From contig NZ_NQLA01000002.1 of NCBI RefSeq assembly GCF_002252705.1, positions 62,001-126,000 of the forward strand: 64,000 nt of DNA. Direction: 5' to 3'. Of this stretch, positions 1 through 64,000 are shown one piece after another. Each line of letters begins with the position of its first letter. The first letter of the stretch is position 1. The position numbers and the translations under genes are program-made. The notes under the pieces are model-generated. The model ran no database searches. It had not been told where the DNA came from and worked only from the letters and a program-made list of their open reading frames with translations. The DNA comes from Vulcanococcus limneticus LL (GTDB lineage Bacteria > Cyanobacteriota > Cyanobacteriia > PCC-6307 > Cyanobiaceae).

Positions 1-717
1 CCCGCCTCCGAGCTGGCCGACACCCTGGAGGGCTTTCACATCACCCCGGGCTATCTGGCCGAGTACCGGCGTGTGCTGGCGGAGAGCACGGTGTCGCCCA
101 GCGCCGAGACGGAGCACTGCCTTGCCTTCGTGCAGCAGCGCCAGGACCTGGCCTCGGTGCTGGAGCAGGCCCGCACCGCCGGGCGGCTGCAGCTGCGGCC
201 GATCCACGGCGACCCCAAGATCAACAACCTGCTGATGGCCAGCGGGTCCGTGATTGGCGACGGGGAAGGCCGTGGCAGCCAGACGGGTTGCGGTCAGGCC
301 ATCGCCCTGGTGGATCTCGACACGGTCAAGCCCGGCCTGGTGCATTACGACATCGGCGACTGCCTGCGCTCGGCCTGCAACCGCCTCGGCGAGGAGACCC
401 GCGACTGGCCTGAAGTGCAGTTCGACCTGGAACTGGCCGAAGCCCTGCTGGAGGGCTACCTCGGTCAGGCCCGGGCCTTTCTCACGCCCGACGACTTCGC
501 CCACATCCCCGAGGCGATCCGTCTGATTCCCTTTGAGCTGGGCCTGCGCTTCCTCACCGACCACCTGGCGGGCAACGTCTACTTCAAGGTGAGCCATCCG
601 GGCCACAATCTGGAGCGGGCCCTGGTGCAGTTCCAGCTGACCCGCAGCATCGAAGCGCAACTGCCGGCCATCCGGGCGATCGTGGAGCGGCTGCGGGCCA
701 CGGAGGTGGCGCCATGA
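1..717 (+). CDS. Phosphotransferase of the aminoglycoside phosphotransferase (APH) fold, 5' end outside window
   Basis: The reading frame is open from base 1, so the gene begins upstream; 238 residues are visible. The kinase-like catalytic loop reads HGDPKINNLL and the metal-binding segment reads LVDLDTVKPG, followed by HYDIGDCLRS, the usual order in APH/choline-kinase-like and N-acetylhexosamine-kinase-like enzymes. It probably phosphorylates a small sugar or alcohol in the cytoplasm; the substrate cannot be told. A Gly-rich insert separates the catalytic loop from the metal-binding strand. The stop overlaps the next start as ATGA, indicating translational coupling to the DOMON-like gene. 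Family assignment is firm, substrate is not. Confidence 0.82.
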   Translation, partial: PASELADTLEGFHITPGYLAEYRRVLAESTVSPSAETEHCLAFVQQRQDLASVLEQARTAGRLQLRPIHGDPKINNLLMASGSVIGDGEGRGSQTGCGQAIALVDLDTVKPGLVHYDIGDCLRSACNRLGEETRDWPEVQFDLELAEALLEGYLGQARAFLTPDDFAHIPEAIRLIPFELGLRFLTDHLAGNVYFKVSHPGHNLERALVQFQLTRSIEAQLPAIRAIVERLRATEVAP

Positions 718-1271
718 CGGAGAGCTTCCGCCTGGTGCCCTTCGATTCCGCCACCGCCCCGGCCAGGGTGCGGCTGGAGGGCGACCTGAGCAGAACCGAC
801 GAGCGGTTGCGGCTCCGCTACCGCCTGGCGGATCCTGGCGGCACCCTCCGGATCCCGCCGGCGGCCCCGGCCCCCCGCCGCCGCGACGAGCTCTGGAGCC
901 GCACCTGCCTGGAGCTGTTTCTGGCCGTGCCCGGCAGCGCGGCCTACTGGGAGGTCAACCTTTCACCCAGCGGCGACTGGAACGTCTATCGGCTCAGCGG
1001 CTACCGCCAGGGGCTGGCGCCGGAGCCAGCCGTCACGGCCCTGCCCTTTGCCGTGGAGCGCTGCGGCGATGGCCTGGAGCTGAAGCTGGAGTTCCACCTG
1101 GCGCCGCTGGTGGCGACCGGTCAACCGCTGCAGCTGGCCGTCACGGCGGTGCTGGAGCACCACGCCCCGCCTGGTGTCAGCGGTGAGGGGCCACTCTCCT
1201 ACTGGGCCCTGGGCCATCCGGGCCCCGTGGCCGACTTCCACGACCGGGACGGCTTCCTGCTGCGGATCTGA
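714..1271 (+). CDS. DOMON-like domain protein
   Basis: This 185-residue protein matches the cyanobacterial DOMON-like family, a beta-sandwich fold often associated with sugar or heme binding. Visible family features are the central stretch LWSRTCLELFLAVPG, the strand YWEVNLSPSGDWNVYRL, and a closing SYWALGHP...DFHDRDGFLLRI. There is no signal peptide or membrane segment, so it is probably cytoplasmic. It overlaps the preceding phosphotransferase gene by four bases, so both may act on one carbohydrate-derived compound (inference). Confidence 0.78.
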   Translation: MTESFRLVPFDSATAPARVRLEGDLSRTDERLRLRYRLADPGGTLRIPPAAPAPRRRDELWSRTCLELFLAVPGSAAYWEVNLSPSGDWNVYRLSGYRQGLAPEPAVTALPFAVERCGDGLELKLEFHLAPLVATGQPLQLAVTAVLEHHAPPGVSGEGPLSYWALGHPGPVADFHDRDGFLLRI

Positions 1272-1313
1272 GCCCCACCCCGTACGCTGCCCCCCGACGC
1301 AAGCGGCAGCCCT

Positions 1314-1997
1314 GTGGCGAACGACGAATCCAGCAGAGCAGAGGAACTGAAGGGCCTGGGCTGGTCCGCCGAGGACGTGCGCCGCTACGAGGAGCTCTGG
1401 GAGTACCGCCAACGCTGGGGCGCCATCAACCTGGAGCGGGAGGACCGCCTCTTCCTGCGCAAGGCTGAATCGTCCCTGCCCAAGCGCCTCAGCGGCAAAG
1501 CAGCCGCCCGCAAGAGCACCCAGGACAAGTCGTACTACCGCTGGCTGCAGCTGTTCCTGGACGCCATGGTGGCCGGGCCTGAAACAGAGCTGGCCGCCGG
1601 TGAGATCGGCGCCTGGCGCCTCGTGCTGGAGGAGGAGCTGCGCGCCCTCGACTACTACGAGCCGGTGCTGGGACTGCCCGACACCCTCAAGGCCAAGGCC
1701 TTCGGCCCCAGCCGCGAGGCCTGGATCCAAGAGGCCGCCGCCCAGGGCCGCACGCTCCACTTCGACTTCGCCGCCGTGCTGGAGCAGCACAAGGCCAAGC
1801 AGACGAGCAACTGGAAGCCCCTGCGCGAGTCGGCCCCGGATGACACCAGCTATCCGGTGCTGGAGGGTGCCGCAGCCGAAGCCTTCCGCACCAAGGTGCG
1901 CCAGGCAGTGCTCGCGCTCACCCGCGGCACCTTCCCCTCCCTGGCGGAGACGGACAAGCCCGCCCCCGCCGATGACTGGCAGCGGGAGCGGGGCTGA
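1314..1997 (+). CDS. Conserved hypothetical protein (227 aa)
   Basis: It starts at GTG, 42 bp after the DOMON-like gene on the same strand. The protein is hydrophilic and mostly helical, with charged stretches such as RYEELWEYRQRWGAINLERED near the N-terminus and a Trp/Arg-rich C-terminus. No signal peptide, membrane segment or recognisable catalytic motif is seen. Regular codon usage and sensible spacing support a real gene, but I do not recognise its function. Confidence 0.72.
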   Translation: MANDESSRAEELKGLGWSAEDVRRYEELWEYRQRWGAINLEREDRLFLRKAESSLPKRLSGKAAARKSTQDKSYYRWLQLFLDAMVAGPETELAAGEIGAWRLVLEEELRALDYYEPVLGLPDTLKAKAFGPSREAWIQEAAAQGRTLHFDFAAVLEQHKAKQTSNWKPLRESAPDDTSYPVLEGAAAEAFRTKVRQAVLALTRGTFPSLAETDKPAPADDWQRERG

Positions 1998-2063
1998 GGC
2001 CTGACAGCATCAGACCTCCGGCCCCGAGGGCTGGGGTCCAGGGTGCCGATCGCAACGCCGCGT

Positions 2064-2501
2064 TCAGGCCCCCCGTTCGCCCGCCAGAAGCAGGTCACGG
2101 GCGGCATTGATGGCCTGCATGGTGCCGTGGTGGCCGCCGCGGTCGGGATGGTGCTCGGCCGCCGCCTGCTTCCAGGCCCGGTTCACCGCCAGCGGGCTGA
2201 GCCGGCCCGCCAGGGCCAGGCCGAGCCGGTGGCGGGCCTGGATCGCCTCCAGGTCGGGGCTGCGGCCCAGGGGCCCGCGATCGGCGGCCGTCAGGCCCGT
2301 GCCGCGGCGCTTGCGACCCCGTCCCTGCCCCTTGCCCACGGCCTTGCCGAAGCCGCGGCTGGCAGCTTCGGCCCCGTCCGGCTGGCGGCGGGAGTTCGCG
2401 GCGGGTGGCGGAGCCACCAGGCCCGCCACCCGCTCAGGGGCCAGGTCCCTGGGGCAGTCCGCCAGGCGATCGAGGGGGCGGTGCTGGAGGGTCTTGCTCA
2501 T
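2064..2501 (-). CDS. J-domain (DnaJ-like) protein
   Basis: The start was placed at the ATG giving MSKTLQHRPLDRLADCP (145 aa). The C-terminal 60 residues form a short J domain containing the HPD tripeptide in AAEHHPDRGGHHGTMQAINAARD. HPD is the Hsp70-stimulating motif, so the protein is probably a DnaK co-chaperone. The N-terminal half is basic and low complexity (GKGQGRGRKRRG), perhaps binding nucleic acid. It lacks the Gly/Phe and zinc-finger regions of full DnaJ. It is transcribed divergently from the EamA gene across about 97 bp. Confidence 0.8.
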   Translation of the reverse strand: MSKTLQHRPLDRLADCPRDLAPERVAGLVAPPPAANSRRQPDGAEAASRGFGKAVGKGQGRGRKRRGTGLTAADRGPLGRSPDLEAIQARHRLGLALAGRLSPLAVNRAWKQAAAEHHPDRGGHHGTMQAINAARDLLLAGERGA

Positions 2502-2598
2502 CACATCGGGGCCGCGGGCATCTCCCCAGCCTCTCCCATGGCCGACAGGGGCCATCACGATGGCGAGGCCCCTCCCCTGGCCTTGCGCCCCTCCACCC

Positions 2599-3033
2599 AT
2601 GCCCAACCTCTGGTCCGGCTGGCCGATCTGGGCCGTACTGGCAGCCCTGTTCGCGGCCGTCACCGCCCTATTCGCCAAGCTGGGGGTGGAGGGCATCAAC
2701 AGCAACCTGGCCACCCTGCTGCGCACCGTGGTGGTGCTGGCGCTGCTGGCCGGCATCGTGGCGGTGCGGGGCGAATGGGAGCCCCTGACGGAATTGCCGC
2801 GGCGCAGCCTGGTGTTTCTGCTGCTCTCGGGCCTGGCCACCGGCGTGTCGTGGCTCTGCTACTTCCGGGCCCTGACCCTGGGGCCCGTCTCCCGGGTGGC
2901 CCCGATCGACAAGATCAGCGTGGTGATCGTGGCGGTGCTGGGGGTGCTGCTGCTGGGCGAATCCCTGGATCCCCGCCACTGGCTGGGGGTGGCGTTGATG
3001 GCGGTGGGGGCTGTGCTGCTGGCGCTGCAATGA
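2599..3033 (+). CDS. EamA-family transporter, single-domain
   Basis: The protein has 144 residues and about five hydrophobic helices, one EamA (drug/metabolite transporter) domain instead of the usual two, so it would act as a dimer. Family-typical features are AALFAAVTALFAKLGVEGI at the N-terminus, ATGVSWLCYFRALTLG in the middle and VLLLGESLDPRHWLGVALM at the end. The ATG was chosen because it begins the first helix (MPNLWSGWPIWAVLAALFA). It likely exports a small metabolite across the inner membrane; the substrate is unknown. Confidence 0.85.
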   Translation: MPNLWSGWPIWAVLAALFAAVTALFAKLGVEGINSNLATLLRTVVVLALLAGIVAVRGEWEPLTELPRRSLVFLLLSGLATGVSWLCYFRALTLGPVSRVAPIDKISVVIVAVLGVLLLGESLDPRHWLGVALMAVGAVLLALQ

Positions 3034-3216
3034 GGGCGCCGTGACGGCCATCCCTATCCCCCAGCAACGGCCCAGGTGGGCGAGCATGAGCTACAGAGCA
3101 ACCCTGGAATCAGGGCAGCCGACAGCAGCCGTTGATTGCTTCTTGCAGCGCCCCGGGTCCTCAGCAATTGGGGGCGATTCGATAGGCTCTGCCAGTCAGT
3201 CATTCCACTGCGATCC

Positions 3217-3585
3217 ATGCTCACAGGCTCCGATCTGCTCGCCAAGGTGAAGGATTTGGGCGATGCCAGCAAAAGCGAGCTCGTGCGCAGCTGCGGCTAC
3301 GTGTCCACCAAGAAAGACGGCAGCGAACGGCTGAACTTCACGGCCTTCTATGAGGCTCTGCTCGAAGCCAAGGGCCTCAGCCTCGGGGGCGATGGCGCCA
3401 GCCGCGGCAAGGGCGGCCGCAAGCTCAGCTATGTGGCCACGGTGCAGGGCAACGGCAACCTGCTGATCGGCAAGGCCTACACAGCCCTGCTGGATCTCAA
3501 GCCCGGCGATGAATTCGAAATCAAGCTGGGCCGCAAACAGATCCGCCTGATCCCCGCCGGCAGCACCGAAGACGAGGAGGAGTGA
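3217..3585 (+). CDS. cyAbrB-type transcriptional regulator
   Basis: This 122-residue protein has the cyanobacterial AbrB arrangement: an N-terminal LTGSDLLAKVKDLGDASK...LVRSCGYV segment, a linker, and a C-terminal DNA-binding region with GKAYTALLDLKPGDEFEIKL. In model cyanobacteria cyAbrB proteins are abundant repressors or nucleoid-like regulators linking carbon and nitrogen status to gene expression (family knowledge). The tail is acidic (EDEEE). It stands alone after a 183-bp gap that must contain its promoter. Confidence 0.88.
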   Translation: MLTGSDLLAKVKDLGDASKSELVRSCGYVSTKKDGSERLNFTAFYEALLEAKGLSLGGDGASRGKGGRKLSYVATVQGNGNLLIGKAYTALLDLKPGDEFEIKLGRKQIRLIPAGSTEDEEE

Positions 3586-3680
3586 TCCGCCGCCACGGCG
3601 GGCCGTGTCGCCACCGGTGGGGCCACCAGACTGGACGCTGAGCCCGTCGGCACCTCCGGCGCTCCCCAAGGCCACCACCC

Positions 3681-4421
3681 ATGTGCTTCTCCAGCACCGC
3701 CAGCTTCACGGCGGCGGTGGCCCTTGTACCCCTGGGCCTGCTGGCCGTCCGCCAGGCCCAGCGCAGCGGCCAGCAGGGGCGCCTGCCCCTGGCCCTGACC
3801 CCCTGGCTGTTCGCCCTGCAGCAGGCCAGCGAGGGCGTGGTGTGGCTGGGGCTGGACGACCCCGGCGGCAACGGGACCACCGCACCCCTCACCCGGGCCG
3901 CGGCCCTGCTGTTCCTGTTCTTTGCCTGCGCGCTCTGGCCGGCCTGGATGCCCTGGCTGGCCCTGCGCTTCGGCAACACCTTGCTGGCGCCCTGGCGCCG
4001 CCGCCTGATTCGGCTACTGGCCCTGCTGGGGCTGGCCTTCGGCCTGGGGCTGTGGCTGCCGTTGCCGTTGGATTCCGATCGACTCCAGATCGTTGTGGTG
4101 GGCGGCTCGATCCACTACGCCACAACCTTCCTGGGCAGTGGGGTGATCAACCACACCCTGGGCAGCGGCCTCTACGCCCTGCTGGTGGGTCTGCCGCTGC
4201 TGCTGGTGCCCTCAGGACGCCTGCGCCTGTTCGGCCTGCTGATGCTGCTGGCCTTCACTCTGGCCCAGCTCGCCTACCTGCACGCCTTCACCTCCGTGTG
4301 GTGCTACTTCGCGGCGGTGCTCTCGGCCCTGACGGTGTGGGTCGTGTCGGAACCGCCCAGACCACCGCTCAGATCACTGCTCAGACCACCGCCCCGAACA
4401 GCCGGCCCACCGCCGCCGTGA
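3681..4421 (+). CDS. DUF6629-family integral membrane protein
   Basis: The N-terminus MCFSSTASFTAAVALVPLG is characteristic of the DUF6629 family. About seven hydrophobic segments run through the 246-residue protein, with conserved features such as LFALQQASEGVVWLGL and HAFTSVWCYFAAVLSAL. No function is known for the family. The C-terminus is a Pro/Arg-rich extension (PPRPPLRSLLRPPPR) encoded by short direct repeats; the last 41 bases overlap the 3' end of the convergent VIT-family gene. Confidence 0.82.
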   Translation: MCFSSTASFTAAVALVPLGLLAVRQAQRSGQQGRLPLALTPWLFALQQASEGVVWLGLDDPGGNGTTAPLTRAAALLFLFFACALWPAWMPWLALRFGNTLLAPWRRRLIRLLALLGLAFGLGLWLPLPLDSDRLQIVVVGGSIHYATTFLGSGVINHTLGSGLYALLVGLPLLLVPSGRLRLFGLLMLLAFTLAQLAYLHAFTSVWCYFAAVLSALTVWVVSEPPRPPLRSLLRPPPRTAGPPPP

Positions 4422-5121
4422 TGCCCATGGCGATCGCGCCCCAGATCAGCAGCCGCAGCGAGGCCCGCAGCACGGAGGCCCCGCCGGCCCGGGCCGAGAG
4501 GGCACCGAACAGAGCCAGGGCCAGCAGGGCACTCACGGTGGTGCTGCGAGCCAGGTGCTGGGGGCTGGCCACCAGCAGCGTGGCCAGGGGCACACAGGCC
4601 CCCACCGCAAAGCTCGCTGCCGAGGCCAGGGCCGCCTGCACCGGCCGGGCCCGCAGGATCTCGGTGAGGCCCAGTTCATCGCGGGCATGGGCCGCCAGGG
4701 CATCGTGCTGGCTGAGCTGCTCGGCCACCGCCACCGCCAGGTCGTGGTCGAGGCCGCGGGCTTCGTAGATCTCCACCAGCTCCGCCAGCTCCCCCGCCGG
4801 ATCGGTGGCGAGCTCATGCCGTTCCTTGGCCAGGTCTGCCCCCTCCGTGTCGGCCTGCGACTGCACCGACACGTATTCTCCCGCGGCCATCGACAGGGCG
4901 CCGGCGACCGTGGCGGCGATAGCCGAGATCAGCACCGCGTCGCGGCTGGCACCGGAGGCGGCGATGCCCACCACCAGGCTGGACACGGAGATGGTGCCAT
5001 CGTTGGCCCCCAGCACCGCAGCCCGCAGCCAGCCGACCCGGTGGCTGTTGTGACGCTCGGCATGGCGCGCGGCCAGGCGGCGGCGGCGGCGGCGGTCGGG
5101 GAGATCGCTGCTCACGGGCAT
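4381..5121 (-). CDS. VIT1/CCC1-family metal transporter
   Basis: The 246 residues carry the VIT signature HRVGWLRAAVLGANDGTISV, then ATVAGALSMAAGEYVSVQSQ, a cytoplasmic acidic helical insert (about residues 95-160) and a final hydrophobic triplet. Plant and yeast homologues move Fe2+ or Mn2+ out of the cytosol, so this is likely an iron or manganese exporter of the inner membrane (family knowledge). An N-terminal Arg-rich tract precedes the first helix. Its 3' end overlaps the convergent DUF6629 gene by 41 bp. Confidence 0.9.
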   Translation of the reverse strand: MPVSSDLPDRRRRRRLAARHAERHNSHRVGWLRAAVLGANDGTISVSSLVVGIAASGASRDAVLISAIAATVAGALSMAAGEYVSVQSQADTEGADLAKERHELATDPAGELAELVEIYEARGLDHDLAVAVAEQLSQHDALAAHARDELGLTEILRARPVQAALASAASFAVGACVPLATLLVASPQHLARSTTVSALLALALFGALSARAGGASVLRASLRLLIWGAIAMGITAAVGRLFGAVV

Positions 5122-5236
5122 GGCAGGGGTCGGAGGCCTGGCGACCCCATCGTGACGCGACCCAGGGCACCGGCCTCCCCGCGCGGCGCGGCGTCGCCCG
5201 CTGGCTGGCGGCCTTGGTCGTCCCTAGCCTGCGGCG

Positions 5237-6592
5237 GTGAAGTTCCCCGACCGGCCGTCACCGTCGCTGCCGCTCCTGGCCGGCGCCGTGGTCCTGGTGG
5301 GCCTGCTGGCCGCGGGGCTGGCGCGCTGCAGGGCTCCTGGTGGCCCCCATGGACAGCCCACCGGGCACCAAATCCAACCGCACACCGCCCTGTCCCCGGC
5401 CGCCGATCCGGCGGGCGCCACAGCGCCGCAGGGCGAGCTGCGCGGCACGCTGTTTCTGGCGATCGGCGTCGACACCGCCCAGGGCGTGACCAGCGCGATG
5501 CTCCAGGAGCAGAAGCGCCAGAGCACGGCGCTGGTGCAGGCGTTCCGCCAGCTCCATCCGGGCGTCACGGTCACGGTGGCCGTGTACCGGGAGGACCAGC
5601 TGGATCGGGAACTGGGCGCGCGCCACGCCGCCGGATTCGGGCCCGATCTGCTGCTGGTGAATGGCAGCACGGCCATCAACCTGGAGAGCCTTGGCCTGGT
5701 GCAGCCCATGCGCTTCCCGAGCCCGGTGACGGCCCAGCTGTTCCCGGCGGTGCTGCGGCGGGCCCAGCGGCCGGATGGGTCCCTGGTGGCCATGCCGGTG
5801 TTCCTGCAGCCCCAGCTGGCCTGCTTCAACCGCCGCCGCCTACGCACCAGCCCCAGCGATCTGGCCGGACTGCTGCAGGCCAGCACCCAGGACGTGGAAG
5901 TGGGCCTGGCCCTGACCCCCGGCGAGCTGTTCTGGACCGCCGGCAGCCTCGGCGCCGCCCAGTCCCTGGCGCGGGCCGCCGAGGGCCAGCCGCTCCGCAG
6001 CGACGATCGCCGCGCCATCCTCGGCTGGCTGCGCTGGCTGCAGGCGGCCAACCTGCTGGAACGGGTCAACTTCTTCCCCGACGATGAGACCCTGATCCGG
6101 GGCATGGTCGCCGAGCGCCTCGACTGGATCCCCTGCCGCAGCGCCAGCCTGTCGCGGCTGCGCCACAGCCTGGGCGACCAGCTGGGGGTGGCGTCCCTGC
6201 CCGGCGGTCCCGGCGGCCCAGCGACGCCGATCAACCGCCTGCGGATGCTGGCCTTCGGGGTGGATTCCAGCCCCGGGCAGCGCCGCCTCGCCGAGGCCCT
6301 GGCCCGCTTCAGCATCAACCCCCTGATCCAGCGCAACCTCACGGTCTCCACCCAGGAGCTGTTGCCCGTGAACCGCTACGTGCCGGCACCGGTGGCCAGC
6401 TCGGCGGTGCTCGGTGCCCTGGTGGCGGCCCTGCGCCAGGGGGAGTCGAGCAACCGGATCGCCCGCGAGCTGGCGGCCAGTGATCCCCGCTTTCCGCAGC
6501 TGCAGCGGGAACTGGTGCGGCTGGTGTTCGGCGAGGTCACCCCCGAGCAGGCCAGCGACGCGCTGATCGCCCTGCTGAGGCCGACGCCATGA
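5237..6592 (+). CDS. Extracellular solute-binding protein (ABC type)
   Basis: The 451-residue protein begins with an uncleaved or lipoprotein-like hydrophobic segment (LPLLAGAVVLVGLLAAGLARC) followed by a family 1 solute-binding fold: FRQLHPGVTVTVAVYRED near the N-terminus, FGPDLLLVNGST, and WTAGSLGAAQSL. Such proteins capture sugars or other polar solutes in the periplasm. No ABC permease or ATPase is adjacent; instead the stop overlaps the start of a MscS channel gene (ATGA). The substrate is unknown and its role with a channel is unusual. Confidence 0.8.
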   Translation: MKFPDRPSPSLPLLAGAVVLVGLLAAGLARCRAPGGPHGQPTGHQIQPHTALSPAADPAGATAPQGELRGTLFLAIGVDTAQGVTSAMLQEQKRQSTALVQAFRQLHPGVTVTVAVYREDQLDRELGARHAAGFGPDLLLVNGSTAINLESLGLVQPMRFPSPVTAQLFPAVLRRAQRPDGSLVAMPVFLQPQLACFNRRRLRTSPSDLAGLLQASTQDVEVGLALTPGELFWTAGSLGAAQSLARAAEGQPLRSDDRRAILGWLRWLQAANLLERVNFFPDDETLIRGMVAERLDWIPCRSASLSRLRHSLGDQLGVASLPGGPGGPATPINRLRMLAFGVDSSPGQRRLAEALARFSINPLIQRNLTVSTQELLPVNRYVPAPVASSAVLGALVAALRQGESSNRIARELAASDPRFPQLQRELVRLVFGEVTPEQASDALIALLRPTP

Positions 6593-7785
6593 TCGAGCTG
6601 CTGCAACGGATCCTGGGCTGGTTCGGCTACCTGCAGCGGGGGCCGGTGCTGCTGCAGCTGCTGGTGGTGCTCCTGCCGTTGCTGGTGGGCACCCGGCTGC
6701 GCCGGCCGAGGAGCCGCTGGGCCGCCCTGCTGCCCCTGGCGGCGATCGGGCTGGGCATCGGCGCCCTGGCCCTGGCGCGCCAGCCGGTGGGGCTGGCGCT
6801 GTTCCTGGCGGAGCTGGTGGCCGGCTGGCAGGCCCTGGGGCTGCTGCACCGGCTGCTGGGGCGGGTGATCGAACCGCGGGCGCTGGGGCTGCTGGAGAGC
6901 CGTCTGATCCGCCCGGGTTTCCTGCTGGTGGCGGTGCTGGCCCTGATCGAACAGATCGACAACCTCGCCGACCTGGGGGTGATCCCCGTGGGGCGCTGGT
7001 TCGGGGCCGAGGTGAACCTGGGCGACCTGGGCGGTGCCCTGCTGATCGTCTACGTGCTGGTGATGGGATCGGGGCCACCGGCGGCGGGGGCGGCCTGGCT
7101 GGTGCAGCAGGGCGTGGGCCTGAGCGACGGCAGCCGCCGCGCCCTGCAGCTGATGCTCCGCTACGTGGTGATCGGCCTGGGCATCCTCTGGGCCCTCGAT
7201 CACATCGGCTTCAACACCACGGCGATCCTGGCGGTGGCCGGCGGCCTGTCGGTGGGCCTGGGCTTCGGCATCAAGGAGGTGTTCTCCAACTTCATCAGCG
7301 GCCTGTGGCTGCTGTTCGAGGGCTCGGTGCGACCGGGGGAGGTGCTGTTCATCGACGGCGATCCCTGTGAAGTGCGCAGCCTGGGGCTGCGGGCCGCCGT
7401 GCTCTGGCGCGACCGCGACAACGCCGAGCTGGTGATCCCCAACCAGACCTTCTTCACCGCCACCACCACCACCTACACCGGTAGCGACAGGCTGCGGCGC
7501 AGCCAGGTCACAGTGGGGGCCTCGTACCGCCACGACCCCAAGCAGGTGATGGCGCTCTTGGAGGCCACGGCGCTGGCCACGCCGCGGGTGCTGGCCGAAC
7601 CGGCCCCGAAGGCGCTGCTGCTGAGCTATGGCGATTCGGCAGTGGAGTACGCCCTGCGCTTCTGGATCGCCAACCCGATGGACAACGTCTCGATCTGCAG
7701 TGACGTGCATGCCGCGGTGTGGCACGCCTTCGCCGAGCAGGACATCGAAATGCCCTACCCCCAGCGGGTGATTCACCAGGCCTGA
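6589..7785 (+). CDS. MscS-family mechanosensitive ion channel
   Basis: The 398 residues contain several N-terminal hydrophobic helices, then the pore/TM3 region LAVAGGLSVGLGFGIKEVFS and the beta domain with NFISGLWLLFEGSVRPGE, as in MscS. Conserved downstream elements include DRDNAELVIPNQTF and a C-terminal cytoplasmic vestibule. The channel probably releases solutes on hypo-osmotic shock. It overlaps the upstream solute-binding protein gene by four bases, implying a coupled product ratio. Confidence 0.9.
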   Translation: MIELLQRILGWFGYLQRGPVLLQLLVVLLPLLVGTRLRRPRSRWAALLPLAAIGLGIGALALARQPVGLALFLAELVAGWQALGLLHRLLGRVIEPRALGLLESRLIRPGFLLVAVLALIEQIDNLADLGVIPVGRWFGAEVNLGDLGGALLIVYVLVMGSGPPAAGAAWLVQQGVGLSDGSRRALQLMLRYVVIGLGILWALDHIGFNTTAILAVAGGLSVGLGFGIKEVFSNFISGLWLLFEGSVRPGEVLFIDGDPCEVRSLGLRAAVLWRDRDNAELVIPNQTFFTATTTTYTGSDRLRRSQVTVGASYRHDPKQVMALLEATALATPRVLAEPAPKALLLSYGDSAVEYALRFWIANPMDNVSICSDVHAAVWHAFAEQDIEMPYPQRVIHQA

Positions 7786-7799
7786 GCACACCCACGCCG

Positions 7800-8729
7800 A
7801 TGCCGCCGAACCCTGACCAAGCCACTCCCGCGCGCAGCGATGGCCAGCGCAGGGATCCCGAGCCGCTGCCCTGCCGGTCCCTGGCGGAGCTGCCGGCCCT
7901 GCCGCCCCTGCGGCTGGCGGTGGTGGGACACGTGGAGGTGGTGAGCTTCGTGGGGGTTCCCGCGCTGCCAGCGGCGGGCGAGATCCAGCGGGCCAGCTGG
8001 TTTCTGGAGCAGGCGGCCGGCGGCGGGGCCGTGGTGGCGGCCCAGATGGCCAAGCTCACCGGCCAGCGGGTGCCCTTCTTCACCGCCCTGGGCCGCGACG
8101 CCCTTGGCGAGCGGGCCGCCGCCGAACTGGAGGCGCTGGGGCTGGAGCTGCATGTGGCCTGGCGCGAGGCCCCCACACGGCGGGGCGTGAGCTTCGTGGA
8201 CGCGGCCGGGGAGCGCACGATCACGGTGATCGGCGAGCGGCTGGCGCCGGCGGCGGCTGATCCGCTGCCCTGGCAGCGGCTGGCGGACTGCGATGGGGTC
8301 TTCGTGACCGCGAGTGATGCCGAGGGCCTGCGCCTGGCCCGGCGGACGCGGCGGCTGGCGGCCACACCGCGGGTGCGCCTGTCGCTACTGCGCGACTCCG
8401 GCGTGCGGCTGGATGCCCTGATCGGCAGCGACCTCGATCCTGCGGAGCGGGTGGCGCCGGGCGACCTGACGGTGGCGCCAGCCCTGCGCATCGCCACCGC
8501 GGGCGCCGCCGGCGGGCTGGTGGAGCCGGGCGGGCCCTTCCTGGCCCCGGCGCTGACCGCGCCAGCCCTGGATGCCTACGGCGCCGGCGACTCCTTCGCG
8601 GCTGGCGTGACCGCCGGGCTCTCCGCCGGCTGGAACCTGGTGGACAGCCTCAGTCTCGGCTGCCATTGCGGCGCCGCCTGCGTGACGGCCCGGGGCGCCT
8701 ACGCCGGCCAGCTGCGGCTCAACCCGTGA
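7800..8729 (+). CDS. PfkB-family carbohydrate kinase
   Basis: Taking the ATG at 7800 gives 309 residues. The C-terminal signature DAYGAGDSFAAGVTAGLSAG contains the catalytic Asp and the anion hole (GAGD). An N-terminal region has WFLEQAAGGGAVVAAQMAKL and TALGRDALGE, the usual PfkB sugar-binding part. It would phosphorylate a sugar or nucleoside with ATP; the substrate cannot be deduced. It follows the channel gene by 14 bp and may be co-transcribed. The first 35 residues are a poorly conserved tail. Confidence 0.9.
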   Translation: MPPNPDQATPARSDGQRRDPEPLPCRSLAELPALPPLRLAVVGHVEVVSFVGVPALPAAGEIQRASWFLEQAAGGGAVVAAQMAKLTGQRVPFFTALGRDALGERAAAELEALGLELHVAWREAPTRRGVSFVDAAGERTITVIGERLAPAAADPLPWQRLADCDGVFVTASDAEGLRLARRTRRLAATPRVRLSLLRDSGVRLDALIGSDLDPAERVAPGDLTVAPALRIATAGAAGGLVEPGGPFLAPALTAPALDAYGAGDSFAAGVTAGLSAGWNLVDSLSLGCHCGAACVTARGAYAGQLRLNP

Positions 8730-8809
8730 GCGGGCCTTCAATCAGGAGACTGATCGGACGGCTAACCGGCCGGCGCTCGAGCCGCGCCCGATTAGCTTCA
8801 TAGTTCGAA

Positions 8810-9670
8810 ATGGAGCAGATTCTGCCCGTCCTTCGCCGCTGTCTCTACGCCCTCGGGCCCGTTCTGATCATCCTCAGTCACCTGGGCTGCCTGCTGCTGC
8901 TGCGCACCGGCCTGCCGCTCGGCGCCGCCCTCTGGGCCCTGGGCCTCTACCTGGTGCGCATGCTGGCCACCACGGCCATCTACCACCGCCTGATCACCCA
9001 CGGCAGCTACCAGGCACCGCGGCTGGTGTGGTGGATTGGCTCACTGGTGGGGGCCTCGGCCGGCCAGATGGGCCCGAGCTGGTGGAAGGCACACCACCAG
9101 CAGCACCACCGCCACGTGGAGACCGAGCGGGATCCCCACACACCCCTGGCGCCGGTGGGGGGCTGGCGCGGCTTCTGGCGCTCCCAGGCCGGCTGGCTGC
9201 TGGCGCCCAGCTTCTATCCCGAAAGCCTGCCGGCCGATGTGGAGGCCGATCCGGTGCTGCGCGCCATCGACCGCCTGCACTTCCTGCCGGTGCTGGCGCT
9301 GGCGGCCCTCTCCTGGCAGCTGGGTGGGCTGGCCTGGCTGGGGGCCTTCTGCCTGAGCACCACGCTGCTGTTCCACGGGGTGGCGAGCGTGAACTCGGTG
9401 GCCCACCTGCTGGGGGATCAGCCCTTCGCCACGGGCGATGCCAGCCGCAACAACGGCTGGGTGGCCCTGATCACCCTGGGCGAGGGCTGGCACAACCTGC
9501 ACCACGCCTTCCAGGGCTCGGTGCGCCAGGGCATCACCGTGGAAGGCGGAAGCCTGCGGCTGCTGCCGGATCCCACCTACCGCTTCATCCGGCTGCTGCA
9601 GGGGCTGGGCCTGGCCTCCAAGCTGCGGATTCCCTCCCAGCGGGCGCTGCTGGCCCGGGCCGCCTCCTAA
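8810..9670 (+). CDS. Membrane fatty acid (acyl-lipid or acyl-CoA) desaturase
   Basis: The three histidine boxes that bind the di-iron centre are visible: HRLITH, HHQQHH (in KAHHQQHHRHVETERDPH) and HNLHH (in EGWHNLHHAF). Hydrophobic pairs flank them and the length, 286 residues, is normal for delta-9 type desaturases. The enzyme introduces a double bond into acyl chains and controls membrane fluidity in the cold (family knowledge). An AT-richer stretch ending CATAGTTCG just upstream is a possible -10 region. Confidence 0.93.
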   Translation: MEQILPVLRRCLYALGPVLIILSHLGCLLLLRTGLPLGAALWALGLYLVRMLATTAIYHRLITHGSYQAPRLVWWIGSLVGASAGQMGPSWWKAHHQQHHRHVETERDPHTPLAPVGGWRGFWRSQAGWLLAPSFYPESLPADVEADPVLRAIDRLHFLPVLALAALSWQLGGLAWLGAFCLSTTLLFHGVASVNSVAHLLGDQPFATGDASRNNGWVALITLGEGWHNLHHAFQGSVRQGITVEGGSLRLLPDPTYRFIRLLQGLGLASKLRIPSQRALLARAAS

Positions 9671-9720
9671 CGGCCGCCCCACAGTGGGGGTGCCAGCCGT
9701 TCCCGCCTGGAGCGCCCGCC

Positions 9721-11331
9721 ATGGACCCGATGATTGCGGCCCTGCTGCGGCCCGAGGCCTACGGCCATCCCGTGGAAGCACTGGAGCTGCTGGAGACCCA
9801 CGCCTCCTGGGTGATCCTCACCGGTCCCTATGCCTACAAGCTCAAGAAGCCGGTGAACTTCGGCTTCCTCGACTTCTCCAGCTCCGAGCAGCGGCTGCAC
9901 TGCTGCCGCGAGGAGCTGCGCCTGAACCGGCGCCTCTCGCCGGAGCTCTACCTGGGCCTGGAGCCCGTGCACGGCCCCGCCGAGCGGGCCAGCTTCCAGG
10001 GCGATGGGCCGGTGATCGAGCACGCGGTGCGTATGCGCCAGTTCCCCCAATCCGACCTGCTGCCCGCCGCCCTGGCCCGGGGAGCCGTGGGGGCCGCCGC
10101 GTTCGACGCCTTCGCCGAGGACCTGGCCCGCTTCCAGGCCAGCGCCGCCGTGGCCCAACCGGGCAGCAGCTTCGGCACGCCCGAGGCGGTGCGGGCCCCC
10201 GTGGACGCCAACCTGCGGGCCCTGGCGGCCGTGCCCACGGCCCAGCCGGCCCTGGCACAGCTGGCGCCCTGGGTGGAGGCGGAGTTCGAGCGCTTGACCC
10301 CGCTGCTGGCGCAGCGCCTGCGGCAGGGCTGGATCCGCGAGGGCCACGGCGATCTGCACCTGGGCAACCTGCTGCTGGATGGCGGCCGCATCGCCGCCTT
10401 CGACTGTCTGGAGTTCAGCCCCCAGCTGCGCTGGATCGACACGATCAGCGAACTGGCCTTCCTGGCCATGGACCTGGCCGAGCGGGGCCGACCGGATCTG
10501 GCCCACCGCCTGCGGGATCGCCTGCTGGAGCTCACGGGCGATCGCCAGGGCCTGGAGCTGTGGCGCTGGTACACGGTGTACCGGGCCACCGTGCGCGCCA
10601 AGGTGGCGGCCCTGCGCGGCGACCAGCCGGGGCTGGACGCGAGCGAACGGATGGCCCAGCGGAGCGACCTCAAGGCCTACCTGGAGCTGGCCCTGGCGAG
10701 CACCCGCACCGGCCCGGTGGCGCTGGTGCTCACCCACGGGCCCTCGGGGTCGGGCAAATCGTGGCTGAGCCAGGAGCTGGTGGAGCGGCTGGGGGCGATC
10801 CGGCTGCGCTCGGATGTGGAGCGGAAGCGACCCTTCGGCCTGTGGGGCATCCCGGCGGTGCGCGAACGCCAGGGGGACCCCTACGCCCCGGCCGTGAGTG
10901 AGGAGCTGTTCGCCCAGTGGCTCCCTGCCCTGGCCCGCCAGCTGCTGACGGCGGGCTGCCTCACGGTGGTGGACGCCACCTTCGGCCTGCGCCGGGCCCG
11001 CAGGCCCTTGGAGGAGCTGGCGCACGAGCTGGGGGTGCCGCTGCTGATCCTGGAGCTGCAGACGCCGCCCGAGCTGGCGCGCTCCCGGATCCAGGCGCGG
11101 CGGCGGCGGGGGCTCGATCCCTCCGATGCGGACCTGGCGGTGCTGGAGCAGCAGCTGCGGAACTGGGAGCCCCTGGAGGGGGACGAGCGGGGCTGGACCC
11201 TGCGCGTGCCGACCACGGCCGCCGGCGAGAGCGATGGCGCAGCCACCGCGGCCCTGCTTCTTGAGACCCTCAGCGCCGCAGAGCCGGCGGCGCCGCTCGC
11301 GCCAGCCCAGGGCAGGCCCCTAGATTTCTGA
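9721..11331 (+). CDS. Bifunctional phosphotransferase-like / P-loop kinase fusion protein
   Basis: The 536-residue protein has an N-terminal APH-like domain with [18 protein letters not shown] and the catalytic loop [15 protein letters not shown], and a C-terminal P-loop ATPase/kinase with Walker [14 protein letters not shown] and a zeta-toxin/adenylate-kinase-like layout ([12 protein letters not shown]). This fusion is a known family (AAA family ATPase with N-terminal APH domain) found widely in bacteria; its substrate is not established. The start was placed at the ATG giving [20 protein letters not shown]. It lies directly upstream of cpcB (20 bp). Confidence 0.9.
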
Positions 11332-11351
11332 GGACGCCCTCACACTTCTCA

Positions 11352-11870
11352 ATGTTTGACGCCTTCACCAAGGTCGTGGCCCAGGCCGATGCCCGCGGCG
11401 CGTACCTCAACGGCGGCCAGCTCGACGCCCTGGCGGCCCTGGTGGCCGACGGCAACAAGCGGCTGGACACGGTGAACCGCATCACCTCCAATGCCTCGAA
11501 GATCGTCACCGGCGCCGCGCGCGACCTGTTCGACCAGCAGCCCGCCCTGATCGCCCCCGGCGGCAACGCCTACACCCATCGCCGCATGGCCGCCTGTCTG
11601 CGCGACATGGAGATCGTGCTGCGCTACATCACCTACGCGATCTTCGTGGGCGATGCCTCCGTGCTTGAGGACCGCTGCCTCAACGGCCTGCGCGAGACCT
11701 ACCTGGCCCTGGGCGTGCCCGGCGCCTCCGTGGCCGAAGGCATCCGCAAGATGAAGGAGAGTGCCCTGGCCATCGCCGGCGACCGCAACGGCATCACCCC
11801 CGGCGACTGCTCGGCCTTGCTGAGCGAAGTGGGCACCTACTTCGATCGCGCCGCCGCGGCTGTTGCCTGA
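11352..11870 (+). CDS. cpcB: Phycocyanin beta subunit
   Basis: The 172 residues match CpcB from end to end: [16 protein letters not shown] start, [19 protein letters not shown] with the bilin-binding Cys near residue 84, and a second bilin-binding Cys in [13 protein letters not shown]. It forms the alpha-beta unit of phycobilisome rods and carries two phycocyanobilins. In most cyanobacteria cpcB is followed at once by cpcA; here a strong terminator starts 48 bp after the stop and the next gene is unrelated. Divergent residues such as [17 protein letters not shown] suggest a variant copy. The family call is secure; its role as a working rod subunit without a linked cpcA is open. Confidence 0.93.
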
Positions 11871-11918
11871 TCAGCTGCCGGAATCGGTGGCCAGAGCCTC
11901 CGCTTTCGTACCCCCGGT

Positions 11919-11956
11919 CCGCCGGCAGCCCGTCCAGGGCCTGCCGGCGGGTTTTT
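11919..11956 (+). terminator. Rho-independent terminator after cpcB
   Basis: A perfect 10-bp GC stem (CCGCCGGCAG at 11919-11928 paired with CTGCCGGCGG at 11941-11950) has a 12-base loop and is followed by GTTTTT. It sits between the cpcB stop and the next gene, so it should end a monocistronic cpcB transcript. Confidence 0.85.
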
Positions 11957-11969
11957 GTCTGTGAACCCC

Positions 11970-12347
11970 ATGGCAGCCCTGCTGAGCCTGATCACCGCCC
12001 TGCTGCTGGGGCTGGCGCCCCTGGCCGCCCAGGCGGCGATGCCCCTGGCGCTGCCCGCGCTCGAGGGCGCGCCGTACCGCTGTGACGGTGAGCCGCTGGT
12101 GGCCCTGTACGACAACGGCGCGGTGGATGCTGCAGACATCCCGAACACCAGCGCCGGCACCGTGCCGGGGGCCGTGGTGGTGCTGCAATGGCGCGACCAG
12201 ACCCTGGCGCTGCCGCGCACCAACAACGCCGGCCCGCCGAGCTACACGGATGGACGCTGGTGGTGGAGCCCGGCCGATCCGGATCACCCGCAGTTCAAGC
12301 AGCGCCGTGGCGCCATCGTCAGCTACGCCTGCGAGCGGGAGCCATGA
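11970..12347 (+). CDS. Secreted protein resembling the MliC lysozyme-inhibitor fold
   Basis: A signal peptide (MAALLSLITALLLGLAPLAAQA) is followed by about 100 residues with two cysteines placed as in MliC: YRCDG at the start and VSYACE at the end. Between them lie VALYDNGA and a Trp-rich YTDGRWWWSPADPD, resembling the MliC pattern of a small beta-barrel. MliC proteins inhibit C-type lysozyme in the envelope. The match is structural-pattern only. A GTG nine bases upstream is an alternative start. The stop overlaps the next gene as ATGA. Confidence 0.68.
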   Translation: MAALLSLITALLLGLAPLAAQAAMPLALPALEGAPYRCDGEPLVALYDNGAVDAADIPNTSAGTVPGAVVVLQWRDQTLALPRTNNAGPPSYTDGRWWWSPADPDHPQFKQRRGAIVSYACEREP

Positions 12348-12925
12348 GCCAGCCGGAGGTGTCCCAGGATCTGCCCCCGTGGCGGCCTCTGCTGAAGGCC
12401 GCCCGCCAGCGGGAGGGCCGGGCACCCCAGGCCCGCTGGCTGCAGCTGGCCACGGTGGCCACCGATGGCAGCCCTCGGCTGCGCACGCTGGTGTTCCGGG
12501 GCTGGGCCGGTCCTGCCCAGCTGGATCTGCTCACCGATGGCCGCAGCAGCAAGGCATCGCAGCTACAGGCGGACCCTCGCGTCGAGCTGTGCTGGTTGCT
12601 GCCGAAGGCCCGCAGTCAGTTCCGGCTGCGGGGCCGGCGCCTGGAGCTGGAAGCCAAGGCCCTGGAGGCCGCCCGCCGGCGGCACTGGCAGCAACTGACG
12701 CCCAGCGGCCGGGCCCTGTGGGGCTGGCCGGCGCCGGGGACGTCGCTGCAGCCCGAGACGGCCTTCCCGTTGGAACTCGCCGACGACACGCCGATGCCCA
12801 AGCACTTCGAGCTGTTGCGGATCGATCTGAGCCAGGTGGAGTTGCTGGAGCTGAGCGGATCCCCCCACCGGCGCCGGCGCTGGCGGGCTGCAGAGGGGTG
12901 GATCGGGGAAGAGCTCAATCCCTGA
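12344..12925 (+). CDS. PPOX-type FMN-dependent flavoprotein (pyridoxamine 5'-phosphate oxidase-like)
   Basis: The 193-residue protein has the split-barrel FMN-binding pattern of the Npun_F5749-type family: RWLQLATVATDGSPRLRTLV, DGRSSKASQLQADPRVEL and a C-terminal WRAAEGWIGEELNP. Related proteins oxidise pyridoxamine phosphate or reduce flavin-linked substrates; the reaction is not established for this branch. It is coupled to the upstream secreted protein gene by a four-base overlap and its last 11 bases overlap the convergent DUF1499 gene. Confidence 0.88.
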   Translation: MSQPEVSQDLPPWRPLLKAARQREGRAPQARWLQLATVATDGSPRLRTLVFRGWAGPAQLDLLTDGRSSKASQLQADPRVELCWLLPKARSQFRLRGRRLELEAKALEAARRRHWQQLTPSGRALWGWPAPGTSLQPETAFPLELADDTPMPKHFELLRIDLSQVELLELSGSPHRRRRWRAAEGWIGEELNP

Positions 12926-13361
12926 GGGCGGCCTGCAGCATCTCCAGCCGGCGGGCGTTCACCCCCAGATCGGAATCGCCGAGCCGAGACACCGAACGGG
13001 CCTGGATCTGCTGGTCACCGGCATCGGCATAGAGCTCCAGGTCATCCACAAAGCCGAACAGGCGGCTGGTGGCGGTGGCATGGAGATAGGTGGGCGTGCG
13101 CTCGACGATGCGGGTGCCCTCCAGGGACGCGGCGGCCTGGGCAAGCTGGTCCAGGGCAGCGGCGGGATCGGCACTGGGCCAGTTGGCGCGGGCGCAGTGG
13201 GCCGGGGTGGCGCAGGGGGCGAGGGCTCCCTCGCGAACGCCCAGATCCTCGGGAACGGGCCCCTCCAGATGCAGCAGAGAAGCCCGGGCGGGAACCGGCG
13301 CGGAGACGAGCACGAGCCAGGCCAGGGCCAGCGACAACAGGAGGCGGCGCAGCGGAATCAT
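12915..13361 (-). CDS. DUF1499 domain protein, secreted
   Basis: A signal peptide (PLRRLLLSLALAWLVLVSAP) precedes a DUF1499 domain of about 115 residues with APCATPAHCARANW and the family core THLHA-like YLHATATSRLFGFVDDLEL, then IQARSVSRLGDSDLGVNARR. DUF1499 proteins occur across cyanobacteria and chloroplasts, are exported or thylakoid-lumenal, and have no proven function. Confidence 0.85.
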   Translation of the reverse strand: MIPLRRLLLSLALAWLVLVSAPVPARASLLHLEGPVPEDLGVREGALAPCATPAHCARANWPSADPAAALDQLAQAAASLEGTRIVERTPTYLHATATSRLFGFVDDLELYADAGDQQIQARSVSRLGDSDLGVNARRLEMLQAALRD

Positions 13362-13470
13362 GGGGTGCGGGACAGGACGTCGTACAGCAAAGCCGCCCCT
13401 GCCGGCAGCTGGGGCCAGGCGGGGGCGGCGAGCGGTTTCAGGCGGGAACGCGACCCCAGGGGGCGCGGAC

Positions 13471-13614
13471 TCAGCCGAGGCCGACCTGGGAGAGGATGCC
13501 CTGGCCGGTGAGCAGCTCGGTGGCGAGACCGATCACGAAGCCGAGCATGGCCAGACGGCCATTCCAGGTCTCGGCGAAGGCCACGAAACCAAAGCGGGAA
13601 TCGGAGGAAGCCAT
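13471..13614 (-). CDS. hli: High-light-inducible protein (Hli/SCP, one-helix CAB family)
   Basis: This 47-residue gene codes for a single helix with the chlorophyll-binding signature AETWNGRLAMLGFVIGLATE. Hli proteins bind chlorophyll and carotenoid in the thylakoid and protect photosystem II assembly and chlorophyll recycling under light stress. The start at MASSDSRFGFVAFAET is the only sensible one. A TACACT hexamer at 13642-13647 on the minus strand, 28 bases upstream of the ATG, is a plausible -10 box. Confidence 0.92.
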   Translation of the reverse strand: MASSDSRFGFVAFAETWNGRLAMLGFVIGLATELLTGQGILSQVGLG

Positions 13615-13819
13615 GGGTGGCGAAAGCTGGTGGACTGCAGGAGTGTAACGAGTTCTGAAGGGATCTTGCGGAATCTTGCGACACCGCGGCGCCGGGCTTG
13701 ACCGGGGATCTGGGGCTGTCGGCAGCTCCAGAACCTGACGACGGCTCCTGGGGCGGGATCCAAGGGTTGATTTCGGCGGCAGCGCGGCAGCGCACTGTTC
13801 GAATTGATACAGTTTTGCC

Positions 13820-14374
13820 ATGGCCTGGCCCCGGCGCTGCCGACGCTTCGTCTCCCGTCTGCGGCGGCGCATCCAGCGGGAGCGGGCCCGGGGCCGCGCC
13901 TACCAGCCCCGGTTCCACCCCGCGCAGACCCTGGCCTCCTGGGCCAGCGCACTCGTGGCCATCGCCAGCATGGCGCTGATCAGCGGCTGGAGCCACTACC
14001 CCCTGGTGACGGCGCCGTTCGGGGCCTCGGCCGTGCTGCTGTTCGGGCACCCCACCAGCCCCCTGGCCCAGCCCCGCAACATCGTGGCGGGCAACACCCT
14101 GGCGGCGTTGGTGAGCGTGGCCTGTGTCGCCGCCCTGGGGAAAACGCCCTGGGCGATGGGCCTGGCGGTCGGGGTCACGATCGGCCTGGGCCAGCGGCTG
14201 CGCTGCCTGCATCCACCCTCCGGAGCCGTGGCCCTGCTCGGGGTGCTGCTGGGCGCCAATCCGTCCTTTGTACTGACGCCGATCCTGACGGGCTCGCTGC
14301 TGCTCGTGGCGATGGCCTCCCTGTTCAGTCGCCAGGGACCCTGGCCGACGGCCTACCCCCAGCACTGGCTCTGA
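13820..14374 (+). CDS. HPP-family membrane protein
   Basis: The 184-residue protein starts with a basic N-terminus, then four or five hydrophobic helices with the HPP-family signatures PLVTAPFGASAVLLFGHP, PRNIVAGNTLAALV and the HPP tripeptide itself in RLRCLHPPSGAVALLGVLLG. In plants and some cyanobacteria members transport nitrite; in others the function is open. Nothing in the neighbourhood points to nitrogen, so the substrate is left unstated. Confidence 0.86.
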   Translation: MAWPRRCRRFVSRLRRRIQRERARGRAYQPRFHPAQTLASWASALVAIASMALISGWSHYPLVTAPFGASAVLLFGHPTSPLAQPRNIVAGNTLAALVSVACVAALGKTPWAMGLAVGVTIGLGQRLRCLHPPSGAVALLGVLLGANPSFVLTPILTGSLLLVAMASLFSRQGPWPTAYPQHWL

Positions 14375-14471
14375 CGCCGCAGGAGCGCGGGACGGGCGGC
14401 GAACGACGGGGCCGCGGCAGCAGGGGCCTGGGAGACTGGCGCCACGTCCCCGTGGTTCGCCGCTTCAGCCC

Positions 14472-14687
14472 ATGTCCCGCGAACAACTCCACGCCTTCCT
14501 GGCCCGGGTGCAGGATGACCCGGCCCTGCGCCTCACGGTGCAGGCGGCCGCCACCGCCGACGACGTGGCCCAGCTGGCGCTGGCGATGGGCTTTGAATTC
14601 TCCGGAGACGAACTGCTGCGGGCCTCCGGCCAGCGCATCGGCCGGGTGACCGTGACCAAGAACGACATCCCCGGGGAATACAACTGA
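14472..14687 (+). CDS. Nif11-family small protein
   Basis: At 71 residues this is a minimal Nif11-like protein: SREQLHAFLARVQDDPALRL, a helical middle VAQLALAMGFEFSGDELL, and a short tail IGRVTVTKNDIPGEYN. Nif11-like domains serve as leader peptides for lanthipeptide-type natural products in picocyanobacteria, but this tail has no Cys or Ser/Thr-rich core and no modification enzyme lies nearby. It is therefore probably one of the many stand-alone Nif11-like proteins of unknown role. Confidence 0.85.
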   Translation: MSREQLHAFLARVQDDPALRLTVQAAATADDVAQLALAMGFEFSGDELLRASGQRIGRVTVTKNDIPGEYN

Positions 14688-14705
14688 GCCAGGCCACGGG
14701 CCGCC

Positions 14706-15575
14706 TCAGCCGGGCGGATCGTCCGGCTCCAGCTGCTGACTCCAATGGCACAGGGGCCCCTGGCCTCCGCCGATCGCCAGCGCATGGCGCAGGCTTCGCT
14801 CCACGTAGGTCTTGGCGGCTCCGACGGCCTCCAGCAGGCCCTTGCCCCTGGCCAGCTCCGCCGTGATCGCCGCCCCCAGGGTGCAGCCACTGCCGTGGCT
14901 GTGGGGCGTGTCGACCCAGGCACCCCGGAGCCAGTGCAGCTCCGTGCCGTCCCAGAGCAGGTCGACGCCCTGGAACCCCGGCAGGCCGCCACCCTTGAGC
15001 AGCACCGCCCGGGGCCCCAGGGCCGCCAGGGCCAGAACCGCCGCCTCCATGCCAGTCGCATCCGCCACCGCCAGGCCGGAGAGCAGGCGGGCCTCGTGGA
15101 TGTTGGGGGTGAGCAGGTCGGCGGCGGGCAGCAGCAGCTCGACGTAGGCCGCCACCGCCTCAGGCTCGAGCAGCACCGCCCCGGCCCGCGACACCATCAC
15201 CGGATCGATCAGCCGGGGCACGGCGGCCGGCAGCTGGGCCAGGGCGCCGGCGGTGGCGACGATCAGCGACCGGTTGAGCAGCATGCCGCTCTTGAGGGCC
15301 GCCACCGGCAGATCGTCCAGCACCGCCGCCACCTGGGCGGCCACGGCCTCGGGCGGCAGGGCATCGACCCGCTCCACACCGCGGGTGTTCTGGGCCGTGA
15401 CGCAGGTGATCGCCGAGCAGCCGTGCACCTGCAGGGCTGCGAAGGTCTTGAGGTCGGCCTGGATGCCGGCGCCTCCACCCGAATCGCTGCCGCCGATCGT
15501 GAGGGCCACCGGGGGCGTGAGCGGCCGGGCAGGCCATGGCTCCCGGGCCGGGGATGCGGGAAAAGACGGGGCCAT
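14706..15575 (-). CDS. thiD: Hydroxymethylpyrimidine/phosphomethylpyrimidine kinase
   Basis: ThiD makes the pyrimidine diphosphate needed for thiamine by two successive phosphorylations. The 289-residue protein shows [20 protein letters not shown] near the N-terminus, [28 protein letters not shown] and the catalytic [16 protein letters not shown]. The ATG used gives [19 protein letters not shown]; the first 18 residues are non-conserved. It stands apart from other thiamine genes. Confidence 0.94.
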
Positions 15576-15646
15576 GGCGGGGAGCGAAGGGGATCCAGCC
15601 TGAACAACCGAGGGTGGCCGGCTGACTGGGCCGAGCCTGGCCCGCC

Positions 15647-15964
15647 TCAGATCCTGGGCAGCCCGGCAGGGGGCTGGGACCAACCCCCAGGGGGCCCCGC
15701 TGGAACCGGCGCCTGGCGCTGAACCACCGGCTCCAGCGCCGCCAATGCCGCCCCGAAGCCCAACAGCACCAGCAGCCAGCCCAGGGGCCGACCCGGACGC
15801 CAGGCACCCAGCCTCGACAGCCCCAGGGGGCGGCGCCCACCCCGCAGGCGCGAGTTCCCCGGCGGCCGGGTGCCCAGGGGCAACCCACAGCGCCCGCACA
15901 CCATGCGCCCGCCCAGGCTGCGGTCGGCCTTCACCGACCAGCTACCGCAGTTCGGACAGGCCAT
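15647..15964 (-). CDS. Small zinc-ribbon membrane protein
   Basis: The protein of 105 residues starts with a treble-clef-like zinc ribbon: CPNCGSWSVKADRSLGGRMV followed by CGRCGLPLG, i.e. two CxxC pairs. A basic linker leads to one hydrophobic helix (PLGWLLVLLGFGAALAALEP) and a Pro-rich tail. The N-terminal ribbon probably faces the cytoplasm. No function is known. The ATG at 15964 immediately precedes the first CxxC. Confidence 0.7.
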   Translation of the reverse strand: MACPNCGSWSVKADRSLGGRMVCGRCGLPLGTRPPGNSRLRGGRRPLGLSRLGAWRPGRPLGWLLVLLGFGAALAALEPVVQRQAPVPAGPPGGWSQPPAGLPRI

Positions 15965-16004
15965 GCAGAACGACGCCCAGTGTGAATGGGCATCCTGGCC
16001 CCCC

Positions 16005-16580
16005 TCAGCCCGCCAGGGGACGGCGGGCCTGGATCCGGAACAGGCGCTCGCGGCGATCCAGCGTCCAGGTGTAGAGGGCAATCTCGCTGAAGCTGACGGG
16101 CCCGCTGGGCAGGGGCGCGGCCGCCATCCAGCGGGCCAGCGGCTGCCGCAGCCGCTGGCCATCGCGGCGGCGGGGGCGCATCAGGGTCACGTGGGGCAGG
16201 GGCGCGCGCCGTTCGGCAGGCCGACCCGCCGCCGCCAGGGCCAGCGGGCCCCAACAGGCCAGCATCACCGCCAGCTCGGCAGCACCCAGGTCCAGGCCCA
16301 GGGCATAGGCGGAGGGGGCAGCCGCCGGCCCCATGGCGCGCCAGGCGCCAGCCGTGGCGGTGATCTCCCCATGCCGCAGCGGTGCCACGGCCTCCCAGGC
16401 CGCCAGGGCCGCCGCCTCGCCGCAGGGTCCGAGGAAGGCCACCGTGAGATGCAGATCGAGCGGATCGAAGCGGCGCAGCTCCGGCGGAGCGCCAAGGGCC
16501 GAGCGCTCCCAGCCGCAGCCCGGCGGCAGGGGCAGCGCCAGGAACCAGTTCGCCGCCGGCTGGGCGGAGCTGGGCGTCAC
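16005..16580 (-). CDS. 2'-5' RNA ligase / cyclic phosphodiesterase family protein
   Basis: Two H-x-T/S-x motifs of the 2H phosphoesterase superfamily are present: HLTVAFLGPCGEAA and HVTLMRPRRRDG, about 100 residues apart, as in ThpR. Members hydrolyse or ligate 2',3'-cyclic phosphate or 2'-5' RNA bonds. The GTG start at 16580 overlaps the TGA of an upstream small gene remnant (GTGA), giving 191 residues and VTPSSAQPAANWFLALPLPP as N-terminus. Confidence 0.82.
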   Translation of the reverse strand: MTPSSAQPAANWFLALPLPPGCGWERSALGAPPELRRFDPLDLHLTVAFLGPCGEAAALAAWEAVAPLRHGEITATAGAWRAMGPAAAPSAYALGLDLGAAELAVMLACWGPLALAAAGRPAERRAPLPHVTLMRPRRRDGQRLRQPLARWMAAAPLPSGPVSFSEIALYTWTLDRRERLFRIQARRPLAG

Positions 16581-16786
16581 GACGCCAGGCGCCAGAGGGC
16601 CAGACCACCCCCACGGCCGCGGGCGGCCAGCCAGGCGACAGCAGGCTCCGCCAGCGGAGTGCCAGCGGCCTGGCCTTCGGAGCGGCAGGCGACCACCAGC
16701 ACACCCAGGCGCACCGGTTGCGCGAGGCGCAGCGGCCCGGGAGCGGGGGCCAAGGCCGGGCCGGCCGATGGGGGAGACACGGGCAT
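16577..16786 (-). pseudogene. Internally deleted paralog of the gene at 17598-18179
   Basis: This 69-codon frame ends AWLAARGRGGGLALWRLAS, almost identical to the C-terminus of the protein at 17598-18179 (AWLAARGRGGGLALWRLARP). It also keeps a segment GPLRLAQPVRLG matching GPLRIENSVRLG there, and 30-odd bases around and upstream of the start (CATCGGCGCGGTGGCCGCAG) match. About 120 internal codons are missing, so it looks like a decayed duplicate. Its stop still overlaps the start of the 2H phosphoesterase gene, suggesting an ancestral operon. Confidence 0.6.
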
Positions 16787-16844
16787 CGGCGCGGTGGCCG
16801 CAGCGGCCCTCCAGCATGGGCGCACCGCCGCACCAGTGACAGCC

Positions 16845-17504
16845 ATGGCCCAGTCGCCCTCCACCCTGCGCCTGCTGAGCGAGGAGCAGCGCCGCAAGCG
16901 CGACGAGAGCGACGACGCCCTCTTCTACGCCCAGCCCCGCTTCGTGCACCACCTGGACGGCGCCTTCCGCAGCCGTCTCACCCGGCTCTACCGCGAGCGG
17001 CTGAAGCCGGGAGCCGTGCTGCTGGATCTGATGAGCAGCTGGGTGAGCCACCTGCCAGGCGACGTGGTCTACGGCGAGGTGATCGGCCATGGGCTCAACG
17101 CCGAGGAGCTGGCCGCCAATCCGCGCCTGAATCGCCACTGGGTCCAGAACCTCAACCGCGACCCCCAGCTGCCCCTGGCGGATCGCAGCGTGGACGCCGC
17201 CCTGATCGTGGCCGGCTGGCAGTACCTGCAGCAGCCCGAGGCCGTGGCGGCGGAGCTGCGCCGGGTGCTGCGCCCCGAGGGCCAGCTGATCGTGGCCTTC
17301 AGCAACCGCATGTTTTCCACCAAGGCCCCGCGCATCTGGCTGGAGGGGTCCGACCGCGACCATCTGGCCTACGTGGCACGGGTGCTGCTCGGCCAGGGCT
17401 GGCGCGTGGAGCCCCTGATCGCCGAAGGCACCCGGGCCGAGGGACCCCTGGGCTGGATCGGCGGCCAGGGCGATCCGTTCTTCGCCGTAATCGCCAGGCC
17501 CTGA
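16845..17504 (+). CDS. Class I SAM-dependent methyltransferase
   Basis: The 219-residue protein has motif I-like LLDLMSSWVSHLP, then VYGEVIGHGLN, the motif IV-like region DRSVDAALIVAGWQYLQQPE and ELRRVLRPEGQLIVAFSNRM, as in methyltransferase type 11 proteins. The motif I Gly-rich loop is atypical (DLMSSW in place of DxGxG), as in a cyanobacterial/plastid branch. Substrate unknown. The gene lies between two copies of a duplicated minus-strand gene. Confidence 0.85.
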   Translation: MAQSPSTLRLLSEEQRRKRDESDDALFYAQPRFVHHLDGAFRSRLTRLYRERLKPGAVLLDLMSSWVSHLPGDVVYGEVIGHGLNAEELAANPRLNRHWVQNLNRDPQLPLADRSVDAALIVAGWQYLQQPEAVAAELRRVLRPEGQLIVAFSNRMFSTKAPRIWLEGSDRDHLAYVARVLLGQGWRVEPLIAEGTRAEGPLGWIGGQGDPFFAVIARP

Positions 17505-17597
17505 TCACCAGGCCGTGGGCGACAGTCCGTGAGCGACAGTCCGGAGCCCAGCGGCCAGCGGCGGCGCCAGCACCCAGCTGGTTGCCGCCGCCGAGGA

Positions 17598-18179
17598 TCA
17601 TGGCCGGGCCAGACGCCAGAGGGCCAGACCACCACCCCGCCCCCGGGCCGCCAACCAGGCGGCGGCAGGCCCTGGATCGGGGTCAAGGCCAGGCGCCGCA
17701 GCGGGGCGGGAGGCGCCGATCAGGGCAAAAAACGGCAGCCGGCGGGGCTCCACAGGCCCCAGCCGCCGCGCCAGCAGCAGGGTCGATCCGAGTCGCAGCT
17801 CCAGCTGCTCAAACCAGAACTCCAGCAGCGGCCTTGCTCCCCGCAGCCGACCGGCACCCGTGAAGCGCAACTCCAGGGCGCCCAGGCGCACGCTGTTCTC
17901 GATCCGTAGCGGGCCAGCCCCATCGCCCGCGCCAGGCCGGATCGCCAGCTGCGCCCCCAGGCCGCGCAGAAGCACACCGCTGAAGCGCTGGGGCTGGGGA
18001 CTGCCCTTGGGCCAGACCTGCTCCAGGCGCCACTCCCCCTGCAGCTCCTGGATCGTGAGCCCGCTGCCCAGGCGCCGGGCACGCTGCTCCAGTTGCAGCA
18101 GCTCCGGCCCATCCGGTACGGCAGTGGCTGGGGCCGGGACTGGACGATCGGGCTCAGGTGTGAACGCAGGCAAGGCCAT
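17598..18179 (-). CDS. Conserved cyanobacterial protein, fibrillin/lipocalin-like
   Basis: The 193-residue protein starts MALPAFTPEPDRPVPAPATA and contains LTIQELQGEWRLEQVWPKG, LRIENSVRLGALELRFTGAG and a C-terminal AWLAARGRGGGLALWRLARP. The WxL-type strand and ending resemble plastid lipid-associated protein (PAP/fibrillin) relatives; the next gene upstream on the same strand is a clearer member. The function is unproven; thylakoid lipid or pigment binding is a guess from the family. A shortened duplicate lies at 16577-16786. Confidence 0.7.
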   Translation of the reverse strand: MALPAFTPEPDRPVPAPATAVPDGPELLQLEQRARRLGSGLTIQELQGEWRLEQVWPKGSPQPQRFSGVLLRGLGAQLAIRPGAGDGAGPLRIENSVRLGALELRFTGAGRLRGARPLLEFWFEQLELRLGSTLLLARRLGPVEPRRLPFFALIGASRPAAAPGLDPDPGPAAAWLAARGRGGGLALWRLARP

Positions 18180-18268
18180 CGGCGCGGTGGCCGCAGGGGT
18201 CGTCCCAGCATGGTCACGTCCAGCGCCTGGATGCGCTCCGCAATCGGCCGTCTCAGTCCGTGCGGTTG

Positions 18269-18934
18269 TCAGTCCGTGCCGTTGAGCTGGTCGCTGGCCG
18301 GCCTGGGGTCCAGCGCCTGCTCCGCTGGCAGCAGCAGGGCCTGCAGGGAGAGGTCGGGACGGCGGAGCAGGGCGAACAGGGTGCCGGCATTGCCGCGGCA
18401 GATCCGCAGCTCGGCATCGAGGACGGTGATGTCCAGCCAGGCGGGAAAGGACTGCCGCACCTTGCGCAGCAGCTGCAGCCGCCCCGTGCCCAGCGCTGGG
18501 CCCAGCCAGCCGCCACGCCGAAAGCGCACCTGCACCCGCTGCCGAGGGGCTGGTCCGCTGCTCTCCACCCCGATGGAGGCCTCCACGGCAATGCCGGCCA
18601 GGGGTCCCAGGGGCCCGGGCAAGCGCAACAGGTTCATGCCCCGTCCCTGGGACGGCGCCAGCAACTGCAGGTTCTCCAGCCAGGGGCCCACCGCCAGGTA
18701 GGGCTGGCGACCGCTGCTCCAACGCAGCTCCCAGACCCCCTCCAGCAGATCCAGGCTCCCCGCTGCCGCGAGATCGGCCGGCATGGACCGCTCCAGGGCG
18801 ACGATCAGGGCGACGAGCCGCTGCTCCTCCCGCTGGGCTGCACCGCGAGGCTCCAGGCGCAGCAGGTCGAGCAGGGCCTGGCGTTGCCGGCCAGGGTCCT
18901 GGGGGATCAGGGTGGCTGGATCAGCCTGGAGCAT
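18269..18934 (-). CDS. PAP/fibrillin-family protein
   Basis: The 221-residue protein shows the fibrillin lipocalin-like start LLEGVWELRWSSG, with QPYLAVGPWLENLQLLAPSQ and later WLDITVLDAELRICRGNAGT, the closing strands of the family. Plastid and cyanobacterial fibrillins bind hydrophobic molecules and help thylakoids and plastoglobules under light stress. An ATG 54 bases upstream would add a short unconserved tail. It is followed on the same strand by a related gene. Confidence 0.78.
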   Translation of the reverse strand: MLQADPATLIPQDPGRQRQALLDLLRLEPRGAAQREEQRLVALIVALERSMPADLAAAGSLDLLEGVWELRWSSGRQPYLAVGPWLENLQLLAPSQGRGMNLLRLPGPLGPLAGIAVEASIGVESSGPAPRQRVQVRFRRGGWLGPALGTGRLQLLRKVRQSFPAWLDITVLDAELRICRGNAGTLFALLRRPDLSLQALLLPAEQALDPRPASDQLNGTD

Positions 18935-19097
18935 CGGGGTGGGGGGCGTTGCGGCCAGGCTCTGGGGCCGGACGTTTGAAGAGACCACTGTCGCCGGAGA
19001 TTGACGCTAGGACCGATGCGGCCGCCATCGACTTCAGCTCCCATGACCGCGCAGCAGCTGCGCGGCAATCGGCCTGCTGCAATGGGATGCCCTCCGA

Positions 19098-19658
19098 TCA
19101 GAAGCCCGAGCCGGGTGTCTGCAGGAAGGTCAGTTCCGTGGCGCTGCTGCAACGGCCCAGGGCGGCATTGCGGTGGGGGAAGCGGCCAAAGCGGGCGATC
19201 ACATCGCGATGGCGCCGGGCGAACTCGGTAATGCGTGGATCGGTGAAGGCCTCAAACAGCGGCAGCGCCGCGTCCTGAATCGCGAGGTCTTCCGCGTGCA
19301 TCTGGGGCATCAGCCAGAACTGACGGTGCGCCGGATCGGGGTCCGACTCCAGCCAGCCCTGGCGAACCGCCCGCAGACTCAGGGCCAGCGCCGGGCCGTC
19401 CCCGGCATAGGCCAGGGCGGTGTCACGCCAGATCTGGCGGGGAAACTGATCCAGCAGCAGCACCAGAGCCAAGGCACTCGACGCGCTCCCATGCCAGGCG
19501 GGCAGCTCTGCGGCGATCGCCGCACGGGTCAGGTCGCTGAACCGCTCGCGCACCCGCTGGTCAAAGGCGGGGTCCTTGCCAAACCACTGGCGCGGGCTGG
19601 TCTCCTCAAACCAGAAGCGCATCACCGCCCCTGGCTCGGTATCCGCAGCGCTGGTCAC
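19098..19658 (-). CDS. DUF924 family protein
   Basis: The DUF924 hallmark MRFWFEETSPRQWFGKDPAF is followed by the core LVLLLDQFPRQIWRDTALAY and a C-terminal IARFGRFPHRNAALGR. The family is all-helical and found in many bacteria and plants; no function has been proven. I used the GTG at 19658 giving VTSAADTEP (186 aa); an ATG at 19697 would add 13 unconserved residues. Confidence 0.86.
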   Translation of the reverse strand: MTSAADTEPGAVMRFWFEETSPRQWFGKDPAFDQRVRERFSDLTRAAIAAELPAWHGSASSALALVLLLDQFPRQIWRDTALAYAGDGPALALSLRAVRQGWLESDPDPAHRQFWLMPQMHAEDLAIQDAALPLFEAFTDPRITEFARRHRDVIARFGRFPHRNAALGRCSSATELTFLQTPGSGF

Positions 19659-19743
19659 GGCAGCCTCCAGGCAGAGCCCCCAGCCTGGCTGACGCAAGGG
19701 CGGGGTTCATCCCAGGTCCGGTTCCCAGGGCCAGCCTCCCAGT

Positions 19744-20046
19744 TCAGGCTCGGGGCGTGATTCCGCGGTGACGATCAGCGCAGTAAGCCCGCCACTTGCG
19801 ATCCAGGATCAGCCCCGCGCTGACCAGGGTGATCGCATTGGCGACGATCAGGGGGCCATCACCGGTGAGCAGGCCGTAGAGCCCCCAGAGGGCGATGCCG
19901 CTGGTGAACAGGGCATACATGCGCAGCGAGATGCCGCTGGTGTCGCCAGTGCGCAGGGTCTTCACCACCTGGGGGATGAAGCTCACCGTGGTGAGGCTGG
20001 CGGCCAGGTAGCCGAGGACGGCGATGGAGGACGAGTGGGCGCTCAT
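19744..20046 (-). CDS. SemiSWEET-type sugar transporter
   Basis: The 100-residue protein is one triple-helix bundle, as in bacterial SemiSWEETs: VLGYLAASLTTVSFIPQVVK with the conserved PQ motif, GDTSGISLRMYALFTSGIAL, and LIVANAITLVSAGLILDRKW. It would dimerise to move small sugars down their gradient. The ATG at 20046 gives MSAHSSSIAVLGY; one 12 bases upstream is also possible. Confidence 0.88.
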   Translation of the reverse strand: MSAHSSSIAVLGYLAASLTTVSFIPQVVKTLRTGDTSGISLRMYALFTSGIALWGLYGLLTGDGPLIVANAITLVSAGLILDRKWRAYCADRHRGITPRA

Positions 20047-20089
20047 GGAGAGGATCATCCGCCAGAGTGAACCCCCGTGAAGCGCCCCC

Positions 20090-20386
20090 ATGTCCCCCAG
20101 CCGTGAGCAGATCCTGGCCGCCTCCGCCGGCTGGGTGGCGGCGGTGCTGAATGTGGTTCCCGGCCTGGGGGCCGGCTACCTCTACCAGCGGCGCTGGAAG
20201 GCCTACTGGATCACCTCGGCCCTGGCCACATCCTGGTTTGTCGTCGGCGCGGTTCTCGCTCAGAACGCCGATGCCCGTGCGGAGGCCCAGAACCAGCTGG
20301 TGGGCCTGATCGGGCTGCTGGTGCTGGCGGCGGTGACGGCGACGGAAGCCGGCCTGGCGGTGAAGCGCGTACGGCAGAGCAGCTGA
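20090..20386 (+). CDS. Small membrane protein, function unknown
   Basis: The 98-residue protein has three hydrophobic segments: GWVAAVLNVVPGLGAGYLYQ, ITSALATSWFVVGAVLAQNA and VGLIGLLVLAAVTATEAGLAV. The PGLGAGYLYQRRWKAYW stretch resembles the short conserved motif of small TM2-like or DUF-type membrane proteins with a Gly-hinge, but no function is known. It is divergent from the SemiSWEET gene with 43 bp between starts. Confidence 0.7.
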   Translation: MSPSREQILAASAGWVAAVLNVVPGLGAGYLYQRRWKAYWITSALATSWFVVGAVLAQNADARAEAQNQLVGLIGLLVLAAVTATEAGLAVKRVRQSS

Positions 20387-20407
20387 GGCGCAACCCGCCA
20401 CGCACCA

Positions 20408-20623
20408 TCAGCGCAGATACCACCGCAGCAGCGCCAGCAGCTGACCGGCCGGCCCATGGCCGCTGAACCATTCCCCGACCAGGGCTGCGGCAAAGCCGAG
20501 CATGGCGACGCGGCCATTCAGCCGCTCAACCCCGGCCAGCGCGGCGGTATTCCAGGGCCTGCGGGTGGTGAGACCCTCGCCAAAGCGCTCCAGCGGCTCG
20601 TACTGAAAGGAATCGTCGGGCAC
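20408..20623 (-). CDS. High-light-inducible protein-like (CAB/ELIP/HLIP), 71 aa
   Basis: The chlorophyll-binding helix reads VERLNGRVAMLGFAAALVGE, near-canonical for Hli/CAB proteins, preceded by a 35-residue hydrophilic N-terminus (SFQYEPLERFGEGLTTRRPW) and followed by a short hydrophobic tail LLALLRWYLR. The longer N-terminal domain separates it from the 47-residue Hli at 13471-13614 and resembles HliC/D-like or Ycf17-type forms. It likely protects pigments in the thylakoid. Confidence 0.88.
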   Translation of the reverse strand: MPDDSFQYEPLERFGEGLTTRRPWNTAALAGVERLNGRVAMLGFAAALVGEWFSGHGPAGQLLALLRWYLR

Positions 20624-21262
20624 GGGGAAGACGCAGCGGCCCTGAGCCTATGGGGCCCGCAGCGCCGGGGGAGGGCGGGAGCCCCAAACCACCCAGCCTG
20701 CTCCGGGTCGGGGGCCGGGGCAATGCGTGGAACGACCGATTGCCCAGACCCGCCAGAGGCCTGATGCTGAACCCATCAACCCAGGAGGCGCCCACGATGG
20801 ACGACACGCCACCCCGCCAGGCACCGGAAGCACGCTGACTGCCGGCCCCTGCTCCAACAGTCTCCACCCAACCGTGGGCCCATCGTTCCGCTGGGCAAGA
20901 GGATCCTCCTCGACCTGTCCGCCTGACGGCTGTCCGCCTGACGATTGACTCTCCACCTGCATCGCCTGAGGTGCCCCTGGAGTGCGCTCGGCCCCACCCC
21001 TGGATTGCCTGGCCCCAGGCGCCTGTACCAGCAGCTTCTACCCAACCGTCGATGCCGCGACACCACCAACCCCCGGGGAGTCCCCGGGGGTTGGTCTGTA
21101 TCAGCTGAGCCCGACCCACGCAGCCGCCCCCGGATCCCTATCGGAGCGGCCTTACGGAATCCTCTGGACTGGTTTGCCACAACAACCAGCCGATCGAGAG
21201 CGTTGCAGGACGCGCATAGGCGAGCCCGGGGGCAGTCATGCCGCCCCAGCACTCTTCAAGCC
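20624..21262. other. 639 bp without a convincing gene; decayed sequence
   Basis: No frame of normal composition spans this stretch. A good Shine-Dalgarno (AGGAGG, 20783-20788) precedes an ATG at 20797 whose frame (MDDTPPRQAPEAR) stops after 13 codons, like the front of a truncated gene. A 28-base element beginning CCTG recurs at 20848 and 21022, 22 of 28 bases alike and in the same frame. CTGTCCGCCTGACG occurs twice in tandem near 20917-20943. A perfect hairpin lies at 21065-21095. The whole has the look of eroded sequence next to the deaminase pseudogene. Confidence 0.5.
21065..21095. repeat. Perfect 14-bp inverted repeat with 3-base loop
   Basis: The arm ACCAACCCCCGGGG (21065-21078) pairs without mismatch with CCCCGGGGGTTGGT (21082-21095) around the loop AGT. 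Neither side has a run of T, so it is not a standard Rho-independent terminator. It could be a remnant of a mobile element end or an RNA hairpin. Confidence 0.7.
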
Positions 21263-21856
21263 ATGACGTCCCCAGATACTGAAAGCGTCGAGTACAAGAA
21301 GCAGTTTCTCCACGAAGCCACACGCCTGGCCATTGAATCCATTGACAAGGGGTGGGGCGGTCCCTTCGGCGCCGTCATAGTCAAGGATGGAAAGATCATC
21401 GGACGGGGCTAGAATCGCTTTCTACTCACTGGAATACCCATCTATCACGCAGAAGTGACGGCCATCATTGATACCTGCTTCGGGATCAACAGGATGGCCC
21501 TTCTTGGTTCGGAGGTCTACGCAGGCAATCTGACAATGATCCCACGCCCCGAAGGCTCTCCCGATCCCGTTCCAGAGAGGGCAAAGATGCTGAAGGGCTG
21601 CGATCTCTACGTCAATGGCGCTTCCTGTCCGATGTGCATGAGTGCCATCTACTGGGCTCGCATCAATCGAGTGCCCTTAGGCACACGACTGGAAGACACC
21701 ATCAAGCAGTGATTCGATAACGAATTCCAGTACGTCGATGTCCGGCTCCCTTGGGAACAGCGCAAGGCGATTCAGTGTTGTCCTGACTTTGCGCGAGACT
21801 TTGCTCTGCAGGCCTGTCAGGCCTGGATCAACAAACAGGACCGGCACCCCTATTGA
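21263..21856 (+). pseudogene. Nucleoside (guanine/cytidine) deaminase, broken by two nonsense codons
   Basis: The frame runs without frameshift for 198 codons but has an in-frame TAG at 21410-21412 and TGA at 21710-21712. It reads a nucleoside deaminase: GGPFGAVIVKDGKIIGRG, then stop, NRFLLTGIPIYHAEVTAI with the zinc-binding HAE, then GASCPMCMSAIYWARINRV with the zinc-binding CPMC, then stop, FDNEFQYVDVRLPWEQRK. Relatives usually have Gln at the first stop and Gly near the second, matching CAG to TAG and GGA to TGA changes. Codon use is more A/T-rich than the neighbours. It probably encoded guanine or related base deaminase, perhaps acquired by transfer, now decaying. Confidence 0.86.
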
Positions 21857-21886
21857 TGGCGCTGCGGCTCAATGGGGGGGGGTGGC

Positions 21887-22252
21887 ATGGACGATGGGGA
21901 TGATCCCGCCCAAGACAGGCCGACCATGGAGTGGCCTGAGGCCTGCATCCAGCGGCTGCAGCCGTTCACGTTAGGCAGCCATATCGGCAAGGCCGATTTC
22001 GTACGCCGACCAGCCACGGCGGAGGAAGCCTATCGCCCTGACTGTTGGACTCGCCTGGCCGACTGGCGATCTGTTCATGATTCCAATCGACTCTGCTTCG
22101 ACTGGTCCGAAGACCTGCTCGATGATGACGGCGCCGCCACCCACGTGGACAGATCGGATAGACCCCGGTGTCGTGCTGAGGATGGGACATCACCGACACG
22201 ACAGTGGTTCAGGGAGATGGTTGGGCCTGCGGTGACGTGCAGGCGGCGCTGA
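21887..22252 (+). CDS. Doubtful small ORF after the pseudogene
   Basis: This 121-codon frame reads MDDGDDPAQDRPTMEWPEAC and continues with RPDCWTRLADWRSVHDSNRL. It has no family resemblance I recognise, no clear ribosome site, and overlaps the convergent gene at 22209 by 44 bp. It may be another decayed fragment or a small acidic protein. It is listed mainly to describe the 352 bp between the pseudogene and the next gene. Confidence 0.28.
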   Translation: MDDGDDPAQDRPTMEWPEACIQRLQPFTLGSHIGKADFVRRPATAEEAYRPDCWTRLADWRSVHDSNRLCFDWSEDLLDDDGAATHVDRSDRPRCRAEDGTSPTRQWFREMVGPAVTCRRR

Positions 22253-22697
22253 GCTGGGGCGCCAGATCATCGGCCGCACGCGCCAGCCGCGCACCCTCAG
22301 CTGTGTAGAACAAAAACTTCTGCTGGTTCCTGTAGAGAACGGGCCGGGTGCGCCCCAACAGCCGTTCCGCCTGCTCGCGGCAGCGGATGTAAGCCCCGAT
22401 ATCGAGGGGAGCCACCAGGGCGCTGTCCGCGGGGGCCTTGTCGATGGCGTTGGCCTGCTCCGCCAGGGCCTCCTCGCGAGGGCAGAGGCGCCGACGGATC
22501 GTCTGCACCAGGGCAATTTCGGCCTGCATCGCCCGGGTGGCGAACTGATCGCGTTGTTCCTGCAGGGCCCGGCAGGCGGGAGCGGCCCGCAGGCTCTGGG
22601 GAATCAGCAGGAACGACAGCAGGGCGATGGGCAGCTGTCGGGCCCAGGCCGGCGACGCGACGGCAGGCCGCTTACGGATCCCAGGGCGATCGAGCAT
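22209..22697 (-). CDS. Secreted hypothetical protein
   Basis: The 162-residue protein has a basic N-terminus and signal-like helix (ARQLPIALLSFLLIPQSLRA) followed by a helical domain with four cysteines (ACRALQEQR, RRRLCPREE, YIRCREQAERL, SAACTSP). It has no recognised family. It was started at the ATG giving MLDRPGIRKRP; the region upstream is shared with the divergent response-regulator gene. Periplasmic or lumenal location is inferred from the signal. Confidence 0.65.
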   Translation of the reverse strand: MLDRPGIRKRPAVASPAWARQLPIALLSFLLIPQSLRAAPACRALQEQRDQFATRAMQAEIALVQTIRRRLCPREEALAEQANAIDKAPADSALVAPLDIGAYIRCREQAERLLGRTRPVLYRNQQKFLFYTAEGARLARAADDLAPQLSAACTSPQAQPSP

Positions 22698-22849
22698 CAC
22701 GACTACATCTCCCACGCCCCCACCCTGGCCCATGCCGATGGAGACGTCAGACTCGGCCCAGCGCAGTGCTGAGCGATGCCGGCCCAAGCGAGACGCCGCA
22801 CCCAGGAAGACAGCGGCGGGTTGCGACTGGGCTGGGGCGCCGAGCAGCG

Positions 22850-23536
22850 ATGAAGCTCCTGGTGGTGGAGGACGACCCGACCCTGCAGGCGGCGCTGCTA
22901 CGCCTGCTGGGCCAGTGGGGCTATGGCACCGAAGCGGCGGCGAGCGGCTGGGAGGCCCTGGCCTGGCTGGATCGGGAGGTCTTCGATCTGGTGCTGCTCG
23001 ATCTCGGCCTGCCCGACACCGATGGCCATGCGGTCTGCCGCCAGCTGCGTCAACGGGCGCACCATCAGCCCCTGGTGCTGATGCTCACGGCACGCGACAG
23101 TCGCGGCGACAAATTGCAGGGCTTTGCGGGTGGAGCCGATGACTACGTCGTCAAACCCTTCGATCCCGACCTCCTGCGCGCCCGCCTCGCGGCCCTGCTG
23201 CGCCGCGCTGACCGGCCGCTGCAGAACCAGCTGAGCTGGGGACCGCTGCTGCTTCAGCCGGGGCAGACCACCCTGCAGGTGTCCGGCCAGCCGCTGGAGC
23301 TCACCCGCAAGGAAGCGCTGCTGCTTGAACTCCTGCTGCGGGCCCAGGGATCCAGCTGCAGCAAGGCCCAGCTGCTGCACGGCAGCGGCGATGGCCGCCG
23401 CGAGGTGGGGGAGGACAGCCTGCGCGCCCACATCCGCAGCCTTCGCTGCAAACTCACCGCAGCCGGTTGTGCCCCCGGGCTGATTGAAACGGTCTATGGC
23501 CTCGGCTACCGGCTCGCCCTCACCCCTGCCGCCTGA
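22850..23536 (+). CDS. OmpR-family response regulator
   Basis: The receiver domain has the acidic pair VVEDDP, the phospho-acceptor Asp51 in LVLLDLGLPDTDG and the Lys in VVKPFDPDLL. The C-terminal half is a winged helix (LELTRKEALLLELLLRA; SLRAHIRSLRCKL; LIETVYGLGYRL). It is a DNA-binding two-component regulator. The adjacent kinase gene overlaps its 3' end by about 44 bp. The pair is followed at once by a GDT1-type Mn/Ca exporter gene, making metal or redox signals plausible stimuli (inference). Confidence 0.94.
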   Translation: MKLLVVEDDPTLQAALLRLLGQWGYGTEAAASGWEALAWLDREVFDLVLLDLGLPDTDGHAVCRQLRQRAHHQPLVLMLTARDSRGDKLQGFAGGADDYVVKPFDPDLLRARLAALLRRADRPLQNQLSWGPLLLQPGQTTLQVSGQPLELTRKEALLLELLLRAQGSSCSKAQLLHGSGDGRREVGEDSLRAHIRSLRCKLTAAGCAPGLIETVYGLGYRLALTPAA

Positions 23537-24824
23537 TCCGCTGCGGCTCAAGCAGCGGCTGCTGCTCCAGGGAGGGGGCTTCGCGCTGCTGCTGCTGACC
23601 GCCTTTTCCGGGTCGCTCTACTGGGGGATCGTGCAGCAGCGGGAGGACGACCAGCGCACGGAACTGGGGCAGATCGCCGCGGGGGCTGCCGCCCAGCTGC
23701 CCCTGGTGCTGCACGAGGCCAAGGAGGTGGAGAGTCCGCTCAAGTTTCGAAGCACGCCCACGAGCCTGGCCATTGCGGGGCTGGATCAGCAGCGGCTGCA
23801 GTGGTTCGACCGGGCGGGGCGACTGCAGGGCGAGCAGGGACACCTGGCCCTGCCGCCCCTGCGCCGGCCGGGGGACAGGTGGCGCTCGGAGGCCCAGTGG
23901 CAGCGCTGGCCCGGTGGGCTGAGCCTGTGGCAACCGGTGGTGACGCGGAACACCGCCGGCCCAACCGCCACAGCGTCCCTCAGCGGCTACGTGCGGGTGG
24001 CCCGCTCCGACCAGGCCAGCCGGCGCGATCTGCAACGGCTGCAGAAGGGGGTCTTGCTGGGCTGGGTGGTGACCGTGCTGGCGGCGCTGCTGGTGGGTCG
24101 GCGCATGCTCCGCTCCGCCTTTGCCCCCCTGCAACAGCAGCTGGAGGCCCTGCAGCGGTTCACGGCCGATGCCTCCCACGAGCTGCGCCATCCCCTCACC
24201 GCCATGCGCACCCTGCTGGCCGCCGTGCCCGAGCCCGAGCGGCAGCGCCCGCCCTTCCCCTGGCAGGAACTCGACAGGCTCAGCCGCGCCATGGGCGAAC
24301 AACTCGATGACCTGCTGCTGCTCGCCCGACAGGAGCAGGGAGAAGGCTCCCAGCACTTCGATCTGCTGGAGCTGCTGGAGGACCTGATCGATCGCTATGG
24401 GCCCCAGGCGGCGCAGCGCAGCATCCGACTCCGTCTCAGTCCGGACCCCGCCAGCAGCAAGCTGCCGATCAGCGGCCACCCCGAGCAGCTGCAGCGGCTG
24501 TTCACCAACCTGCTGCTCAACGCCATCCGCCACAGCCCCGAGGGCGGCACCGTGTCCGTGGAGGTGACCCCATCACCCCAGCGCCTGCGGGTCGCCGTGG
24601 TGGATGGGGGGCCGGGGATCGCGGCTGGAGAGCGGGAGCGGGTGTTTGAGCGGTACTGGCGGGGCAGCGATCAGGGCGGGCACAGCGGGCTGGGGCTGGC
24701 GATCGCCCGCTCCATCGCCCAGCGCCACGGCGGGGAACTGCGGCTGGGGGAGAGCCAGCCGGGCCGCTGTGTGCTGCTCGTGGAGCTGCCCACCGCCCGC
24801 GCCAACTTCATGACTTTTTCATGA
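23493..24824 (+). CDS. Membrane sensor histidine kinase
   Basis: The 443-residue protein has a first helix (LLLQGGGFALLLLTAFSGSL), a sensing region of about 135 residues, a second helix (VLLGWVVTVLAALLVGRRML), and a kinase core with the H-box FTADASHELRHPLTAMRTLL, N-box TNLLLNAIRHSPEGG, G1 VVDGGPGIAAG and G2 GLGLAIARSIA. It phosphorylates the adjacent response regulator. The ATG at 23493 is inside the regulator gene; a TTG at 23484 is an alternative. Its sensor region has no recognised domain. Confidence 0.92.
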   Translation, partial: SMASATGSPSPLPPDPLRLKQRLLLQGGGFALLLLTAFSGSLYWGIVQQREDDQRTELGQIAAGAAAQLPLVLHEAKEVESPLKFRSTPTSLAIAGLDQQRLQWFDRAGRLQGEQGHLALPPLRRPGDRWRSEAQWQRWPGGLSLWQPVVTRNTAGPTATASLSGYVRVARSDQASRRDLQRLQKGVLLGWVVTVLAALLVGRRMLRSAFAPLQQQLEALQRFTADASHELRHPLTAMRTLLAAVPEPERQRPPFPWQELDRLSRAMGEQLDDLLLLARQEQGEGSQHFDLLELLEDLIDRYGPQAAQRSIRLRLSPDPASSKLPISGHPEQLQRLFTNLLLNAIRHSPEGGTVSVEVTPSPQRLRVAVVDGGPGIAAGERERVFERYWRGSDQGGHSGLGLAIARSIAQRHGGELRLGESQPGRCVLLVELPTARANFMTFS

Positions 24825-24845
24825 CCAGCGGCGCAAACTTCATCC

Positions 24846-25499
24846 ATGGCGACTCCCCTGACCGCCGATCCAGGCCTGGCGGCCTTCGGCTCCAGCCTCA
24901 CGGCGATCACCCTGGCCGAGCTGGGTGACAAGACCTTCTTCATGGCCCTGATCCTGGCGGCCCGCCACCGGGGTCGGGATGTGTTCCTCGGAGCTTTCGC
25001 GGCCCTGGCGGCGGTCACCCTGATCTCCCTGGGGCTGGGCTACGGCCTCCGCGAACTGCTGCCGGCGGCGGTGGTCCCCTGGCTGGCGGCCGTGCTGTTC
25101 CTGGGCTTTGGCATCAAGCTGATCGTCGATGCCCAGGGCCTGGCCGACGACGAAGCCCAGGAGGAAGAGAAGGAGGCCGAGGAGGTCATCAACCAGGCCG
25201 AGAGCCGCGGCCCGATCAACGCCAGCTACGCCGTGATCTGGGAGGCGTTCATGCTGGTGTTCATCGCCGAGCTGGGGGATCGCACCCAGTTCACCACCAT
25301 CTTCCTGGCCACGGCCCCGGCCTTCACGTTCACCGGCCTGCTGGCCGGCGCCCTCGCCGGCCATGCCATCGTCACCGCGCTCGCCGTGGGCGCGGGCCAG
25401 TGGATCGGAACCCGCATCAGCGAGAAGCTGCTCTATCGCCTCAGCGGCGGTCTGTTCATCGCCTTCGGGCTGTTCGCCCTCCACCAAGCCACCAGCTGA
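24846..25499 (+). CDS. TMEM165/GDT1 family cation exporter
   Basis: Two copies of the family signature are visible, ELGDKT at residues 25-30 and ELGDRT at 142-147, each within a hydrophobic helix (SSLTAITLAELGDKTFFMAL; WEAFMLVFIAELGDRTQFTT), with an acidic loop between (DEAQEEEKEAEE). In other cyanobacteria a member (Mnx) moves Mn2+ into the thylakoid lumen (family knowledge). The start ATG lies 21 bp after the kinase gene, so all three may share a transcript. Confidence 0.93.
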   Translation: MATPLTADPGLAAFGSSLTAITLAELGDKTFFMALILAARHRGRDVFLGAFAALAAVTLISLGLGYGLRELLPAAVVPWLAAVLFLGFGIKLIVDAQGLADDEAQEEEKEAEEVINQAESRGPINASYAVIWEAFMLVFIAELGDRTQFTTIFLATAPAFTFTGLLAGALAGHAIVTALAVGAGQWIGTRISEKLLYRLSGGLFIAFGLFALHQATS

Positions 25500-25510
25500 G
25501 AAGGATCGCC

Positions 25511-26041
25511 ATGCCCCGTCCTTACCAACCCTCCCTGCTGCGGATCCTGCACGGCGCCGTGGGCCTGCTGGTGGCGGCGGCCTGGCTCAGCGGCCTGATC
25601 GTGTATTCCCTGCACGATGGGCGCTGGGGCCGTCTGCCCTGGCAGCCCGCCGGCAACTGGATCGACATCCACGGCAGCCTCGGGGTGCTGCTCTGGCCCC
25701 TGGCCATCGCGTTCGGGCTCTACGCCCTGACTCTGGGTCGCTCCCGCCTGCGCCAACCGGAGAACACCGCCGCGCTGCTGGGCCTGGCCCTGGCCGTGGG
25801 CAGTGGCAAGCTGATGGAAGAAGACTGGCTGCGGCAGGGCGATCTCAACCAGCTGGTGTATGTGATCCACCTGCTGGCCTGGCTGCTGATCGGCGCCGCA
25901 GTGGTCTGGCACGTCAAGGCCGTTCTGGGGCGGGGTGGCCTGCCGCTGGCCCGCTCGATGGTGAGCCTCCAGACGCGGTCCAACGATCTGCCCCACCACT
26001 GGCCTGGGCAGATTCGTCGGTTCTTCAGGCGTTCGGGCTGA
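25511..26041 (+). CDS. Cytochrome b/b6-type membrane protein
   Basis: The 176-residue protein has four hydrophobic segments with spaced histidines: SLLRILHGAVGLLVAAAWLS, WIDIHGSLGVLLWPLAIAFG, LVYVIHLLAWLLIGAAVVWH. These are the typical pattern of cytochrome b561/b6-like domains binding one or two b hemes. The ATG is 11 bp after the exporter gene stop with AAGGATCGCC upstream. It probably transfers electrons in the membrane; the partner is unknown. Its last 17 bases overlap the convergent isomerase-like gene. Confidence 0.85.
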   Translation: MPRPYQPSLLRILHGAVGLLVAAAWLSGLIVYSLHDGRWGRLPWQPAGNWIDIHGSLGVLLWPLAIAFGLYALTLGRSRLRQPENTAALLGLALAVGSGKLMEEDWLRQGDLNQLVYVIHLLAWLLIGAAVVWHVKAVLGRGGLPLARSMVSLQTRSNDLPHHWPGQIRRFFRRSG

Positions 26042-27656
26042 GCGGGCCAGCCGCCAGCCCCAGCTCCTCCAGGAGGGCCCGCTGCGCTGCCGCCGGCACG
26101 AAACTGTGGGCGGCCGCCGCGCCGCTCACGGCCACCGGCGGCACGCCGATGCCAGGGAAGGTGCCGGCACCGCACAGCACCAGGCCCTCGATCGGGGTGG
26201 TGCCGCCGGGGAACGGCCCCTGATCAGCGCCGAGGGCGGGGCCGTAGCTGCCCCGCTGCACCCGCAGATAGCGCTGGTGGGTTCTGGGGGTGCCGTGGAG
26301 TTCGACCACCACCCGATCGGCCAGATCCGGCACCAGCTCCTCCATCACTTGGCGGAAGATGCCGCAGCGCTCGGCCTTCAGGGCCTCGTAGGCCACCGTG
26401 CCGGGCTCCAGGTCGCGCCACAGATCCCAGGGCTCATTGGCGGGGGTGTAGCCGTGCAGCACCTGGTGCCCCGCGGGAGCCAGGGAGGGATCGAGCCGCG
26501 AAGGCATCGACAGCACCACCATGTTGCGCTCGGCGCTGATGCCGCGCTTCCAGTCGCCTACCCAGACATGGTGGATGGGCAGGTGCTCCAGCCCCTCGCC
26601 GCGCAGGCCCACGTGCCAGTGCAGGAAGCTGGCGCAGGCAGGGGTGGCCGCCCGCTGCTGGCGCCAGCGGGGCGGCAGGGCCTGCGCGCCGATCAGCTCC
26701 AGGGTGTCCCAGGGGCTGGCGTTGCTGACCACGCCGCGGCGCGCCCGCAGCACCCGGCCATCCTCCAGGCGCACGCCGCTGGCCCGTCCGTCCTCCACCA
26801 GGATCTCGGCCACGGCGCTGCGACAGCGAAGCTGGCCGCCGTGGCGCTCCAGACCCCGCACCAGGGCCGCCACCACGGCGGGGGACCCGCCCAGGGGGTA
26901 GTCGAGGCAGGCGCCGGGCTCGAACCACTCGCCGAACAGGGTGGCCATAGCGGCGGCGCTGGTCTGATCCAGGGGCAGACCCGAGATCAGGAAACTCAGC
27001 ATCTCCACCCAGTGGAGCAGGAAGGGGTCGCGCAGATGGCGCCGGGCCAGGGGGCCGAAGGCGCCGCCGAGGGCCGCCAGCCGCGGGGCATGGCGCAGCA
27101 GGGCGCTGGCCCCGCGCACCCCCAGCACCCCCGCCATCCCCAGGCCTGGCCGCAGGGCCAGCAGCGGCAGGGCGGCGGTGGCACGGCAGTAGGGCTCCAG
27201 GGCGTCCATGAAGGCGGCCCACTCGTTGGCCACCGCCTGCCCGCGCAGCTGGAGCACCACCTCCAGGAACGGCGCGGCGCCAACTCCCACCGTGAGCCGT
27301 CCCTCCGGTAACAGCAACCCCCAGTCGCTGTAGCTGACCACCGGCACGCTCTCGCCCACCGCCCGGAGCACCTGGGCCAGGGGGTTGGTGCTGGGCCAGC
27401 GGCCCAGGCCGCTCCAGAGTGAGGGGCCCGATTCGAACTGAAAGCCGCGGCGCTCGAAGCCGTGGGCCGCACCGCCGGCCCGGTCATGGGCCTCCAGCAC
27501 CAGCACCTCCAGTCCATGGCGGGCAGCCAGGGCGCCACAGCAGAGGCCGCCCAGGCCACTGCCGATCACCACCAGGTCGCAGTCGCAGGAGGCGGAACTC
27601 AACGGGAGAAGGGCGAGGCGCAACTCCGATGATGCAGGACCGGCACCGGGCCCCAT
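26025..27656 (-). CDS. NAD(P)/FAD-dependent oxidoreductase, CrtISO/phytoene desaturase-like
   Basis: The 543-residue protein opens with the Rossmann dinucleotide motif VVIGSGLGGLCCGALAARHG, followed by VLVLEAHDRAGGAAHGFERR. The C-terminal FAD motif reads GLVLCGAGTFPGIGVPPVAV. This is the layout of carotenoid isomerase CrtISO and related proteins, including carotenoid-modifying and lycopene-processing members. Substrate is probably a carotenoid but not proven. It has a long conserved helical middle (RDPFLLHWVEMLSFLISGL). The ATG at 27656 gives MGPGAGPASSELRLALLP; the 5' end is uncertain. Confidence 0.88.
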   Translation of the reverse strand: MGPGAGPASSELRLALLPLSSASCDCDLVVIGSGLGGLCCGALAARHGLEVLVLEAHDRAGGAAHGFERRGFQFESGPSLWSGLGRWPSTNPLAQVLRAVGESVPVVSYSDWGLLLPEGRLTVGVGAAPFLEVVLQLRGQAVANEWAAFMDALEPYCRATAALPLLALRPGLGMAGVLGVRGASALLRHAPRLAALGGAFGPLARRHLRDPFLLHWVEMLSFLISGLPLDQTSAAAMATLFGEWFEPGACLDYPLGGSPAVVAALVRGLERHGGQLRCRSAVAEILVEDGRASGVRLEDGRVLRARRGVVSNASPWDTLELIGAQALPPRWRQQRAATPACASFLHWHVGLRGEGLEHLPIHHVWVGDWKRGISAERNMVVLSMPSRLDPSLAPAGHQVLHGYTPANEPWDLWRDLEPGTVAYEALKAERCGIFRQVMEELVPDLADRVVVELHGTPRTHQRYLRVQRGSYGPALGADQGPFPGGTTPIEGLVLCGAGTFPGIGVPPVAVSGAAAAHSFVPAAAQRALLEELGLAAGPLSPNA

Positions 27657-27795
27657 TGCCCGAAGCTGCCGACTCAGGTAAAAACAGACCAACTTATCCC
27701 CCCACCCCGTTGGTCCGTTCAGGCTCCCCGCGCCAGCTCCGATCGGCCGATCGGAACCGCCGGGCGTCCGGCGCACCCCGACAGCGCTACCGCTG

Positions 27796-29334
27796 ATGGC
27801 TCCCCACCAGCGAGGCGTCAGCGGACGATCGACTGCCGCACCCGCCCCATCCGGCGGGGTTCAGCCCTCCACTCCAATCCGACTGCTGCGGGGGCTGTGG
27901 CGGCGGATCACCCAGCCGACAGCGGTGCTGGGTCTGCTGATTCTCAGCCTGCTGGCCCTGCCCTTCGCCATGGCCTCCACCCTCTCGGGGGCCATGGCCG
28001 CCCAGATGGAGGTGCAGGCCGATGAGATCTCCACCCTGGCCAGCAGCATCCGCAGCTACTACGCCGACAACATCATCTCCCGTCTGCAGGCCTCAGGCGG
28101 GCAGGCGGTGTTCTCCGAGAATTACCACCAGATCCCGGGCGGCATTCCAATCCCGGCCACCCTGGCCATCGAGCTTGGCGACCTGTTCGACAGCGCCAAT
28201 GCCGATCGCCGCATCTCCTACAGCTTCATCTCCGACTACCCCTTCGCCAAGCGGGTGAGCCCTCCCCTCGATGGCTTTGAGATGGAGGCGATCAAGGCCT
28301 TTCGCTCCAACCCGGAGCTCGATCGCTACACCAGGCTGAAGCAGAGCTGGCTCGGGCAACCCTCCTTCCGGGTGGCCACGCCGGTGCTGATGCGCAAGGC
28401 CTGTGTCAGCTGCCACAACGTCCACCCCGATTCCCCCAAGCGCGACTGGAAGGTCGGCGACGTCCGCGGCATCCAGGAGGTGACGGTGCGGGGGCTGGAT
28501 ATCAAGGGCCTGGGCCGCTTCGGCTACCTGATGGCCTACATGGGGCTGGTGGGGCTGGTGTCGGTCGGGGCCGCGGCCGCCTTCCAGCGCCAGGCCAGTG
28601 CCCTCGAACGCATCAACCGCCGCCTGCAGGACTCCAATGAACGGGAGAGCGAGATGGGCGACCAGCTTCGCTCCCAGGTGGAGGAACTGCGGCTGCTGAG
28701 CGCGGTGGCCGAACATGCCACCTTCGGCGTTTCGATCGCCGACATGCGGCAGGATGACTACCCTCTGATCTACGTCAACGAGGCCTTCAGCCACATCACG
28801 GGCTATCCGCGTGACAAGGCCACCGGCTTCAACTGCCGCTTCCTGCGCGGTCCGGACACCGATCCCCAGGTGGTGGCCGCCATCATCTCGGCAATCCGCG
28901 AAGGCAAGCCCTTCCACGGTGAACTGGTCAACTACCGCATGGACGGGACCCGGTTCTGGAACCGCCTGACCCTCTACCCGGTGGGCGGCAGCACCGGCAA
29001 ACCCGACTTTTACGTGGGCAACCAGATGGATGTGACGGCGCTGCACAGCGCCCGCGAGCTGAACCTGGACCAACTGATCCAGCTCGGCGCGCCAACTGCC
29101 GCTGCCCAGGGCAGCCTCGACGAGCTGCTCGCCCACCAGTCAGCCCTGCAGACCTCCCTCAGGAGCCAGGGTCTGCTCACGGTCGAACTGGAGACGTTCT
29201 TCGCCGCGGAGCGCCGCACCCTGGAGACACTCCAGGCCCGGTTGCAGACCACCCGCAACGTGATCCAGCAGATCCGTCCGGAGCAGCATCCGCCAGGGAG
29301 AGGCGTCTCCAACCAGGAGGAGCGGCTCCCATGA
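27796..29334 (+). CDS. Membrane sensor with c-type heme domain and LOV photoreceptor domain
   Basis: The 512-residue protein has a first helix (about 41-61), an extracytoplasmic domain of about 180 residues of the DUF3365 / Tll0287-like c-heme family with the heme motif CVSCH (Cys203, Cys206, His207), a second helix (about 243-264), a short helical linker, then a LOV domain (about 301-415). The LOV domain has GFNCRFLRG with the flavin-adduct Cys347, the flavin-contacting NYRMDGTRFWNRL and YVGNQMDV with Gln410. Its Gln-to-Arg change after NCRFL is tolerated in other LOV proteins. Helices follow to the C-terminus, without an output domain. The stop overlaps the next gene, a diguanylate cyclase. 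It is inferred to sense blue light inside and a heme signal outside. Confidence 0.92.
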   Translation: MAPHQRGVSGRSTAAPAPSGGVQPSTPIRLLRGLWRRITQPTAVLGLLILSLLALPFAMASTLSGAMAAQMEVQADEISTLASSIRSYYADNIISRLQASGGQAVFSENYHQIPGGIPIPATLAIELGDLFDSANADRRISYSFISDYPFAKRVSPPLDGFEMEAIKAFRSNPELDRYTRLKQSWLGQPSFRVATPVLMRKACVSCHNVHPDSPKRDWKVGDVRGIQEVTVRGLDIKGLGRFGYLMAYMGLVGLVSVGAAAAFQRQASALERINRRLQDSNERESEMGDQLRSQVEELRLLSAVAEHATFGVSIADMRQDDYPLIYVNEAFSHITGYPRDKATGFNCRFLRGPDTDPQVVAAIISAIREGKPFHGELVNYRMDGTRFWNRLTLYPVGGSTGKPDFYVGNQMDVTALHSARELNLDQLIQLGAPTAAAQGSLDELLAHQSALQTSLRSQGLLTVELETFFAAERRTLETLQARLQTTRNVIQQIRPEQHPPGRGVSNQEERLP

Positions 29335-30719
29335 TCAAGCCACCCAGCCCGGGGCATGCGCTGCGCACTGACCTAGCCCGCGAGTCCAACGAACGGGTGG
29401 TGGAGATCCTTGTGCAATGGGGGCTGGTCTGCGTGGGGGTGCTGGCACTGCTGGCGGCCGGTCTGGGGGTGGTGGCGGCCAATCGCGATGCCCAGCACCA
29501 GAGCGAGGAATTCCGGTCCCTGGCCTCGGCGCTGGTGGAGTCCAAAGCCAGTCCAGAGGATCGCCAGCGCATCCTGCTCAGCTACCAGAACAGCCGATTT
29601 GAAGACGACCGGGAGGGGATCCTCTCGCTGCTGCTCGTCGATGAGGCGGGGCGCATCGCCCTGAGCAGCCGCCCGAATTGGCTTGGCCGCCCCCTGGAGC
29701 CCTCACTGCTGAACGGCTCAGGTGCCCGTAACCCCGAGCTGCTCAGCATCGCCAGCTGCCTGGAGCGCCAGAGCAGCGATCCCAGCAAGTGTTTCGTCGC
29801 CAGGCAGGGCCGCTACCTGCCCTGGACCAAGACGCTCACCGTGGCCCATCCCTTCTCTATCTACGACCGGCGGGCCGGGCTGAAGCCCCGCCACTACCTG
29901 CTGGTGGTGAGCTTCGATCCGGGAACGTTCACCGCCAGCCTGCTAGCGGAAGTGAGCCTGGCGGTGCTGGCCTCCACTCTGCTGGTAGTGGTTCTGGTGA
30001 CGTTGCTGGGGCACCAGCTGCAGCGCGGCCTGCTGCCCAATCTGCGCCAGTTCGCCGAGACCGATGGCCTGACGGGCCTGATGAACCGCTCGGCCTTCAT
30101 GGACCTGGCCGTCCAGATGCTCGCCCAGGGGCAGCGCCAGAACCTGCCCTATGTGCTCGGCGTCATTGACATCGACCACTTCAAGGCGATCAACGACGGC
30201 CATGGCCATGTCTGCGGCGATGAGGTGCTGCAGAAACTCGCGCGTGTGCTGGAGGGCAGCCTGCGCGATAACGACCTGGTGACCCGGCTCGGCGGAGAGG
30301 AATTCGCCGTGCTGCTGCAGTGCACGACGGCCCGGGGTGAAACGCTGATGGAGCGGCTGCGCAACCAGGTGGAGGTCTGTCGGCTGAGCTTTGAGGGCAG
30401 GCCGCTGAGGGCCACGGTGAGCCTCGGCGGCGCCTGCACCGAGCAGCTGGGCTACAACCTCGACTACCTCTATTCCGCCGCCGACAGCGCCCTTTACCGG
30501 GCCAAGCGGGAGGGGCGCAACCGGGTGCACTGGGCGAACACCAGGCGCGAGCCGGTGGCGCGGGATGGTTGGTCACCCGGGGAGGCCTGGCGCCAGACAT
30601 TTCAGAACGCCAGACCGGGACCAGGCGCAGGACCAGCTGGCAATCCGGTCCCCGGCGACGGCCATGGCGCCGTCCCGTCCCCCATAACTGCGCCAGAGCC
30701 CCCGAGGCCGCAGCCGTGA
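29331..30719 (+). CDS. Membrane diguanylate cyclase (GGDEF)
   Basis: The 462-residue protein has a helix at about 31-50, an extracytoplasmic region of about 150 residues, a second helix at about 203-226, and a GGDEF domain beginning LRQFAETDGLTGLMNRSAF. The active-site loop is RLGGEEFAVLL (GGEEF at 321-325), and the inhibitory RxxD site is RDND at 312-315, so product feedback is expected. The domain makes c-di-GMP from two GTP. The sensor region has two cysteines and no recognised fold. A Pro/Gly-rich tail of about 60 residues follows the catalytic domain. Start and stop overlap the neighbouring genes as ATGA and GTGA, so it is coupled to both. Confidence 0.94.
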   Translation: MIKPPSPGHALRTDLARESNERVVEILVQWGLVCVGVLALLAAGLGVVAANRDAQHQSEEFRSLASALVESKASPEDRQRILLSYQNSRFEDDREGILSLLLVDEAGRIALSSRPNWLGRPLEPSLLNGSGARNPELLSIASCLERQSSDPSKCFVARQGRYLPWTKTLTVAHPFSIYDRRAGLKPRHYLLVVSFDPGTFTASLLAEVSLAVLASTLLVVVLVTLLGHQLQRGLLPNLRQFAETDGLTGLMNRSAFMDLAVQMLAQGQRQNLPYVLGVIDIDHFKAINDGHGHVCGDEVLQKLARVLEGSLRDNDLVTRLGGEEFAVLLQCTTARGETLMERLRNQVEVCRLSFEGRPLRATVSLGGACTEQLGYNLDYLYSAADSALYRAKREGRNRVHWANTRREPVARDGWSPGEAWRQTFQNARPGPGAGPAGNPVPGDGHGAVPSPITAPEPPRPQP

Positions 30720-32308
30720 TCCCCGCACCGCACCCTGAGGACGGGGCCGATCGAACCGCCCCAGACCAGGAGCAGCCATCGAAGGTCCCTGGCCCCAAGC
30801 CGAATCAAGCCGGGGCAACCGACTCCCTGGCCCTTCCTGGCCCCTGGCCGGGCTCCGCCGTGGGCCAGCCCCCGCCGAGCAGGGCGGATCGGCCCGGCCC
30901 CGCCGAGCCTCACCAGCGGGGCTCCCTGGATTCCCTGCTCAGCCGCAGTCGCTTCACGCAGCAGCTCGCCGAGCTGGTGGGAGCCGAGGCCGAGGGGCAC
31001 TTCGCAGTCATGCGCTGCCGCTTCAAGGAATACGAACGTGTGAGCGCCACCCTGGGCGGCAAGGCCGCCGAGGCCCTGATCGACGAGGGGGCGAGGCGGC
31101 TCTTGAACACGATCCCGCGTTCGGCCTCCGCAGCCCGCTTGTCGGACTCCGACCTGATCACGGTGATTCCGGAGCTGATCGAAGCACCGAGGATTTCCTC
31201 CATCGCCCAGCGTCTGATCGATCTCTGCGCGGTGCCCTACCGGATCGACGACCAGCGCCGGCCATTGAACGTGGCCATCGGCATCGTGATCAGCCGCGGC
31301 AACTACGCGGACCTGGAGGCGATCCTCTCGGACGCGAGCATGGCCCAGCGGATCGCCAGCCGGCACAACCAGAGCCAGTACCGCTTCATCGACCTGGAGA
31401 CCCGCAACCAGGCCCGCCGCAGCTACGAGCTTGAGGCCGACTTCCGCGAGGCTCTGCAGCAGGGCCTCTTCCTGCCCTTCTTCCAGCCGATCGCGGAGCT
31501 GCGCAGCGGCGAGCCGGTGGGTTTTGAGGTGCTGGCGCGCTGGCCGCGCCCGGACGGCAGCTTCGTGACACCGGATCGCTTCCTGCCGATCGCCCGGGAG
31601 ACCGCCCTCACCGGCGAGCTGGATCTGCAGATCATTGAGAAGGCCCTGCTGGCGGTAGGCGATCTGGCCCGGGAGGTGCCCTGGCGCTCGATGCTGCTCA
31701 GCGTGAACGTCTCGGCCAACCTGCTTGAGGACAGCGGCCTGCGCGAGCGGCTGCTCGAGCTGATCGTGGAATCACCCCTGCCCCCGGGCTGGTGGCTGCA
31801 GGTGGAGCTGATCGAGGAGGCCCTGCAGGACACCAGCTCCGCCTTCGACACCTTTCTGGCGCGGCTAAGCGAACTGAAGGTGACGATCGCGATCGACGAC
31901 TTCGGCACCGGTTATTCCTCCCTGGCCAGGCTCCACAGCCTGCCGATCGACAGCTTCAAGATCGACAAGAGCTTCGTCGACAAGATCGACGACACCGAGG
32001 CCTCCAGCAAGAAGCTGCTGCTGACCATGGGCGCCCTGGCCTCGGACCTCAGCCTCAGCTCCACCGTCGAGGGGGTGGAGACCGAAGCCCAGCGCCAGTG
32101 GCTGCTGCAGAGCGGCTTCCGTACCAGCCAGGGCTACCTGTTCGGCCGGCCCCTGCCCCTGGATGAGGCGGTGGTGGAGCTGCGCCGCCACAACCTGCGA
32201 CCGCCCGCCATCGCCGCGGAGCTGGACGACGAGGCCCAAAAGGACGACGCCCCCCGTCTGGGACTGCGCCAGCGCCTGCGGCGGCGGCTGCGCTGGCTGC
32301 TGGGCTGA
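30716..32308 (+). CDS. EAL-domain c-di-GMP phosphodiesterase with degenerate GGDEF
   Basis: The 530-residue protein has no membrane helix. A Pro-rich N-terminus leads to a degenerate GGDEF domain (about 70-230), where the active loop is RLSDSDLITV instead of GGDEF. The EAL domain (about 245-490) keeps the catalytic set: EVLARW (Glu271), NVSANLL (Asn331), ELIE (Glu364), DDFGTGYSSLARL (Asp394, Asp395), FKIDKSF (Lys415), VEGVE (Glu452) and SQGYLFGRP (Gln472). It should hydrolyse c-di-GMP to pGpG; the dead GGDEF may bind GTP and regulate. GTG was taken as start because it overlaps the upstream stop (GTGA). A basic C-terminal tail ends the protein. Confidence 0.93.
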   Translation: MIPAPHPEDGADRTAPDQEQPSKVPGPKPNQAGATDSLALPGPWPGSAVGQPPPSRADRPGPAEPHQRGSLDSLLSRSRFTQQLAELVGAEAEGHFAVMRCRFKEYERVSATLGGKAAEALIDEGARRLLNTIPRSASAARLSDSDLITVIPELIEAPRISSIAQRLIDLCAVPYRIDDQRRPLNVAIGIVISRGNYADLEAILSDASMAQRIASRHNQSQYRFIDLETRNQARRSYELEADFREALQQGLFLPFFQPIAELRSGEPVGFEVLARWPRPDGSFVTPDRFLPIARETALTGELDLQIIEKALLAVGDLAREVPWRSMLLSVNVSANLLEDSGLRERLLELIVESPLPPGWWLQVELIEEALQDTSSAFDTFLARLSELKVTIAIDDFGTGYSSLARLHSLPIDSFKIDKSFVDKIDDTEASSKKLLLTMGALASDLSLSSTVEGVETEAQRQWLLQSGFRTSQGYLFGRPLPLDEAVVELRRHNLRPPAIAAELDDEAQKDDAPRLGLRQRLRRRLRWLLG

Positions 32309-32319
32309 CGCGCAGGCCT

Positions 32320-33486
32320 TCAGCGCTCCAGCTTGCTGGGAATCCCCTTTCCCGCTCCAGCCAGGGTCTGGCGGGAGCGGGTTCCACTCCAGGAGGCCAG
32401 GTAGACGCGGGCTTCGGCCCCCAGCCCCCTCAAGTCCTCCAGATTGGCGTTCTCCACCACGGCACCGCTGCCGGCGCCGCTGCTCCCATCCCAGATCCGC
32501 TCCGGCCCGGCCGGGCTGGCGGTATCAACGTCTCCCCAGAAGAAGCGGGTGCCCTCCAGCCGGGCACCGCTGAGGTTGGCTCCGGAGAGGTTGGTGCCGG
32601 CGAGGTTCGCCTCACTGAGGTCGACATCCTGGAGATCGGCGCCCCGCAGATCGGCCCCGTTGAAGTCGATGCCGCGCAGGTCGGTGCCGGCGAGGTCGGC
32701 GCCCCGCAGCACCTGGTGCAGACGGATCACCGGCAGGCCGTCCAGCCGGTCCTCCTCGTAACTGCCATTGCCATCGAGGATGGCCCGACCCAGGCGGCTG
32801 TCGCGCCGCAGGGGGGTGAGCAGGCGGGCATGGGAGAGGAAGCGCAGCACCTTGGCCTTGCCGTCGGCATCGATGCTGCCCAGCACCGCCGCCAGCCGCC
32901 CCTCGGCCAGCATCCGCTCCAGGGGCCAGTCCTCGAGCATGCCCTCCTCGTCGGCAATCAGGTCGGTGATGCCCTGGATAAAGCTGTCGACGGTCTGGGC
33001 CTGGGTGATGCGGTTCTGCTGGGTGGTGAGCCGCTGATCCACCTGGAACTGGCGCCAGGCGATCATCAGGGCCACGAAGGCCACCAGGATCTGGCCGAAG
33101 GCACCGATCACCCCCTCGCCCAGGGCGCCGATCGCCTCCCAGTTGCCACTGGCATAGATCGCCAACAGCGGCTCCCACCAGCCCAGCAGCAGCGTGATGC
33201 TGAGCAGGGCCAGGCAGGCGGCCAGCAGGGCCAGGGTCTGAAGGGTTGCGGGCTCCTCCAGGCGTAGCTTCAAGACCAGCCACAGGGGCGGCAGCAGCTG
33301 GAGCAGGGCCAGCACCAGGGTTAGGAGGGTCGCGGCCCAGGCCAGGGGCGGCCAGCCCAGCAGCAGGGCGACCAGGGTGAGGGCGGAGGCCAGCAGCAGC
33401 TGCAGGGCGGGCTGCTGGCGCACGCGCACCCATAGGGCATGGCTGCGGAAGGGCAGCACCGGACGATCGTCGAGCGAGACGGCCAC
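32320..33486 (-). CDS. Membrane protein with C-terminal pentapeptide repeats
   Basis: The 388-residue protein has four hydrophobic segments at about residues 26-155 (ALQLLLASALTLVALLLGWP and others), a helical region, and a block of about ten A(D/N)LXX pentapeptide repeats near 265-325 (ADLAGTDLRGIDFNGADLRG and so on). These form a right-handed quadrilateral helix probably on the cytoplasmic side. The function is unknown; related cyanobacterial proteins are common. It is convergent with the EAL gene. Confidence 0.86.
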   Translation of the reverse strand: MAVSLDDRPVLPFRSHALWVRVRQQPALQLLLASALTLVALLLGWPPLAWAATLLTLVLALLQLLPPLWLVLKLRLEEPATLQTLALLAACLALLSITLLLGWWEPLLAIYASGNWEAIGALGEGVIGAFGQILVAFVALMIAWRQFQVDQRLTTQQNRITQAQTVDSFIQGITDLIADEEGMLEDWPLERMLAEGRLAAVLGSIDADGKAKVLRFLSHARLLTPLRRDSRLGRAILDGNGSYEEDRLDGLPVIRLHQVLRGADLAGTDLRGIDFNGADLRGADLQDVDLSEANLAGTNLSGANLSGARLEGTRFFWGDVDTASPAGPERIWDGSSGAGSGAVVENANLEDLRGLGAEARVYLASWSGTRSRQTLAGAGKGIPSKLER

Positions 33487-33490
33487 AGGC

Positions 33491-34621
33491 TCAGCCCCCC
33501 TGGAAGTAGAAGCCCGCCGCCAGGATCAGGTAGGCGGCCAACAGCAGCACGCCCTCCAACCAGTCGGAGCGACCATCGAGGCTCACCAGATTGCTCACCA
33601 GCACGGCAGTGGCCACGGCGACCAGTTCGTAGACATCGAAGCTCAGATCCAGGGGATGGCCCAGCAGCGGGCCCACCAGCACCAGCACCGGCACCACCAG
33701 CAGGGCCACCAGCAGGGTGGAGCCCAGGGCCACGGCCACCGCCAGGTCCATCTTGTCCTTGCGGGCCATCGTCACGGCGGTGAGGTATTCGGCGGTGCCC
33801 CCCAGCAGCGGCAGCAGCACCACGCCCGTGAACAGGGCCGAGAGGCCAAAGCCCTCGGTCACGGTCTCCACCACGCCCACGAACAGCTCGGACTCCACCG
33901 CCACGCCAGCGGTGGCCGCCAGCAGCACCATCAGCCAGGGCAGCAGCGGTGGGCGGTGCTGGGGGAGCGCGGCCTGCACCGGCTCGTCGTCAGGGGCAAT
34001 TCCATACTCCGCCTCGGCCACGGCGTAGAGGGCACGGTGCGTGCGCAGTGAGAAGAGAAGCGTCAGGCCGTAGACCGCCAGCAGTACCCAGGCCACGAAG
34101 TGGGAAAAGGCGAGGTTGCCGGCCGCCACGTCGCGGCCGGAGGCCAGGGCCAGGCTCGGAATCAGGATCGCCAGCACCGCCAGGGTCATGGCCGAGCCGT
34201 TGACCCGTGCCACCACCGGCTGGAAACGCTGTTCCTGGCGCCCCAGTCCCCCCAGCGCCATGGAGAGTCCCAGGGCAAGCAGCAGGTTGGCCATCACGGT
34301 GCCGGTGATGCTGGCCTTGACGATGTCCACCAGGCCGGCCCGCAGCGCCACCAGGGCGATGATCAGCTCGGTGGCGTTGCCAAACAGGGCATTGAGCAGG
34401 GCCCCGATCGAGGGCCCCAGGGCCAGGGACAGCTCCTCGGTGGCCGTGCTCAGCCAGATCGCCAGGGGCAGGATCGCCAGGGCCGAGCTGAAGAACACCG
34501 GGAGGTCGCCCCAGTGCCACCAGGCGGCGGCCCAGGAGAGGGGCAGTGCCGCCAGCAGCCCGGTGGCAGCCAACTGGCGCAGTGTGGGCGTGCGGCTCGA
34601 CTGCTCGTGCGTGGACACCAT
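33491..34621 (-). CDS. cax: Calcium/proton (cation) antiporter, CaCA superfamily
   Basis: Both alpha repeats are clear: GNATELIIALVALRAG in the first half and GGTAEYLTAVTMARKDKMDL in the second, with 10-11 helices in 376 residues and an acidic loop between (EAEYGIAPDDEPV). Cax proteins export Ca2+ (or Mn2+) against protons. The start was placed at MVSTHEQSSRTP just before the first helix. It is adjacent to the pentapeptide gene with 4 bp between stop and start. Confidence 0.9.
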   Translation of the reverse strand: MVSTHEQSSRTPTLRQLAATGLLAALPLSWAAAWWHWGDLPVFFSSALAILPLAIWLSTATEELSLALGPSIGALLNALFGNATELIIALVALRAGLVDIVKASITGTVMANLLLALGLSMALGGLGRQEQRFQPVVARVNGSAMTLAVLAILIPSLALASGRDVAAGNLAFSHFVAWVLLAVYGLTLLFSLRTHRALYAVAEAEYGIAPDDEPVQAALPQHRPPLLPWLMVLLAATAGVAVESELFVGVVETVTEGFGLSALFTGVVLLPLLGGTAEYLTAVTMARKDKMDLAVAVALGSTLLVALLVVPVLVLVGPLLGHPLDLSFDVYELVAVATAVLVSNLVSLDGRSDWLEGVLLLAAYLILAAGFYFQGG

Positions 34622-34704
34622 GGGAATCGCTATCGCCCGGCCCGATGGCGGCATTCTGCTCGGATTGGCCATCAGCGCCCAACCCATCGGATCCGGCACC
34701 AGGC

Positions 34705-35583
34705 TCAGGAGTTGGGCCGCTCCGCCAGCACCGCCCGGTCGATCTCCTTGCCCTGGCTGTCCCAGGCCCTGAGACTGAGGCGCTCGGGGCTGGCCTCCAG
34801 CTCCGCGAAGCTGAAGGTGCTGAGGGCCCGGGCGCTCTGGGGCCCGGGAATCACCGGGCGCAGGCTGGCGCCGCCGCCGCCCACGATCAGGTAGGTGATG
34901 CCGTCGATCGGACGGCTGCGCTCGTAGTGGTGCTCGTGGCCGTTGATGTAGAGCGCAACGCCATAGCGACGCAGCAGCGGAACCAGCCGCGCCTGGGCCC
35001 CCGGATCATTGCCATAGAAGCCCGAGGACACGATGGGGTGGTGCCCCACCACCACCTTCCAGGGGGCGGTGCTGGCCTCCAGCACGGTGCGCAGCCAGCT
35101 CAGCTGGCGCTGGCGGTCGGCGTTGCCGTTGGTGTCGAGAAAGAAGAACTCCACAGGCCCGCGGCGCAGGTTGTACCAGCGGCCCGCCATGCCGAAGGGC
35201 CTGTAGGCCAGTTGGGGGTCGCCGTTGGCGGTGCGGATGTCGTGGTTGCCCAGCACGGCGTGGAAGGGCACGCCGGCCGCCAGCAGCTCGGCATACGGCC
35301 GGCGGAACGTGGCCTCGATCAGGGCCATGTCTCCGGACGGGTAGATGTTGTCACCGCCGAGCACCACCAGGTCCACCGGCCGCTGGCGGTGCACCGCTGC
35401 CATCTGCCGGCCGACGGCCCGCTGGTTGGAATCACCGCTGCCGGTGTCGGCCACGGCAAGGAAACGCAGGGGGCGCTGGACGCTCTGGGCCCTGGCATCC
35501 CCCAGGCCCGGCAACAGCAGCCCCGCCCCCACGACGCCCGCCGCCAGGAGGGGGACCAGCTTGAGGAAGGCGCGGCGCTGCAT
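34705..35583 (-). CDS. Tat-exported metallophosphoesterase (purple acid phosphatase-like)
   Basis: The signal peptide MQRRAFLKLVPLLAAGVVGA has a twin-Arg motif. The catalytic core has FLAVADTGSGDSN, VVLGGDNIY, VLGNHDI, VGHHPIVSSGFYGN and NGHEHHYER, the five metallophosphoesterase motifs for a two-metal centre, similar to tartrate-resistant acid phosphatases. It would act in the periplasm on phosphomonoesters, possibly for phosphate scavenging. Regulation is not seen. Confidence 0.89.
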   Translation of the reverse strand: MQRRAFLKLVPLLAAGVVGAGLLLPGLGDARAQSVQRPLRFLAVADTGSGDSNQRAVGRQMAAVHRQRPVDLVVLGGDNIYPSGDMALIEATFRRPYAELLAAGVPFHAVLGNHDIRTANGDPQLAYRPFGMAGRWYNLRRGPVEFFFLDTNGNADRQRQLSWLRTVLEASTAPWKVVVGHHPIVSSGFYGNDPGAQARLVPLLRRYGVALYINGHEHHYERSRPIDGITYLIVGGGGASLRPVIPGPQSARALSTFSFAELEASPERLSLRAWDSQGKEIDRAVLAERPNS

Positions 35584-35687
35584 GGGAGCGGTGGGATGCG
35601 ACCCCCAGGCTGCCGCATGTGCCCCTGCGCTGGCGATCCAGATCCGGTGCATGCCGACCCGCCGCGATCCGGGCAGTCCGAGCGGCC

Positions 35688-36341
35688 TCAGCTGGCCGCC
35701 AGCGGCGCCGACTCCACCAGCTCCGGCGCCAGGCGCAGGCCGCCCTGGCCAGCCGGCACCACCAGCAGCTGGGCCTGGCGAATACGCGACAGCAGCCGGG
35801 TGGTGGTGACGCGGGTGGCGCCGATCAGCTCGCCGATGCGCTCATGGGTGAGGCGGAAGGGCAGGTCGCACCAGGGGCCGCAGCGGCGACCCAGGCGCCG
35901 CACCAGCAGGGCCAGCAGGGCATGGAGGCGCTGCTCAGCGCTGCCCAGGTGGCGGATGCGCAGCAGCTGCAGGGTCCACTCGTTCACTGGGTCGAAGCCG
36001 TCGCCGCGGCCAGGTTCGCCATCGCAGCGGAACTGGAGGGGCGTGAGGGCCTCCACGCAGATGCCCTCGCTGCAGAGGCGATCGGTGCGCAGCTGATCTC
36101 CCTTCTGAAGAAAGGCGAGGGTCATGCCGGCGGTCTCCTCGCAGGGGCAGTAGACGCGGGCCACCCCCTCCAGCACCTCGATGCAACCGCCCTCGCCGCG
36201 CAGGCCGGGATCGAGCAGCACGCTCTGGCCGATGGGAACCCGCACGGGTAGGGCGCAGGGGGAGGCGACAGCAGCCGTGGCGGCACCAGCAGTGGCGGCA
36301 GCGGAGGAGGCGGCAGGGGAGGAGGGGAAGCGGAGACCCAT
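35688..36341 (-). CDS. Crp/Fnr-family regulator next to idiA
   Basis: The 217-residue protein has an N-terminal cyclic-nucleotide-like jelly roll (VPIGQSVLLDPGLRGEGG, then CPCEETAGMTLAFLQKGDQ) and a C-terminal helix-turn-helix LTHERIGELIGATRVTTTRL. Several Cys in the sensor region may matter. It has its own promoter carrying two Fur-like boxes (36369-36423), so it is probably iron-responsive. Marine picocyanobacteria are known to carry an iron-stress-induced Crp regulator adjacent to idiA (general knowledge). Targets are not visible here. Confidence 0.89.
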   Translation of the reverse strand: MGLRFPSSPAASSAAATAGAATAAVASPCALPVRVPIGQSVLLDPGLRGEGGCIEVLEGVARVYCPCEETAGMTLAFLQKGDQLRTDRLCSEGICVEALTPLQFRCDGEPGRGDGFDPVNEWTLQLLRIRHLGSAEQRLHALLALLVRRLGRRCGPWCDLPFRLTHERIGELIGATRVTTTRLLSRIRQAQLLVVPAGQGGLRLAPELVESAPLAAS

Positions 36342-36368
36342 GGACGGGAGCGGCCGCTTGGCGACCTA

Positions 36369-36385
36369 TTGCGAATGACTCGCAA
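36369..36385. promoter_or_regulatory. Fur-like box 1
   Basis: The 17-mer TTGCGAATGACTCGCAA is an imperfect palindrome with arms TTGCGA and TCGCAA. It matches 11 of 17 bases with box 2 and fits the shared pattern TTGCRARYGAYTCKCA. It overlaps the expected -10 and start site of the Crp-type gene. Fur binding is inferred. Confidence 0.6.
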
Positions 36386-36412
36386 GATAAACAACCCGCC
36401 GCCCTTTTGCAA
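36384..36412 (-). promoter_or_regulatory. Promoter of the Crp-type gene
   Basis: On the minus strand TTGCAA (36412-36407) and TATCTT (36389-36384) are separated by exactly 17 bases, close to the sigma-70 consensus. The -35 lies inside Fur-like box 2 and the -10 abuts Fur-like box 1. The likely transcription start is near 36376. Confidence 0.7.
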
Positions 36413-36423
36413 GCGATTCTCAG
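36407..36423. promoter_or_regulatory. Fur-like box 2
   Basis: The sequence TTGCAAGCGATTCTCAG covers the -35 hexamer of the Crp-type promoter. Its core 15 bases TGCAAGCGATTCTCA recur exactly, inverted, at 61984-61998 over another promoter. A 15-base identity in the same promoter position is unlikely by chance. Confidence 0.65.
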
Positions 36424-36460
36424 TAACAACTGGATGTTGCGAGGCTGGCGCCCCAGCGGC

Positions 36461-37606
36461 TCACTTCCAGCCGCTGGCCTCCATCAGCCGCACCGCCGCC
36501 CGGTTCTTGGCGCCCATCTGCTCGGCCGAGACCCGATCAGGCGTGAAGGCGCCGAAGCCCTTGAGGATCGCGTTGTCGCCGTAGCCCTTGAGCGGGTACT
36601 CGTGGTTGGCCTCGGCGTAGCCCTTGCCGCCGCTGGGGGAGGCAAGAAACTCGATCAGCTTCAGGGCCGCCTGGGGATTGCGCGAATGGGCCGTCACCCC
36701 GGCGCCGCTGAGGTTCACATGGGCCGGCTTGGGAAAGACCGGCCGCAGACGGCGGGCCAGGGCCTGGTCGGCCGCCCCGCTCTCGCCCGAGAGCATGCGG
36801 GCCACGTAGTAGGTGTTCACCAGCCCGGCGCCGCACTGGCCGCTGGCGACCGCCCGTGCCAGCGGCGTGTCGGAGGTGAAGTAGGGCTGGCTCACATTGG
36901 CGGTCATCGCCTTCACCCAGGCCGTGGCCGCGGCCTCGCCCCGCAGGATCAGCTGGTCGGCCACCAGCGACTGGTTGTAGACGCTCTTGCGATCCCGCAG
37001 GCACAGCTTTCCCTTGAGGGCCGGATCGGCCAGGTCGGCGTAGGTGCGGATGCTGGCGGGATTCACCAGCTTCGGGTTCACCACCACCATGCGCACACGG
37101 CGGGTGAGGCCATACCAGCGCCCCTTGGAATCGCGCAGGTCGAGGGGAACATCCCGCAGCAAAGCGGCCGAACGCGTCGGCCGGAACAGGCCCAGGTCGG
37201 CGGCCTTGTCGAGGCGGGCCGCATCCACCAGCACCAGCACGTCGGCGGGGCTGTTCCTGCCCTCGTTGCGCAGGCGCTCGATCAGGGCGTCATCCTTGGC
37301 CTCCAGCAGCTTGACCTTGATGCCGGTGCGGGCCGTGAAGCGGCGGTAGAGCTCCTGGTCGGTGTTGTAGTGGCGACCGGAATAGACGCCGATCTCCCCG
37401 GCAGCAGCCGGCGCGCCGCCAGCCTGCTGGGCCCTGGCCGCCAGCATCGCCGCGCTGAAACTGATCGTCAGCAGGGCCGTTCCCGCCAGGCGCACGGGCG
37501 AGAAAACCGCCCGCAGACCCTCAGGCCCCCGGGACTTGGACGGAGTGTCGTTCAACGGAGAACAGCAATCAAGAGGGGACATGGTTGGGGAAGCAGGCCG
37601 GATCAC
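36461..37606 (-). CDS. futA: Fe(III) ABC transporter substrate-binding protein IdiA/FutA
   Basis: After a basic N-terminus and signal helix (GTALLTISFSAAMLAARAQQ) the mature protein starts IGVYSGRHYNTDQELYRRF, the FutA/IdiA opening. The iron-ligand region NTYYVARMLSG with paired Tyr, and SYFTSDTPLARAVASGQCG-like sequences (YFTSDTPLARAV), are intact. It delivers ferric iron to the inner-membrane permease; in photosynthetic cells it can also shield photosystem II (family knowledge). It is upstream of the Crp-type gene on the same strand. An ATG at 37582 is an alternative start. Confidence 0.92.
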   Translation of the reverse strand: MIRPASPTMSPLDCCSPLNDTPSKSRGPEGLRAVFSPVRLAGTALLTISFSAAMLAARAQQAGGAPAAAGEIGVYSGRHYNTDQELYRRFTARTGIKVKLLEAKDDALIERLRNEGRNSPADVLVLVDAARLDKAADLGLFRPTRSAALLRDVPLDLRDSKGRWYGLTRRVRMVVVNPKLVNPASIRTYADLADPALKGKLCLRDRKSVYNQSLVADQLILRGEAAATAWVKAMTANVSQPYFTSDTPLARAVASGQCGAGLVNTYYVARMLSGESGAADQALARRLRPVFPKPAHVNLSGAGVTAHSRNPQAALKLIEFLASPSGGKGYAEANHEYPLKGYGDNAILKGFGAFTPDRVSAEQMGAKNRAAVRLMEASGWK

Positions 37607-37733
37607 AACGCCTGAGGGGACCCTAAAAACCGCATGGCTCGGCCCCGCAACACCGATGGCGCAGCTCGATGTGACGATTGCTACAGCTGCGCCCCCAGCC
37701 GCGCTGCTCAGCCGGGCCGCTGAGGGGCGAACC

Positions 37734-38285
37734 TCAGTCGCGCACTTCCAGCTCGCGCATGCCGCTGCGACGCACCAGATCCACCAGGGTCACCAGGTCG
37801 TTGCCCTGGATCAGACCGATGCAGCCATCGGTACCGCTGCGGCGGCCCAGGCCGGCGCTGGGATCGTGGTGAATCCCCAGGCCCCGGCGGGCCGTGGCGA
37901 ACTGCGGCTCCAGCCCGATCCAGTGCAGCCGGCCTAGCTCCGGATTGTCACCGGTCTCGATCGCACTCACCTCGCTGATCCGGTAGCGGCCCTTGGGCAG
38001 GGGCGCCTGGCTGCCGAGTTTGTCGCGATCGGCCGCCTGGCGGGCCGCCCGCCCCACCAGGGCGTCAAAGCGGCGCGTGGGCTGGCCGGGGATCAGCAGG
38101 GCCAGTTCCCAGACGGGATCTCCCGTGCCATCCATGTGCCGCTCGGTGCGGCTGAGACTGATCAGACCGGAGCTGGCTGCGGGGGGCGGATCAGCCAGCA
38201 CCGGCGGGGTCAGGACAGCAGGGGCCAGCAGCAGGGCCGCCAGCACCGGCAGCGGCGAACGCCGGGCAATCGGGGAACGGTCCAC
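37734..38285 (-). CDS. L,D-transpeptidase (YkuD-like), secreted
   Basis: A signal segment (SPLPVLAALLLAPAVLTPPV) is followed by a YkuD-type fold. The conserved region LGIHHDPSAGLGRRSGTDGC resembles the catalytic HX14-17(S/T)HGC motif, with Cys in TDGCIGLIQGND. Such enzymes make 3-3 cross-links or attach proteins to peptidoglycan in the periplasm. The His-Gly pair of the consensus is changed (TDGC), so activity is less certain. Confidence 0.76.
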   Translation of the reverse strand: MDRSPIARRSPLPVLAALLLAPAVLTPPVLADPPPAASSGLISLSRTERHMDGTGDPVWELALLIPGQPTRRFDALVGRAARQAADRDKLGSQAPLPKGRYRISEVSAIETGDNPELGRLHWIGLEPQFATARRGLGIHHDPSAGLGRRSGTDGCIGLIQGNDLVTLVDLVRRSGMRELEVRD

Positions 38286-38618
38286 AGCCGACTGGCGAGT
38301 GGCCCGGTGTTAGCGCGGAGCCGCTTCTGGCACCAGGCCCTATATTCAATCAATCCGGCGGTCGCGGCGGGCCCCATGGCCCACCCGGCGAGAACCCACA
38401 AGCCAACGCCGGAATCCAGCACCGATTGAGTGACCGGACGCCCTTCTTCTTGGAAGTCGTCCAGTTCCGAGACAGACACGGCCCCCGCGACCCGGGCCGA
38501 CCCACCAGCCCCAGGGCTGGATTGAGACCCCTCCTCCCCAGAGCGCCCAGCGGCTGGCGAGAGGGTCTCGGTGCGACATCCATATCCACATCCCATCCCC
38601 AATCCAGGGGACATCTCC
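38286..38618. other. 333 bp without a clear gene
   Basis: No frame with family features is visible between the transpeptidase start and the small ORF at 38619. AT-rich TATATTCAATCAATC-like sequence at about 38339-38354 could be a promoter for either flank. No terminator hairpin stands out. Confidence 0.4.
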
Positions 38619-38753
38619 ATGACCCGACAGATTCCCAGGCCTGCCCATGGCAGCCAGACCCCTGTGCGCAGCGGCGCGCGCCAGCAGCACCGGCCGGCCC
38701 ACCCCGTGCCCGCGGCTCCCCCCAGCTGGGAGGACCTGCTGGGCCGCCGTTGA
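38619..38753 (+). CDS. Possible 44-aa protein
   Basis: An ATG preceded by AGGGGACATCTCC opens a 44-codon frame, MTRQIPRPAHGSQTPVRSGA and ending PAAPPSWEDLLGRR. It is basic and Pro-rich, with no known family. It lies on the same strand as and 62 bp before the secreted protein gene. Confidence is low. Confidence 0.38.
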   Translation: MTRQIPRPAHGSQTPVRSGARQQHRPAHPVPAAPPSWEDLLGRR

Positions 38754-38815
38754 ACAGGCCCCAGACCGAGGCCCATTCCCTGCCTACCCTGGGCCCAGGA
38801 CCACCACGGCCCTCC

Positions 38816-39214
38816 ATGCCCCCTTCACACTCTCCCAAGCCCCCTGGCCCGTTGACGACCACGATGCTGGCCGGTGCCCTGCTGGCCGGTGCCCTGCTGG
38901 CAATGGGCCCCGCCGCCCAGGCCCAGACGTTGCTGGATGCCACCGGCGCCAGCGCCATCCAGGGCACCCTCAACAGCACCGCCACCCCGCAGTACGGCGG
39001 CACACTCCAACAGGTGAGGAACAGCCTGGGCAAAGCCGAGAGCCAGGGCTCGCAGGGCATAAGCCCAAACAACTTGAACCCGTCGGGCGGCTCCTCGCCC
39101 GGGGGATCGGCGAGCACCGGTCCCGGCACCTATGTGAACGGCCACCTTGTGGCCGTGTGCTCCCACGGCGGCCTCTGCCTGGGGCAACTGCGGCGGGCCA
39201 TGCGGCGGCCCTGA
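38816..39214 (+). CDS. Secreted Gly/Ser-rich protein
   Basis: The 132-residue protein has a Pro-rich N-terminus, a hydrophobic segment TMLAGALLAGALLAMGPAAQ with an AQA cleavage site, and a Gly/Ser/Asn-rich body (SPNNLNPSGGSSPGGSASTG). The C-terminus reads VAVCSHGGLCLGQLRRAMRR with two Cys. It is probably exported and of unknown function. Confidence 0.6.
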   Translation: MPPSHSPKPPGPLTTTMLAGALLAGALLAMGPAAQAQTLLDATGASAIQGTLNSTATPQYGGTLQQVRNSLGKAESQGSQGISPNNLNPSGGSSPGGSASTGPGTYVNGHLVAVCSHGGLCLGQLRRAMRRP

Positions 39215-39302
39215 TCAGCCATCCAATCGCGTCAATCGCGCGGCCCATGGGCGGGCGATCGACTGGCTTGGGCGATCAAGCAGGGCAGTGGATGCAGAGA
39301 GA

Positions 39303-39386
39303 TGGGGGCAGGGGGACTTGAACCCCCACAACGTCGCCGTCTACCGATTTTAAGTCGGTTGCGTCTACCACTTCCGCCATGCCCCC
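39303..39386 (-). tRNA. tRNA-Leu (anticodon UAA)
   Basis: The minus strand reads a class II tRNA of 84 bases: acceptor GGGGGCA paired with TGCCCCC, anticodon loop ACTTAAAAT (anticodon TAA), a short variable arm and the T-arm GGGGGTTCAAGTCCCC. No 3' CCA is encoded, as the base after the discriminator A is T. The anticodon stem is uninterrupted, so the group I intron found in tRNA-Leu(UAA) of many cyanobacteria is absent. Confidence 0.97.
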
Positions 39387-39454
39387 GGGCCAGGCGCGCC
39401 CCTCCGCCGGCCCGGCCATCCTAGATTCATGCTCAGAACTACGCCGCCAGCCCC

Positions 39455-39745
39455 GTGCCCCTGCCTGGGATCCTGAGCCCCCTGGCCGCCCTTCCCTCTC
39501 TCGGCGCCTTGGCGGACCAGGTGGGATCCGAGTCTTTGCTGGTGCTCGCCGCCGTTGTCGCCCTGGCCGGGACCTATCTGGTGGTAGCGCCGCTGGCCCT
39601 GTTCTGGTGGATGAACCGCCGCTGGATGGTGATGGGCAAGCTGGAGCGCACGGCCGTCTACGGGCTGGTGTTCCTGTTCTTCCCGGGCCTGATCCTGTTC
39701 GCCCCCTTCCTCAACCTGCGCATGGCGGGCCAGGGCGACCTCTGA
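39455..39745 (+). CDS. ndhL: NAD(P)H-quinone oxidoreductase subunit L
   Basis: The 96-residue protein with two hydrophobic segments ([40 protein letters not shown]) and the conserved [18 protein letters not shown] between them is NdhL of the photosynthetic NDH-1 complex, which supports cyclic electron flow and CO2 uptake. GTG is the start. The stop overlaps the DUF3007 gene start (TGATG), the usual arrangement in cyanobacteria together with downstream trpA. Confidence 0.94.
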
Positions 39746-40098
39746 TGCCCGCTCCCTCTGGCATCAGCCGCGGCACGGCCCTCCTGGCCGGCCTGGCTGT
39801 CTTTGCGATCGGCGGCCTCGGCTACTGGGGGTTCCAGGCCGCGGGCTTCGAAGGCTTTTCGGCCGGCATCGCCGCCCAGGCGGTGCTGGTGGTGATCGTG
39901 CTCGGCTGGACGGGCTCCTACCTGCTGCGGGTCGTGACGGGCAACATGACCTACATGGAGCAGCGCCGCCGCTACCGCGACCTCTACGACACGGCCACGG
40001 ACGACGTCCTGCAACAGCGTTTCGATGCCCTCAGCCCCACCGAGCAGGCCCAGCTGCTGCGCGAGCTGGGCCAGCTGGAAGACACGGCGGATCTCTGA
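39745..40098 (+). CDS. DUF3007 family protein
   Basis: The 117-residue protein has two hydrophobic helices (ALLAGLAVFAIGGLGYWGFQ and AQAVLVVIVLGWTGSYLLRV) and a conserved charged tail with NMTYMEQRRRYRDLYD. DUF3007 genes sit between ndhL and trpA in many cyanobacteria and may assist the NDH-1 complex, but the role is unknown. Confidence 0.9.
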   Translation: MPAPSGISRGTALLAGLAVFAIGGLGYWGFQAAGFEGFSAGIAAQAVLVVIVLGWTGSYLLRVVTGNMTYMEQRRRYRDLYDTATDDVLQQRFDALSPTEQAQLLRELGQLEDTADL

Positions 40099-40195
40099 GC
40101 CCCGCCCGCTGTTCCCAATACCCCGCCCCCCGACCCCATAGGCTCACAGGCACCGCGCCCACCGGCCCATCAGCGCTGCCGCGACGACTGCCGCC

Positions 40196-41053
40196 GTGAC
40201 CACTGCCGCCGCAACGACTGCCGACGTGACCCACGCTGCCGTGACCAACGCCTCCCCAATCCAGCTGCGCTTCGCCCAGCTGCGCGACCAGGGGCGCTGC
40301 GCCCTGATGCCCTTCCTGATGGCGGGTGACCCGGAGCTGGACGTCACCCGCTCCTCGCTTCTGGCCCTCGAGGCCGCCGGCGCGGACCTGATCGAGCTGG
40401 GCATCCCCTACAGCGACCCCTTGGCCGACGGCCCGGTGATCCAGGCAGCCGCCAGCCGCGCCCTGGCCGCAGCCACCACGCCCGGCCGGGTGCTGGAGAT
40501 GCTGCGCAGCCTGCAGGGCGAGCTCACGATCCCGGTGATCCTGTTCACCTACAGCAACCCGCTGCTCAACCGCGGGATGGAGGCGTTCTGCCGTGAAGCC
40601 GCCGCCGCCGGCGCCGCCGGCCTGGTGGTGCCCGATCTGCCGCTGGAGGAGGCCGAGACCCTCTCCGCCATCGCCGCCGGCCACGGCCTGGATCTGGTGC
40701 TGCTGGTGGCTCCCACCACCCCGCCCGAGCGCATGGCCCGCATCGCCGCCAGCAGCCGCGGCTTCACCTACCTGGTGAGTGTCACCGGGGTGACGGGGGT
40801 GCGCACCACGATCGAATCGCGGGTGGCCGATCTGGTGCGGCAGCTCAAGGCCCTGGGCCCCACGCCGGTGGCGGTGGGCTTCGGCATCTCGGGCCCCGAG
40901 CAGGCCCGCCAGGTGCGGGACTGGGGCGCCGACGGCGCCATCGTGGGCAGCGCCCTCGTGAAGGTGATGGCGGAGGCCGGTGCCACAGGCCAGGACGGGG
41001 CCTCCGCCGCCGGACGCTTCTGCGGCGAGCTGCGCGCCGCCCTGGACGCCTGA
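40196..41053 (+). CDS. trpA: Tryptophan synthase alpha chain
   Basis: TrpA cleaves indole-3-glycerol phosphate to indole and glyceraldehyde phosphate. The 285 residues include the catalytic Glu in [17 protein letters not shown] and catalytic Asp in the same region, then [23 protein letters not shown], and [11 protein letters not shown]. The first 20 codons are an imperfect tandem repeat ([13 protein letters not shown]); GTG at 40226 is an alternative start. It follows DUF3007 as in other cyanobacteria. Confidence 0.95.
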
Positions 41054-41103
41054 GCCGCCCGGACGCGCCGCCACCGTCTCGGCCGGCGGCCCTGTTCGGG
41101 GCC

Positions 41104-41832
41104 GTGGCCGCGGAGTACGCCGCCTTCCGGCCCACCTACCCGCCCGCCTTCTTCGCCGCCTTCGCCCGCCACTGCGCCGCCCCCAACGTGGTGTGGGACT
41201 GCGGTTGCGGCAACGGCCAGGCCGCCCTCGATCTGGCCGCCCAGTTCGCCCGGGTGGAGGCCAGCGACGCCAGCGCGGCCCAGCTGGCCCAGGCCGTACG
41301 TCACCCCCGCATCCGCTACCGCCAGGCCCCGGCCCATGCCAGCGGCCTGGCAGGCGCCAGCGTGGATGGGGTGCTGGTGGCCGCCGCGATCCACTGGTTC
41401 GCCGGCGCCGACTTCAGCGCGGAAGTGAGGCGGGTGGCCCGGCCGGGAGCCGCCATGGCCTGGATCGGCTACCTGCCACTCCAGCTGGACTGCGCCCCGC
41501 TGCAGGCGCTGCTCGATCGCTTCTACAACGAGGATCTCGCCCCCTGGTGGCCGCCCCAACGGCAGCTGGTGGATCGCGCCTACGCCGATCTGGAGTTCCC
41601 CGGCCGGGAGTGCCCCTTTCCCCGGGGACTCTGGATCGAGCGCCAGTGGGATCTGGCCCGGCTTCTCGGCTATCTGGGCACCTGGTCCGCCGTACAGGCG
41701 GCTCGGGAACAGGGCGTGGAACAACCGCTGGCGGAGCTGGGCCGGGAGCTGGCCGGCCATTGGCCGGAGCAGGGGGCCACGCCCCTGCTGCTGCGCTGGC
41801 CGTTCATGGGCCGCTGGGGCCGGATCGGCTGA
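41104..41832 (+). CDS. SAM-dependent methyltransferase
   Basis: The SAM site VWDCGCGNGQAALDLAAQF is clear, preceded by YAAFRPTYPPAFFAAFARHC, the usual start of the AdoMet methyltransferase type 11 family of about 240 residues. Later motifs are VDGVLVAAAIHWFAGADF and ARPGAAMAWIGY. The GTG start at 41104 is 51 bases after the trpA stop; the conserved N-terminal sequence seems to begin some residues upstream without a standard start codon. Substrate unknown. Confidence 0.86.
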   Translation: MAAEYAAFRPTYPPAFFAAFARHCAAPNVVWDCGCGNGQAALDLAAQFARVEASDASAAQLAQAVRHPRIRYRQAPAHASGLAGASVDGVLVAAAIHWFAGADFSAEVRRVARPGAAMAWIGYLPLQLDCAPLQALLDRFYNEDLAPWWPPQRQLVDRAYADLEFPGRECPFPRGLWIERQWDLARLLGYLGTWSAVQAAREQGVEQPLAELGRELAGHWPEQGATPLLLRWPFMGRWGRIG

Positions 41833-41879
41833 CAAGTGCCCATCCCGTTTCTACGGTTCGGGAACCACGGGAGCCAGCC

Positions 41880-42041
41880 ATGCACACCCACGACATGGAG
41901 AACCACGACAACCTCTACGCCGATGAGGTAGCCATGGTGGCCGGCGAAACCCGCGCCGACGCCAACCAGCACGCCTACTGGGCCGTGGCCGTGATCGCGG
42001 CGATGATCACCCTGCTGGGCATCGGCCTCAGCATCAGCTGA
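41880..42041 (+). CDS. Small single-helix membrane protein (53 aa)
   Basis: The gene codes for MHTHDMENHDNLYADEVAMV, a hydrophilic start, then the helix HAYWAVAVIAAMITLLGIGL. Length and composition resemble small subunits or regulators of membrane complexes, but no family is recognised. It follows the methyltransferase gene by 47 bp. Confidence 0.72.
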   Translation: MHTHDMENHDNLYADEVAMVAGETRADANQHAYWAVAVIAAMITLLGIGLSIS

Positions 42042-42061
42042 GCGGGCTCCGTCAGAGACCC

Positions 42062-42541
42062 TCAACGGGCGACCCGGGGAGCGCGGCACCAACGCCAGCT
42101 CTCCAGGTTGATCAGCAGCCCAAGCAACACCATCACCCCCATCAGCACGACCTGGTCAAGCCGGGAATCGGGGATCAGGATGTCCACCACCATGTGGACG
42201 ATGTTGGTGGCGGAATACAGCAGTCCCAACCCCAGGTGAAACCAGCGCCAGCGGCGCCAAGCCCTGGGGCTGGTTTCCGCATAGGCGATCACCACCAGGG
42301 CCGCCAGGGGCACCAGGAAGTAGCCGAGCATGGCTGCGAACACCGCCGGCAGCTGCGCCGGGTCCACATGACTCTCGATCTCCGGTGACAGCCCATGGAA
42401 CAGGGGCATCAGGCCGAGGTCGGTGTGAAACAGCATCGCCAGAAACCAGGCGATCCACAGGGTCCGCAGCCGCAGCGCCGGGCCACCCGCCGGGGGTGGG
42501 GCCGGCTCCTGCGGCGGAGGCGGGGTGAACAGGGGGTCCAT
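42062..42541 (-). CDS. Membrane protein, function unknown
   Basis: The 159-residue protein has a Pro-rich N-terminus (PLFTPPPPQEPAPPPAGG) and four hydrophobic segments, the first with LWIAWFLAMLFHTDLGLMPL and the last with GVMVLLGLLINLESW. The pattern HTDLG and HMVVDILIPD are polar residues within helices. No family could be named; cyanobacterial homologues would probably carry a DUF label. It is convergent with the 53-aa gene. Confidence 0.7.
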   Translation of the reverse strand: MDPLFTPPPPQEPAPPPAGGPALRLRTLWIAWFLAMLFHTDLGLMPLFHGLSPEIESHVDPAQLPAVFAAMLGYFLVPLAALVVIAYAETSPRAWRRWRWFHLGLGLLYSATNIVHMVVDILIPDSRLDQVVLMGVMVLLGLLINLESWRWCRAPRVAR

Positions 42542-42674
42542 GGGGCATCCGTCGGGAAGGGCCAGAGTGATGGTGCTGCCGCCAGGCCGTCAGCGGAACC
42601 CCAGGAGCGACCCTGGATCCCAGGCCCGAGAGCCAGCCAGCGCCTAGGGTCGGGCCTGAAAGACGCCAGCCGCC

Positions 42675-42941
42675 ATGCGTTTCGTGCTCTGGGGCACCTA
42701 CTGCGACGATGCCCTCACCAAGCGCGCCCCCTACCGGGAGGAGCACCTGGCGGGGCTGCAGCGCCAGAAGGAGGCCGGCCTCCTGGTGACGCTGGGCCCC
42801 ACCGAGGACAGCAGCCACGTGTTCGGCATCTACGAGGCCGAGAGCCGCGAGCAGGTGGAGGAGCTGGTCCATGGCGACATCTACTGGCGCCATGGCATCT
42901 GGACCGACCTTCAGGTGTACCCCTGGATCCAGGCCTTCTGA
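42675..42941 (+). CDS. YciI-like protein
   Basis: The 88-residue protein has the YciI core: MRFVLWGTYCDDALTKRAPYREEHLAGL near the N-terminus with a conserved His, and LVHGDIYWRHGIWTDLQV at the C-terminus. YciI proteins form dimeric ferredoxin-like folds; in most the reaction is unknown. Confidence 0.9.
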   Translation: MRFVLWGTYCDDALTKRAPYREEHLAGLQRQKEAGLLVTLGPTEDSSHVFGIYEAESREQVEELVHGDIYWRHGIWTDLQVYPWIQAF

Positions 42942-42995
42942 TCGCGGCTTTCTCAGCGCCCAGGCTCAGACCCTCGCGCGCGGCAGCCGCCCCTC

Positions 42996-43937
42996 TCACC
43001 ACAGGCCGCGGATGGGCGCAGGGGCCGGAGCAGGCTCAGGAGCCTGGGCCGGAGGGGTGTAGCGGGGCGCGGGGACAGGAACCGCCATCGGCTCGGCCAC
43101 CGGACGCTGGGCGAAGCGATAGCGGAAGCCGAGCTTGGCGCCCCAGCTGTTGAAGGAGCCGAAATCCACGGCGTTGACGGTTTGGCCTGTGGCGCCCTGG
43201 TAAACACCTTCAAGGAAGATGTCGGTGTTGTAGCTGGCGATGTAGCTCACACCCAGCTTGGCCTGATAGCCAAAGGCGCCGTAGTTGCCACCCCCCGTAT
43301 TGATGCCGCCAACCCTGATGTTGGGTGTGCCGATGTTGGAGTAGCCGATGCCGCCGCCCACATAGGGTGACCAGCGAGAGCCGGTGGGGATGTCCCAGTA
43401 GGCACTCAGCAGCACATCGTTCTTGTCCACATTGCCCGAGGCCCCCACCCGGGCGCTGCCAAAGCGGTTGGTGCTGATGTTGATGTCATTGATGCTGGAG
43501 CGGCTATAGCCGTAGGTGAGCTCGGTGCGGATGGCGCCGAAGTCGTAGCCGAGGCCGATGTCACCAGAAAAGCCGCCGCCACTGTTCACATCCCCGTCGA
43601 TGCCGGTGTTGTTGATGTCGAAGCTGCGGTGCTGGGGCCACTGGGCGCCCAGGCCGATCGTGGCGTAGAAGCCCTTGCCCTGCTCGTAGGGCACAGGCTC
43701 CGGCACAGAGCCCTGGGCGACCCTCACGTTGGCCTGGGCCAGCTGCTGATCGCTCTGGGCGGCCTGGGCGATCGGCGCTTCAGCCGCCCTGCTCTGGGCC
43801 ACGGCAGCCTCTGCCCGGGTCGGCGGCACCTGGCCGAGCGCAACCTCAGCAGCCCGGACGGGACCGGCGCCGAAACCCGTGGCGCCGAGCGCAGCCCCAG
43901 CACCAAGCAAGAGGGCAGGAAAAAGGGTGTTAGCCAT
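42996..43937 (-). CDS. Outer membrane beta-barrel protein
   Basis: A signal peptide (LFPALLLGAGAALGATGFGA) is followed by an Ala/Gln-rich linker of about 65 residues and an eight-stranded-like barrel with alternating pattern, e.g. GKGFYATIGLGAQWPQHRSF, FSGDIGLGYDFGAIRTELTY, SPYVGGGIGYSN and ending KLGFRYRFA. After the barrel a Pro-rich tail (PAPRYTPPAQAPEPAPAPAP) may reach into the periplasm. Related to OmpA/OprF-like small barrels; function unknown. Confidence 0.87.
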   Translation of the reverse strand: MANTLFPALLLGAGAALGATGFGAGPVRAAEVALGQVPPTRAEAAVAQSRAAEAPIAQAAQSDQQLAQANVRVAQGSVPEPVPYEQGKGFYATIGLGAQWPQHRSFDINNTGIDGDVNSGGGFSGDIGLGYDFGAIRTELTYGYSRSSINDINISTNRFGSARVGASGNVDKNDVLLSAYWDIPTGSRWSPYVGGGIGYSNIGTPNIRVGGINTGGGNYGAFGYQAKLGVSYIASYNTDIFLEGVYQGATGQTVNAVDFGSFNSWGAKLGFRYRFAQRPVAEPMAVPVPAPRYTPPAQAPEPAPAPAPIRGLW

Positions 43938-44052
43938 GGGAGGGGGTATCCAAACGATCTCCCTTCTCTGTAGGCATCGTCACAGACACCGGGACAACAG
44001 CATGCCCGGAATGATTCCTGGCACAGGCAGGGTGCACCAAGGGCCTGCCCCC

Positions 44053-44490
44053 TCAGCCCCGGGGCCAGCCGGCCTGGGCCTGCTGCCAGACCCAGCCGGC
44101 CACCGCCTCGGGGCCCCCATCCCCCAGCACCGCTGCGTAGCCCCCCATCTGGCCCACGCCGGCGGCGGCGATGGTGGCGATCACCGCGGGGTCGGCGCGG
44201 CCGTAGCGCTCCAGTGCGGCCAGCTTCAGGGTCTTGCCGCGGCGCAGGATGTTGCCGCCATTCACATGGCAGCCGGCGCAGTGCTGCTCAAACAGCTGGG
44301 CGCCCCTGGCCACCTGGGGGCCATCGCCTGCCGGAACCGCGTCGGACACCCCCCAGGCGGGCCGGGGCCAGAGCAACAGCAGCAGCAGGGCCCCCAGCAC
44401 CAGCAGCCGCAGCCACCAGCGCGGCCGAAGTCCAGCCGATGCCACGACCCCCGCGGCGGTTTCAGCAGAGCCGGGCAGGACAGCGGCCAT
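44053..44490 (-). CDS. Cytochrome c6-like protein
   Basis: The 145-residue precursor has an N-terminal signal helix LRLLVLGALLLLLLWPRPAWG and a c-type domain with CAGCHVNGGNILRRGKTLKL and the axial-Met region GVGQMGGYAAVLGDGGPEAV. Cytochrome c6 carries electrons from cytochrome b6f to photosystem I in the thylakoid lumen. The Met region departs from the usual MPAF pattern, so it may be a c6B/c6C variant rather than PetJ. Confidence 0.87.
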   Translation of the reverse strand: MAAVLPGSAETAAGVVASAGLRPRWWLRLLVLGALLLLLLWPRPAWGVSDAVPAGDGPQVARGAQLFEQHCAGCHVNGGNILRRGKTLKLAALERYGRADPAVIATIAAAGVGQMGGYAAVLGDGGPEAVAGWVWQQAQAGWPRG

Positions 44491-44588
44491 CGGCACAGAG
44501 CGACACCCATCCAGTCTGTCGGTCAGCCCGGGCGCACCGGAGCACCCGCCAGGCGCTGGAATGGGCATCCGCTGGATCGGGCCGCCCC

Positions 44589-45818
44589 ATGCCGTTGTTT
44601 CTGCACAGCGCCGACTGGCAGATCGGCAAGCCCTACGCCCGGGTCCACGATCCCGACAAGCGGGCCCGCCTGCGCCAGGTGCGCCTGGAGGCCATCGATC
44701 GGATCGGGGCCGCCGCCCGGGCCCATGGCGCCAGCTTCCTGGTGGTGGCGGGCGACCTGTTCGACTCCCCCACCCCCAGCAGCAGCGACGTGAGTGCCGT
44801 CTGTCAGGCCATCGGTCGGCTGGAGATCCCCGTGCTGGTTATCCCCGGCAACCACGACCACGGCGCCCCGGGCAGCGTCTGGCACGGGGGGTTCTTCCAG
44901 ACGGAGCGGCAGCGGCGGGCCCCCAACCTGCGGCTGCTGCTGGAGCGGCAACCGCTGGAGCTGGAGCAGGCGGTGCTATTGCCCTGCCCGCTGCTGCGCC
45001 GCAGCGAGGCGGAGGATCCCTGCGGCTGGGTGCGCCAGCTCGACTGGGCCTCCCTGCCGGCCGGCAAAGCGCGCATCCTGCTGGCCCACGGCTCGGTGCA
45101 CGGCTTCGGCGGCGCCGACCTGGACGCCGATGAGGAGAACCCAGCCGCCAGCGGCAATCGCCTGCACCTGGGGGCCAGCCTGCTGGAGCAGGTCGACTAC
45201 GTGGCCCTGGGCGACTGGCACGGCCTCAAGCAGGTCAATGCCAAGAGCTGGTATGCCGGCACCCCCGAGCCCGACCGCTTTCCGCGCAGCTCCGACTACC
45301 AGGGCGGCCAGGTGCTGCTGGTGGAGGCCGAGCGGGGCGCGCCGCCGCGGGTCGAGCCGCTGCCCACCGGCCAGCTGCGCTGGCTGCCGCTGCGGGTCCA
45401 CTTCACGGGCGACGGCGATCTGGAGCGCTTCGAGGGGCAGCTCGAGCAGCTGCTGGGCGATGCCCTCCGCCAGGACCTGCTGCTGCTGGAGGAGAGTGGG
45501 GGCCTGAGCCTGGAGGGTCACCAGCGCTACGAAGCCCTGCTGGAGCGGCTGGAGGCCCAGCTGCTACGGCTCAAGCGCCGGGGACGCTGCGTCGAGACCC
45601 CCGCGGAGGCCGAGCTGGCGCAGCTCACCGGCCGGCCCGGAGATCCCCTGATCGCGCGGGTGGCCGCCGGCCTGCAGTCCGATCTGCTGGAGGCCGGCAA
45701 CCCTGAGGCCCAGGCCAACGGGGCCCCGGCCAGCGAAGGGCCAGACGATCCAGCCGCCCTGATCCGGCGTGCCCTGGGCGAACTGCACCGCTGCCTGCAG
45801 GCGGCGGAGCGGGGCTGA
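44589..45818 (+). CDS. sbcD: SbcD-like exonuclease subunit
   Basis: The calcineurin-like nuclease has FLHSADWQIGKP, FLVVAGDLFDSPTPSS, VIPGNHDHGAP, LLAHGSVHGFGG and ALGDWHGLKQ, the metal-binding motifs of SbcD/Mre11. The protein of 409 residues has a C-terminal helical region. Together with the SbcC-like ATPase just downstream (10 bp) it would process DNA hairpins and ends. The DWHG motif replaces the usual GH-x-H, as in related DNA-repair exonucleases. Confidence 0.93.
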   Translation: MPLFLHSADWQIGKPYARVHDPDKRARLRQVRLEAIDRIGAAARAHGASFLVVAGDLFDSPTPSSSDVSAVCQAIGRLEIPVLVIPGNHDHGAPGSVWHGGFFQTERQRRAPNLRLLLERQPLELEQAVLLPCPLLRRSEAEDPCGWVRQLDWASLPAGKARILLAHGSVHGFGGADLDADEENPAASGNRLHLGASLLEQVDYVALGDWHGLKQVNAKSWYAGTPEPDRFPRSSDYQGGQVLLVEAERGAPPRVEPLPTGQLRWLPLRVHFTGDGDLERFEGQLEQLLGDALRQDLLLLEESGGLSLEGHQRYEALLERLEAQLLRLKRRGRCVETPAEAELAQLTGRPGDPLIARVAAGLQSDLLEAGNPEAQANGAPASEGPDDPAALIRRALGELHRCLQAAERG

Positions 45819-45828
45819 GGGGGAAGCG

Positions 45829-48606
45829 ATGCGTCTCCTGCACTGCCGCCTGCGCCAGCTGCGCCAGCACCGCGACCTGGGACTGCGCTTCGGCCGCCGC
45901 TTCACCCTGATCGGCGGCGCCAACGAAACTGGCAAATCCACCCTGGTGGAGGCCCTGCACAAGGGCCTGTTCCTGCGGGCCACCGCCACCGGCCGGGGCG
46001 TGGAGGAGCTGCGCTCGCGCCTGCATCCGGGCCTGCCGGAGGTGGAGATCGGCTTTGAGGCCGGCGGCCAGGCGTGGCAGCTGCGCAAGCGCTTCGCCGG
46101 CGCCAGCGGCACCTGCCAGCTCAGCAACGGCGCCGGTGTGGCCCTCTCGGGGGCCGCCGCCGAGGAGCAGCTGGCGGCGCTGCTGGGGGTGGAGGGCCCC
46201 GTGACCGGCACACAGATCCGCCAGTTGCCGGAGCGCTGGGCCCACCTTTGGGTGCGCCAGGGCGAGGCGGCGAGCAATCCGCTCCAGGCCAAGCAGGAGA
46301 GCTACGACTTCAGCCGGCTGGTGGATCAGCTGCAACAGCGCGGTAGCAGCGGCGCCCTGGAATCGCCCCTGGACAGGCGGGTGTTGGAGCTGCTGCAGGA
46401 GCGTGTGGCGGAGTTTTTCACCGGCACGGGCAAGGTGCGAGCCGGCTCACGCCTGGCGGAGGTGCAGCGGCGCGAAGCCGAGGCGGCCACCCAGCTGGGC
46501 CTGGCCCGGGAGCGGCTCAGCGAACTGGAGGCGGCCATGGAGCAGCTGCGCGCCATCCAGGAGCGCCTGAGCGCCATTGAGGGCCAGGAGCGACCGGCCC
46601 TGCTGGCCCGCCAGCGGCAGGAGGCTGAGCGGCTGCGGCAGCTGGAGCAGCTGGAGCAGCGACGGCGCCTGACCATCGCCGAGCGGGATCCCCTGGCCGA
46701 GGCCCTGGAGCGGCTGCGGCGCCAGCAGCGGCAGCGGCAGGAGTTGCTGACACAGCAGGCCCAGCAGCTGGAGGACCAGGCGCGACAGGCGGCCGCGGTG
46801 CAGCGGCTGGAGGCGGAGCTGGCGGCCAGCCGTGCCGCCTGCGAGCGTGGCGGGCAACTGCGACTGCGACTCGAGGGCCAGCGCCAGCGGCTGCTGGAGC
46901 GCCAGGAGCTGCTGCAGCTGCGGCTCGATCAGCTGCAGCTGGAGGCCGAGGAGCGTCAGCTGCGCGAGCACCAGGAGCAGCTGGGGCGACTGCAGAGGGA
47001 AGCCGAGGGGCTGAAGCAGCGGCTGGCAGCCCTGCCCGCCATCGGCACGGAGCAGGTGCGCGAGCTGCGGCGGGCGGAAGGGGCCCTGGCGGAGGCCAGG
47101 GCCCGCTGCCAGGCCATGGCCGCCAGTCTGGAGCTGCTCAGCGCCGACCTGCCGGTGCACCTGGATGGACTGGCGCTGGAGATCGGCCAGCCCCAGCTGC
47201 TGAGCGGCAGCAGCGAGCTGCAGGTGGGTGCCGGTGTGCGCCTGCGCCTCAGCCCGGGCGGTGGCGAGGCCCTGCCCCAGGCCCGGACCGAGCTGGAGCG
47301 CAGCCAGGCCGCCCTCACGGGCCTGCAGGAGGGTCTGGGGGTGGCGGACAGCGAGATGGCGGAGGCGATCGAGCGCCAGCGACGGGCACTCGAGAGCGAC
47401 CTCAGCAACCTGCGCAAGGCCGCAAGCGCCATCCCCTGGGCCGGGCTGCAGGAGCGGATCACGGCCCTGGAACCCCGGCGCCTGCGCCTGGAGCTGGCCC
47501 TGGCCGCGCTGGACCCGATCCGCCAGGACCTGGCCGCCGATCCGGAGACCCCGGCCCTGGACGGCCTCGACCGCAATGGCCTGGAGGAGGAGCTGCAACG
47601 GCTGCGGCAGACGACCACGCTGCTGGTGCGCCAGCTGGAGCAGACCACCCAGCAGCTGCAGCAGGCCGAGGAGCGGGAGCGGGAGCTGGGCCGCGAGCTG
47701 GTGGCCAGCCGGGGGCGGCTCGAACAGCTGGCCGGATCGCTCGGGGCCCTGGCCGAACGCCTGGCGGCCGCGGAGGGCGAAGCGGGAGGTGGCGACGCCG
47801 ACGCGACCCTGGCGGAGCTGGAGGGCCAGTGGCGCGAGCGGCAGGCTCAGATCGCATCGCTTGATGCCGCGCTGGCAGCCCTTGGACCCGCCACTGCCGA
47901 GCCCGGCGCCGCCGATCCCGCCCCAGGGCTTGGGGCCGCCGTGGAGCGCCTGGAGCAGGAGCGGGAGAGCCTGCTCACCCAGCTGGGACAGGCGGAGCAG
48001 CGCTGCGCCGGGCTCGGGGCCGAGAACCCGGTCGCGGAGCTGGAGCGCCGCCAGGCCGAATGGGAGGCCTCCCGAGCCGAGCGTGACGCCATCGAGAGCC
48101 AGGGCCAGGCCCTGCAGCTGCTGCAGGCCCGCTTCCACGCCGCCCAGACCGACCTCGCCAACCGCTACAGCGAACCCCTGGGGGCGGCCATCGCCCCCTA
48201 TCTGGCGGCTCTGGGCCGGGATCCGCGGGCACCACTGCTGCGCTTTGATCCCGAGCGGGGCTTCCAGGACCTGCAACTGCGCCAGGGGAGCGAGGCCTAC
48301 GACTTCGAGAAGCTGAGCGGGGGCATGCGCGAGCAGCTGGCAGGTGCCCTGCGGCTGGCCCTGGCCGAGGTGCTCCAGCCCGCCTACGACGGCTGCCTGC
48401 CCTTGGTGTTCGACGACGCCTTCACCAACAGCGATCCGCAGCGGCTGCCCGGCCTGCGGCGCATGCTGCGGCTTGCCATCGAGCACGGGGTGCAGGTCGT
48501 GCTGCTCTCCTGCGATCCGGCGGCCTATGGCGAGAACGCCCTGATGGTGGCCGATCCGGACTGGGACGAGCGGGAGGAGGCCATCCAGCTGATCCGGCTG
48601 GGTTGA
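45829..48606 (+). CDS. SbcC/YhaN-like AAA ATPase
   Basis: The 925 residues form a Rad50-like ABC ATPase with Walker A LIGGANETGKSTLVEALHKG (residues 27-46) at the N-terminus, long Gln/Leu/Arg-rich coiled coils with a central hinge-like break (about 400-470), then signature KLSGGMREQLAGALRLALAE and Walker B LPLVFDDAFTNSDPQRLPG. No zinc-hook CxxC is visible. Its coding region follows sbcD by 10 bp and the pair functions in DNA end repair or phage defence (family knowledge). Confidence 0.93.
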   Translation: MRLLHCRLRQLRQHRDLGLRFGRRFTLIGGANETGKSTLVEALHKGLFLRATATGRGVEELRSRLHPGLPEVEIGFEAGGQAWQLRKRFAGASGTCQLSNGAGVALSGAAAEEQLAALLGVEGPVTGTQIRQLPERWAHLWVRQGEAASNPLQAKQESYDFSRLVDQLQQRGSSGALESPLDRRVLELLQERVAEFFTGTGKVRAGSRLAEVQRREAEAATQLGLARERLSELEAAMEQLRAIQERLSAIEGQERPALLARQRQEAERLRQLEQLEQRRRLTIAERDPLAEALERLRRQQRQRQELLTQQAQQLEDQARQAAAVQRLEAELAASRAACERGGQLRLRLEGQRQRLLERQELLQLRLDQLQLEAEERQLREHQEQLGRLQREAEGLKQRLAALPAIGTEQVRELRRAEGALAEARARCQAMAASLELLSADLPVHLDGLALEIGQPQLLSGSSELQVGAGVRLRLSPGGGEALPQARTELERSQAALTGLQEGLGVADSEMAEAIERQRRALESDLSNLRKAASAIPWAGLQERITALEPRRLRLELALAALDPIRQDLAADPETPALDGLDRNGLEEELQRLRQTTTLLVRQLEQTTQQLQQAEERERELGRELVASRGRLEQLAGSLGALAERLAAAEGEAGGGDADATLAELEGQWRERQAQIASLDAALAALGPATAEPGAADPAPGLGAAVERLEQERESLLTQLGQAEQRCAGLGAENPVAELERRQAEWEASRAERDAIESQGQALQLLQARFHAAQTDLANRYSEPLGAAIAPYLAALGRDPRAPLLRFDPERGFQDLQLRQGSEAYDFEKLSGGMREQLAGALRLALAEVLQPAYDGCLPLVFDDAFTNSDPQRLPGLRRMLRLAIEHGVQVVLLSCDPAAYGENALMVADPDWDEREEAIQLIRLG

Positions 48607-48702
48607 CGCCTCAGGAGCACGCCGGCTGGGTGGATCCCACGCCATGGCCTCCGGCGGGACGGTGCCTGGCGGCCGGCCCCACTCAGCTTCTACGGTCTGG
48701 CG

Positions 48703-49206
48703 ATGGTCAACCTGCGCCGCTTGCAGAGCCAGGATCAGCCGCAGGTGCTGGCGATCTACCGCGAGGCCGTCCGCGGCCTGGCCCCCGGGCGCTACGACCC
48801 GGCCCAGGTGCGGGCCTGGGCCGGGCAGGCCGAGGCGGACGCCCCCATGCTGCGTCGCTGCCTGGAGCGCGGCTGGGGCCTGGTGAGCTGCGACAACAAC
48901 GGGCTTCCCCGCGCCTTCGCCGTGCTGGACCCGCCGGAGCGGGTGGCACTGCTCTACTGCCATCCCCACTTCACGCGCCAGGGACGGGCCTCCGCCCTGT
49001 TGGAGGCCCTGGAGGAGCAGGCCCGGCGCCTTGGCGTGGGCGAGCTGCGCACAGAGGCCAGCGTGCTGTCGCGGCCGCTGTTCGCGAGACGGGGCTGGCG
49101 GGTGAGTTGGATCGAGGAGCTGCGCATCGGCGGCATCGGCTTCCGGCGCTTCCGCATGGCCCTGCCCCTGGGGCGACCCGAGGAAGGCTCAGGTCCAGGG
49201 GCCTGA
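48703..49206 (+). CDS. GNAT-family acetyltransferase
   Basis: The 167-residue protein starts NLRRLQSQDQPQVLAIYREA and has the acetyl-CoA pocket HFTRQGRASALLEALEEQAR (R-Q-G-R-A/G pattern) plus ELRTEASVLSRPLFARRGW, typical of the GNAT fold. The substrate could be a protein, an antibiotic or a small amine. Confidence 0.9.
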   Translation: MVNLRRLQSQDQPQVLAIYREAVRGLAPGRYDPAQVRAWAGQAEADAPMLRRCLERGWGLVSCDNNGLPRAFAVLDPPERVALLYCHPHFTRQGRASALLEALEEQARRLGVGELRTEASVLSRPLFARRGWRVSWIEELRIGGIGFRRFRMALPLGRPEEGSGPGA

Positions 49207-49226
49207 GCGTTGCCGATACTGGGCCG

Positions 49227-49763
49227 ATGGCCGAAGCCCAGCTGCAGCAGTTTCTCGCCAAGATCGCCCAGCTCAACGCCTTCGCGGCCCTGAGCGAGGC
49301 CGATCCAGCCCTGCGCCAGGCCCTGCGGGACTGCAGCAGTCACCACGAGGTGGTGGCCCTGGCTGCCGGTTTCGGCTTCGACATCGGCCGCCGCTGGGGC
49401 GACCAGCCGGCCAGCCGGCCGCCAGGGCCCGCTGACCAGCCCAATCTGCTGGAGGGTCTCCCCCCGCAGCCGGGTCAGGAGCGGGTGGAGGTGTTGGTTC
49501 AGACGCCCCAGGTGCGGCTGGAGCGGATCCACTCCAACGCCGCCGCTAGCCCTGCCGGCTTCTGGTACGAGCAGGAGGAAGCGGAGTGGGTGCTGGTGCT
49601 GCGGGGCAGTGCCCGGCTGCAGTTCGAGGATGAGTCGGAGCCCCGGGATCTGTGCGTGGGCGACAGCCTGCTGATCAGGGCCGGCCGCCGCCACCGGGTG
49701 GTGGCGACGGATCCGGCTCCGGGGACCCTGTGGTTAGCGCTTTTCTGGTCGGCATCCGCGTGA
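49227..49763 (+). CDS. Nif11-cupin fusion protein
   Basis: The 178-residue protein has an N-terminal Nif11-like segment (AEAQLQQFLAKIAQLNAFAA to AAGFGFDIGRRWGD, residues 2-59), a linker, and a C-terminal cupin with GFWYEQEEAEWVLVLRGSAR, PRDLCVGDSLLIRAGRRHRV and LWLALFWSASA. The cupin has one or two metal-type Glu/His positions. Nif11 domains are otherwise mainly leaders of modified peptides. The combination is unusual and could make the Nif11 part a targeting or recognition module. Its 3' end overlaps the convergent PsiE gene by 89 bp. Confidence 0.86.
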   Translation: MAEAQLQQFLAKIAQLNAFAALSEADPALRQALRDCSSHHEVVALAAGFGFDIGRRWGDQPASRPPGPADQPNLLEGLPPQPGQERVEVLVQTPQVRLERIHSNAAASPAGFWYEQEEAEWVLVLRGSARLQFEDESEPRDLCVGDSLLIRAGRRHRVVATDPAPGTLWLALFWSASA

Positions 49764-50205
49764 TGTGGGACTGGCGCACCAGCCAGATGGCCGCCGCCAG
49801 GGCCAGCACCGCCGCGCCCAGGCCCACCAGTTCGCCGGGATCCTTCTGGATGCCGGGGGGCATCACGATCACCTTCCGCGCCAGTGCGGTGAGGGCCGTG
49901 ATCAGCACCAGCTCGATCTGCACCACGTGCTCGCGCAGGTAGGCCGTGAGGTTCTGGAGCACCTCCAGGGCGATCAGGATCACCAGGATCTGATCCAGCA
50001 GACTGATCAAGGGCTCACCGACCCACTGGACGCGCAGATCGGCCAGATCCGTGCCAAGGAACCAGAGCAGCTGGGCCGTGGCGACCAGCACCACGAACAC
50101 CAGCCCCAAGGAGAGCACCTTGGCGATCAGACGCTCGAAGCGGTGGATGAAGCGCAGGAAGCCCGCGTCCTCAACCCAGGGCCCGATCTGGCCACGGAAC
50201 CGCAT
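49675..50205 (-). CDS. PsiE-family membrane protein
   Basis: The family pattern of four helices is present: VLSLGLVFVVLVATAQLLWF, LDQILVILIALEVLQNLTAYL, VQIELVLITALTALARKVIV and [19 protein letters not shown]. PsiE is phosphate-starvation-inducible in E. coli, but its role is unknown. A TTG at 50217 is an alternative start that would overlap the upstream stop. A Pro-rich tail ends the protein. Confidence 0.86.
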   Translation of the reverse strand: MRFRGQIGPWVEDAGFLRFIHRFERLIAKVLSLGLVFVVLVATAQLLWFLGTDLADLRVQWVGEPLISLLDQILVILIALEVLQNLTAYLREHVVQIELVLITALTALARKVIVMPPGIQKDPGELVGLGAAVLALAAAIWLVRQSHITRMPTRKALTTGSPEPDPSPPPGGGGRP

Positions 50206-50213
50206 GGGCGGGC

Positions 50214-50492
50214 TCAATTCTTGAAGGGATCGAACTGGGGCTTGGCGGGTGTGTTGCCCTCGGGGTTCACCAGCTTGGTGTCGCAGGTGATGGAGCCGTC
50301 AGCGGCGGTGACGCAGTTCTTGGGCTCCACCTGGGTGGCGGGGCCCACGTTGCTGCCCGGGCCGAGCAGAAAGCGCTCGCTCTGGGCCTGAACCGGATCC
50401 CCCAGGAGCAGGGCACCGGCGGTGGCGACCAGGGCCCCCAGCCAACGGCCGACGCCGGGGGCTGGAATCGGATGGGCAGAAAACGCCGTCAT
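50214..50492 (-). CDS. Small secreted protein (92 aa)
   Basis: A signal segment (VGRWLGALVATAGALLLGDP, with VQA cleavage) precedes a 55-residue mature region with two Cys: PKNCVTAADGSITCDTKLVN. It is small and exported, perhaps with one disulfide. Unknown function. It lies just upstream of psiE on the same strand with 8 bp between. Confidence 0.65.
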   Translation of the reverse strand: MTAFSAHPIPAPGVGRWLGALVATAGALLLGDPVQAQSERFLLGPGSNVGPATQVEPKNCVTAADGSITCDTKLVNPEGNTPAKPQFDPFKN

Positions 50493-50618
50493 GGGGTGCG
50501 GGGTATGTCCTCCCACTCTGCCGGCCAGGGCGGGGCTGGGAAGGTGCCGCCTGACCAATGGTCTGGCGGCGGCCTCCTGGTCGGACGACAGCCCAGGATG
50601 TTGGCGGCGGCCCAGGGT

Positions 50619-50942
50619 TCAGCCGTCGCCGCTCTCCAGCCGGATCTCCTGCAGCAGCAGATCCAACTGGCCGAGGGAGTCCTCCAGGTCTGGGGCCAGA
50701 TCCGACTGCCCCCCCTGGTCTTCGCCCTGCCAGAGGCCCTCGATGGCGCACAGCCGCTCGGCCAGCCCCACCAGACCGTCACGGCCGTGGATGCCCATGA
50801 GCTCCTCCAGCAGCACGGGCATGCGGATCGAACTGGCCCGCAAGGCGCGGCGCAGGTCGGCCTGGGTGCGACCGCTATGGCGCAACCAGTCCTTGAGGAA
50901 GGCCTGCAGATCGTCGAGATCTTCGGCCGTCAGCGGGGCCAT
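50619..50942 (-). CDS. Conserved hypothetical (107 aa)
   Basis: The helical protein starts MAPLTAEDLDDLQAFLKDWL and continues GRTQADLRRALRASSIRMPV, LLEELMGIHGRDGLVGLAER. The second half is acidic with Leu-rich segments. It is coupled (ATGA) to the YkvA gene upstream on the same strand. Function unknown. Confidence 0.68.
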   Translation of the reverse strand: MAPLTAEDLDDLQAFLKDWLRHSGRTQADLRRALRASSIRMPVLLEELMGIHGRDGLVGLAERLCAIEGLWQGEDQGGQSDLAPDLEDSLGQLDLLLQEIRLESGDG

Positions 50943-51352
50943 CAGCGCGCTGGGGGGAACCAGCGATCCAGTTTGCGCTGTGCCCGGGCCCGGATGTCGT
51001 CGTTGAGGTGGGTGGTGCACAGGCCCAACAGAGCGGTCAGGGCCACCAGGTCGTCGCTGAAGCCAGCGGCGGGGATGAAATCAGGGATCAGATCGAGGGG
51101 CACCAGCAGGTAGGTCAGGGCCGCCAGCATCGTGATCCGCACCTGGGGCGGGGTGTTGCCGTCAAGCAGCAGCTCCAGGCACTCCAGGGCCGGGCGGGCC
51201 AGGGTGCGGCCGGCACGGCGCAGCAGACGGCGCAGGGCGCCCTCATCCACCTCACTGCTGCCCAGCACCTCGGCGTCCACTTCGACGCCGCCGCCGGCAT
51301 GGGCGGCGGAGCTGGCAAACGGGCCGCCGGGGGCCGATTGGGACGAGGCCAT
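50942..51352 (-). CDS. YkvA-family (DUF1232) protein
   Basis: The DUF1232 core reads AALTYLLVPLDLIPDFIPAA and GFSDDLVALTALLGLC. DUF1232 proteins are small membrane-associated proteins of unknown function. The N-terminal 60 residues are low complexity. The stop overlaps the next gene start as ATGA. Confidence 0.9.
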   Translation of the reverse strand: MASSQSAPGGPFASSAAHAGGGVEVDAEVLGSSEVDEGALRRLLRRAGRTLARPALECLELLLDGNTPPQVRITMLAALTYLLVPLDLIPDFIPAAGFSDDLVALTALLGLCTTHLNDDIRARAQRKLDRWFPPAR

Positions 51353-51488
51353 GGCTGGTCCCCGCTGTCGAAGAACGGCTCCAGTGTGGATGCACTCCGG
51401 CAGAAATCCCAGGGCGGTTGGCGCTGCATTCGATGGCGGCTAACCGGCTGGAGCTGGCCGCAAACGCACAGGAGCCCAACCCGCCGTC

Positions 51489-52412
51489 TCAGTCGGCCTC
51501 CACCAGCCCGCTCTGGATGCCGGCCTTGCGCAGCTTGCGCAGGGCCCGCTGCACCACCTGGCGGCAGTACTCGCGGCTGCAGCCCAGCTGGCGCGCCACC
51601 TCGGCCAGGGTGCGCCACTCATGGCCGCCGTCGAGGCCGAAGCGGAGCATCACCACCGTGCGCTCCTTGGGGGTGAGGTTCGACTGATCCAGCAGCTTCC
51701 ACACCGAGGCACTGCGCTCCGCCAGCTCGGCCCGCTCCATCGGCGGCATCTCGTCACTGGGCAGCACATCCACCAGCTCGGTGGGATCCGCCTTGGACTT
51801 CACCACCCCCTGCAGGCTCACGGTGACGCTGCGCAACTCACAGCCGAGCAGGTCTTCCACTTCCACAAGGGGTAGATCCATGGCCCGGGCCAGCTCGCTG
51901 GGGCTGGGCGACTGGCCCAAGGCCTGCAGCAGCCGGGCCTTGGCGGCCCGCAGGCGGGTGAGCTTCTCATTCACATTCACAGGAATGCGAATCGTGCGGC
52001 TCTGGGTGGAGAGGGCCCGGTTCAATCCCTGACGAATCCACCAATAGGCATAGGTGCTGAAGCGATGACCGCGAGTGGGGTCGTACTTCTCAACAGCGCG
52101 GGTAAGGCCGAGGGTGCCCTCCTGGATCAGATCCAGCAGATCCAGGCCCTTGCCCTGGTAACGCTTGGCCAGATTCACCACCAGGCGCAGGTTGGCGGTG
52201 ATCATCTGATCCTTGGCCCGCTCGCCCAGCCGCAACGCCCGCCGCTCAAGCTCGTTGTAGTCGCAGGCATCACCACTGCCACCGGCAAGGCTGCAACGCT
52301 CCTGTAGCGCCACCATGGCCTGCACTTTGCGGCCCAGGGTGAGCTCTTGTTCGGGAGTCAGCAACTGATGGCGGCCGATTTCTCCGAGGAAGGCACTGAG
52401 CGAACTCGCCAT
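51489..52412 (-). CDS. Group 2 RNA polymerase sigma factor (RpoD/SigA family)
   Basis: The 307-residue protein begins in region 1.2/2 with no region 1.1 and has ANLRLVVNLAKRYQGKGLDL, DLIQEGTLGLTRAVEKYDP, FSTYAYWWIRQGLNRAL, then region 3 and region 4 with TLAEVARQLGCSREYCRQ. Cyanobacterial group 2 sigma factors direct stress, nitrogen or dark responses. It stands alone; an upstream hairpin might affect its 5' leader. Confidence 0.95.
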   Translation of the reverse strand: MASSLSAFLGEIGRHQLLTPEQELTLGRKVQAMVALQERCSLAGGSGDACDYNELERRALRLGERAKDQMITANLRLVVNLAKRYQGKGLDLLDLIQEGTLGLTRAVEKYDPTRGHRFSTYAYWWIRQGLNRALSTQSRTIRIPVNVNEKLTRLRAAKARLLQALGQSPSPSELARAMDLPLVEVEDLLGCELRSVTVSLQGVVKSKADPTELVDVLPSDEMPPMERAELAERSASVWKLLDQSNLTPKERTVVMLRFGLDGGHEWRTLAEVARQLGCSREYCRQVVQRALRKLRKAGIQSGLVEAD

Positions 52413-52781
52413 GGTCTGCCGTCGTCACTGAGTTGAACCTAGGGGGTTTCAGTGGGCACCGCGAAACCCACCGAAAGACTTCCAACTTCACCAAAAGCCA
52501 CCTGTCTCACGCAAACCAATGTCCACAAGCCACTTCCTTTCAGGCTTGAGGAGTGGATGGCTCGGCGGCCAGCTGCCGCAACCAGCGCGCGCCTTCAGAG
52601 ATCCAGTTTTAGTTCTTCATAACCAAAGACAAAGCCTTCCTGCTTTGCAACAAGAATCCGGAGACTTTCCGAACAATCGCGACCCGCCGCGCCCTCTGAG
52701 GAGGACAATCGCTGCGCAGACCTTGGGCCGCAGGCCAGGTGCCGGCTCGCTACCGTCGGCCCCTCTGATGCACAGCACCCC
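52413..52781. other. 369-bp intergenic region, AT-richer, with a hairpin
   Basis: No gene is visible. A 7-bp inverted repeat (GGGTTTC 52444-52450 with GAAACCC 52463-52469) lies 32-57 bases before the sigma factor start codon on that strand's leader. The middle (52605-52640) is relatively AT-rich and may hold promoters for the divergent sigma factor and DUF2214 genes. No recognised small-RNA signature was found. Confidence 0.45.
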
Positions 52782-53276
52782 ATGGCCGGCCTCGCGGCGA
52801 TCCCCCCCGACGTGCTCTCCCGGGCCGGGGTGGCCTACGTGCACTACCTGAGCTTCATGGTGTGCTTCGGCGCCCTGGTGCTGGAACGGCGCCTGATCCA
52901 GCCCAACCCGAGCAAGCGGGACGCCACCTTGATGGTGATCACTGACATCGTCTACGGCCTGGCGGCCCTGGCCCTGCTGGGCAGCGGCATCCTGCGGGTG
53001 CTCTACTTCGGCCAGGGCAGCGCCTTCTACACCGAAAACCCACTGTTCTGGTGGAAGGTGGGTACATACCTGGCGGTGGGGGGCCTGTCGCTCTACCCCA
53101 CGATCACCTACATCCTCTGGGCAATTCCGCTGCGCAAGGGGGAGCTGCCCCAGGTGAGCGAGGCCCTCGCCAACCGTCTGGCCTGGATTCTCAACATCGA
53201 ACTGGTGGGTTTCGCCGCCGTTCCTCTGCTGGCCACGCTGATGGCCCGCGGCGTGGGGCTGCCCGGCGCGGCCTGA
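52782..53276 (+). CDS. DUF2214 membrane protein
   Basis: The 164-residue protein has four hydrophobic helices with the DUF2214 core VHYLSFMVCFGALVLERRLI, VYGLAALALLGSGILRVLYF and RLAWILNIELVGFAAVPLLA. Family members are small cyanobacterial/proteobacterial membrane proteins of unknown function, possibly linked to CopD-like copper proteins. It overlaps the next gene by ATGA-like junction. Confidence 0.86.
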   Translation: MAGLAAIPPDVLSRAGVAYVHYLSFMVCFGALVLERRLIQPNPSKRDATLMVITDIVYGLAALALLGSGILRVLYFGQGSAFYTENPLFWWKVGTYLAVGGLSLYPTITYILWAIPLRKGELPQVSEALANRLAWILNIELVGFAAVPLLATLMARGVGLPGAA

Positions 53277-54136
53277 TGGGGGCCCGGGGCGCGGGGCTGC
53301 TGGCCGCCGGTCTGGGGCACTGGGCCACTGGCCTCACCCTCTTGGGCGCCGGACCGCTGGCCGGCCTGGCCGCCGCTGCTGCCCCAGTGCTGGCTCCAAC
53401 CCCCGCCACAGCTGACCCGCCCGACTGCCCGAAGCAGGAAGCGGTTCGGCCGGCCACGCCGCCGGCTTCAGCCCGCGTCCCAGCCGGCTCAGCGGCTGAT
53501 CCTCCAGCCATCGCCGCGACTGATCCTTCGGCCCCCGGTTCCCGATCCAACGACTACCGCCAGGCCATCCGCTTCACCCCCTGGGGGCCGGCCCTGCTGC
53601 CCCACTGGTGCGTTTGGATCGAGCCCGCCAGCAGCGCAGGGCCCCAGGCCTGGCTGGAAACCCGCTGGCTCAGCGCCGTGGAACAGGCGCTGGCCAGCTG
53701 GACTGCGCTGCTGCCGATCACCCGCGTGGACGAGCCGGAGCGGGCCCAGCTGCAGCTGCTGCGCCGGCGTCCGCCCCGCCGCGCGGAGGGCAGCGGCCGA
53801 CTGCGGGCCAGCCACGGCCGCGCCGAACTGACCGTGCTGGAGGTGGAGCGCCAGGGCAGCTGGCGGCTGGAGCCGAGCCTGCGGGTGCTGATCAGCCCGG
53901 ATCAACGCCAGGAGGCGATCCAGGCCACGGCCCTGCATGAGCTGGGCCATGGCTTCGGGCTGTGGGGCCACAGCCCCGATCCAGGCGACGCGATGGCGGC
54001 GGTGCCTGGCCCCCGCCCCGTGCTGCAGCTCAGCGCCCGGGATCGGGCCACGCTGGACTGGCTGCGCAGGCAACCCACCCGATTCGGCCAGTGGCCCGCC
54101 AGCCCCCCGGCATCCGGCGCTGATCGCCGACCCTGA
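53276..54136 (+). CDS. Secreted zinc metalloprotease (matrixin-like)
   Basis: A signal-like Ala-rich N-terminus is followed by about 45 Pro/Ala-rich residues, then a domain with the extended zinc motif HELGHGFGLWGHSPDPGDAM (His, Glu, His, Gly, His of HExxHxxGxxH, then a Met turn). The downstream sequence LSARDRATLDWLRR matches peptidases of the M10/M57 type. It would act on proteins outside the cytoplasm. Its start overlaps the preceding gene. Confidence 0.87.
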   Translation: MGARGAGLLAAGLGHWATGLTLLGAGPLAGLAAAAAPVLAPTPATADPPDCPKQEAVRPATPPASARVPAGSAADPPAIAATDPSAPGSRSNDYRQAIRFTPWGPALLPHWCVWIEPASSAGPQAWLETRWLSAVEQALASWTALLPITRVDEPERAQLQLLRRRPPRRAEGSGRLRASHGRAELTVLEVERQGSWRLEPSLRVLISPDQRQEAIQATALHELGHGFGLWGHSPDPGDAMAAVPGPRPVLQLSARDRATLDWLRRQPTRFGQWPASPPASGADRRP

Positions 54137-54141
54137 TCCGT

Positions 54142-54942
54142 TCAGCCGCGACGCGGCGCCCCGCGCCGGGCGGCCAGCACCTCCTGCACCTGGCGCCAGC
54201 TGACGCCGTGGTGGGCCAGGGCCACCTGCAGATGGAACACGATGTCCGCCGCCTCGCCGGCGATTTCATCGGCGTTGTCGTCCTTGCAGGCCATCACGAA
54301 CTCGGCGCTCTCCTCGCCGATCTTCTTGAGGATGCGGTTATCGCCCCCCTCCAGCAGCTTGTTGGTGTAGCTGCCGGGCTCGGGCCGGTCACGGCGCCCC
54401 TCGATCACCCGCATCAGCTCGGTGCACACATCGGCCGGGGGGGCCGGGGCGGTCGGGCCCCCGGCCGTGGACTCGGGGCCGTCGTCGTAGAAGCAGCTGC
54501 GGGCGCCGGTGTGGCAGGCCACATCGCCGCGCTGCTCGATCGTGAGCAGCAGAACGTCGGCGTCGCAGTCGTAGCGCAGGCCCTTGAGGGTCTGGAGGTG
54601 ACCGCTGGTGGCGCCCTTGTGCCAGAGCTCCTGGCGCGAGCGGCTCCAATAGTGCACCTCACCACTGGCCAGGGTGCGGGTGATCGCCTCCCGGTTCATC
54701 CAGGCCACCATCAGCACGGCCCCGTCGAGCCAGTCCTGGGCCACCGCCGGGATCAGGCCGGCCTCGCTGAAGCGCAACTGGGCCAGCAGCTGCTCGGTGG
54801 CAGCAGGATCCCAAGCCAACTCTCGGGCACCCTCCCCTGTGCAAGCCGTGCCGGACTCACTAGGGCGATCCGTGCCGATGTCGGGACCGATGTCGGGGAG
54901 GAGGTCGGGGCCGAGATCACTGGGCTGGGGGCTGGCCGCCAC
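54142..54942 (-). CDS. hisIE: Phosphoribosyl-AMP cyclohydrolase / phosphoribosyl-ATP pyrophosphatase
   Basis: HisI motifs are [42 protein letters not shown] and [11 protein letters not shown]; HisE motifs are [24 protein letters not shown] and [11 protein letters not shown]. The bifunctional enzyme performs steps 2 and 3 of histidine synthesis. GTG at 54942 was used; the N-terminal extension contains the repeat [14 protein letters not shown]. An ATG at 55038 would lengthen it, but the conserved domain starts only at [11 protein letters not shown]. HisI binds zinc. Confidence 0.93.
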
Positions 54943-55047
54943 GGGCAGGGGAACCGGTTGGGTCGATCCTCCTCCAGCGCCCAATCCCCCGCCCCCCCGA
55001 CAGCCGATCCACCCGTTCGTTGAAGATGACAGCAGCATGCGCGCGCC

Positions 55048-55509
55048 ATGGCCGGGGCCTACACCTGCAGCAAGACCTTCAGCGGCTTTCCCTGCACCCA
55101 CCGCCAGTGGCGCCACCCGGGCCACTGCCGCTTCGTGCACGGCTACAGCCGCAGCTTCACCTTCTGGTTCCGGGCCCGCGAGCTGGATGTGCACGGTTTC
55201 GTGGTGGACTTCTCCAGCCTCAAGGAGCTGGAGGCGCAGCTGGCCGCCCAGTTCGACCACACCTTCCTGGTGAATGCCGATGACCCGCTGCTGGCCCAGT
55301 GGCAGGCCCTGCATGAGCAGGGCGCCCTGGACCTGCGGGTGATGGCCAATGTGGGCATGGAAGCCAGCGCCGAGCTGGTGTGGGGCTGGGCCAACGCGCT
55401 GCTGCAGGGCCGCGAGCAGGGCCGCAGCTGCTGCTGGAAGGTGGAAGCCCGCGAGAACGGCAAGAACGCGGCCTGCTTCGAGCGGCTGCCGGACTGGTTT
55501 GAGGGCTGA
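55048..55509 (+). CDS. 6-pyruvoyltetrahydropterin synthase / QueD-like protein
   Basis: The 153-residue T-fold protein has [20 protein letters not shown], then [12 protein letters not shown] and [14 protein letters not shown]. The canonical zinc site has a His-Gly-His pair; here it reads HGY, a known variant branch. It may act in queuosine or pterin synthesis. It lies divergent to hisIE and co-directional with the permease genes. Confidence 0.88.
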
Positions 55510-55519
55510 GTCCGCCGTG

Positions 55520-56542
55520 ATGGTGCTCCCGGCCCTGCTGCTTCAACTGAGCGCCCCGGCGCGGCTGGTCACCGCCTGGGCCGTATTTCAGGGCCTGCTG
55601 CTGGAGGCGCTGCCCTTCCTGTTGCTGGGGGTCACCATCGCCGCCCTGGCCCGCTGGCTGGCCCCTGGCGGGCAATGGCTGCAGCGCCTGCCCCGCCATC
55701 CACTGCTCGGCCCCCTGACCGGCGCCGCCCTGGGCTTCGCCCTGCCGGCCTGCGAGTGCGGCAACGTGCCGGTGGCCCGGCGGCTGCTGGCGGGGGGCGC
55801 GCCCCTGGGCACCGCCCTTGGCTTCCTGTTCGCCGCGCCGGTGCTGAACCCAATCGTGCTGGCCAGTACCTGGGCGGCCTTCCCGAATCAGCCCTGGCTG
55901 CTGGCGGCCCGGCCCCTGGGCGCCCTGGCGGTGGCCCTGGTGCTGGCCAGCCTTCTGCGGCTGCTGCCGGAATCGGAGCTGCTGGTGCCGGACGTGCTGG
56001 CGGAGCGGCGGCTCAGCCAGCCCCTGAGCGCGGTGGGGCTGCTGGAACGGCGCAGCGGGCTGGTGGGCGTTCCGGCGGGTCCGGCGGGCCTGTCGCCCCC
56101 TGCATCGGCAGTCCCCGGCGGATCCGCCGGCACCAGACCCCCTCTGGCCGAGGTGCTGGAGCACGGCGGCCGGGAGTTTCTCGATCTGGCGGCGCTGCTG
56201 GTGCTGGGCTGCGCCATCGCCGCCCTGGTGCAGACCCTGCTGCCGCGCAGCTGGCTGCTGGCGGTGGGCGGGGCCCCCACCCTCTCGATCCTCAGCCTGA
56301 TGGCCCTGGCGGTGGTGGTGTCGGTGTGCTCCAGCGTGGATGCCTTCCTGGCCCTCGGGTTCGCCGCCCAGGTCACCCCCGGCGCCCTGCTGGCGTTTCT
56401 GGTGCTGGGGCCGGTGGTGGATCTGAAGCTCGTGGGGCTGTTCGGGGTGCTGCTACGGCCCCGGGCCATTGCCCTCACGGTGGCGGGCGCCAGCCTGGCG
56501 GTGCTGCTGATCGGCCAATGGGTCAACCTGCTGCGGCTGTGA
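55520..56542 (+). CDS. UPF0718 (YraQ/YcgR-type) permease
   Basis: The 340-residue integral membrane protein has eight or more helices and the family motif [20 protein letters not shown], with a second half copy [20 protein letters not shown]. In Bacillus the homologue YcgR is co-expressed with YcgQ (TIGR03943) in the Zur regulon, so a zinc or metal-related role is plausible here. The start overlaps nothing; the stop overlaps the next gene (TGATG). Confidence 0.88.
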
Positions 56543-57237
56543 TGGAGATCGGCCTGCGCGTGCTCGGACTGGGCCTCTGGGGGGCCGTGCTGCTGCAGAG
56601 CACCCTGGGCGGACGGCTGGATCTGCTGCTGAGGGCCGACTTCCATCCGCTCGTGGGGGGCAGCGGTGTGCTGCTGCTGGGCCTGGCGCTGCTGGATCTG
56701 GGGCTGACCCTCAGCGGGCGCCGGGCCCGGAGCATGGGGCCGGTCCTGGGGCAGCGCCGCCGCCAGCTGGTTTGGCTCCTGGCAGCCGGATGCGCCCTGG
56801 CGGTGCTGGCGCTGCCCCCCAATCCCTCCTTCGCGAACCTGGCGGCGAACCGCCCCTCCGAACAGCTGGAGGAACCGGAGCTGAGCTTCGTGCTGCCCCC
56901 GGCCCAGCGCAGCCTCACCGACTGGGTGCGCCTGCTGCGCAGCCAGCCCGATCCCGCCCTGCACGCCGGGGATCCCGTGCGCATCAGCGGCTTCGTGCTG
57001 CCCCAGCCGGGCGACCGTCCCCAGCTGGCCCGGCTGCTGGTGCGCTGCTGCCTGGCCGACGCCACCCCCGTGGGCCTGGCGGTGCGCTGGCCGCCGGGCC
57101 GCCAGCCCCGGGCGGACCAGTGGCTGGAGCTCCAGGGGGTGATGGGCGTGGAGCGCCACGGGGAGCAGCTGCGAAACGTGGTGATCCCGCGCCGGATCAC
57201 GCCGATCCGCCGGCCGGCCCGGCCCCTCGAGCCATGA
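56542..57237 (+). CDS. TIGR03943-family (YcgQ-like) protein
   Basis: The 231-residue protein has two or three N-terminal helices (GLGLWGAVLLQSTLGGRLDL; GSGVLLLGLALLDLGLTL) and a large periplasmic domain with VRISGFVLPQPGDRPQLARL, LVRCCLADATPVGLAVRW and QWLELQGVMGVERHG, the TIGR03943 pattern. It is the usual partner of the UPF0718 permease. It overlaps both neighbours. Confidence 0.88.
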   Translation: MEIGLRVLGLGLWGAVLLQSTLGGRLDLLLRADFHPLVGGSGVLLLGLALLDLGLTLSGRRARSMGPVLGQRRRQLVWLLAAGCALAVLALPPNPSFANLAANRPSEQLEEPELSFVLPPAQRSLTDWVRLLRSQPDPALHAGDPVRISGFVLPQPGDRPQLARLLVRCCLADATPVGLAVRWPPGRQPRADQWLELQGVMGVERHGEQLRNVVIPRRITPIRRPARPLEP

Positions 57238-58586
57238 GCACCCGGACGGGCGCCCTGGTGCTGGCGGGGGGGCTGCTGCTGGCGCTGGTGCAGCAGCAGC
57301 TGCTGCTGAGGCGACCACCGCGGCTGGAGTCCCTGGCGGTCGCCCCAGCGAGTTCGGGGCCGGCCGCCCTGGACCTGCGCTTCAGCCGGCCGATGCAGAA
57401 CGCCAGCGTGGCCAGGGACAGCAGGCTCTACCCGCCGCTGCCGCACCAGTGGCTGGGCGACGGCAATCCGCTGCGGCTGCTGCTCGGCAGCGGTCAGACC
57501 GTGGCGGAACCGCTGCGGCTGGAGGTGGCCGGCCAGGACCGCCGTGGCCTGGCCCTTGCACCCCAGCGCTGGCGCTGGGACCCCCGCCCGCGCCTGCTGG
57601 CGGTGGTGGCCCTGGCCGGCGGCGAACAGGTCCAGCTGCTGGGCCACGACGGACGCTGGAGACCGCTCTCGCCGATCTGGCCCGCGATCCCCACCCTCAC
57701 GCCCCTCGGCAACGGCTCTGCCCTGGCCTTCGCCGCCTCCGACAGCGCCGGCCGCCAGAGCCTCTGGCGGCTGCCGCTGCGCCAGCACAACCTCAACGGC
57801 GGTCGGCGCGATGGGGCCAGCGCCCCGCTGCGGGAACCCGAGATCGGGCGCCTGGAGCGGCTTTCGGAGCAACCCTTGGTGTTCGCCCACCTGAGCAGCA
57901 ACCGGCGCGGCGATCTGCTGGTGCAGGCCGGGAGCCAGGTTCTGGCCGGCACCAGCACGACCCTGCTGCGCCGGGATGGCGGCCGCATGGCCATGCCCCA
58001 GACCAGCAGCGGGCCGATGCAGCTGCTATCGGAGGGCAGTGGGGTGGTGGTGCCCCAGCTGGAGGGCCTCAGCCTGCAGGCCCTGCCGGGTCAGCCCCCA
58101 CGCCGGCAGCTGCTCCCTGGCAGCCGCGACCTGCTCGGCTTCTGCCCCGTGGGGGGGCGGGCCCTGCTGCGGCGTCACTGGCCGGACTTCCGCCGCTCCC
58201 TGGAGCTCGTGGAGCCGGGCCAGGCGCCGCGACAGCTGTGGCTGGGCGACGAGGCCCTGCTGGCCGCCGCCTGCGACCGCGGCGGCGAGCGGGTGTGGGT
58301 CCTGGTGAGCGCGGGCCTGGAGCGGCCGAGGCTGGAGCTGCTGGCCCTGGAGCGGAGCGGCCGCGTGGCGGGACGCCGATCGCTGACAGGCTGGGAACTG
58401 GAACCCGGCACGGGCCTGCAGTTCGACCCCACCAGCCGCCAGCTGCTGCTGGCCCTGCGTCGCCAGGGCGCCAACAGTCCGAGGGTTGCGGATGCCGCCC
58501 GGCCGGCCCTGATCGACGGGCGCAGCCTGGATCTGAAGCTGCTGGGCAGGCCGGTGCGCCAGGTGCAGTGGCTCACTGCCGGCTGA
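57234..58586 (+). CDS. Membrane-anchored protein of unknown function, beta-rich
   Basis: The 450-residue protein begins with a hydrophobic anchor (GALVLAGGLLLALVQQQLLL) followed by a domain of repeating short strands (LAVAPASSGPAALDLRFSRP; RLERLSEQPLVFAHLSSNRR; LVVPQLEG-like segments) suggestive of a propeller or PD40-like fold. It starts with an ATGA overlap on the TIGR03943 gene, making a three-gene operon with the permease. Its presence next to znuB and zur suggests metal-linked function, unproven. Convergent with znuB. Confidence 0.72.
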   Translation: MSTRTGALVLAGGLLLALVQQQLLLRRPPRLESLAVAPASSGPAALDLRFSRPMQNASVARDSRLYPPLPHQWLGDGNPLRLLLGSGQTVAEPLRLEVAGQDRRGLALAPQRWRWDPRPRLLAVVALAGGEQVQLLGHDGRWRPLSPIWPAIPTLTPLGNGSALAFAASDSAGRQSLWRLPLRQHNLNGGRRDGASAPLREPEIGRLERLSEQPLVFAHLSSNRRGDLLVQAGSQVLAGTSTTLLRRDGGRMAMPQTSSGPMQLLSEGSGVVVPQLEGLSLQALPGQPPRRQLLPGSRDLLGFCPVGGRALLRRHWPDFRRSLELVEPGQAPRQLWLGDEALLAAACDRGGERVWVLVSAGLERPRLELLALERSGRVAGRRSLTGWELEPGTGLQFDPTSRQLLLALRRQGANSPRVADAARPALIDGRSLDLKLLGRPVRQVQWLTAG

Positions 58587-58604
58587 GGACCGGCCGCCCG
58601 CCCC

Positions 58605-59399
58605 TCAGCCCCGCCGCAGGGCCGCCAGGGGCAGCAGCCCCATGCACAGCACCCCGATCAGGGGGCCCGGCGGCAGGTTCACCGCCGGCTGGATCGCCAG
58701 CAGGAAGCCCCCGGCGCTGAGGGCCAGGCCCACCAGCGCGGCCCGCAGCAGCGCCTGGCGCAGGCTGCTGGCCCCGCCCAGGGCCAGCAGGGCCGGCGCC
58801 CCCATCAGGGCGATCACCAGCACGACCCCCACCGCCGTCATGGCACTCACCACCGTGAAGGCCGTAACGAGCGTGAGCAGCAGCCGGAGGCGCCGCACCG
58901 ACAGGCCCGCGCTGGCGGCCCCCGTGGGATCCACCCCGAGGTAGACAAGCTGGCGGTAGCGCAGGGCCAGAAGCAGGGCCAGGGCCGCCAGGGCCAGGAG
59001 ACTGCGCAGCAGATCGACGGGGCCGGCGGCCAACAGGTCGCCGAACAGCACGGCCTCGAGATCCACGCGGATGTGCAGCAGGGGGATCAGCAGCACGCCC
59101 AGACCCAGGAAACCCGCCAGCACCGTGTTGAGCACCGCCTCGTCGCCGCCCTCACCCGGGCCCTCGGCACGGCTCAACCGCTCCGCCAGCAGCGCCCCGG
59201 CCACACCGCTCAGCACCCCGCCGAGACCCGGATCGAGACGCAGGGCGATGGCCAGGGCCAGGCCCGGCAGCACGGCGTGGGAGATCAGGTTGGCCTGGAA
59301 CAGCCGCCGCTGCACCAGCAGCAGGGTGCCGGTGAGCGGGCAGAGGGCTCCGATCAGCAGCGCCAGCACGAGGGGCAACAGCCACCAGAGATCGGTCAT
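58605..59399 (-). CDS. znuB: Zinc ABC transporter permease ZnuB
   Basis: The 264-residue ABC-3 type permease has about eight helices, with ALCPLTGTLLLVQRRLFQAN at the N-terminus and VALMGAPALLALGGASS-like motifs (VLVIALMGAPALLALGGASS). It moves Zn2+ (or Mn2+) inward together with ZnuC and ZnuA. The start ATG MTDLWWLLP is 130 bp from the zur start on the opposite strand. It is read from the same strand as znuC with zur lying antisense between them. Confidence 0.94.
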   Translation of the reverse strand: MTDLWWLLPLVLALLIGALCPLTGTLLLVQRRLFQANLISHAVLPGLALAIALRLDPGLGGVLSGVAGALLAERLSRAEGPGEGGDEAVLNTVLAGFLGLGVLLIPLLHIRVDLEAVLFGDLLAAGPVDLLRSLLALAALALLLALRYRQLVYLGVDPTGAASAGLSVRRLRLLLTLVTAFTVVSAMTAVGVVLVIALMGAPALLALGGASSLRQALLRAALVGLALSAGGFLLAIQPAVNLPPGPLIGVLCMGLLPLAALRRG

Positions 59400-59528
59400 C
59401 GCGGCGGTCAGGGGAGGGGGCAACGGGAGGGAAACACGGCTGGGGCGAGCCGGTGCCCCCGGCCGGCGTCAGGCGGGCCCGGCGGGGCCCTCCATAGGAT
59501 CGGGGCTTGCCGCGTCGCCGCTTCGGCC

Positions 59529-59948
59529 ATGCCTCCCCAGGTTGCCGCCCCCAGCGAACGGCAGCAGCTGCTGCTGGAGCAACTGCGCCAGTCCGATCGG
59601 GAGCTCTCGGGGCAGGACCTGCACGCCCTGCTGCGCCAGGGCCCCCAGACCATGGGCCTGGCCACGGTGTACCGGCACCTGCGGCAACTGCAGCAGCGGG
59701 GGCTGGTGCGCTGCCGCCACCTGCCCAGCGGCGAGGCCCTGTTCGCTCCCACCGACCGGGATGAGCACCATCTCACCTGCGTGGACTGCGGCACCAGCGT
59801 GGTGCTGGAGCAGTGTCCGATGCGGGACATGCCGTTGCAGGACGTGCACCTGCACGGCCCGCAGGCCCGGGGCTTCCAGCTGCTGTTCCACACGCTCGAG
59901 TTCTTCGGACTGTGCGAGGCCTGCCAGCAGCGGCAGGCACAGCCGTAG
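59529..59948 (+). CDS. zur: Fur-family zinc uptake regulator Zur
   Basis: The 139-residue protein has the Fur winged helix (LATVYRHLRQLQQRGLVRCR) and the metal site with DEHHLTCVDCGTSVVLEQCP and a C-terminal FGLCEACQQR: two CxxC pairs for the structural zinc, and His/Cys residues for the sensory site. With zinc it should repress znu genes. It sits between znuC and znuB on the other strand. Zur versus Fur is deduced from context. Confidence 0.93.
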   Translation: MPPQVAAPSERQQLLLEQLRQSDRELSGQDLHALLRQGPQTMGLATVYRHLRQLQQRGLVRCRHLPSGEALFAPTDRDEHHLTCVDCGTSVVLEQCPMRDMPLQDVHLHGPQARGFQLLFHTLEFFGLCEACQQRQAQP

Positions 59949-59975
59949 ACGCAGCCCAGGCCGACCGGCCGTGGA

Positions 59976-60644
59976 TCAGCCGCAGCAGTGGTTGCCTACG
60001 TGCAGATCCCCCAGAGAGCGGCGCACCTGGGCCGGAGTGCCATCGGCGAGCAGTCGGCGGTCCAACACCAGCACCCGGTCGTAGCTGTCCAGGTCGCGGC
60101 CCCAGTCGTGGCTGCTCACCAGCAGGGTGAAGCCGGCATCGCGCAGCTGCCCCATCACCCCCAGCAGCTGGGTGCGGGATGGCGGATCAATGGCAGCACA
60201 GGGCTCATCCAGCAGCAACACCCGGGCAGGCTGCACCAGGGTGCGGGCCAGCAGGGCGCGCTGCTGCTGGCCGCCGGAGAGCTGGTCGAGCCGGCGGCCG
60301 GCCAGCTCTCCCAGGCCGACGCGCTGCAGCGCGGCCTCCACGTCGCAGCAACCGGGACGCGTGGCCGCCAGGCGCCCCAGGGCGACCAGCTCGCGCACGG
60401 TGATCGGGAAGTGCCAGGCGATCGCGCTGCGCTGGGGCATCAGGGCCAGCCGCTGCCGCGCCAGGGCCGGGCTGAGGGGCTGGCCATCGAGTCGGATCGA
60501 GCCGGCCACCGGGCTGAGCTGGCCCTCGATCGCCTGCAGCAGGGTGCTCTTGCCGGCGCCATTGGGGCCCACCAGAGCCGTGAGGCTGCCGGGCTCCAGG
60601 GCGAAATCCACGCCATCCAGGGCCAGGATCGCGCCGCGGCGCAC
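59976..60644 (-). CDS. znuC: Zinc ABC transporter ATPase ZnuC
   Basis: Walker A GPNGAGKST, Q-loop MPQRSAIAW, signature LSGGQQQRALLA, Walker B LLLDEPCAAIDPPS and the H-loop VSSHDWG are all present in 222 residues. GTG gives MRRGAILALDGVDF. Odd: in the same frame upstream lies PLALEVRDLCV, the expected first beta strand of ABC ATPases, but no ATG/GTG/TTG precedes it; the ATG at 60718 is out of frame by one or two bases. A rare start codon, frameshift or sequencing error are possible. Confidence 0.93.
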   Translation of the reverse strand: MRRGAILALDGVDFALEPGSLTALVGPNGAGKSTLLQAIEGQLSPVAGSIRLDGQPLSPALARQRLALMPQRSAIAWHFPITVRELVALGRLAATRPGCCDVEAALQRVGLGELAGRRLDQLSGGQQQRALLARTLVQPARVLLLDEPCAAIDPPSRTQLLGVMGQLRDAGFTLLVSSHDWGRDLDSYDRVLVLDRRLLADGTPAQVRRSLGDLHVGNHCCG

Positions 60645-60720
60645 GCAGAGATCGCGAACCTCGAGAGCCAGGGGAGGCCAAGGCGCAGGCCGCCCAACGC
60701 TAAGGGGGCCGCAGGCATGA

Positions 60721-60735
60721 GAACCGTTATCGTTC
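60721..60735. promoter_or_regulatory. Putative Zur box between znuC and znuA
   Basis: The palindrome GAACCGTTATCGTTC (arms GAAC and GTTC) sits in the divergent znuC-znuA gap. Its 13-mer GAACCGTTATCGT differs by two G/A changes from GAACCATTATCAT before the porin gene at 63718-63730. TATCGT within it is a reasonable -10 and TAGATT follows near the znuA start. Zur binding is inferred. Confidence 0.68.
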
Positions 60736-60754
60736 GCCTAGATTGATCCACGCC

Positions 60755-61921
60755 GTGCACCCGCGCCGTCCCACCGCCTCGGCGGCTCCCGCCGCGGCCA
60801 CCGCCAGCCCGGCCCGCGCGAACGAGGCCACGCTGGCCCTGGGACTGGTGTCCGGCCTGCTAGGGCTGGGCCTCACGGCCTGCGGAGGCGGGGCCGTGGG
60901 ACCAGCCAGCACCGGAGCGCCCAGCACCGCGCCGGTGGTCGTGGCCGGCGACGGGGTGCTGTGCGACCTCGCCACCCGCATCGCCGGCCCCGACCTGCAG
61001 GTGCGCTGCCTGCTGGCCGCCGGAGACGATCCGCACCAGTTCCGGCTCACTCCAGCCCAGAAGCGGGACCTGGGCGCCGCCTCTCTGGTGCTGATCAACG
61101 GCTACGGCCTCACGCCCGCCCTCGCCCAGCTGCCCGGAGCCGTGCCCGTGGCCGAACTGGCCGTGCCGGACAGCCCCCTGCTGGTCGGGGGCACACCGGG
61201 GCAGGCCGATGCGGCGCAGCACGGAGGCCCCGAGGAGCGCCACGATCCGCACCACGACGAGGCCCATGCCGATGGCGATGACCACGACCATGGAGCCGGC
61301 GACCGCGATCCCCACGTGTGGCACGACCCCCGCCAGGCCAGCGCCATGGCGCAGCTGGTGGGCGAACGCCTGGCCCAACGCAGGCCGGCGGCCGCGCCCG
61401 CCATCCGCGAGCGCAGCGCCGCCCTGATCGCCCTGCTGGGCGAGCTGGACCAGTGGAACGGCCGCCAGCTGGCCTCCATCCCCCGCGGCCCAGGCAGCAC
61501 GGCCCCGCCCCTGGCCACCGGGCACCGGGCCTTCACCAGCCTGGCCCGTCGCTACGGGCTGCGGGAACTGCCCGTGGTGGACGGTGGCAGCAGCAGCAGC
61601 AGCCTGCGCCCCCAGGCCTTTGAGGGGGTGGTACGCCAACTGCAGCGCGAGCGTGTGCCCCGTCTGTTCGCCGAGCAGCTGCCGCCGCCACGCAACCTGG
61701 AGCGGATCAGCCAGCTGAGCGGGGTGCCGATCGCCAGCCAGGCACTGGTGGCCGATGGACTGGCCCGCTCCGCCACGGGCGGCGACGACACCAGCGAGGG
61801 CAGCGGCAACCTGATGGCCACCCTCACCGCCAACACCTGCGCGATCAGCGAAGGCCTCGGAGGCCGCTGTGATCGCGCCGGCGAGAGAGAGCTGGTGAAC
61901 CGGTGGCGAGCGATTCGCTGA
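60755..61921 (+). CDS. znuA: Zinc ABC transporter substrate-binding protein ZnuA
   Basis: A hydrophobic N-terminus (ATLALGLVSGLLGLGLTACG, with a lipoprotein-like TACGG) is followed by the cluster A-I binding protein. Zinc-binding parts are DPHQFRLTPAQ, the His/Asp-rich loop ERHDPHHDEAHADGDDHDHG, DPHVWHDPRQASAM and ATGHRAFTSLARRYGL. The His-rich loop is typical of ZnuA. GTG at 60755 was used, near the Zur-like box; a TTG at 60743 is an alternative. It delivers zinc to ZnuBC. Confidence 0.94.
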   Translation: MHPRRPTASAAPAAATASPARANEATLALGLVSGLLGLGLTACGGGAVGPASTGAPSTAPVVVAGDGVLCDLATRIAGPDLQVRCLLAAGDDPHQFRLTPAQKRDLGAASLVLINGYGLTPALAQLPGAVPVAELAVPDSPLLVGGTPGQADAAQHGGPEERHDPHHDEAHADGDDHDHGAGDRDPHVWHDPRQASAMAQLVGERLAQRRPAAAPAIRERSAALIALLGELDQWNGRQLASIPRGPGSTAPPLATGHRAFTSLARRYGLRELPVVDGGSSSSSLRPQAFEGVVRQLQRERVPRLFAEQLPPPRNLERISQLSGVPIASQALVADGLARSATGGDDTSEGSGNLMATLTANTCAISEGLGGRCDRAGERELVNRWRAIR

Positions 61922-61983
61922 ACCCAGCCCGAAGCTCCACCGACCTCGCCACCGACAGGCAACCGCACCACGAGGAGTGCAAT

Positions 61984-62022
61984 TGAGAATCGCTTGCAGA
62001 AAGCGAGCGGGCCACCTAGGTT
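61984..62022 (+). promoter_or_regulatory. Promoter with Fur-like box before the 94-aa gene
   Basis: TGAGAATCGCTTGCA (61984-61998) is the exact inverse of the core of Fur-like box 2 at 36408-36422. Overlapping it is a -35 TTGCAG (61994-61999), a 17-base spacer, and -10 TAGGTT (62017-62022). This is the same geometry as the Crp-type promoter. The gene at 62092 follows with a 70-base leader. Confidence 0.65.
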
Positions 62023-62091
62023 GCCAACTGATCCCCGCCTATGCGGCGCCAGTGCACCCGCCCGCACGGGGCGGCCGGCGCTTCCTCAGCC

Positions 62092-62376
62092 ATGTCCGTC
62101 CCGATTCCCTCCGTGGCCCAACACTCCGACAGCCTGATCGGCAGTCTCTGCCGGGAGGTGGACGCCCTCCGCTCACGGGTCGTGCAGCTGAGCCACGCCC
62201 TGGTCCGCTGCCAGAACAGCACCCTGTGGCGCCGGCTGCATCAGGAACGGCAGCGACTGCTGGAACGGCGCCATGAACTCCTGCAGGTGGCGCGGATCTG
62301 GCAGACCCAGGAGATGCGTGACCCCCTGGCGATCGAATTCCTGGTGGAAATCACCAGCCGGCCGATGCCGGGCTGA
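62092..62376 (+). CDS. Uncharacterised 94-aa protein, likely iron-regulated
   Basis: The protein starts MSVPIPSVAQHSDSLIGSLC and is mostly helical: LCREVDALRSRVVQLSHALV, HQERQRLLERRHELLQVARI, then DPLAIEFLVEITSRP. Heptad-like leucines suggest a coiled coil. No known family. The Fur-like promoter and the adjacency to ferritin suggest an iron-starvation role (inference). Stop is 3 bp from the convergent ferritin stop. Confidence 0.68.
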   Translation: MSVPIPSVAQHSDSLIGSLCREVDALRSRVVQLSHALVRCQNSTLWRRLHQERQRLLERRHELLQVARIWQTQEMRDPLAIEFLVEITSRPMPG

Positions 62377-62379
62377 AGC

Positions 62380-62898
62380 TCAGGCCAGGCTGACGGGCGT
62401 GTGCAGCCCGTTACTGAGCTCTCCGTCGATGATCAGCATCCCGGCGGGCTGGCCCTGAACGAAGCGGACCCGTCCCATCAGATGCGCCAGTTCATGTTCC
62501 GCGGCCACCTGTCCATCCACAAGGGGATCGAGAAAGGACGTGGTACGCACATCGGCGCTGCGCTCGGCCATGGCATAGAGCTGGTGCAGCGAACTCGTGA
62601 CATCCACCTCCATCTGAAAGGCAGCCGCCAGAAGTTCTTCGGCTGAGGCCCAGGCCTGCCGAGGCGAGGGAACCTCATGGAGGAGAACGGCCTGCCCCCG
62701 GGCAATCAGGTAGTCGGCAAACCGGCCGGCGTGCTCCTGTTCACTGGCAGCCTCCTGCTTGAAATACTGGGCGAATCCCCTCAACTCCCGCTCGGCAAAC
62801 CAGATGGCCTTGGCGAAGTAGGCCGCGCTGGCGCAGCGCTCCAGGCCCAGGTGCTGCTGCAGGGCTTCAACCAACGCGGGATCCATGGGCTGGGCCAT
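62380..62898 (-). CDS. Ferritin
   Basis: The 172-residue core starts MAQPMDPALVEALQQHLGLE and follows the bacterial ferritin pattern: CASAAYFAKAIWFAERELRG, EAASEQEHAGRFADYLIARG, FQMEVDVTSSLHQLYAMAER and EHELAHLMGRVRF carry the di-iron Glu/His ligands. It stores iron in 24-meric shells. An upstream ATG at 62994 would add a low-complexity leader made of PIGT/PIGP repeats; I preferred the internal start. Confidence 0.93.
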   Translation of the reverse strand: MAQPMDPALVEALQQHLGLERCASAAYFAKAIWFAERELRGFAQYFKQEAASEQEHAGRFADYLIARGQAVLLHEVPSPRQAWASAEELLAAAFQMEVDVTSSLHQLYAMAERSADVRTTSFLDPLVDGQVAAEHELAHLMGRVRFVQGQPAGMLIIDGELSNGLHTPVSLA

Positions 62899-63113
62899 CG
62901 CACGACCGGAGGGGCCAAGGTCAGCGGCGATTGGTGTGCCGATTGGTGTGTCGATATGCGTGCCGATCGGCGGGCCAATGGGTGAAGTCGCCATGGGCTT
63001 CCAGTCAAATCACCACCATAAGTCGGAGTGAATCAATCACAGGCGCTCGGGAAACGGATGGGAGCAGGGATCAGGTCTCCACGTGACGAAAGCTACAAGG
63101 GAATGTCATTAAC

Positions 63114-63127
63114 GGGAAATGATTCCC
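63114..63127. promoter_or_regulatory. Palindrome GGGAAATGATTCCC
   Basis: Arms GGGAA and TTCCC flank ATGA, about 70 bases before the Cys-rich small gene. The left half GGGAA also occurs in the porin Zur-like box region. It may be an operator for the small gene; weak evidence. Confidence 0.35.
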
Positions 63128-63196
63128 TAGGGCCAATCAAGGCTCGATAGCCTGTCCTGGACATTGGGCGGCCTTTCACGCCGCTAGCCCTCAGCC

Positions 63197-63337
63197 ATGG
63201 CCCAGAGCATCGGACGCCCGGAAGGAGACAACCCATCCAGATCCAGCCGCAGACCGCAGCAGGACAAGAAGAAGGGTTGCAAAGAGAAGAAATGCTCCAA
63301 GTGGAAAGGAGGCTCCTGTCGTTGCGGACGCGACTGA
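63197..63337 (+). CDS. Small Cys-rich peptide (46 aa), possible metal binder
   Basis: An ATG at 63197 opens a 46-codon frame with four Cys and many Lys: KKKGCKEKKCSKWKGGSCRC (positions 26-45) preceded by MAQSIGRPEGDNPSRSSRRP. The Cys spacing C-x4-C-x7-C-x-C would suit one metal ion. It lies between ferritin and a Zur-like controlled porin, so a metallothionein-like or metal-chaperone role is attractive but unproven. It is too short for a firm call. Confidence 0.55.
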   Translation: MAQSIGRPEGDNPSRSSRRPQQDKKKGCKEKKCSKWKGGSCRCGRD

Positions 63338-63787
63338 ACTCCCACGGGCACGCATGACGCCCGGCGGCTGCAACGCGACCAGGAGCGTTCATCCAAGGAG
63401 CTGCGATTCGCCCCTGCCAGATGAATGCTCCGGTGCTGCCAATGGCCCAGGGAATGGTGCCGCCACTACAGCAACGCGCCGACAGTGACTGCACAATCAG
63501 CCCTGTGTACCAGCCTGCGGACTGCCGATGCGACGTCCCAGCTTCGGCCTGTTCCCGACCACCGCCGGACTCCTGACGAAAGCGAAGAGGTTCGGCCAAT
63601 CCCCTAGAGGCAGCCAGCCACCCGCCCCGAAAGCTGGGCAACACAGGCCAAGGCAGCGAGGGGGACGGAGGCGGCGATGGCTGAGCCCACCGCAGCCACC
63701 GAGAACATTAACAATGGGAACCATTATCATCCCGAAGCGAGTCCGCCGATCCCCGCGGTCCCGGCGGCCCACCACCACTGCACCCGA
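63338..63787. other. 450 bp without a clear gene before the porin
   Basis: Only short frames occur here, e.g. a 44-codon one at 63354 with scattered Cys and no family match. The 3' half contains AT-richer promoter DNA with the Zur-like element at 63718-63730. It may include a long leader or an unannotated small RNA. Confidence 0.45.
63718..63730 (+). promoter_or_regulatory. Putative Zur box of the porin gene
   Basis: The sequence GAACCATTATCAT differs from that upstream of znuA (GAACCGTTATCGT) only by two G/A changes. It lies in the palindrome AATGGGAACCATT (63713-63725), 58 bases before the start codon. TATCAT (63726-63731) is a good -10 hexamer, so binding would block transcription. Confidence 0.65.
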
Positions 63788-64000
63788 ATGATCCGCATCC
63801 CTTCCCGAACCCCAGCCCATGCCCTGCTGACGCTCTCGGCGGTGCTCACCCCCCTGGCCACCGGCGCCACCGAGCTCAACCTCGACGGGGTAAAGCGCTA
63901 CAGCGGCTTTGCGGCCAGCGAGGAGCAGGTGACTTCAATCACCCAGTTCTCGGACGTGCAGCCGACCGACTGGGCGTACCAGGCGCTGAGCAACCTGATC
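63788..64000 (+). CDS. SLH/OprB-type outer membrane porin, 3' end outside window
   Basis: The first 71 residues are visible: a signal peptide around AHALLTLSAVLTPLATGATE, a short spacer, and the start of an S-layer homology domain with ITQFSDVQPTDWAYQALSNL. Cyanobacterial porins of this type (iron uptake porin/OprB) join the peptidoglycan-binding SLH domain to a barrel. Its Zur-like box suggests zinc or metal permeation, as in other picocyanobacteria. The gene continues beyond base 64000. Confidence 0.88.
   Translation, partial: MIRIPSRTPAHALLTLSAVLTPLATGATELNLDGVKRYSGFAASEEQVTSITQFSDVQPTDWAYQALSNLI

What the first reader, a model, noticed from the sequence alone, without database searches (positions are those of the whole stretch)
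27796..32308. A c-heme + LOV sensor coupled to a diguanylate cyclase and an EAL phosphodiesterase in one operon
Three genes overlap start-to-stop (ATGA, GTGA), so they are translated as a unit. The first has the extracytoplasmic DUF3365/Tll0287-like heme domain (CVSCH) and a cytoplasmic LOV domain with its adduct Cys (GFNCRFLRG), but no output domain. The second is a membrane GGEEF cyclase with an inhibitory RDND site; the third is an EAL phosphodiesterase with all catalytic residues and a dead GGDEF. The set could be a self-contained circuit where light and an external heme-linked signal adjust c-di-GMP. I know of no described system with this exact combination.
Basis: partly seen in the sequence, partly recalled or inferred. 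Interest (0 to 1): 0.85.

Follow-up and report, generated by a model that had tools for sequence, protein, structure and literature searches.

The report
Heme-and-light-sensor c-di-GMP gene trio
A small cyanobacterium carries three joined genes that look like a switch combining a blue-light sensor and an external heme sensor with enzymes that make and break the signal molecule c-di-GMP, and sister copies of the trio in related species sit beside or inside the genes for taking up carbon dioxide, hinting at an unexpected link between this signal and carbon supply.

Summary
In detail: three overlapping genes (27796-32308) encode a heme-c Cache (Tll0287/DUF3365) plus LOV protein without output, a membrane GGEEF cyclase with RxxD site, and a degenerate-GGDEF/EAL protein with its catalytic residues. 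I found 18 such sensor loci in 15 of 400 genomes sampled from the family. At 15 of 18 all three genes follow each other on one contig; two more are cut or split by contig ends but agree; one (L036) lacks gene 3. So the genes are not split apart as a rule. CxxCH and the LOV residues are kept in 18 of 18. The heme domain has no cysteine besides CxxCH in 17 of 18, which by a 2026 preprint points to the NO-sensing rather than the redox type. Unexpected: at 10 of 17 testable loci the trio lies within about 16 kb of CO2-concentrating genes, at 3 of them inside the ndhF3/ndhD3-cupA-cupS row. The window's copy and the five others of its clade (0 of 6) do not. Best reading: a two-input (light plus heme ligand) adaptor acting on a cyclase and a phosphodiesterase. 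Coupling, ligand and target are untested. New variant of a known kind.

The parts
27796..29334 (+). gene 1: sensor/adaptor, TM - heme-c Cache - TM - helix - LOV - helical tail, 512 aa, no output domain
28000..28488 (+). Tll0287-like (DUF3365, sCache_heme) domain, residues 69-231, predicted extracytoplasmic
   Evidence: Pfam PF11845 77.1 bits; residues 65-235 are 61-92% identical to the window in 17 of 17 other loci
28402..28416 (+). CVSCH heme-c attachment motif, residues 203-207
   Evidence: 18 of 18 loci keep C, C and H
28693..29055 (+). LOV domain, about residues 300-420
   Evidence: N346, C347, R348, N379, N389, Q410 in 18 of 18
28834..28836 (+). LOV adduct cysteine C347 (GFNCRFLRG)
   Evidence: 18 of 18
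29047..29286 (+). C-terminal helical tail, residues 418-497; poorly conserved in sequence, absent in L036, shortened in L067
   Evidence: model pLDDT 82-92 in blocks 431-490
29331..30719 (+). gene 2: membrane diguanylate cyclase, 462 aa
29541..29918 (+). extracytoplasmic domain of gene 2 (about residues 71-196), Cache-like order of helices and strands in the model; no Pfam match
   Evidence: the fold is my inference
29757..29792 (+). conserved extracytoplasmic cysteine pair C143/C154, possible disulfide
   Evidence: 16 of 16 readable gene-2 copies
30264..30275 (+). RDND inhibitory (I) site
   Evidence: D kept in 16 and R in 13 of 16 readable copies
30291..30305 (+). GGEEF active-site motif
   Evidence: 16 of 16 readable copies
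30716..32308 (+). gene 3: degenerate GGDEF + EAL phosphodiesterase, 530 aa, GTG start
30716..30931 (+). proline-rich N-terminus where longer relatives carry a GAF domain
30932..31369 (+). degenerate GGDEF domain (SDSDL in place of GGDEF), residues 73-218
31436..32152 (+). EAL domain, residues 241-479
   Evidence: of 12 positions known to me as catalytic or metal-binding (recalled), 11 are kept in 15 of 15 full copies and E455 in 13 of 15 (D in 2)

Best explanation
The three genes make one signalling unit. Gene 1 is a two-input adaptor in the membrane: its outer arm is a Cache domain with covalent heme c that most likely binds a small gas such as NO (an exchangeable sixth site, because no axial cysteine exists), and its inner arm is a blue-light LOV domain. 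It has no enzyme of its own and acts by contact: through the membrane part on the cyclase (gene 2) and through the LOV domain with its C-terminal helices on the EAL phosphodiesterase (gene 3), so that light and heme state set the local balance of c-di-GMP. The sister trios suggest that the older job was tied to inorganic-carbon supply; the window's branch is not in that neighbourhood and may have another target. Shown: genes, domains, residues, conservation of the trio, linkage of sister trios. Inferred: heme and flavin binding, NO as ligand, contact between the proteins, sign of the response, target.
For: Trio in order on one contig at 15 of 18 sensor loci; L038 has gene 3 cut by the contig end (only its N-terminal part seen); in G322 gene 1 (L067) ends one contig and genes 2 and 3 fill another (L104); L036 is the exception. 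Heme motif and LOV residues 18 of 18, GGEEF 16 of 16 readable, EAL residues in 15 of 15 full copies. No cysteine but CxxCH in the outer domain in 17 of 18; the preprint PMC12889525 (Results read) reports NO-sensor behaviour for the one tested signalling-type domain, which lacks the axial cysteine. The one locus without the gene-3 relative, L036, also lacks the tail of gene 1. PapB-PapA shows an output-less blue-light sensor acting on a separate EAL protein through C-terminal helices (passage in PMC8846402).
Against: No experiment or complex prediction shows contact among the three proteins. The tail is poorly conserved (16-28% identity to the window outside L031; 1 invariant column of 80 even without L036 and L067, against 77 of 171 in the heme part), weak for a docking surface; its loss together with gene 3 is a single case, and L067, whose genome keeps gene 3, has a tail shortened by about 30 residues next to a contig end. 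The NO inference rests on one characterised domain in one preprint, from a distant bacterium. AlphaFold confidence for gene 1 is low overall (mean pLDDT 61.7), below 50 in the helix before the LOV domain. The profile match to solved Tll0287 is not significant (E 0.41). The window's copy is not beside CO2-concentrating genes: none of those sought in the 64 kb, cupA and sbtA on another contig.
Confidence: 0.55

Rival explanations
1. The heme arm is a redox sensor, not a gas sensor: it reports the electron supply in the periplasm or thylakoid lumen.
For: The tested stand-alone domain of the family behaves more like a redox protein (PMC12889525); sister trios sit among NDH-1 genes, whose work depends on photosynthetic electron flow; the cyclase has a conserved outer cysteine pair that could be redox-active.
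Confidence: 0.3
2. The genes are merely co-transcribed: the LOV/heme protein feeds another partner, and the cyclase and phosphodiesterase respond to their own domains.
For: Gene 2 has its own outer domain with a conserved cysteine pair and long gene-3 relatives have their own GAF domain; in L036 genes 1 and 2 live without the gene-3 relative.
Against: Gene 1, without any output domain, lies next to gene 2 at every locus where the contig reaches beyond it (17 of 17, one of them, L065, with a frame break in gene 2), through many changes of neighbourhood.
Confidence: 0.25
3. The link to CO2-concentrating genes is hitch-hiking: those gene groups are clustered and rearranged in this family and collect signalling genes, with no functional tie to the trio.
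For: Other cyclase genes also sit there: CHASE-PAS-GGDEF beside cupS in G108 and G282, ODP-GGDEF between sbtA and ndhF3 in the window's genome. The window clade is unlinked (0 of 6) and so is L071. The linked genomes are of one family, so the cases are not independent.
Against: The trio is found at several different places of the CO2 gene groups (between ndhF3 and ndhD3, after cupS, before ndhF3, beside sbtA, near bicA); of the listed GGDEF matches 7 of 15 trio rows against 2 of 135 others lie within 16 kb of cupA or sbtA (150 of 317 matches were listed, and the 16-kb limit was chosen after seeing the distances).
Confidence: 0.4

Closest known systems
SL2 of Synechococcus elongatus (LOV-GGDEF-EAL, blue-light phosphodiesterase; passages in PMC8846402 and PMC13001216)
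   Same: LOV control of a GGDEF/EAL phosphodiesterase in a cyanobacterium
   Different: one polypeptide; no heme domain, no separate cyclase; here the LOV domain is on a separate membrane protein
PapB-PapA of Rhodopseudomonas palustris (passage in PMC8846402)
   Same: blue-light sensor without output acting on a separate EAL protein
   Different: BLUF instead of LOV, no heme domain and no cyclase partner in the passage read
DgcO-PdeO (DosC-DosP) operon of E. coli (passage in PMC8846402)
   Same: heme-regulated cyclase and phosphodiesterase pair from one operon forming a complex
   Different: heme lies in the enzymes themselves, O2 ligand, no light sensor
sCache_heme (DUF3365/Tll0287) sensor family, PMC12889525 (abstract, Results, legends and search passages read)
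   Same: domain of gene 1 with CxxCH, signalling type without axial cysteine
   Different: the frequent fusions named there are HAMP, PAS, MCP signal, histidine kinase, GGDEF, EAL and class III cyclase domains; 'PAS' could hide LOV, but the text has no occurrence of the word LOV
H-NOX with a neighbouring c-di-GMP enzyme (NO control of c-di-GMP; references seen in PMC8846402, details recalled)
   Same: separate NO-type heme sensor encoded beside c-di-GMP enzymes
   Different: unrelated heme fold, no light domain (recalled)

Membership tests
Tll0287/DUF3365 (sCache_heme) | Pfam PF11845 above cut-off | tested here: met
   77.1 bits against 24.1
Tll0287/DUF3365 (sCache_heme) | CxxCH heme-c motif (99% of the family in PMC12889525) | tested here: met
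   18 of 18
Tll0287/DUF3365 (sCache_heme) | fold like solved Tll0287 (5B82) | tested here: inconclusive
   profile match to 5b82 only E 0.41; model of this part is uneven and the structure comparison was filled by LOV
redox-type Tll0287 (Cys/His ligation) | axial cysteine | tested here: not met
   no cysteine but CxxCH in the outer domain of the window protein and in 17 of 18 loci
NO-type sCache_heme | tight NO binding | not testable with these tools
   needs protein
LOV photoreceptor | adduct Cys and flavin-contact Asn, Asn, Gln | tested here: met
   18 of 18; contact residues named from recall
LOV photoreceptor | flavin binding and photocycle | not testable with these tools
   needs protein
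diguanylate cyclase | GG(D/E)EF and metal-binding residues | tested here: met
   16 of 16 readable copies
diguanylate cyclase | c-di-GMP synthesis | not testable with these tools
   needs protein
EAL phosphodiesterase | catalytic and metal-binding residues | tested here: met
   11 of 12 positions in 15 of 15 full copies, the twelfth E (13) or D (2); E in the window
EAL phosphodiesterase | c-di-GMP hydrolysis | not testable with these tools
   needs protein
SL2-type LOV-GGDEF-EAL protein | LOV, GGDEF and EAL on one chain | tested here: not met
   LOV is on gene 1, GGDEF/EAL on genes 2 and 3
PapB-PapA type | BLUF sensor domain | tested here: not met
   the domain is LOV; it may still work alike
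PapB-PapA type | complex of sensor and EAL protein | not testable with these tools
   needs protein or a complex prediction

The most novel reading that the evidence does not exclude
The trio family is a c-di-GMP switch for inorganic-carbon acquisition in picocyanobacteria: light (LOV) and an external heme ligand or redox state are read by one adaptor and turned into local c-di-GMP that adjusts the inducible CO2-uptake NDH-1 complex and bicarbonate transporters, a link for which my searches gave no describing paper; the window's branch is a relative outside this neighbourhood that lacks the GAF input.
Probability: 0.3. Interest if true: 0.85.

Novelty: new variant of a known kind. Interest (0 to 1): 0.62.

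Why it matters
Single-chain light- or gas-controlled c-di-GMP enzymes are well known; an output-less membrane protein that joins a heme-c outer sensor and a LOV inner sensor and is kept with both a cyclase and a phosphodiesterase was not described in the papers my searches found. If the sister loci mean what they suggest, c-di-GMP would join the other second messengers tied to carbon supply in cyanobacteria (cAMP and c-di-AMP, recalled), and this is directly testable because the genes lie inside the CO2-uptake gene row in some genomes.

Tried and rejected
Fusion in L031: an automatic 1030-aa ORF spans genes 1 and 2, but gene 1 lies in another frame there, so no fusion. Effector route through ComFB and SyCRP1, suggested by a passage of PMC13249358: ComFB (PF10719) has matches in 0 of 15 genomes while the control rings in 2 of 14 known genomes, so set aside; PilZ matches are present in 14 of 15. 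Riboswitch: Rfam at gathering scores finds only the tRNA in the window. PDB search with the heme domain alone found no convincing relative; with the profile only 5b82 at E 0.41. Fold of the outer domain of gene 2: Foldseek and VIA-align rows were filled by the GGDEF domain and Pfam gives no family; the Cache reading rests on the order of helices and strands only. The pattern-based scan of genome contigs found 3 relatives; the profile search of genomes found more. I first read the gene at 35688-36341 as ntcA by eye; NCBIfam gave no match at E 1e-20 and Pfam only Crp-family helix-turn-helix models, so it is a Crp-family regulator at most.

Limits of counts: the family search took 400 genomes drawn from a larger group and scored about 3 candidates per genome; the class search found 2 of 388, both in the same family, scoring at most 4 per genome, so misses are possible. 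L065 gene 2 has a frame break and was left out of the gene-2 residue counts. L038 was left out of the EAL counts and of the linkage count (3.2-kb contig). For the unlinked loci the flanks held are about 3.3-7.9 kb each side, in the window 28-32 kb, plus the comparison of contigs for cupA and sbtA. Start codons of several relatives are guesses. The first count of invariant tail columns (0 of 80) was forced by gaps of L036; without L036 and L067 it is 1 of 80. The association of trio and cupA (14 of 15 trio genomes, 113 of 400 in all, taking the two samples as the same 400; Fisher 1.3e-7) and the GGDEF comparison (Fisher 7e-7) ignore shared descent, and the 16-kb limit was set after seeing the distances; neither is a probability to lean on.
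Full report
What is there. The window lies in a cyanobacterial genome (G000, contig C8); the named relatives found by this locus are Synechococcus sp. GreenBA-s and two Cyanobium strains, FACHB-13342 and T1B-Tous. Three genes overlap by four bases each: 27796-29334, 29331-30719 and 30716-32308. Pfam gives Tll0287-like plus PAS_9 for the first, GGDEF for the second, EAL plus a weaker GGDEF for the third. Hydropathy peaks suggest two membrane spans each in the first two proteins (about residues 42-60 and 245-263; 32-50 and 208-226) and none in the third. The LOV nature of the PAS domain is clear by sequence (best PDB matches are LOV domains) and by the model (YtvA LOV, Z 18.8, rmsd 2.5, 127 aligned).

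Conservation. A profile of the sensor protein found full-length relatives in 15 of 400 genomes sampled from the family and in 2 of 388 sampled from the class, both in the family (few candidates per genome were scored). Genes 1, 2 and 3 follow each other on one strand at 15 loci (in L065 gene 2 has a frame break); at L038 the contig ends inside gene 3; in G322 one contig ends just after gene 1 (L067) and another carries genes 2 and 3 (L104); at L036 genes 1 and 2 are followed by a different, convergent gene with EAL, GGDEF and weak PAS matches.

Residues. CxxCH, the LOV cysteine and the flavin-contact residues are kept in 18 of 18; GGEEF and the metal residues in 16 of 16 readable cyclases, the arginine of the RxxD site in 13 of 16; 11 of 12 EAL positions in 15 of 15 full copies, the twelfth as E in 13 and D in 2; the GGDEF motif of the third protein is degenerate in 15 of 15. 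A pair of cysteines in the outer part of the cyclase is kept in 16 of 16 with a variable stretch between them, which looks like a disulfide; whether it is structural or redox-active is open.

The heme arm. A 2026 preprint (PMC12889525; abstract, Results, legends and search passages read) argues that DUF3365/Tll0287 domains are Cache domains with covalent heme c; of two proteins tested, a stand-alone one with an axial cysteine behaves like a redox protein and a signalling one without this cysteine binds NO tightly. In the window protein the only cysteines are the two of CxxCH and the LOV cysteine, and in 17 of 18 loci the outer domain has none but CxxCH (L067 has one more). So the redox-type ligation is excluded by sequence and the NO type is the better guess. 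The preprint lists PAS among frequent fusions, which could cover LOV, but does not contain the word LOV. Searches for 'LOV domain' with 'DUF3365' gave no paper, and with 'c-type heme' and 'GGDEF' one, on Pseudomonas aeruginosa PAS and Cache domains (listing seen only).

How it may signal. Gene 1 has no output, so it must act through partners. The model shows a long helix before the LOV domain (low confidence) and three helices after it, residues 414-497 (better confidence). PapB-PapA gives the precedent: an output-less blue-light sensor drives a separate EAL protein through C-terminal helices (passage in PMC8846402). The one locus without the gene-3 relative, L036, is also the one whose gene 1 stops right after the LOV domain. 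This fits a tail that docks the phosphodiesterase. Against it: it is one case, the tail is poorly conserved, and L067 has a shortened tail, though at a contig end. The link to the cyclase would then run through the membrane part. All of this is inference.

Evolution of gene 3. GAF is found in 3 of 6 scanned gene-3 proteins at E up to 1 and in L037 clearly, not in the window or L062. Lengths are 530 aa in the window and L031, 584-591 in L062, L063 and L070, 650-696 in the other ten full copies (starts partly guessed); in the window a proline-rich stretch stands in the place of the GAF domain. Trees of genes 1 and 2 put the window with L031, L062, L063, L070 and L036 (support 0.984 and 1.000; for gene 3, without L036, 1.000).

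Sister trios and CO2 uptake. This was not expected. In L066, L068 and L072 the trio sits, on the same strand, between ndhF3 and ndhD3-cupA-cupS, the genes of the inducible CO2-uptake NDH-1 complex; in L037 and L067 it follows cupS; in L065 it precedes ndhF3; in L035 it lies between sbtA-sbtB with carboxysome genes and ndhF3-ndhD3; in L064 it is beside sbtA-sbtB-csoS1-cbbL; in L073 bicA is about 6 kb and cupA about 12 kb away; in L069 bicA is about 3.5 kb downstream. Names were checked on examples: NdhF3 family, CO2 hydration protein, CsoS1, RuBisCO large subunit and BicA by NCBIfam, SbtA, P-II-like and fasciclin by Pfam; 'ndhD3', 'cupS' and 'sbtB' beyond these family names are my reading from order and recall. 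In the 19 such gene rows without an inserted trio that I took (of 113 genomes with a cupA match), ndhF3 and ndhD3 are 51-166 bases apart, against 4.9-5.2 kb in the three with the trio. In all, 10 of 17 testable loci are within about 16 kb of such genes. The six loci of the window's clade are not (0 of 6), nor is L071. Among listed GGDEF matches of the 15 genomes, 7 of 15 trio rows and 2 of 135 others lie within 16 kb of cupA or sbtA (150 of 317 matches were listed; an ODP-GGDEF gene in the window's own genome between sbtA and ndhF3, seen, is among the unlisted and would count among the others). The genomes are related, so this is not a count of independent events; in G005, where no trio was found, carboxysome genes, sbtAB, ndhF3-cupS and bicA lie together, so one old neighbourhood that later broke up may explain the different places. 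That the trio stayed with various pieces of it is still suggestive.

Literature on that link. In a 2023 review of second messengers and the carbon-concentrating mechanism the c-di-GMP passages speak of light, motility, aggregation and differentiation (PMC10117731, passages). A 2026 review of the mechanism names c-di-GMP twice, once in the text, through ComFB with SyCRP1, a regulator of some of these genes, and once in a reference (PMC13249358, passages); ComFB matches are absent from 15 of 15 genomes. A search for c-di-GMP, carbon concentrating mechanism, cyanobacteria and NDH-1 gave two papers, this review and one on synthetic biology; one for LOV domain, CO2 concentrating and c-di-GMP gave none.

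Verdict. The parts are of known kinds; the combination is a new variant. Light-plus-heme control of c-di-GMP is the best reading, with coupling unproven. The most interesting thread, control of carbon supply, belongs to the sister loci and can be carried over to the window's copy only with caution.

Noticed in passing
L086:710-2383 (G000 contig C1): In the window's own genome an ODP (beta-lactamase-like) plus GGDEF protein lies between sbtA and ndhF3; the ODP part may sense O2 or NO (recalled).
   Followed up: partly
L096:9782-12040 and L083:5670-7898: CHASE-PAS-GGDEF genes converge on cupS in G108 and G282; further cyclases beside CO2-uptake genes.
   Followed up: partly
L037:7066-7557, and just upstream of the trio in L065, L067, L073: A small secreted or lipoprotein-like gene (by eye) precedes the trio at 4 loci; no Pfam match for the three copies scanned; possible outer partner of the heme arm; not matched in the window.
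   Followed up: partly
L039:6085-7668 (G024): A Tll0287-like domain fused to a class III cyclase with an HNOBA-type linker, in the same genus.
   Followed up: partly
window 29757-29792: Conserved cysteine pair in the outer domain of the cyclase, 16 of 16 readable copies, variable loop between.
   Followed up: partly
G182:C1:2478089, G240:C23:21177, G016:C20:2432: PilZ (c-di-GMP receptor) matches within about 1.5-5.5 kb of trio loci.
   Followed up: no
L065 gene 2; L066 ndhF3 (two frames): Frame breaks that may be real or assembly errors.
   Followed up: no
window 26025-27776: A carotenoid isomerase/desaturase-family gene (best NCBIfam model carot_isom, 254 bits, below its cut-off of 587) diverges from the trio in the window and L031 and converges on it in L062 and L063.
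   Followed up: partly
window 35688-36341: A Crp-family regulator (Pfam HTH_Crp_2) 3.4 kb downstream of the trio; it resembles ntcA by eye but NCBIfam does not confirm it.
   Followed up: partly
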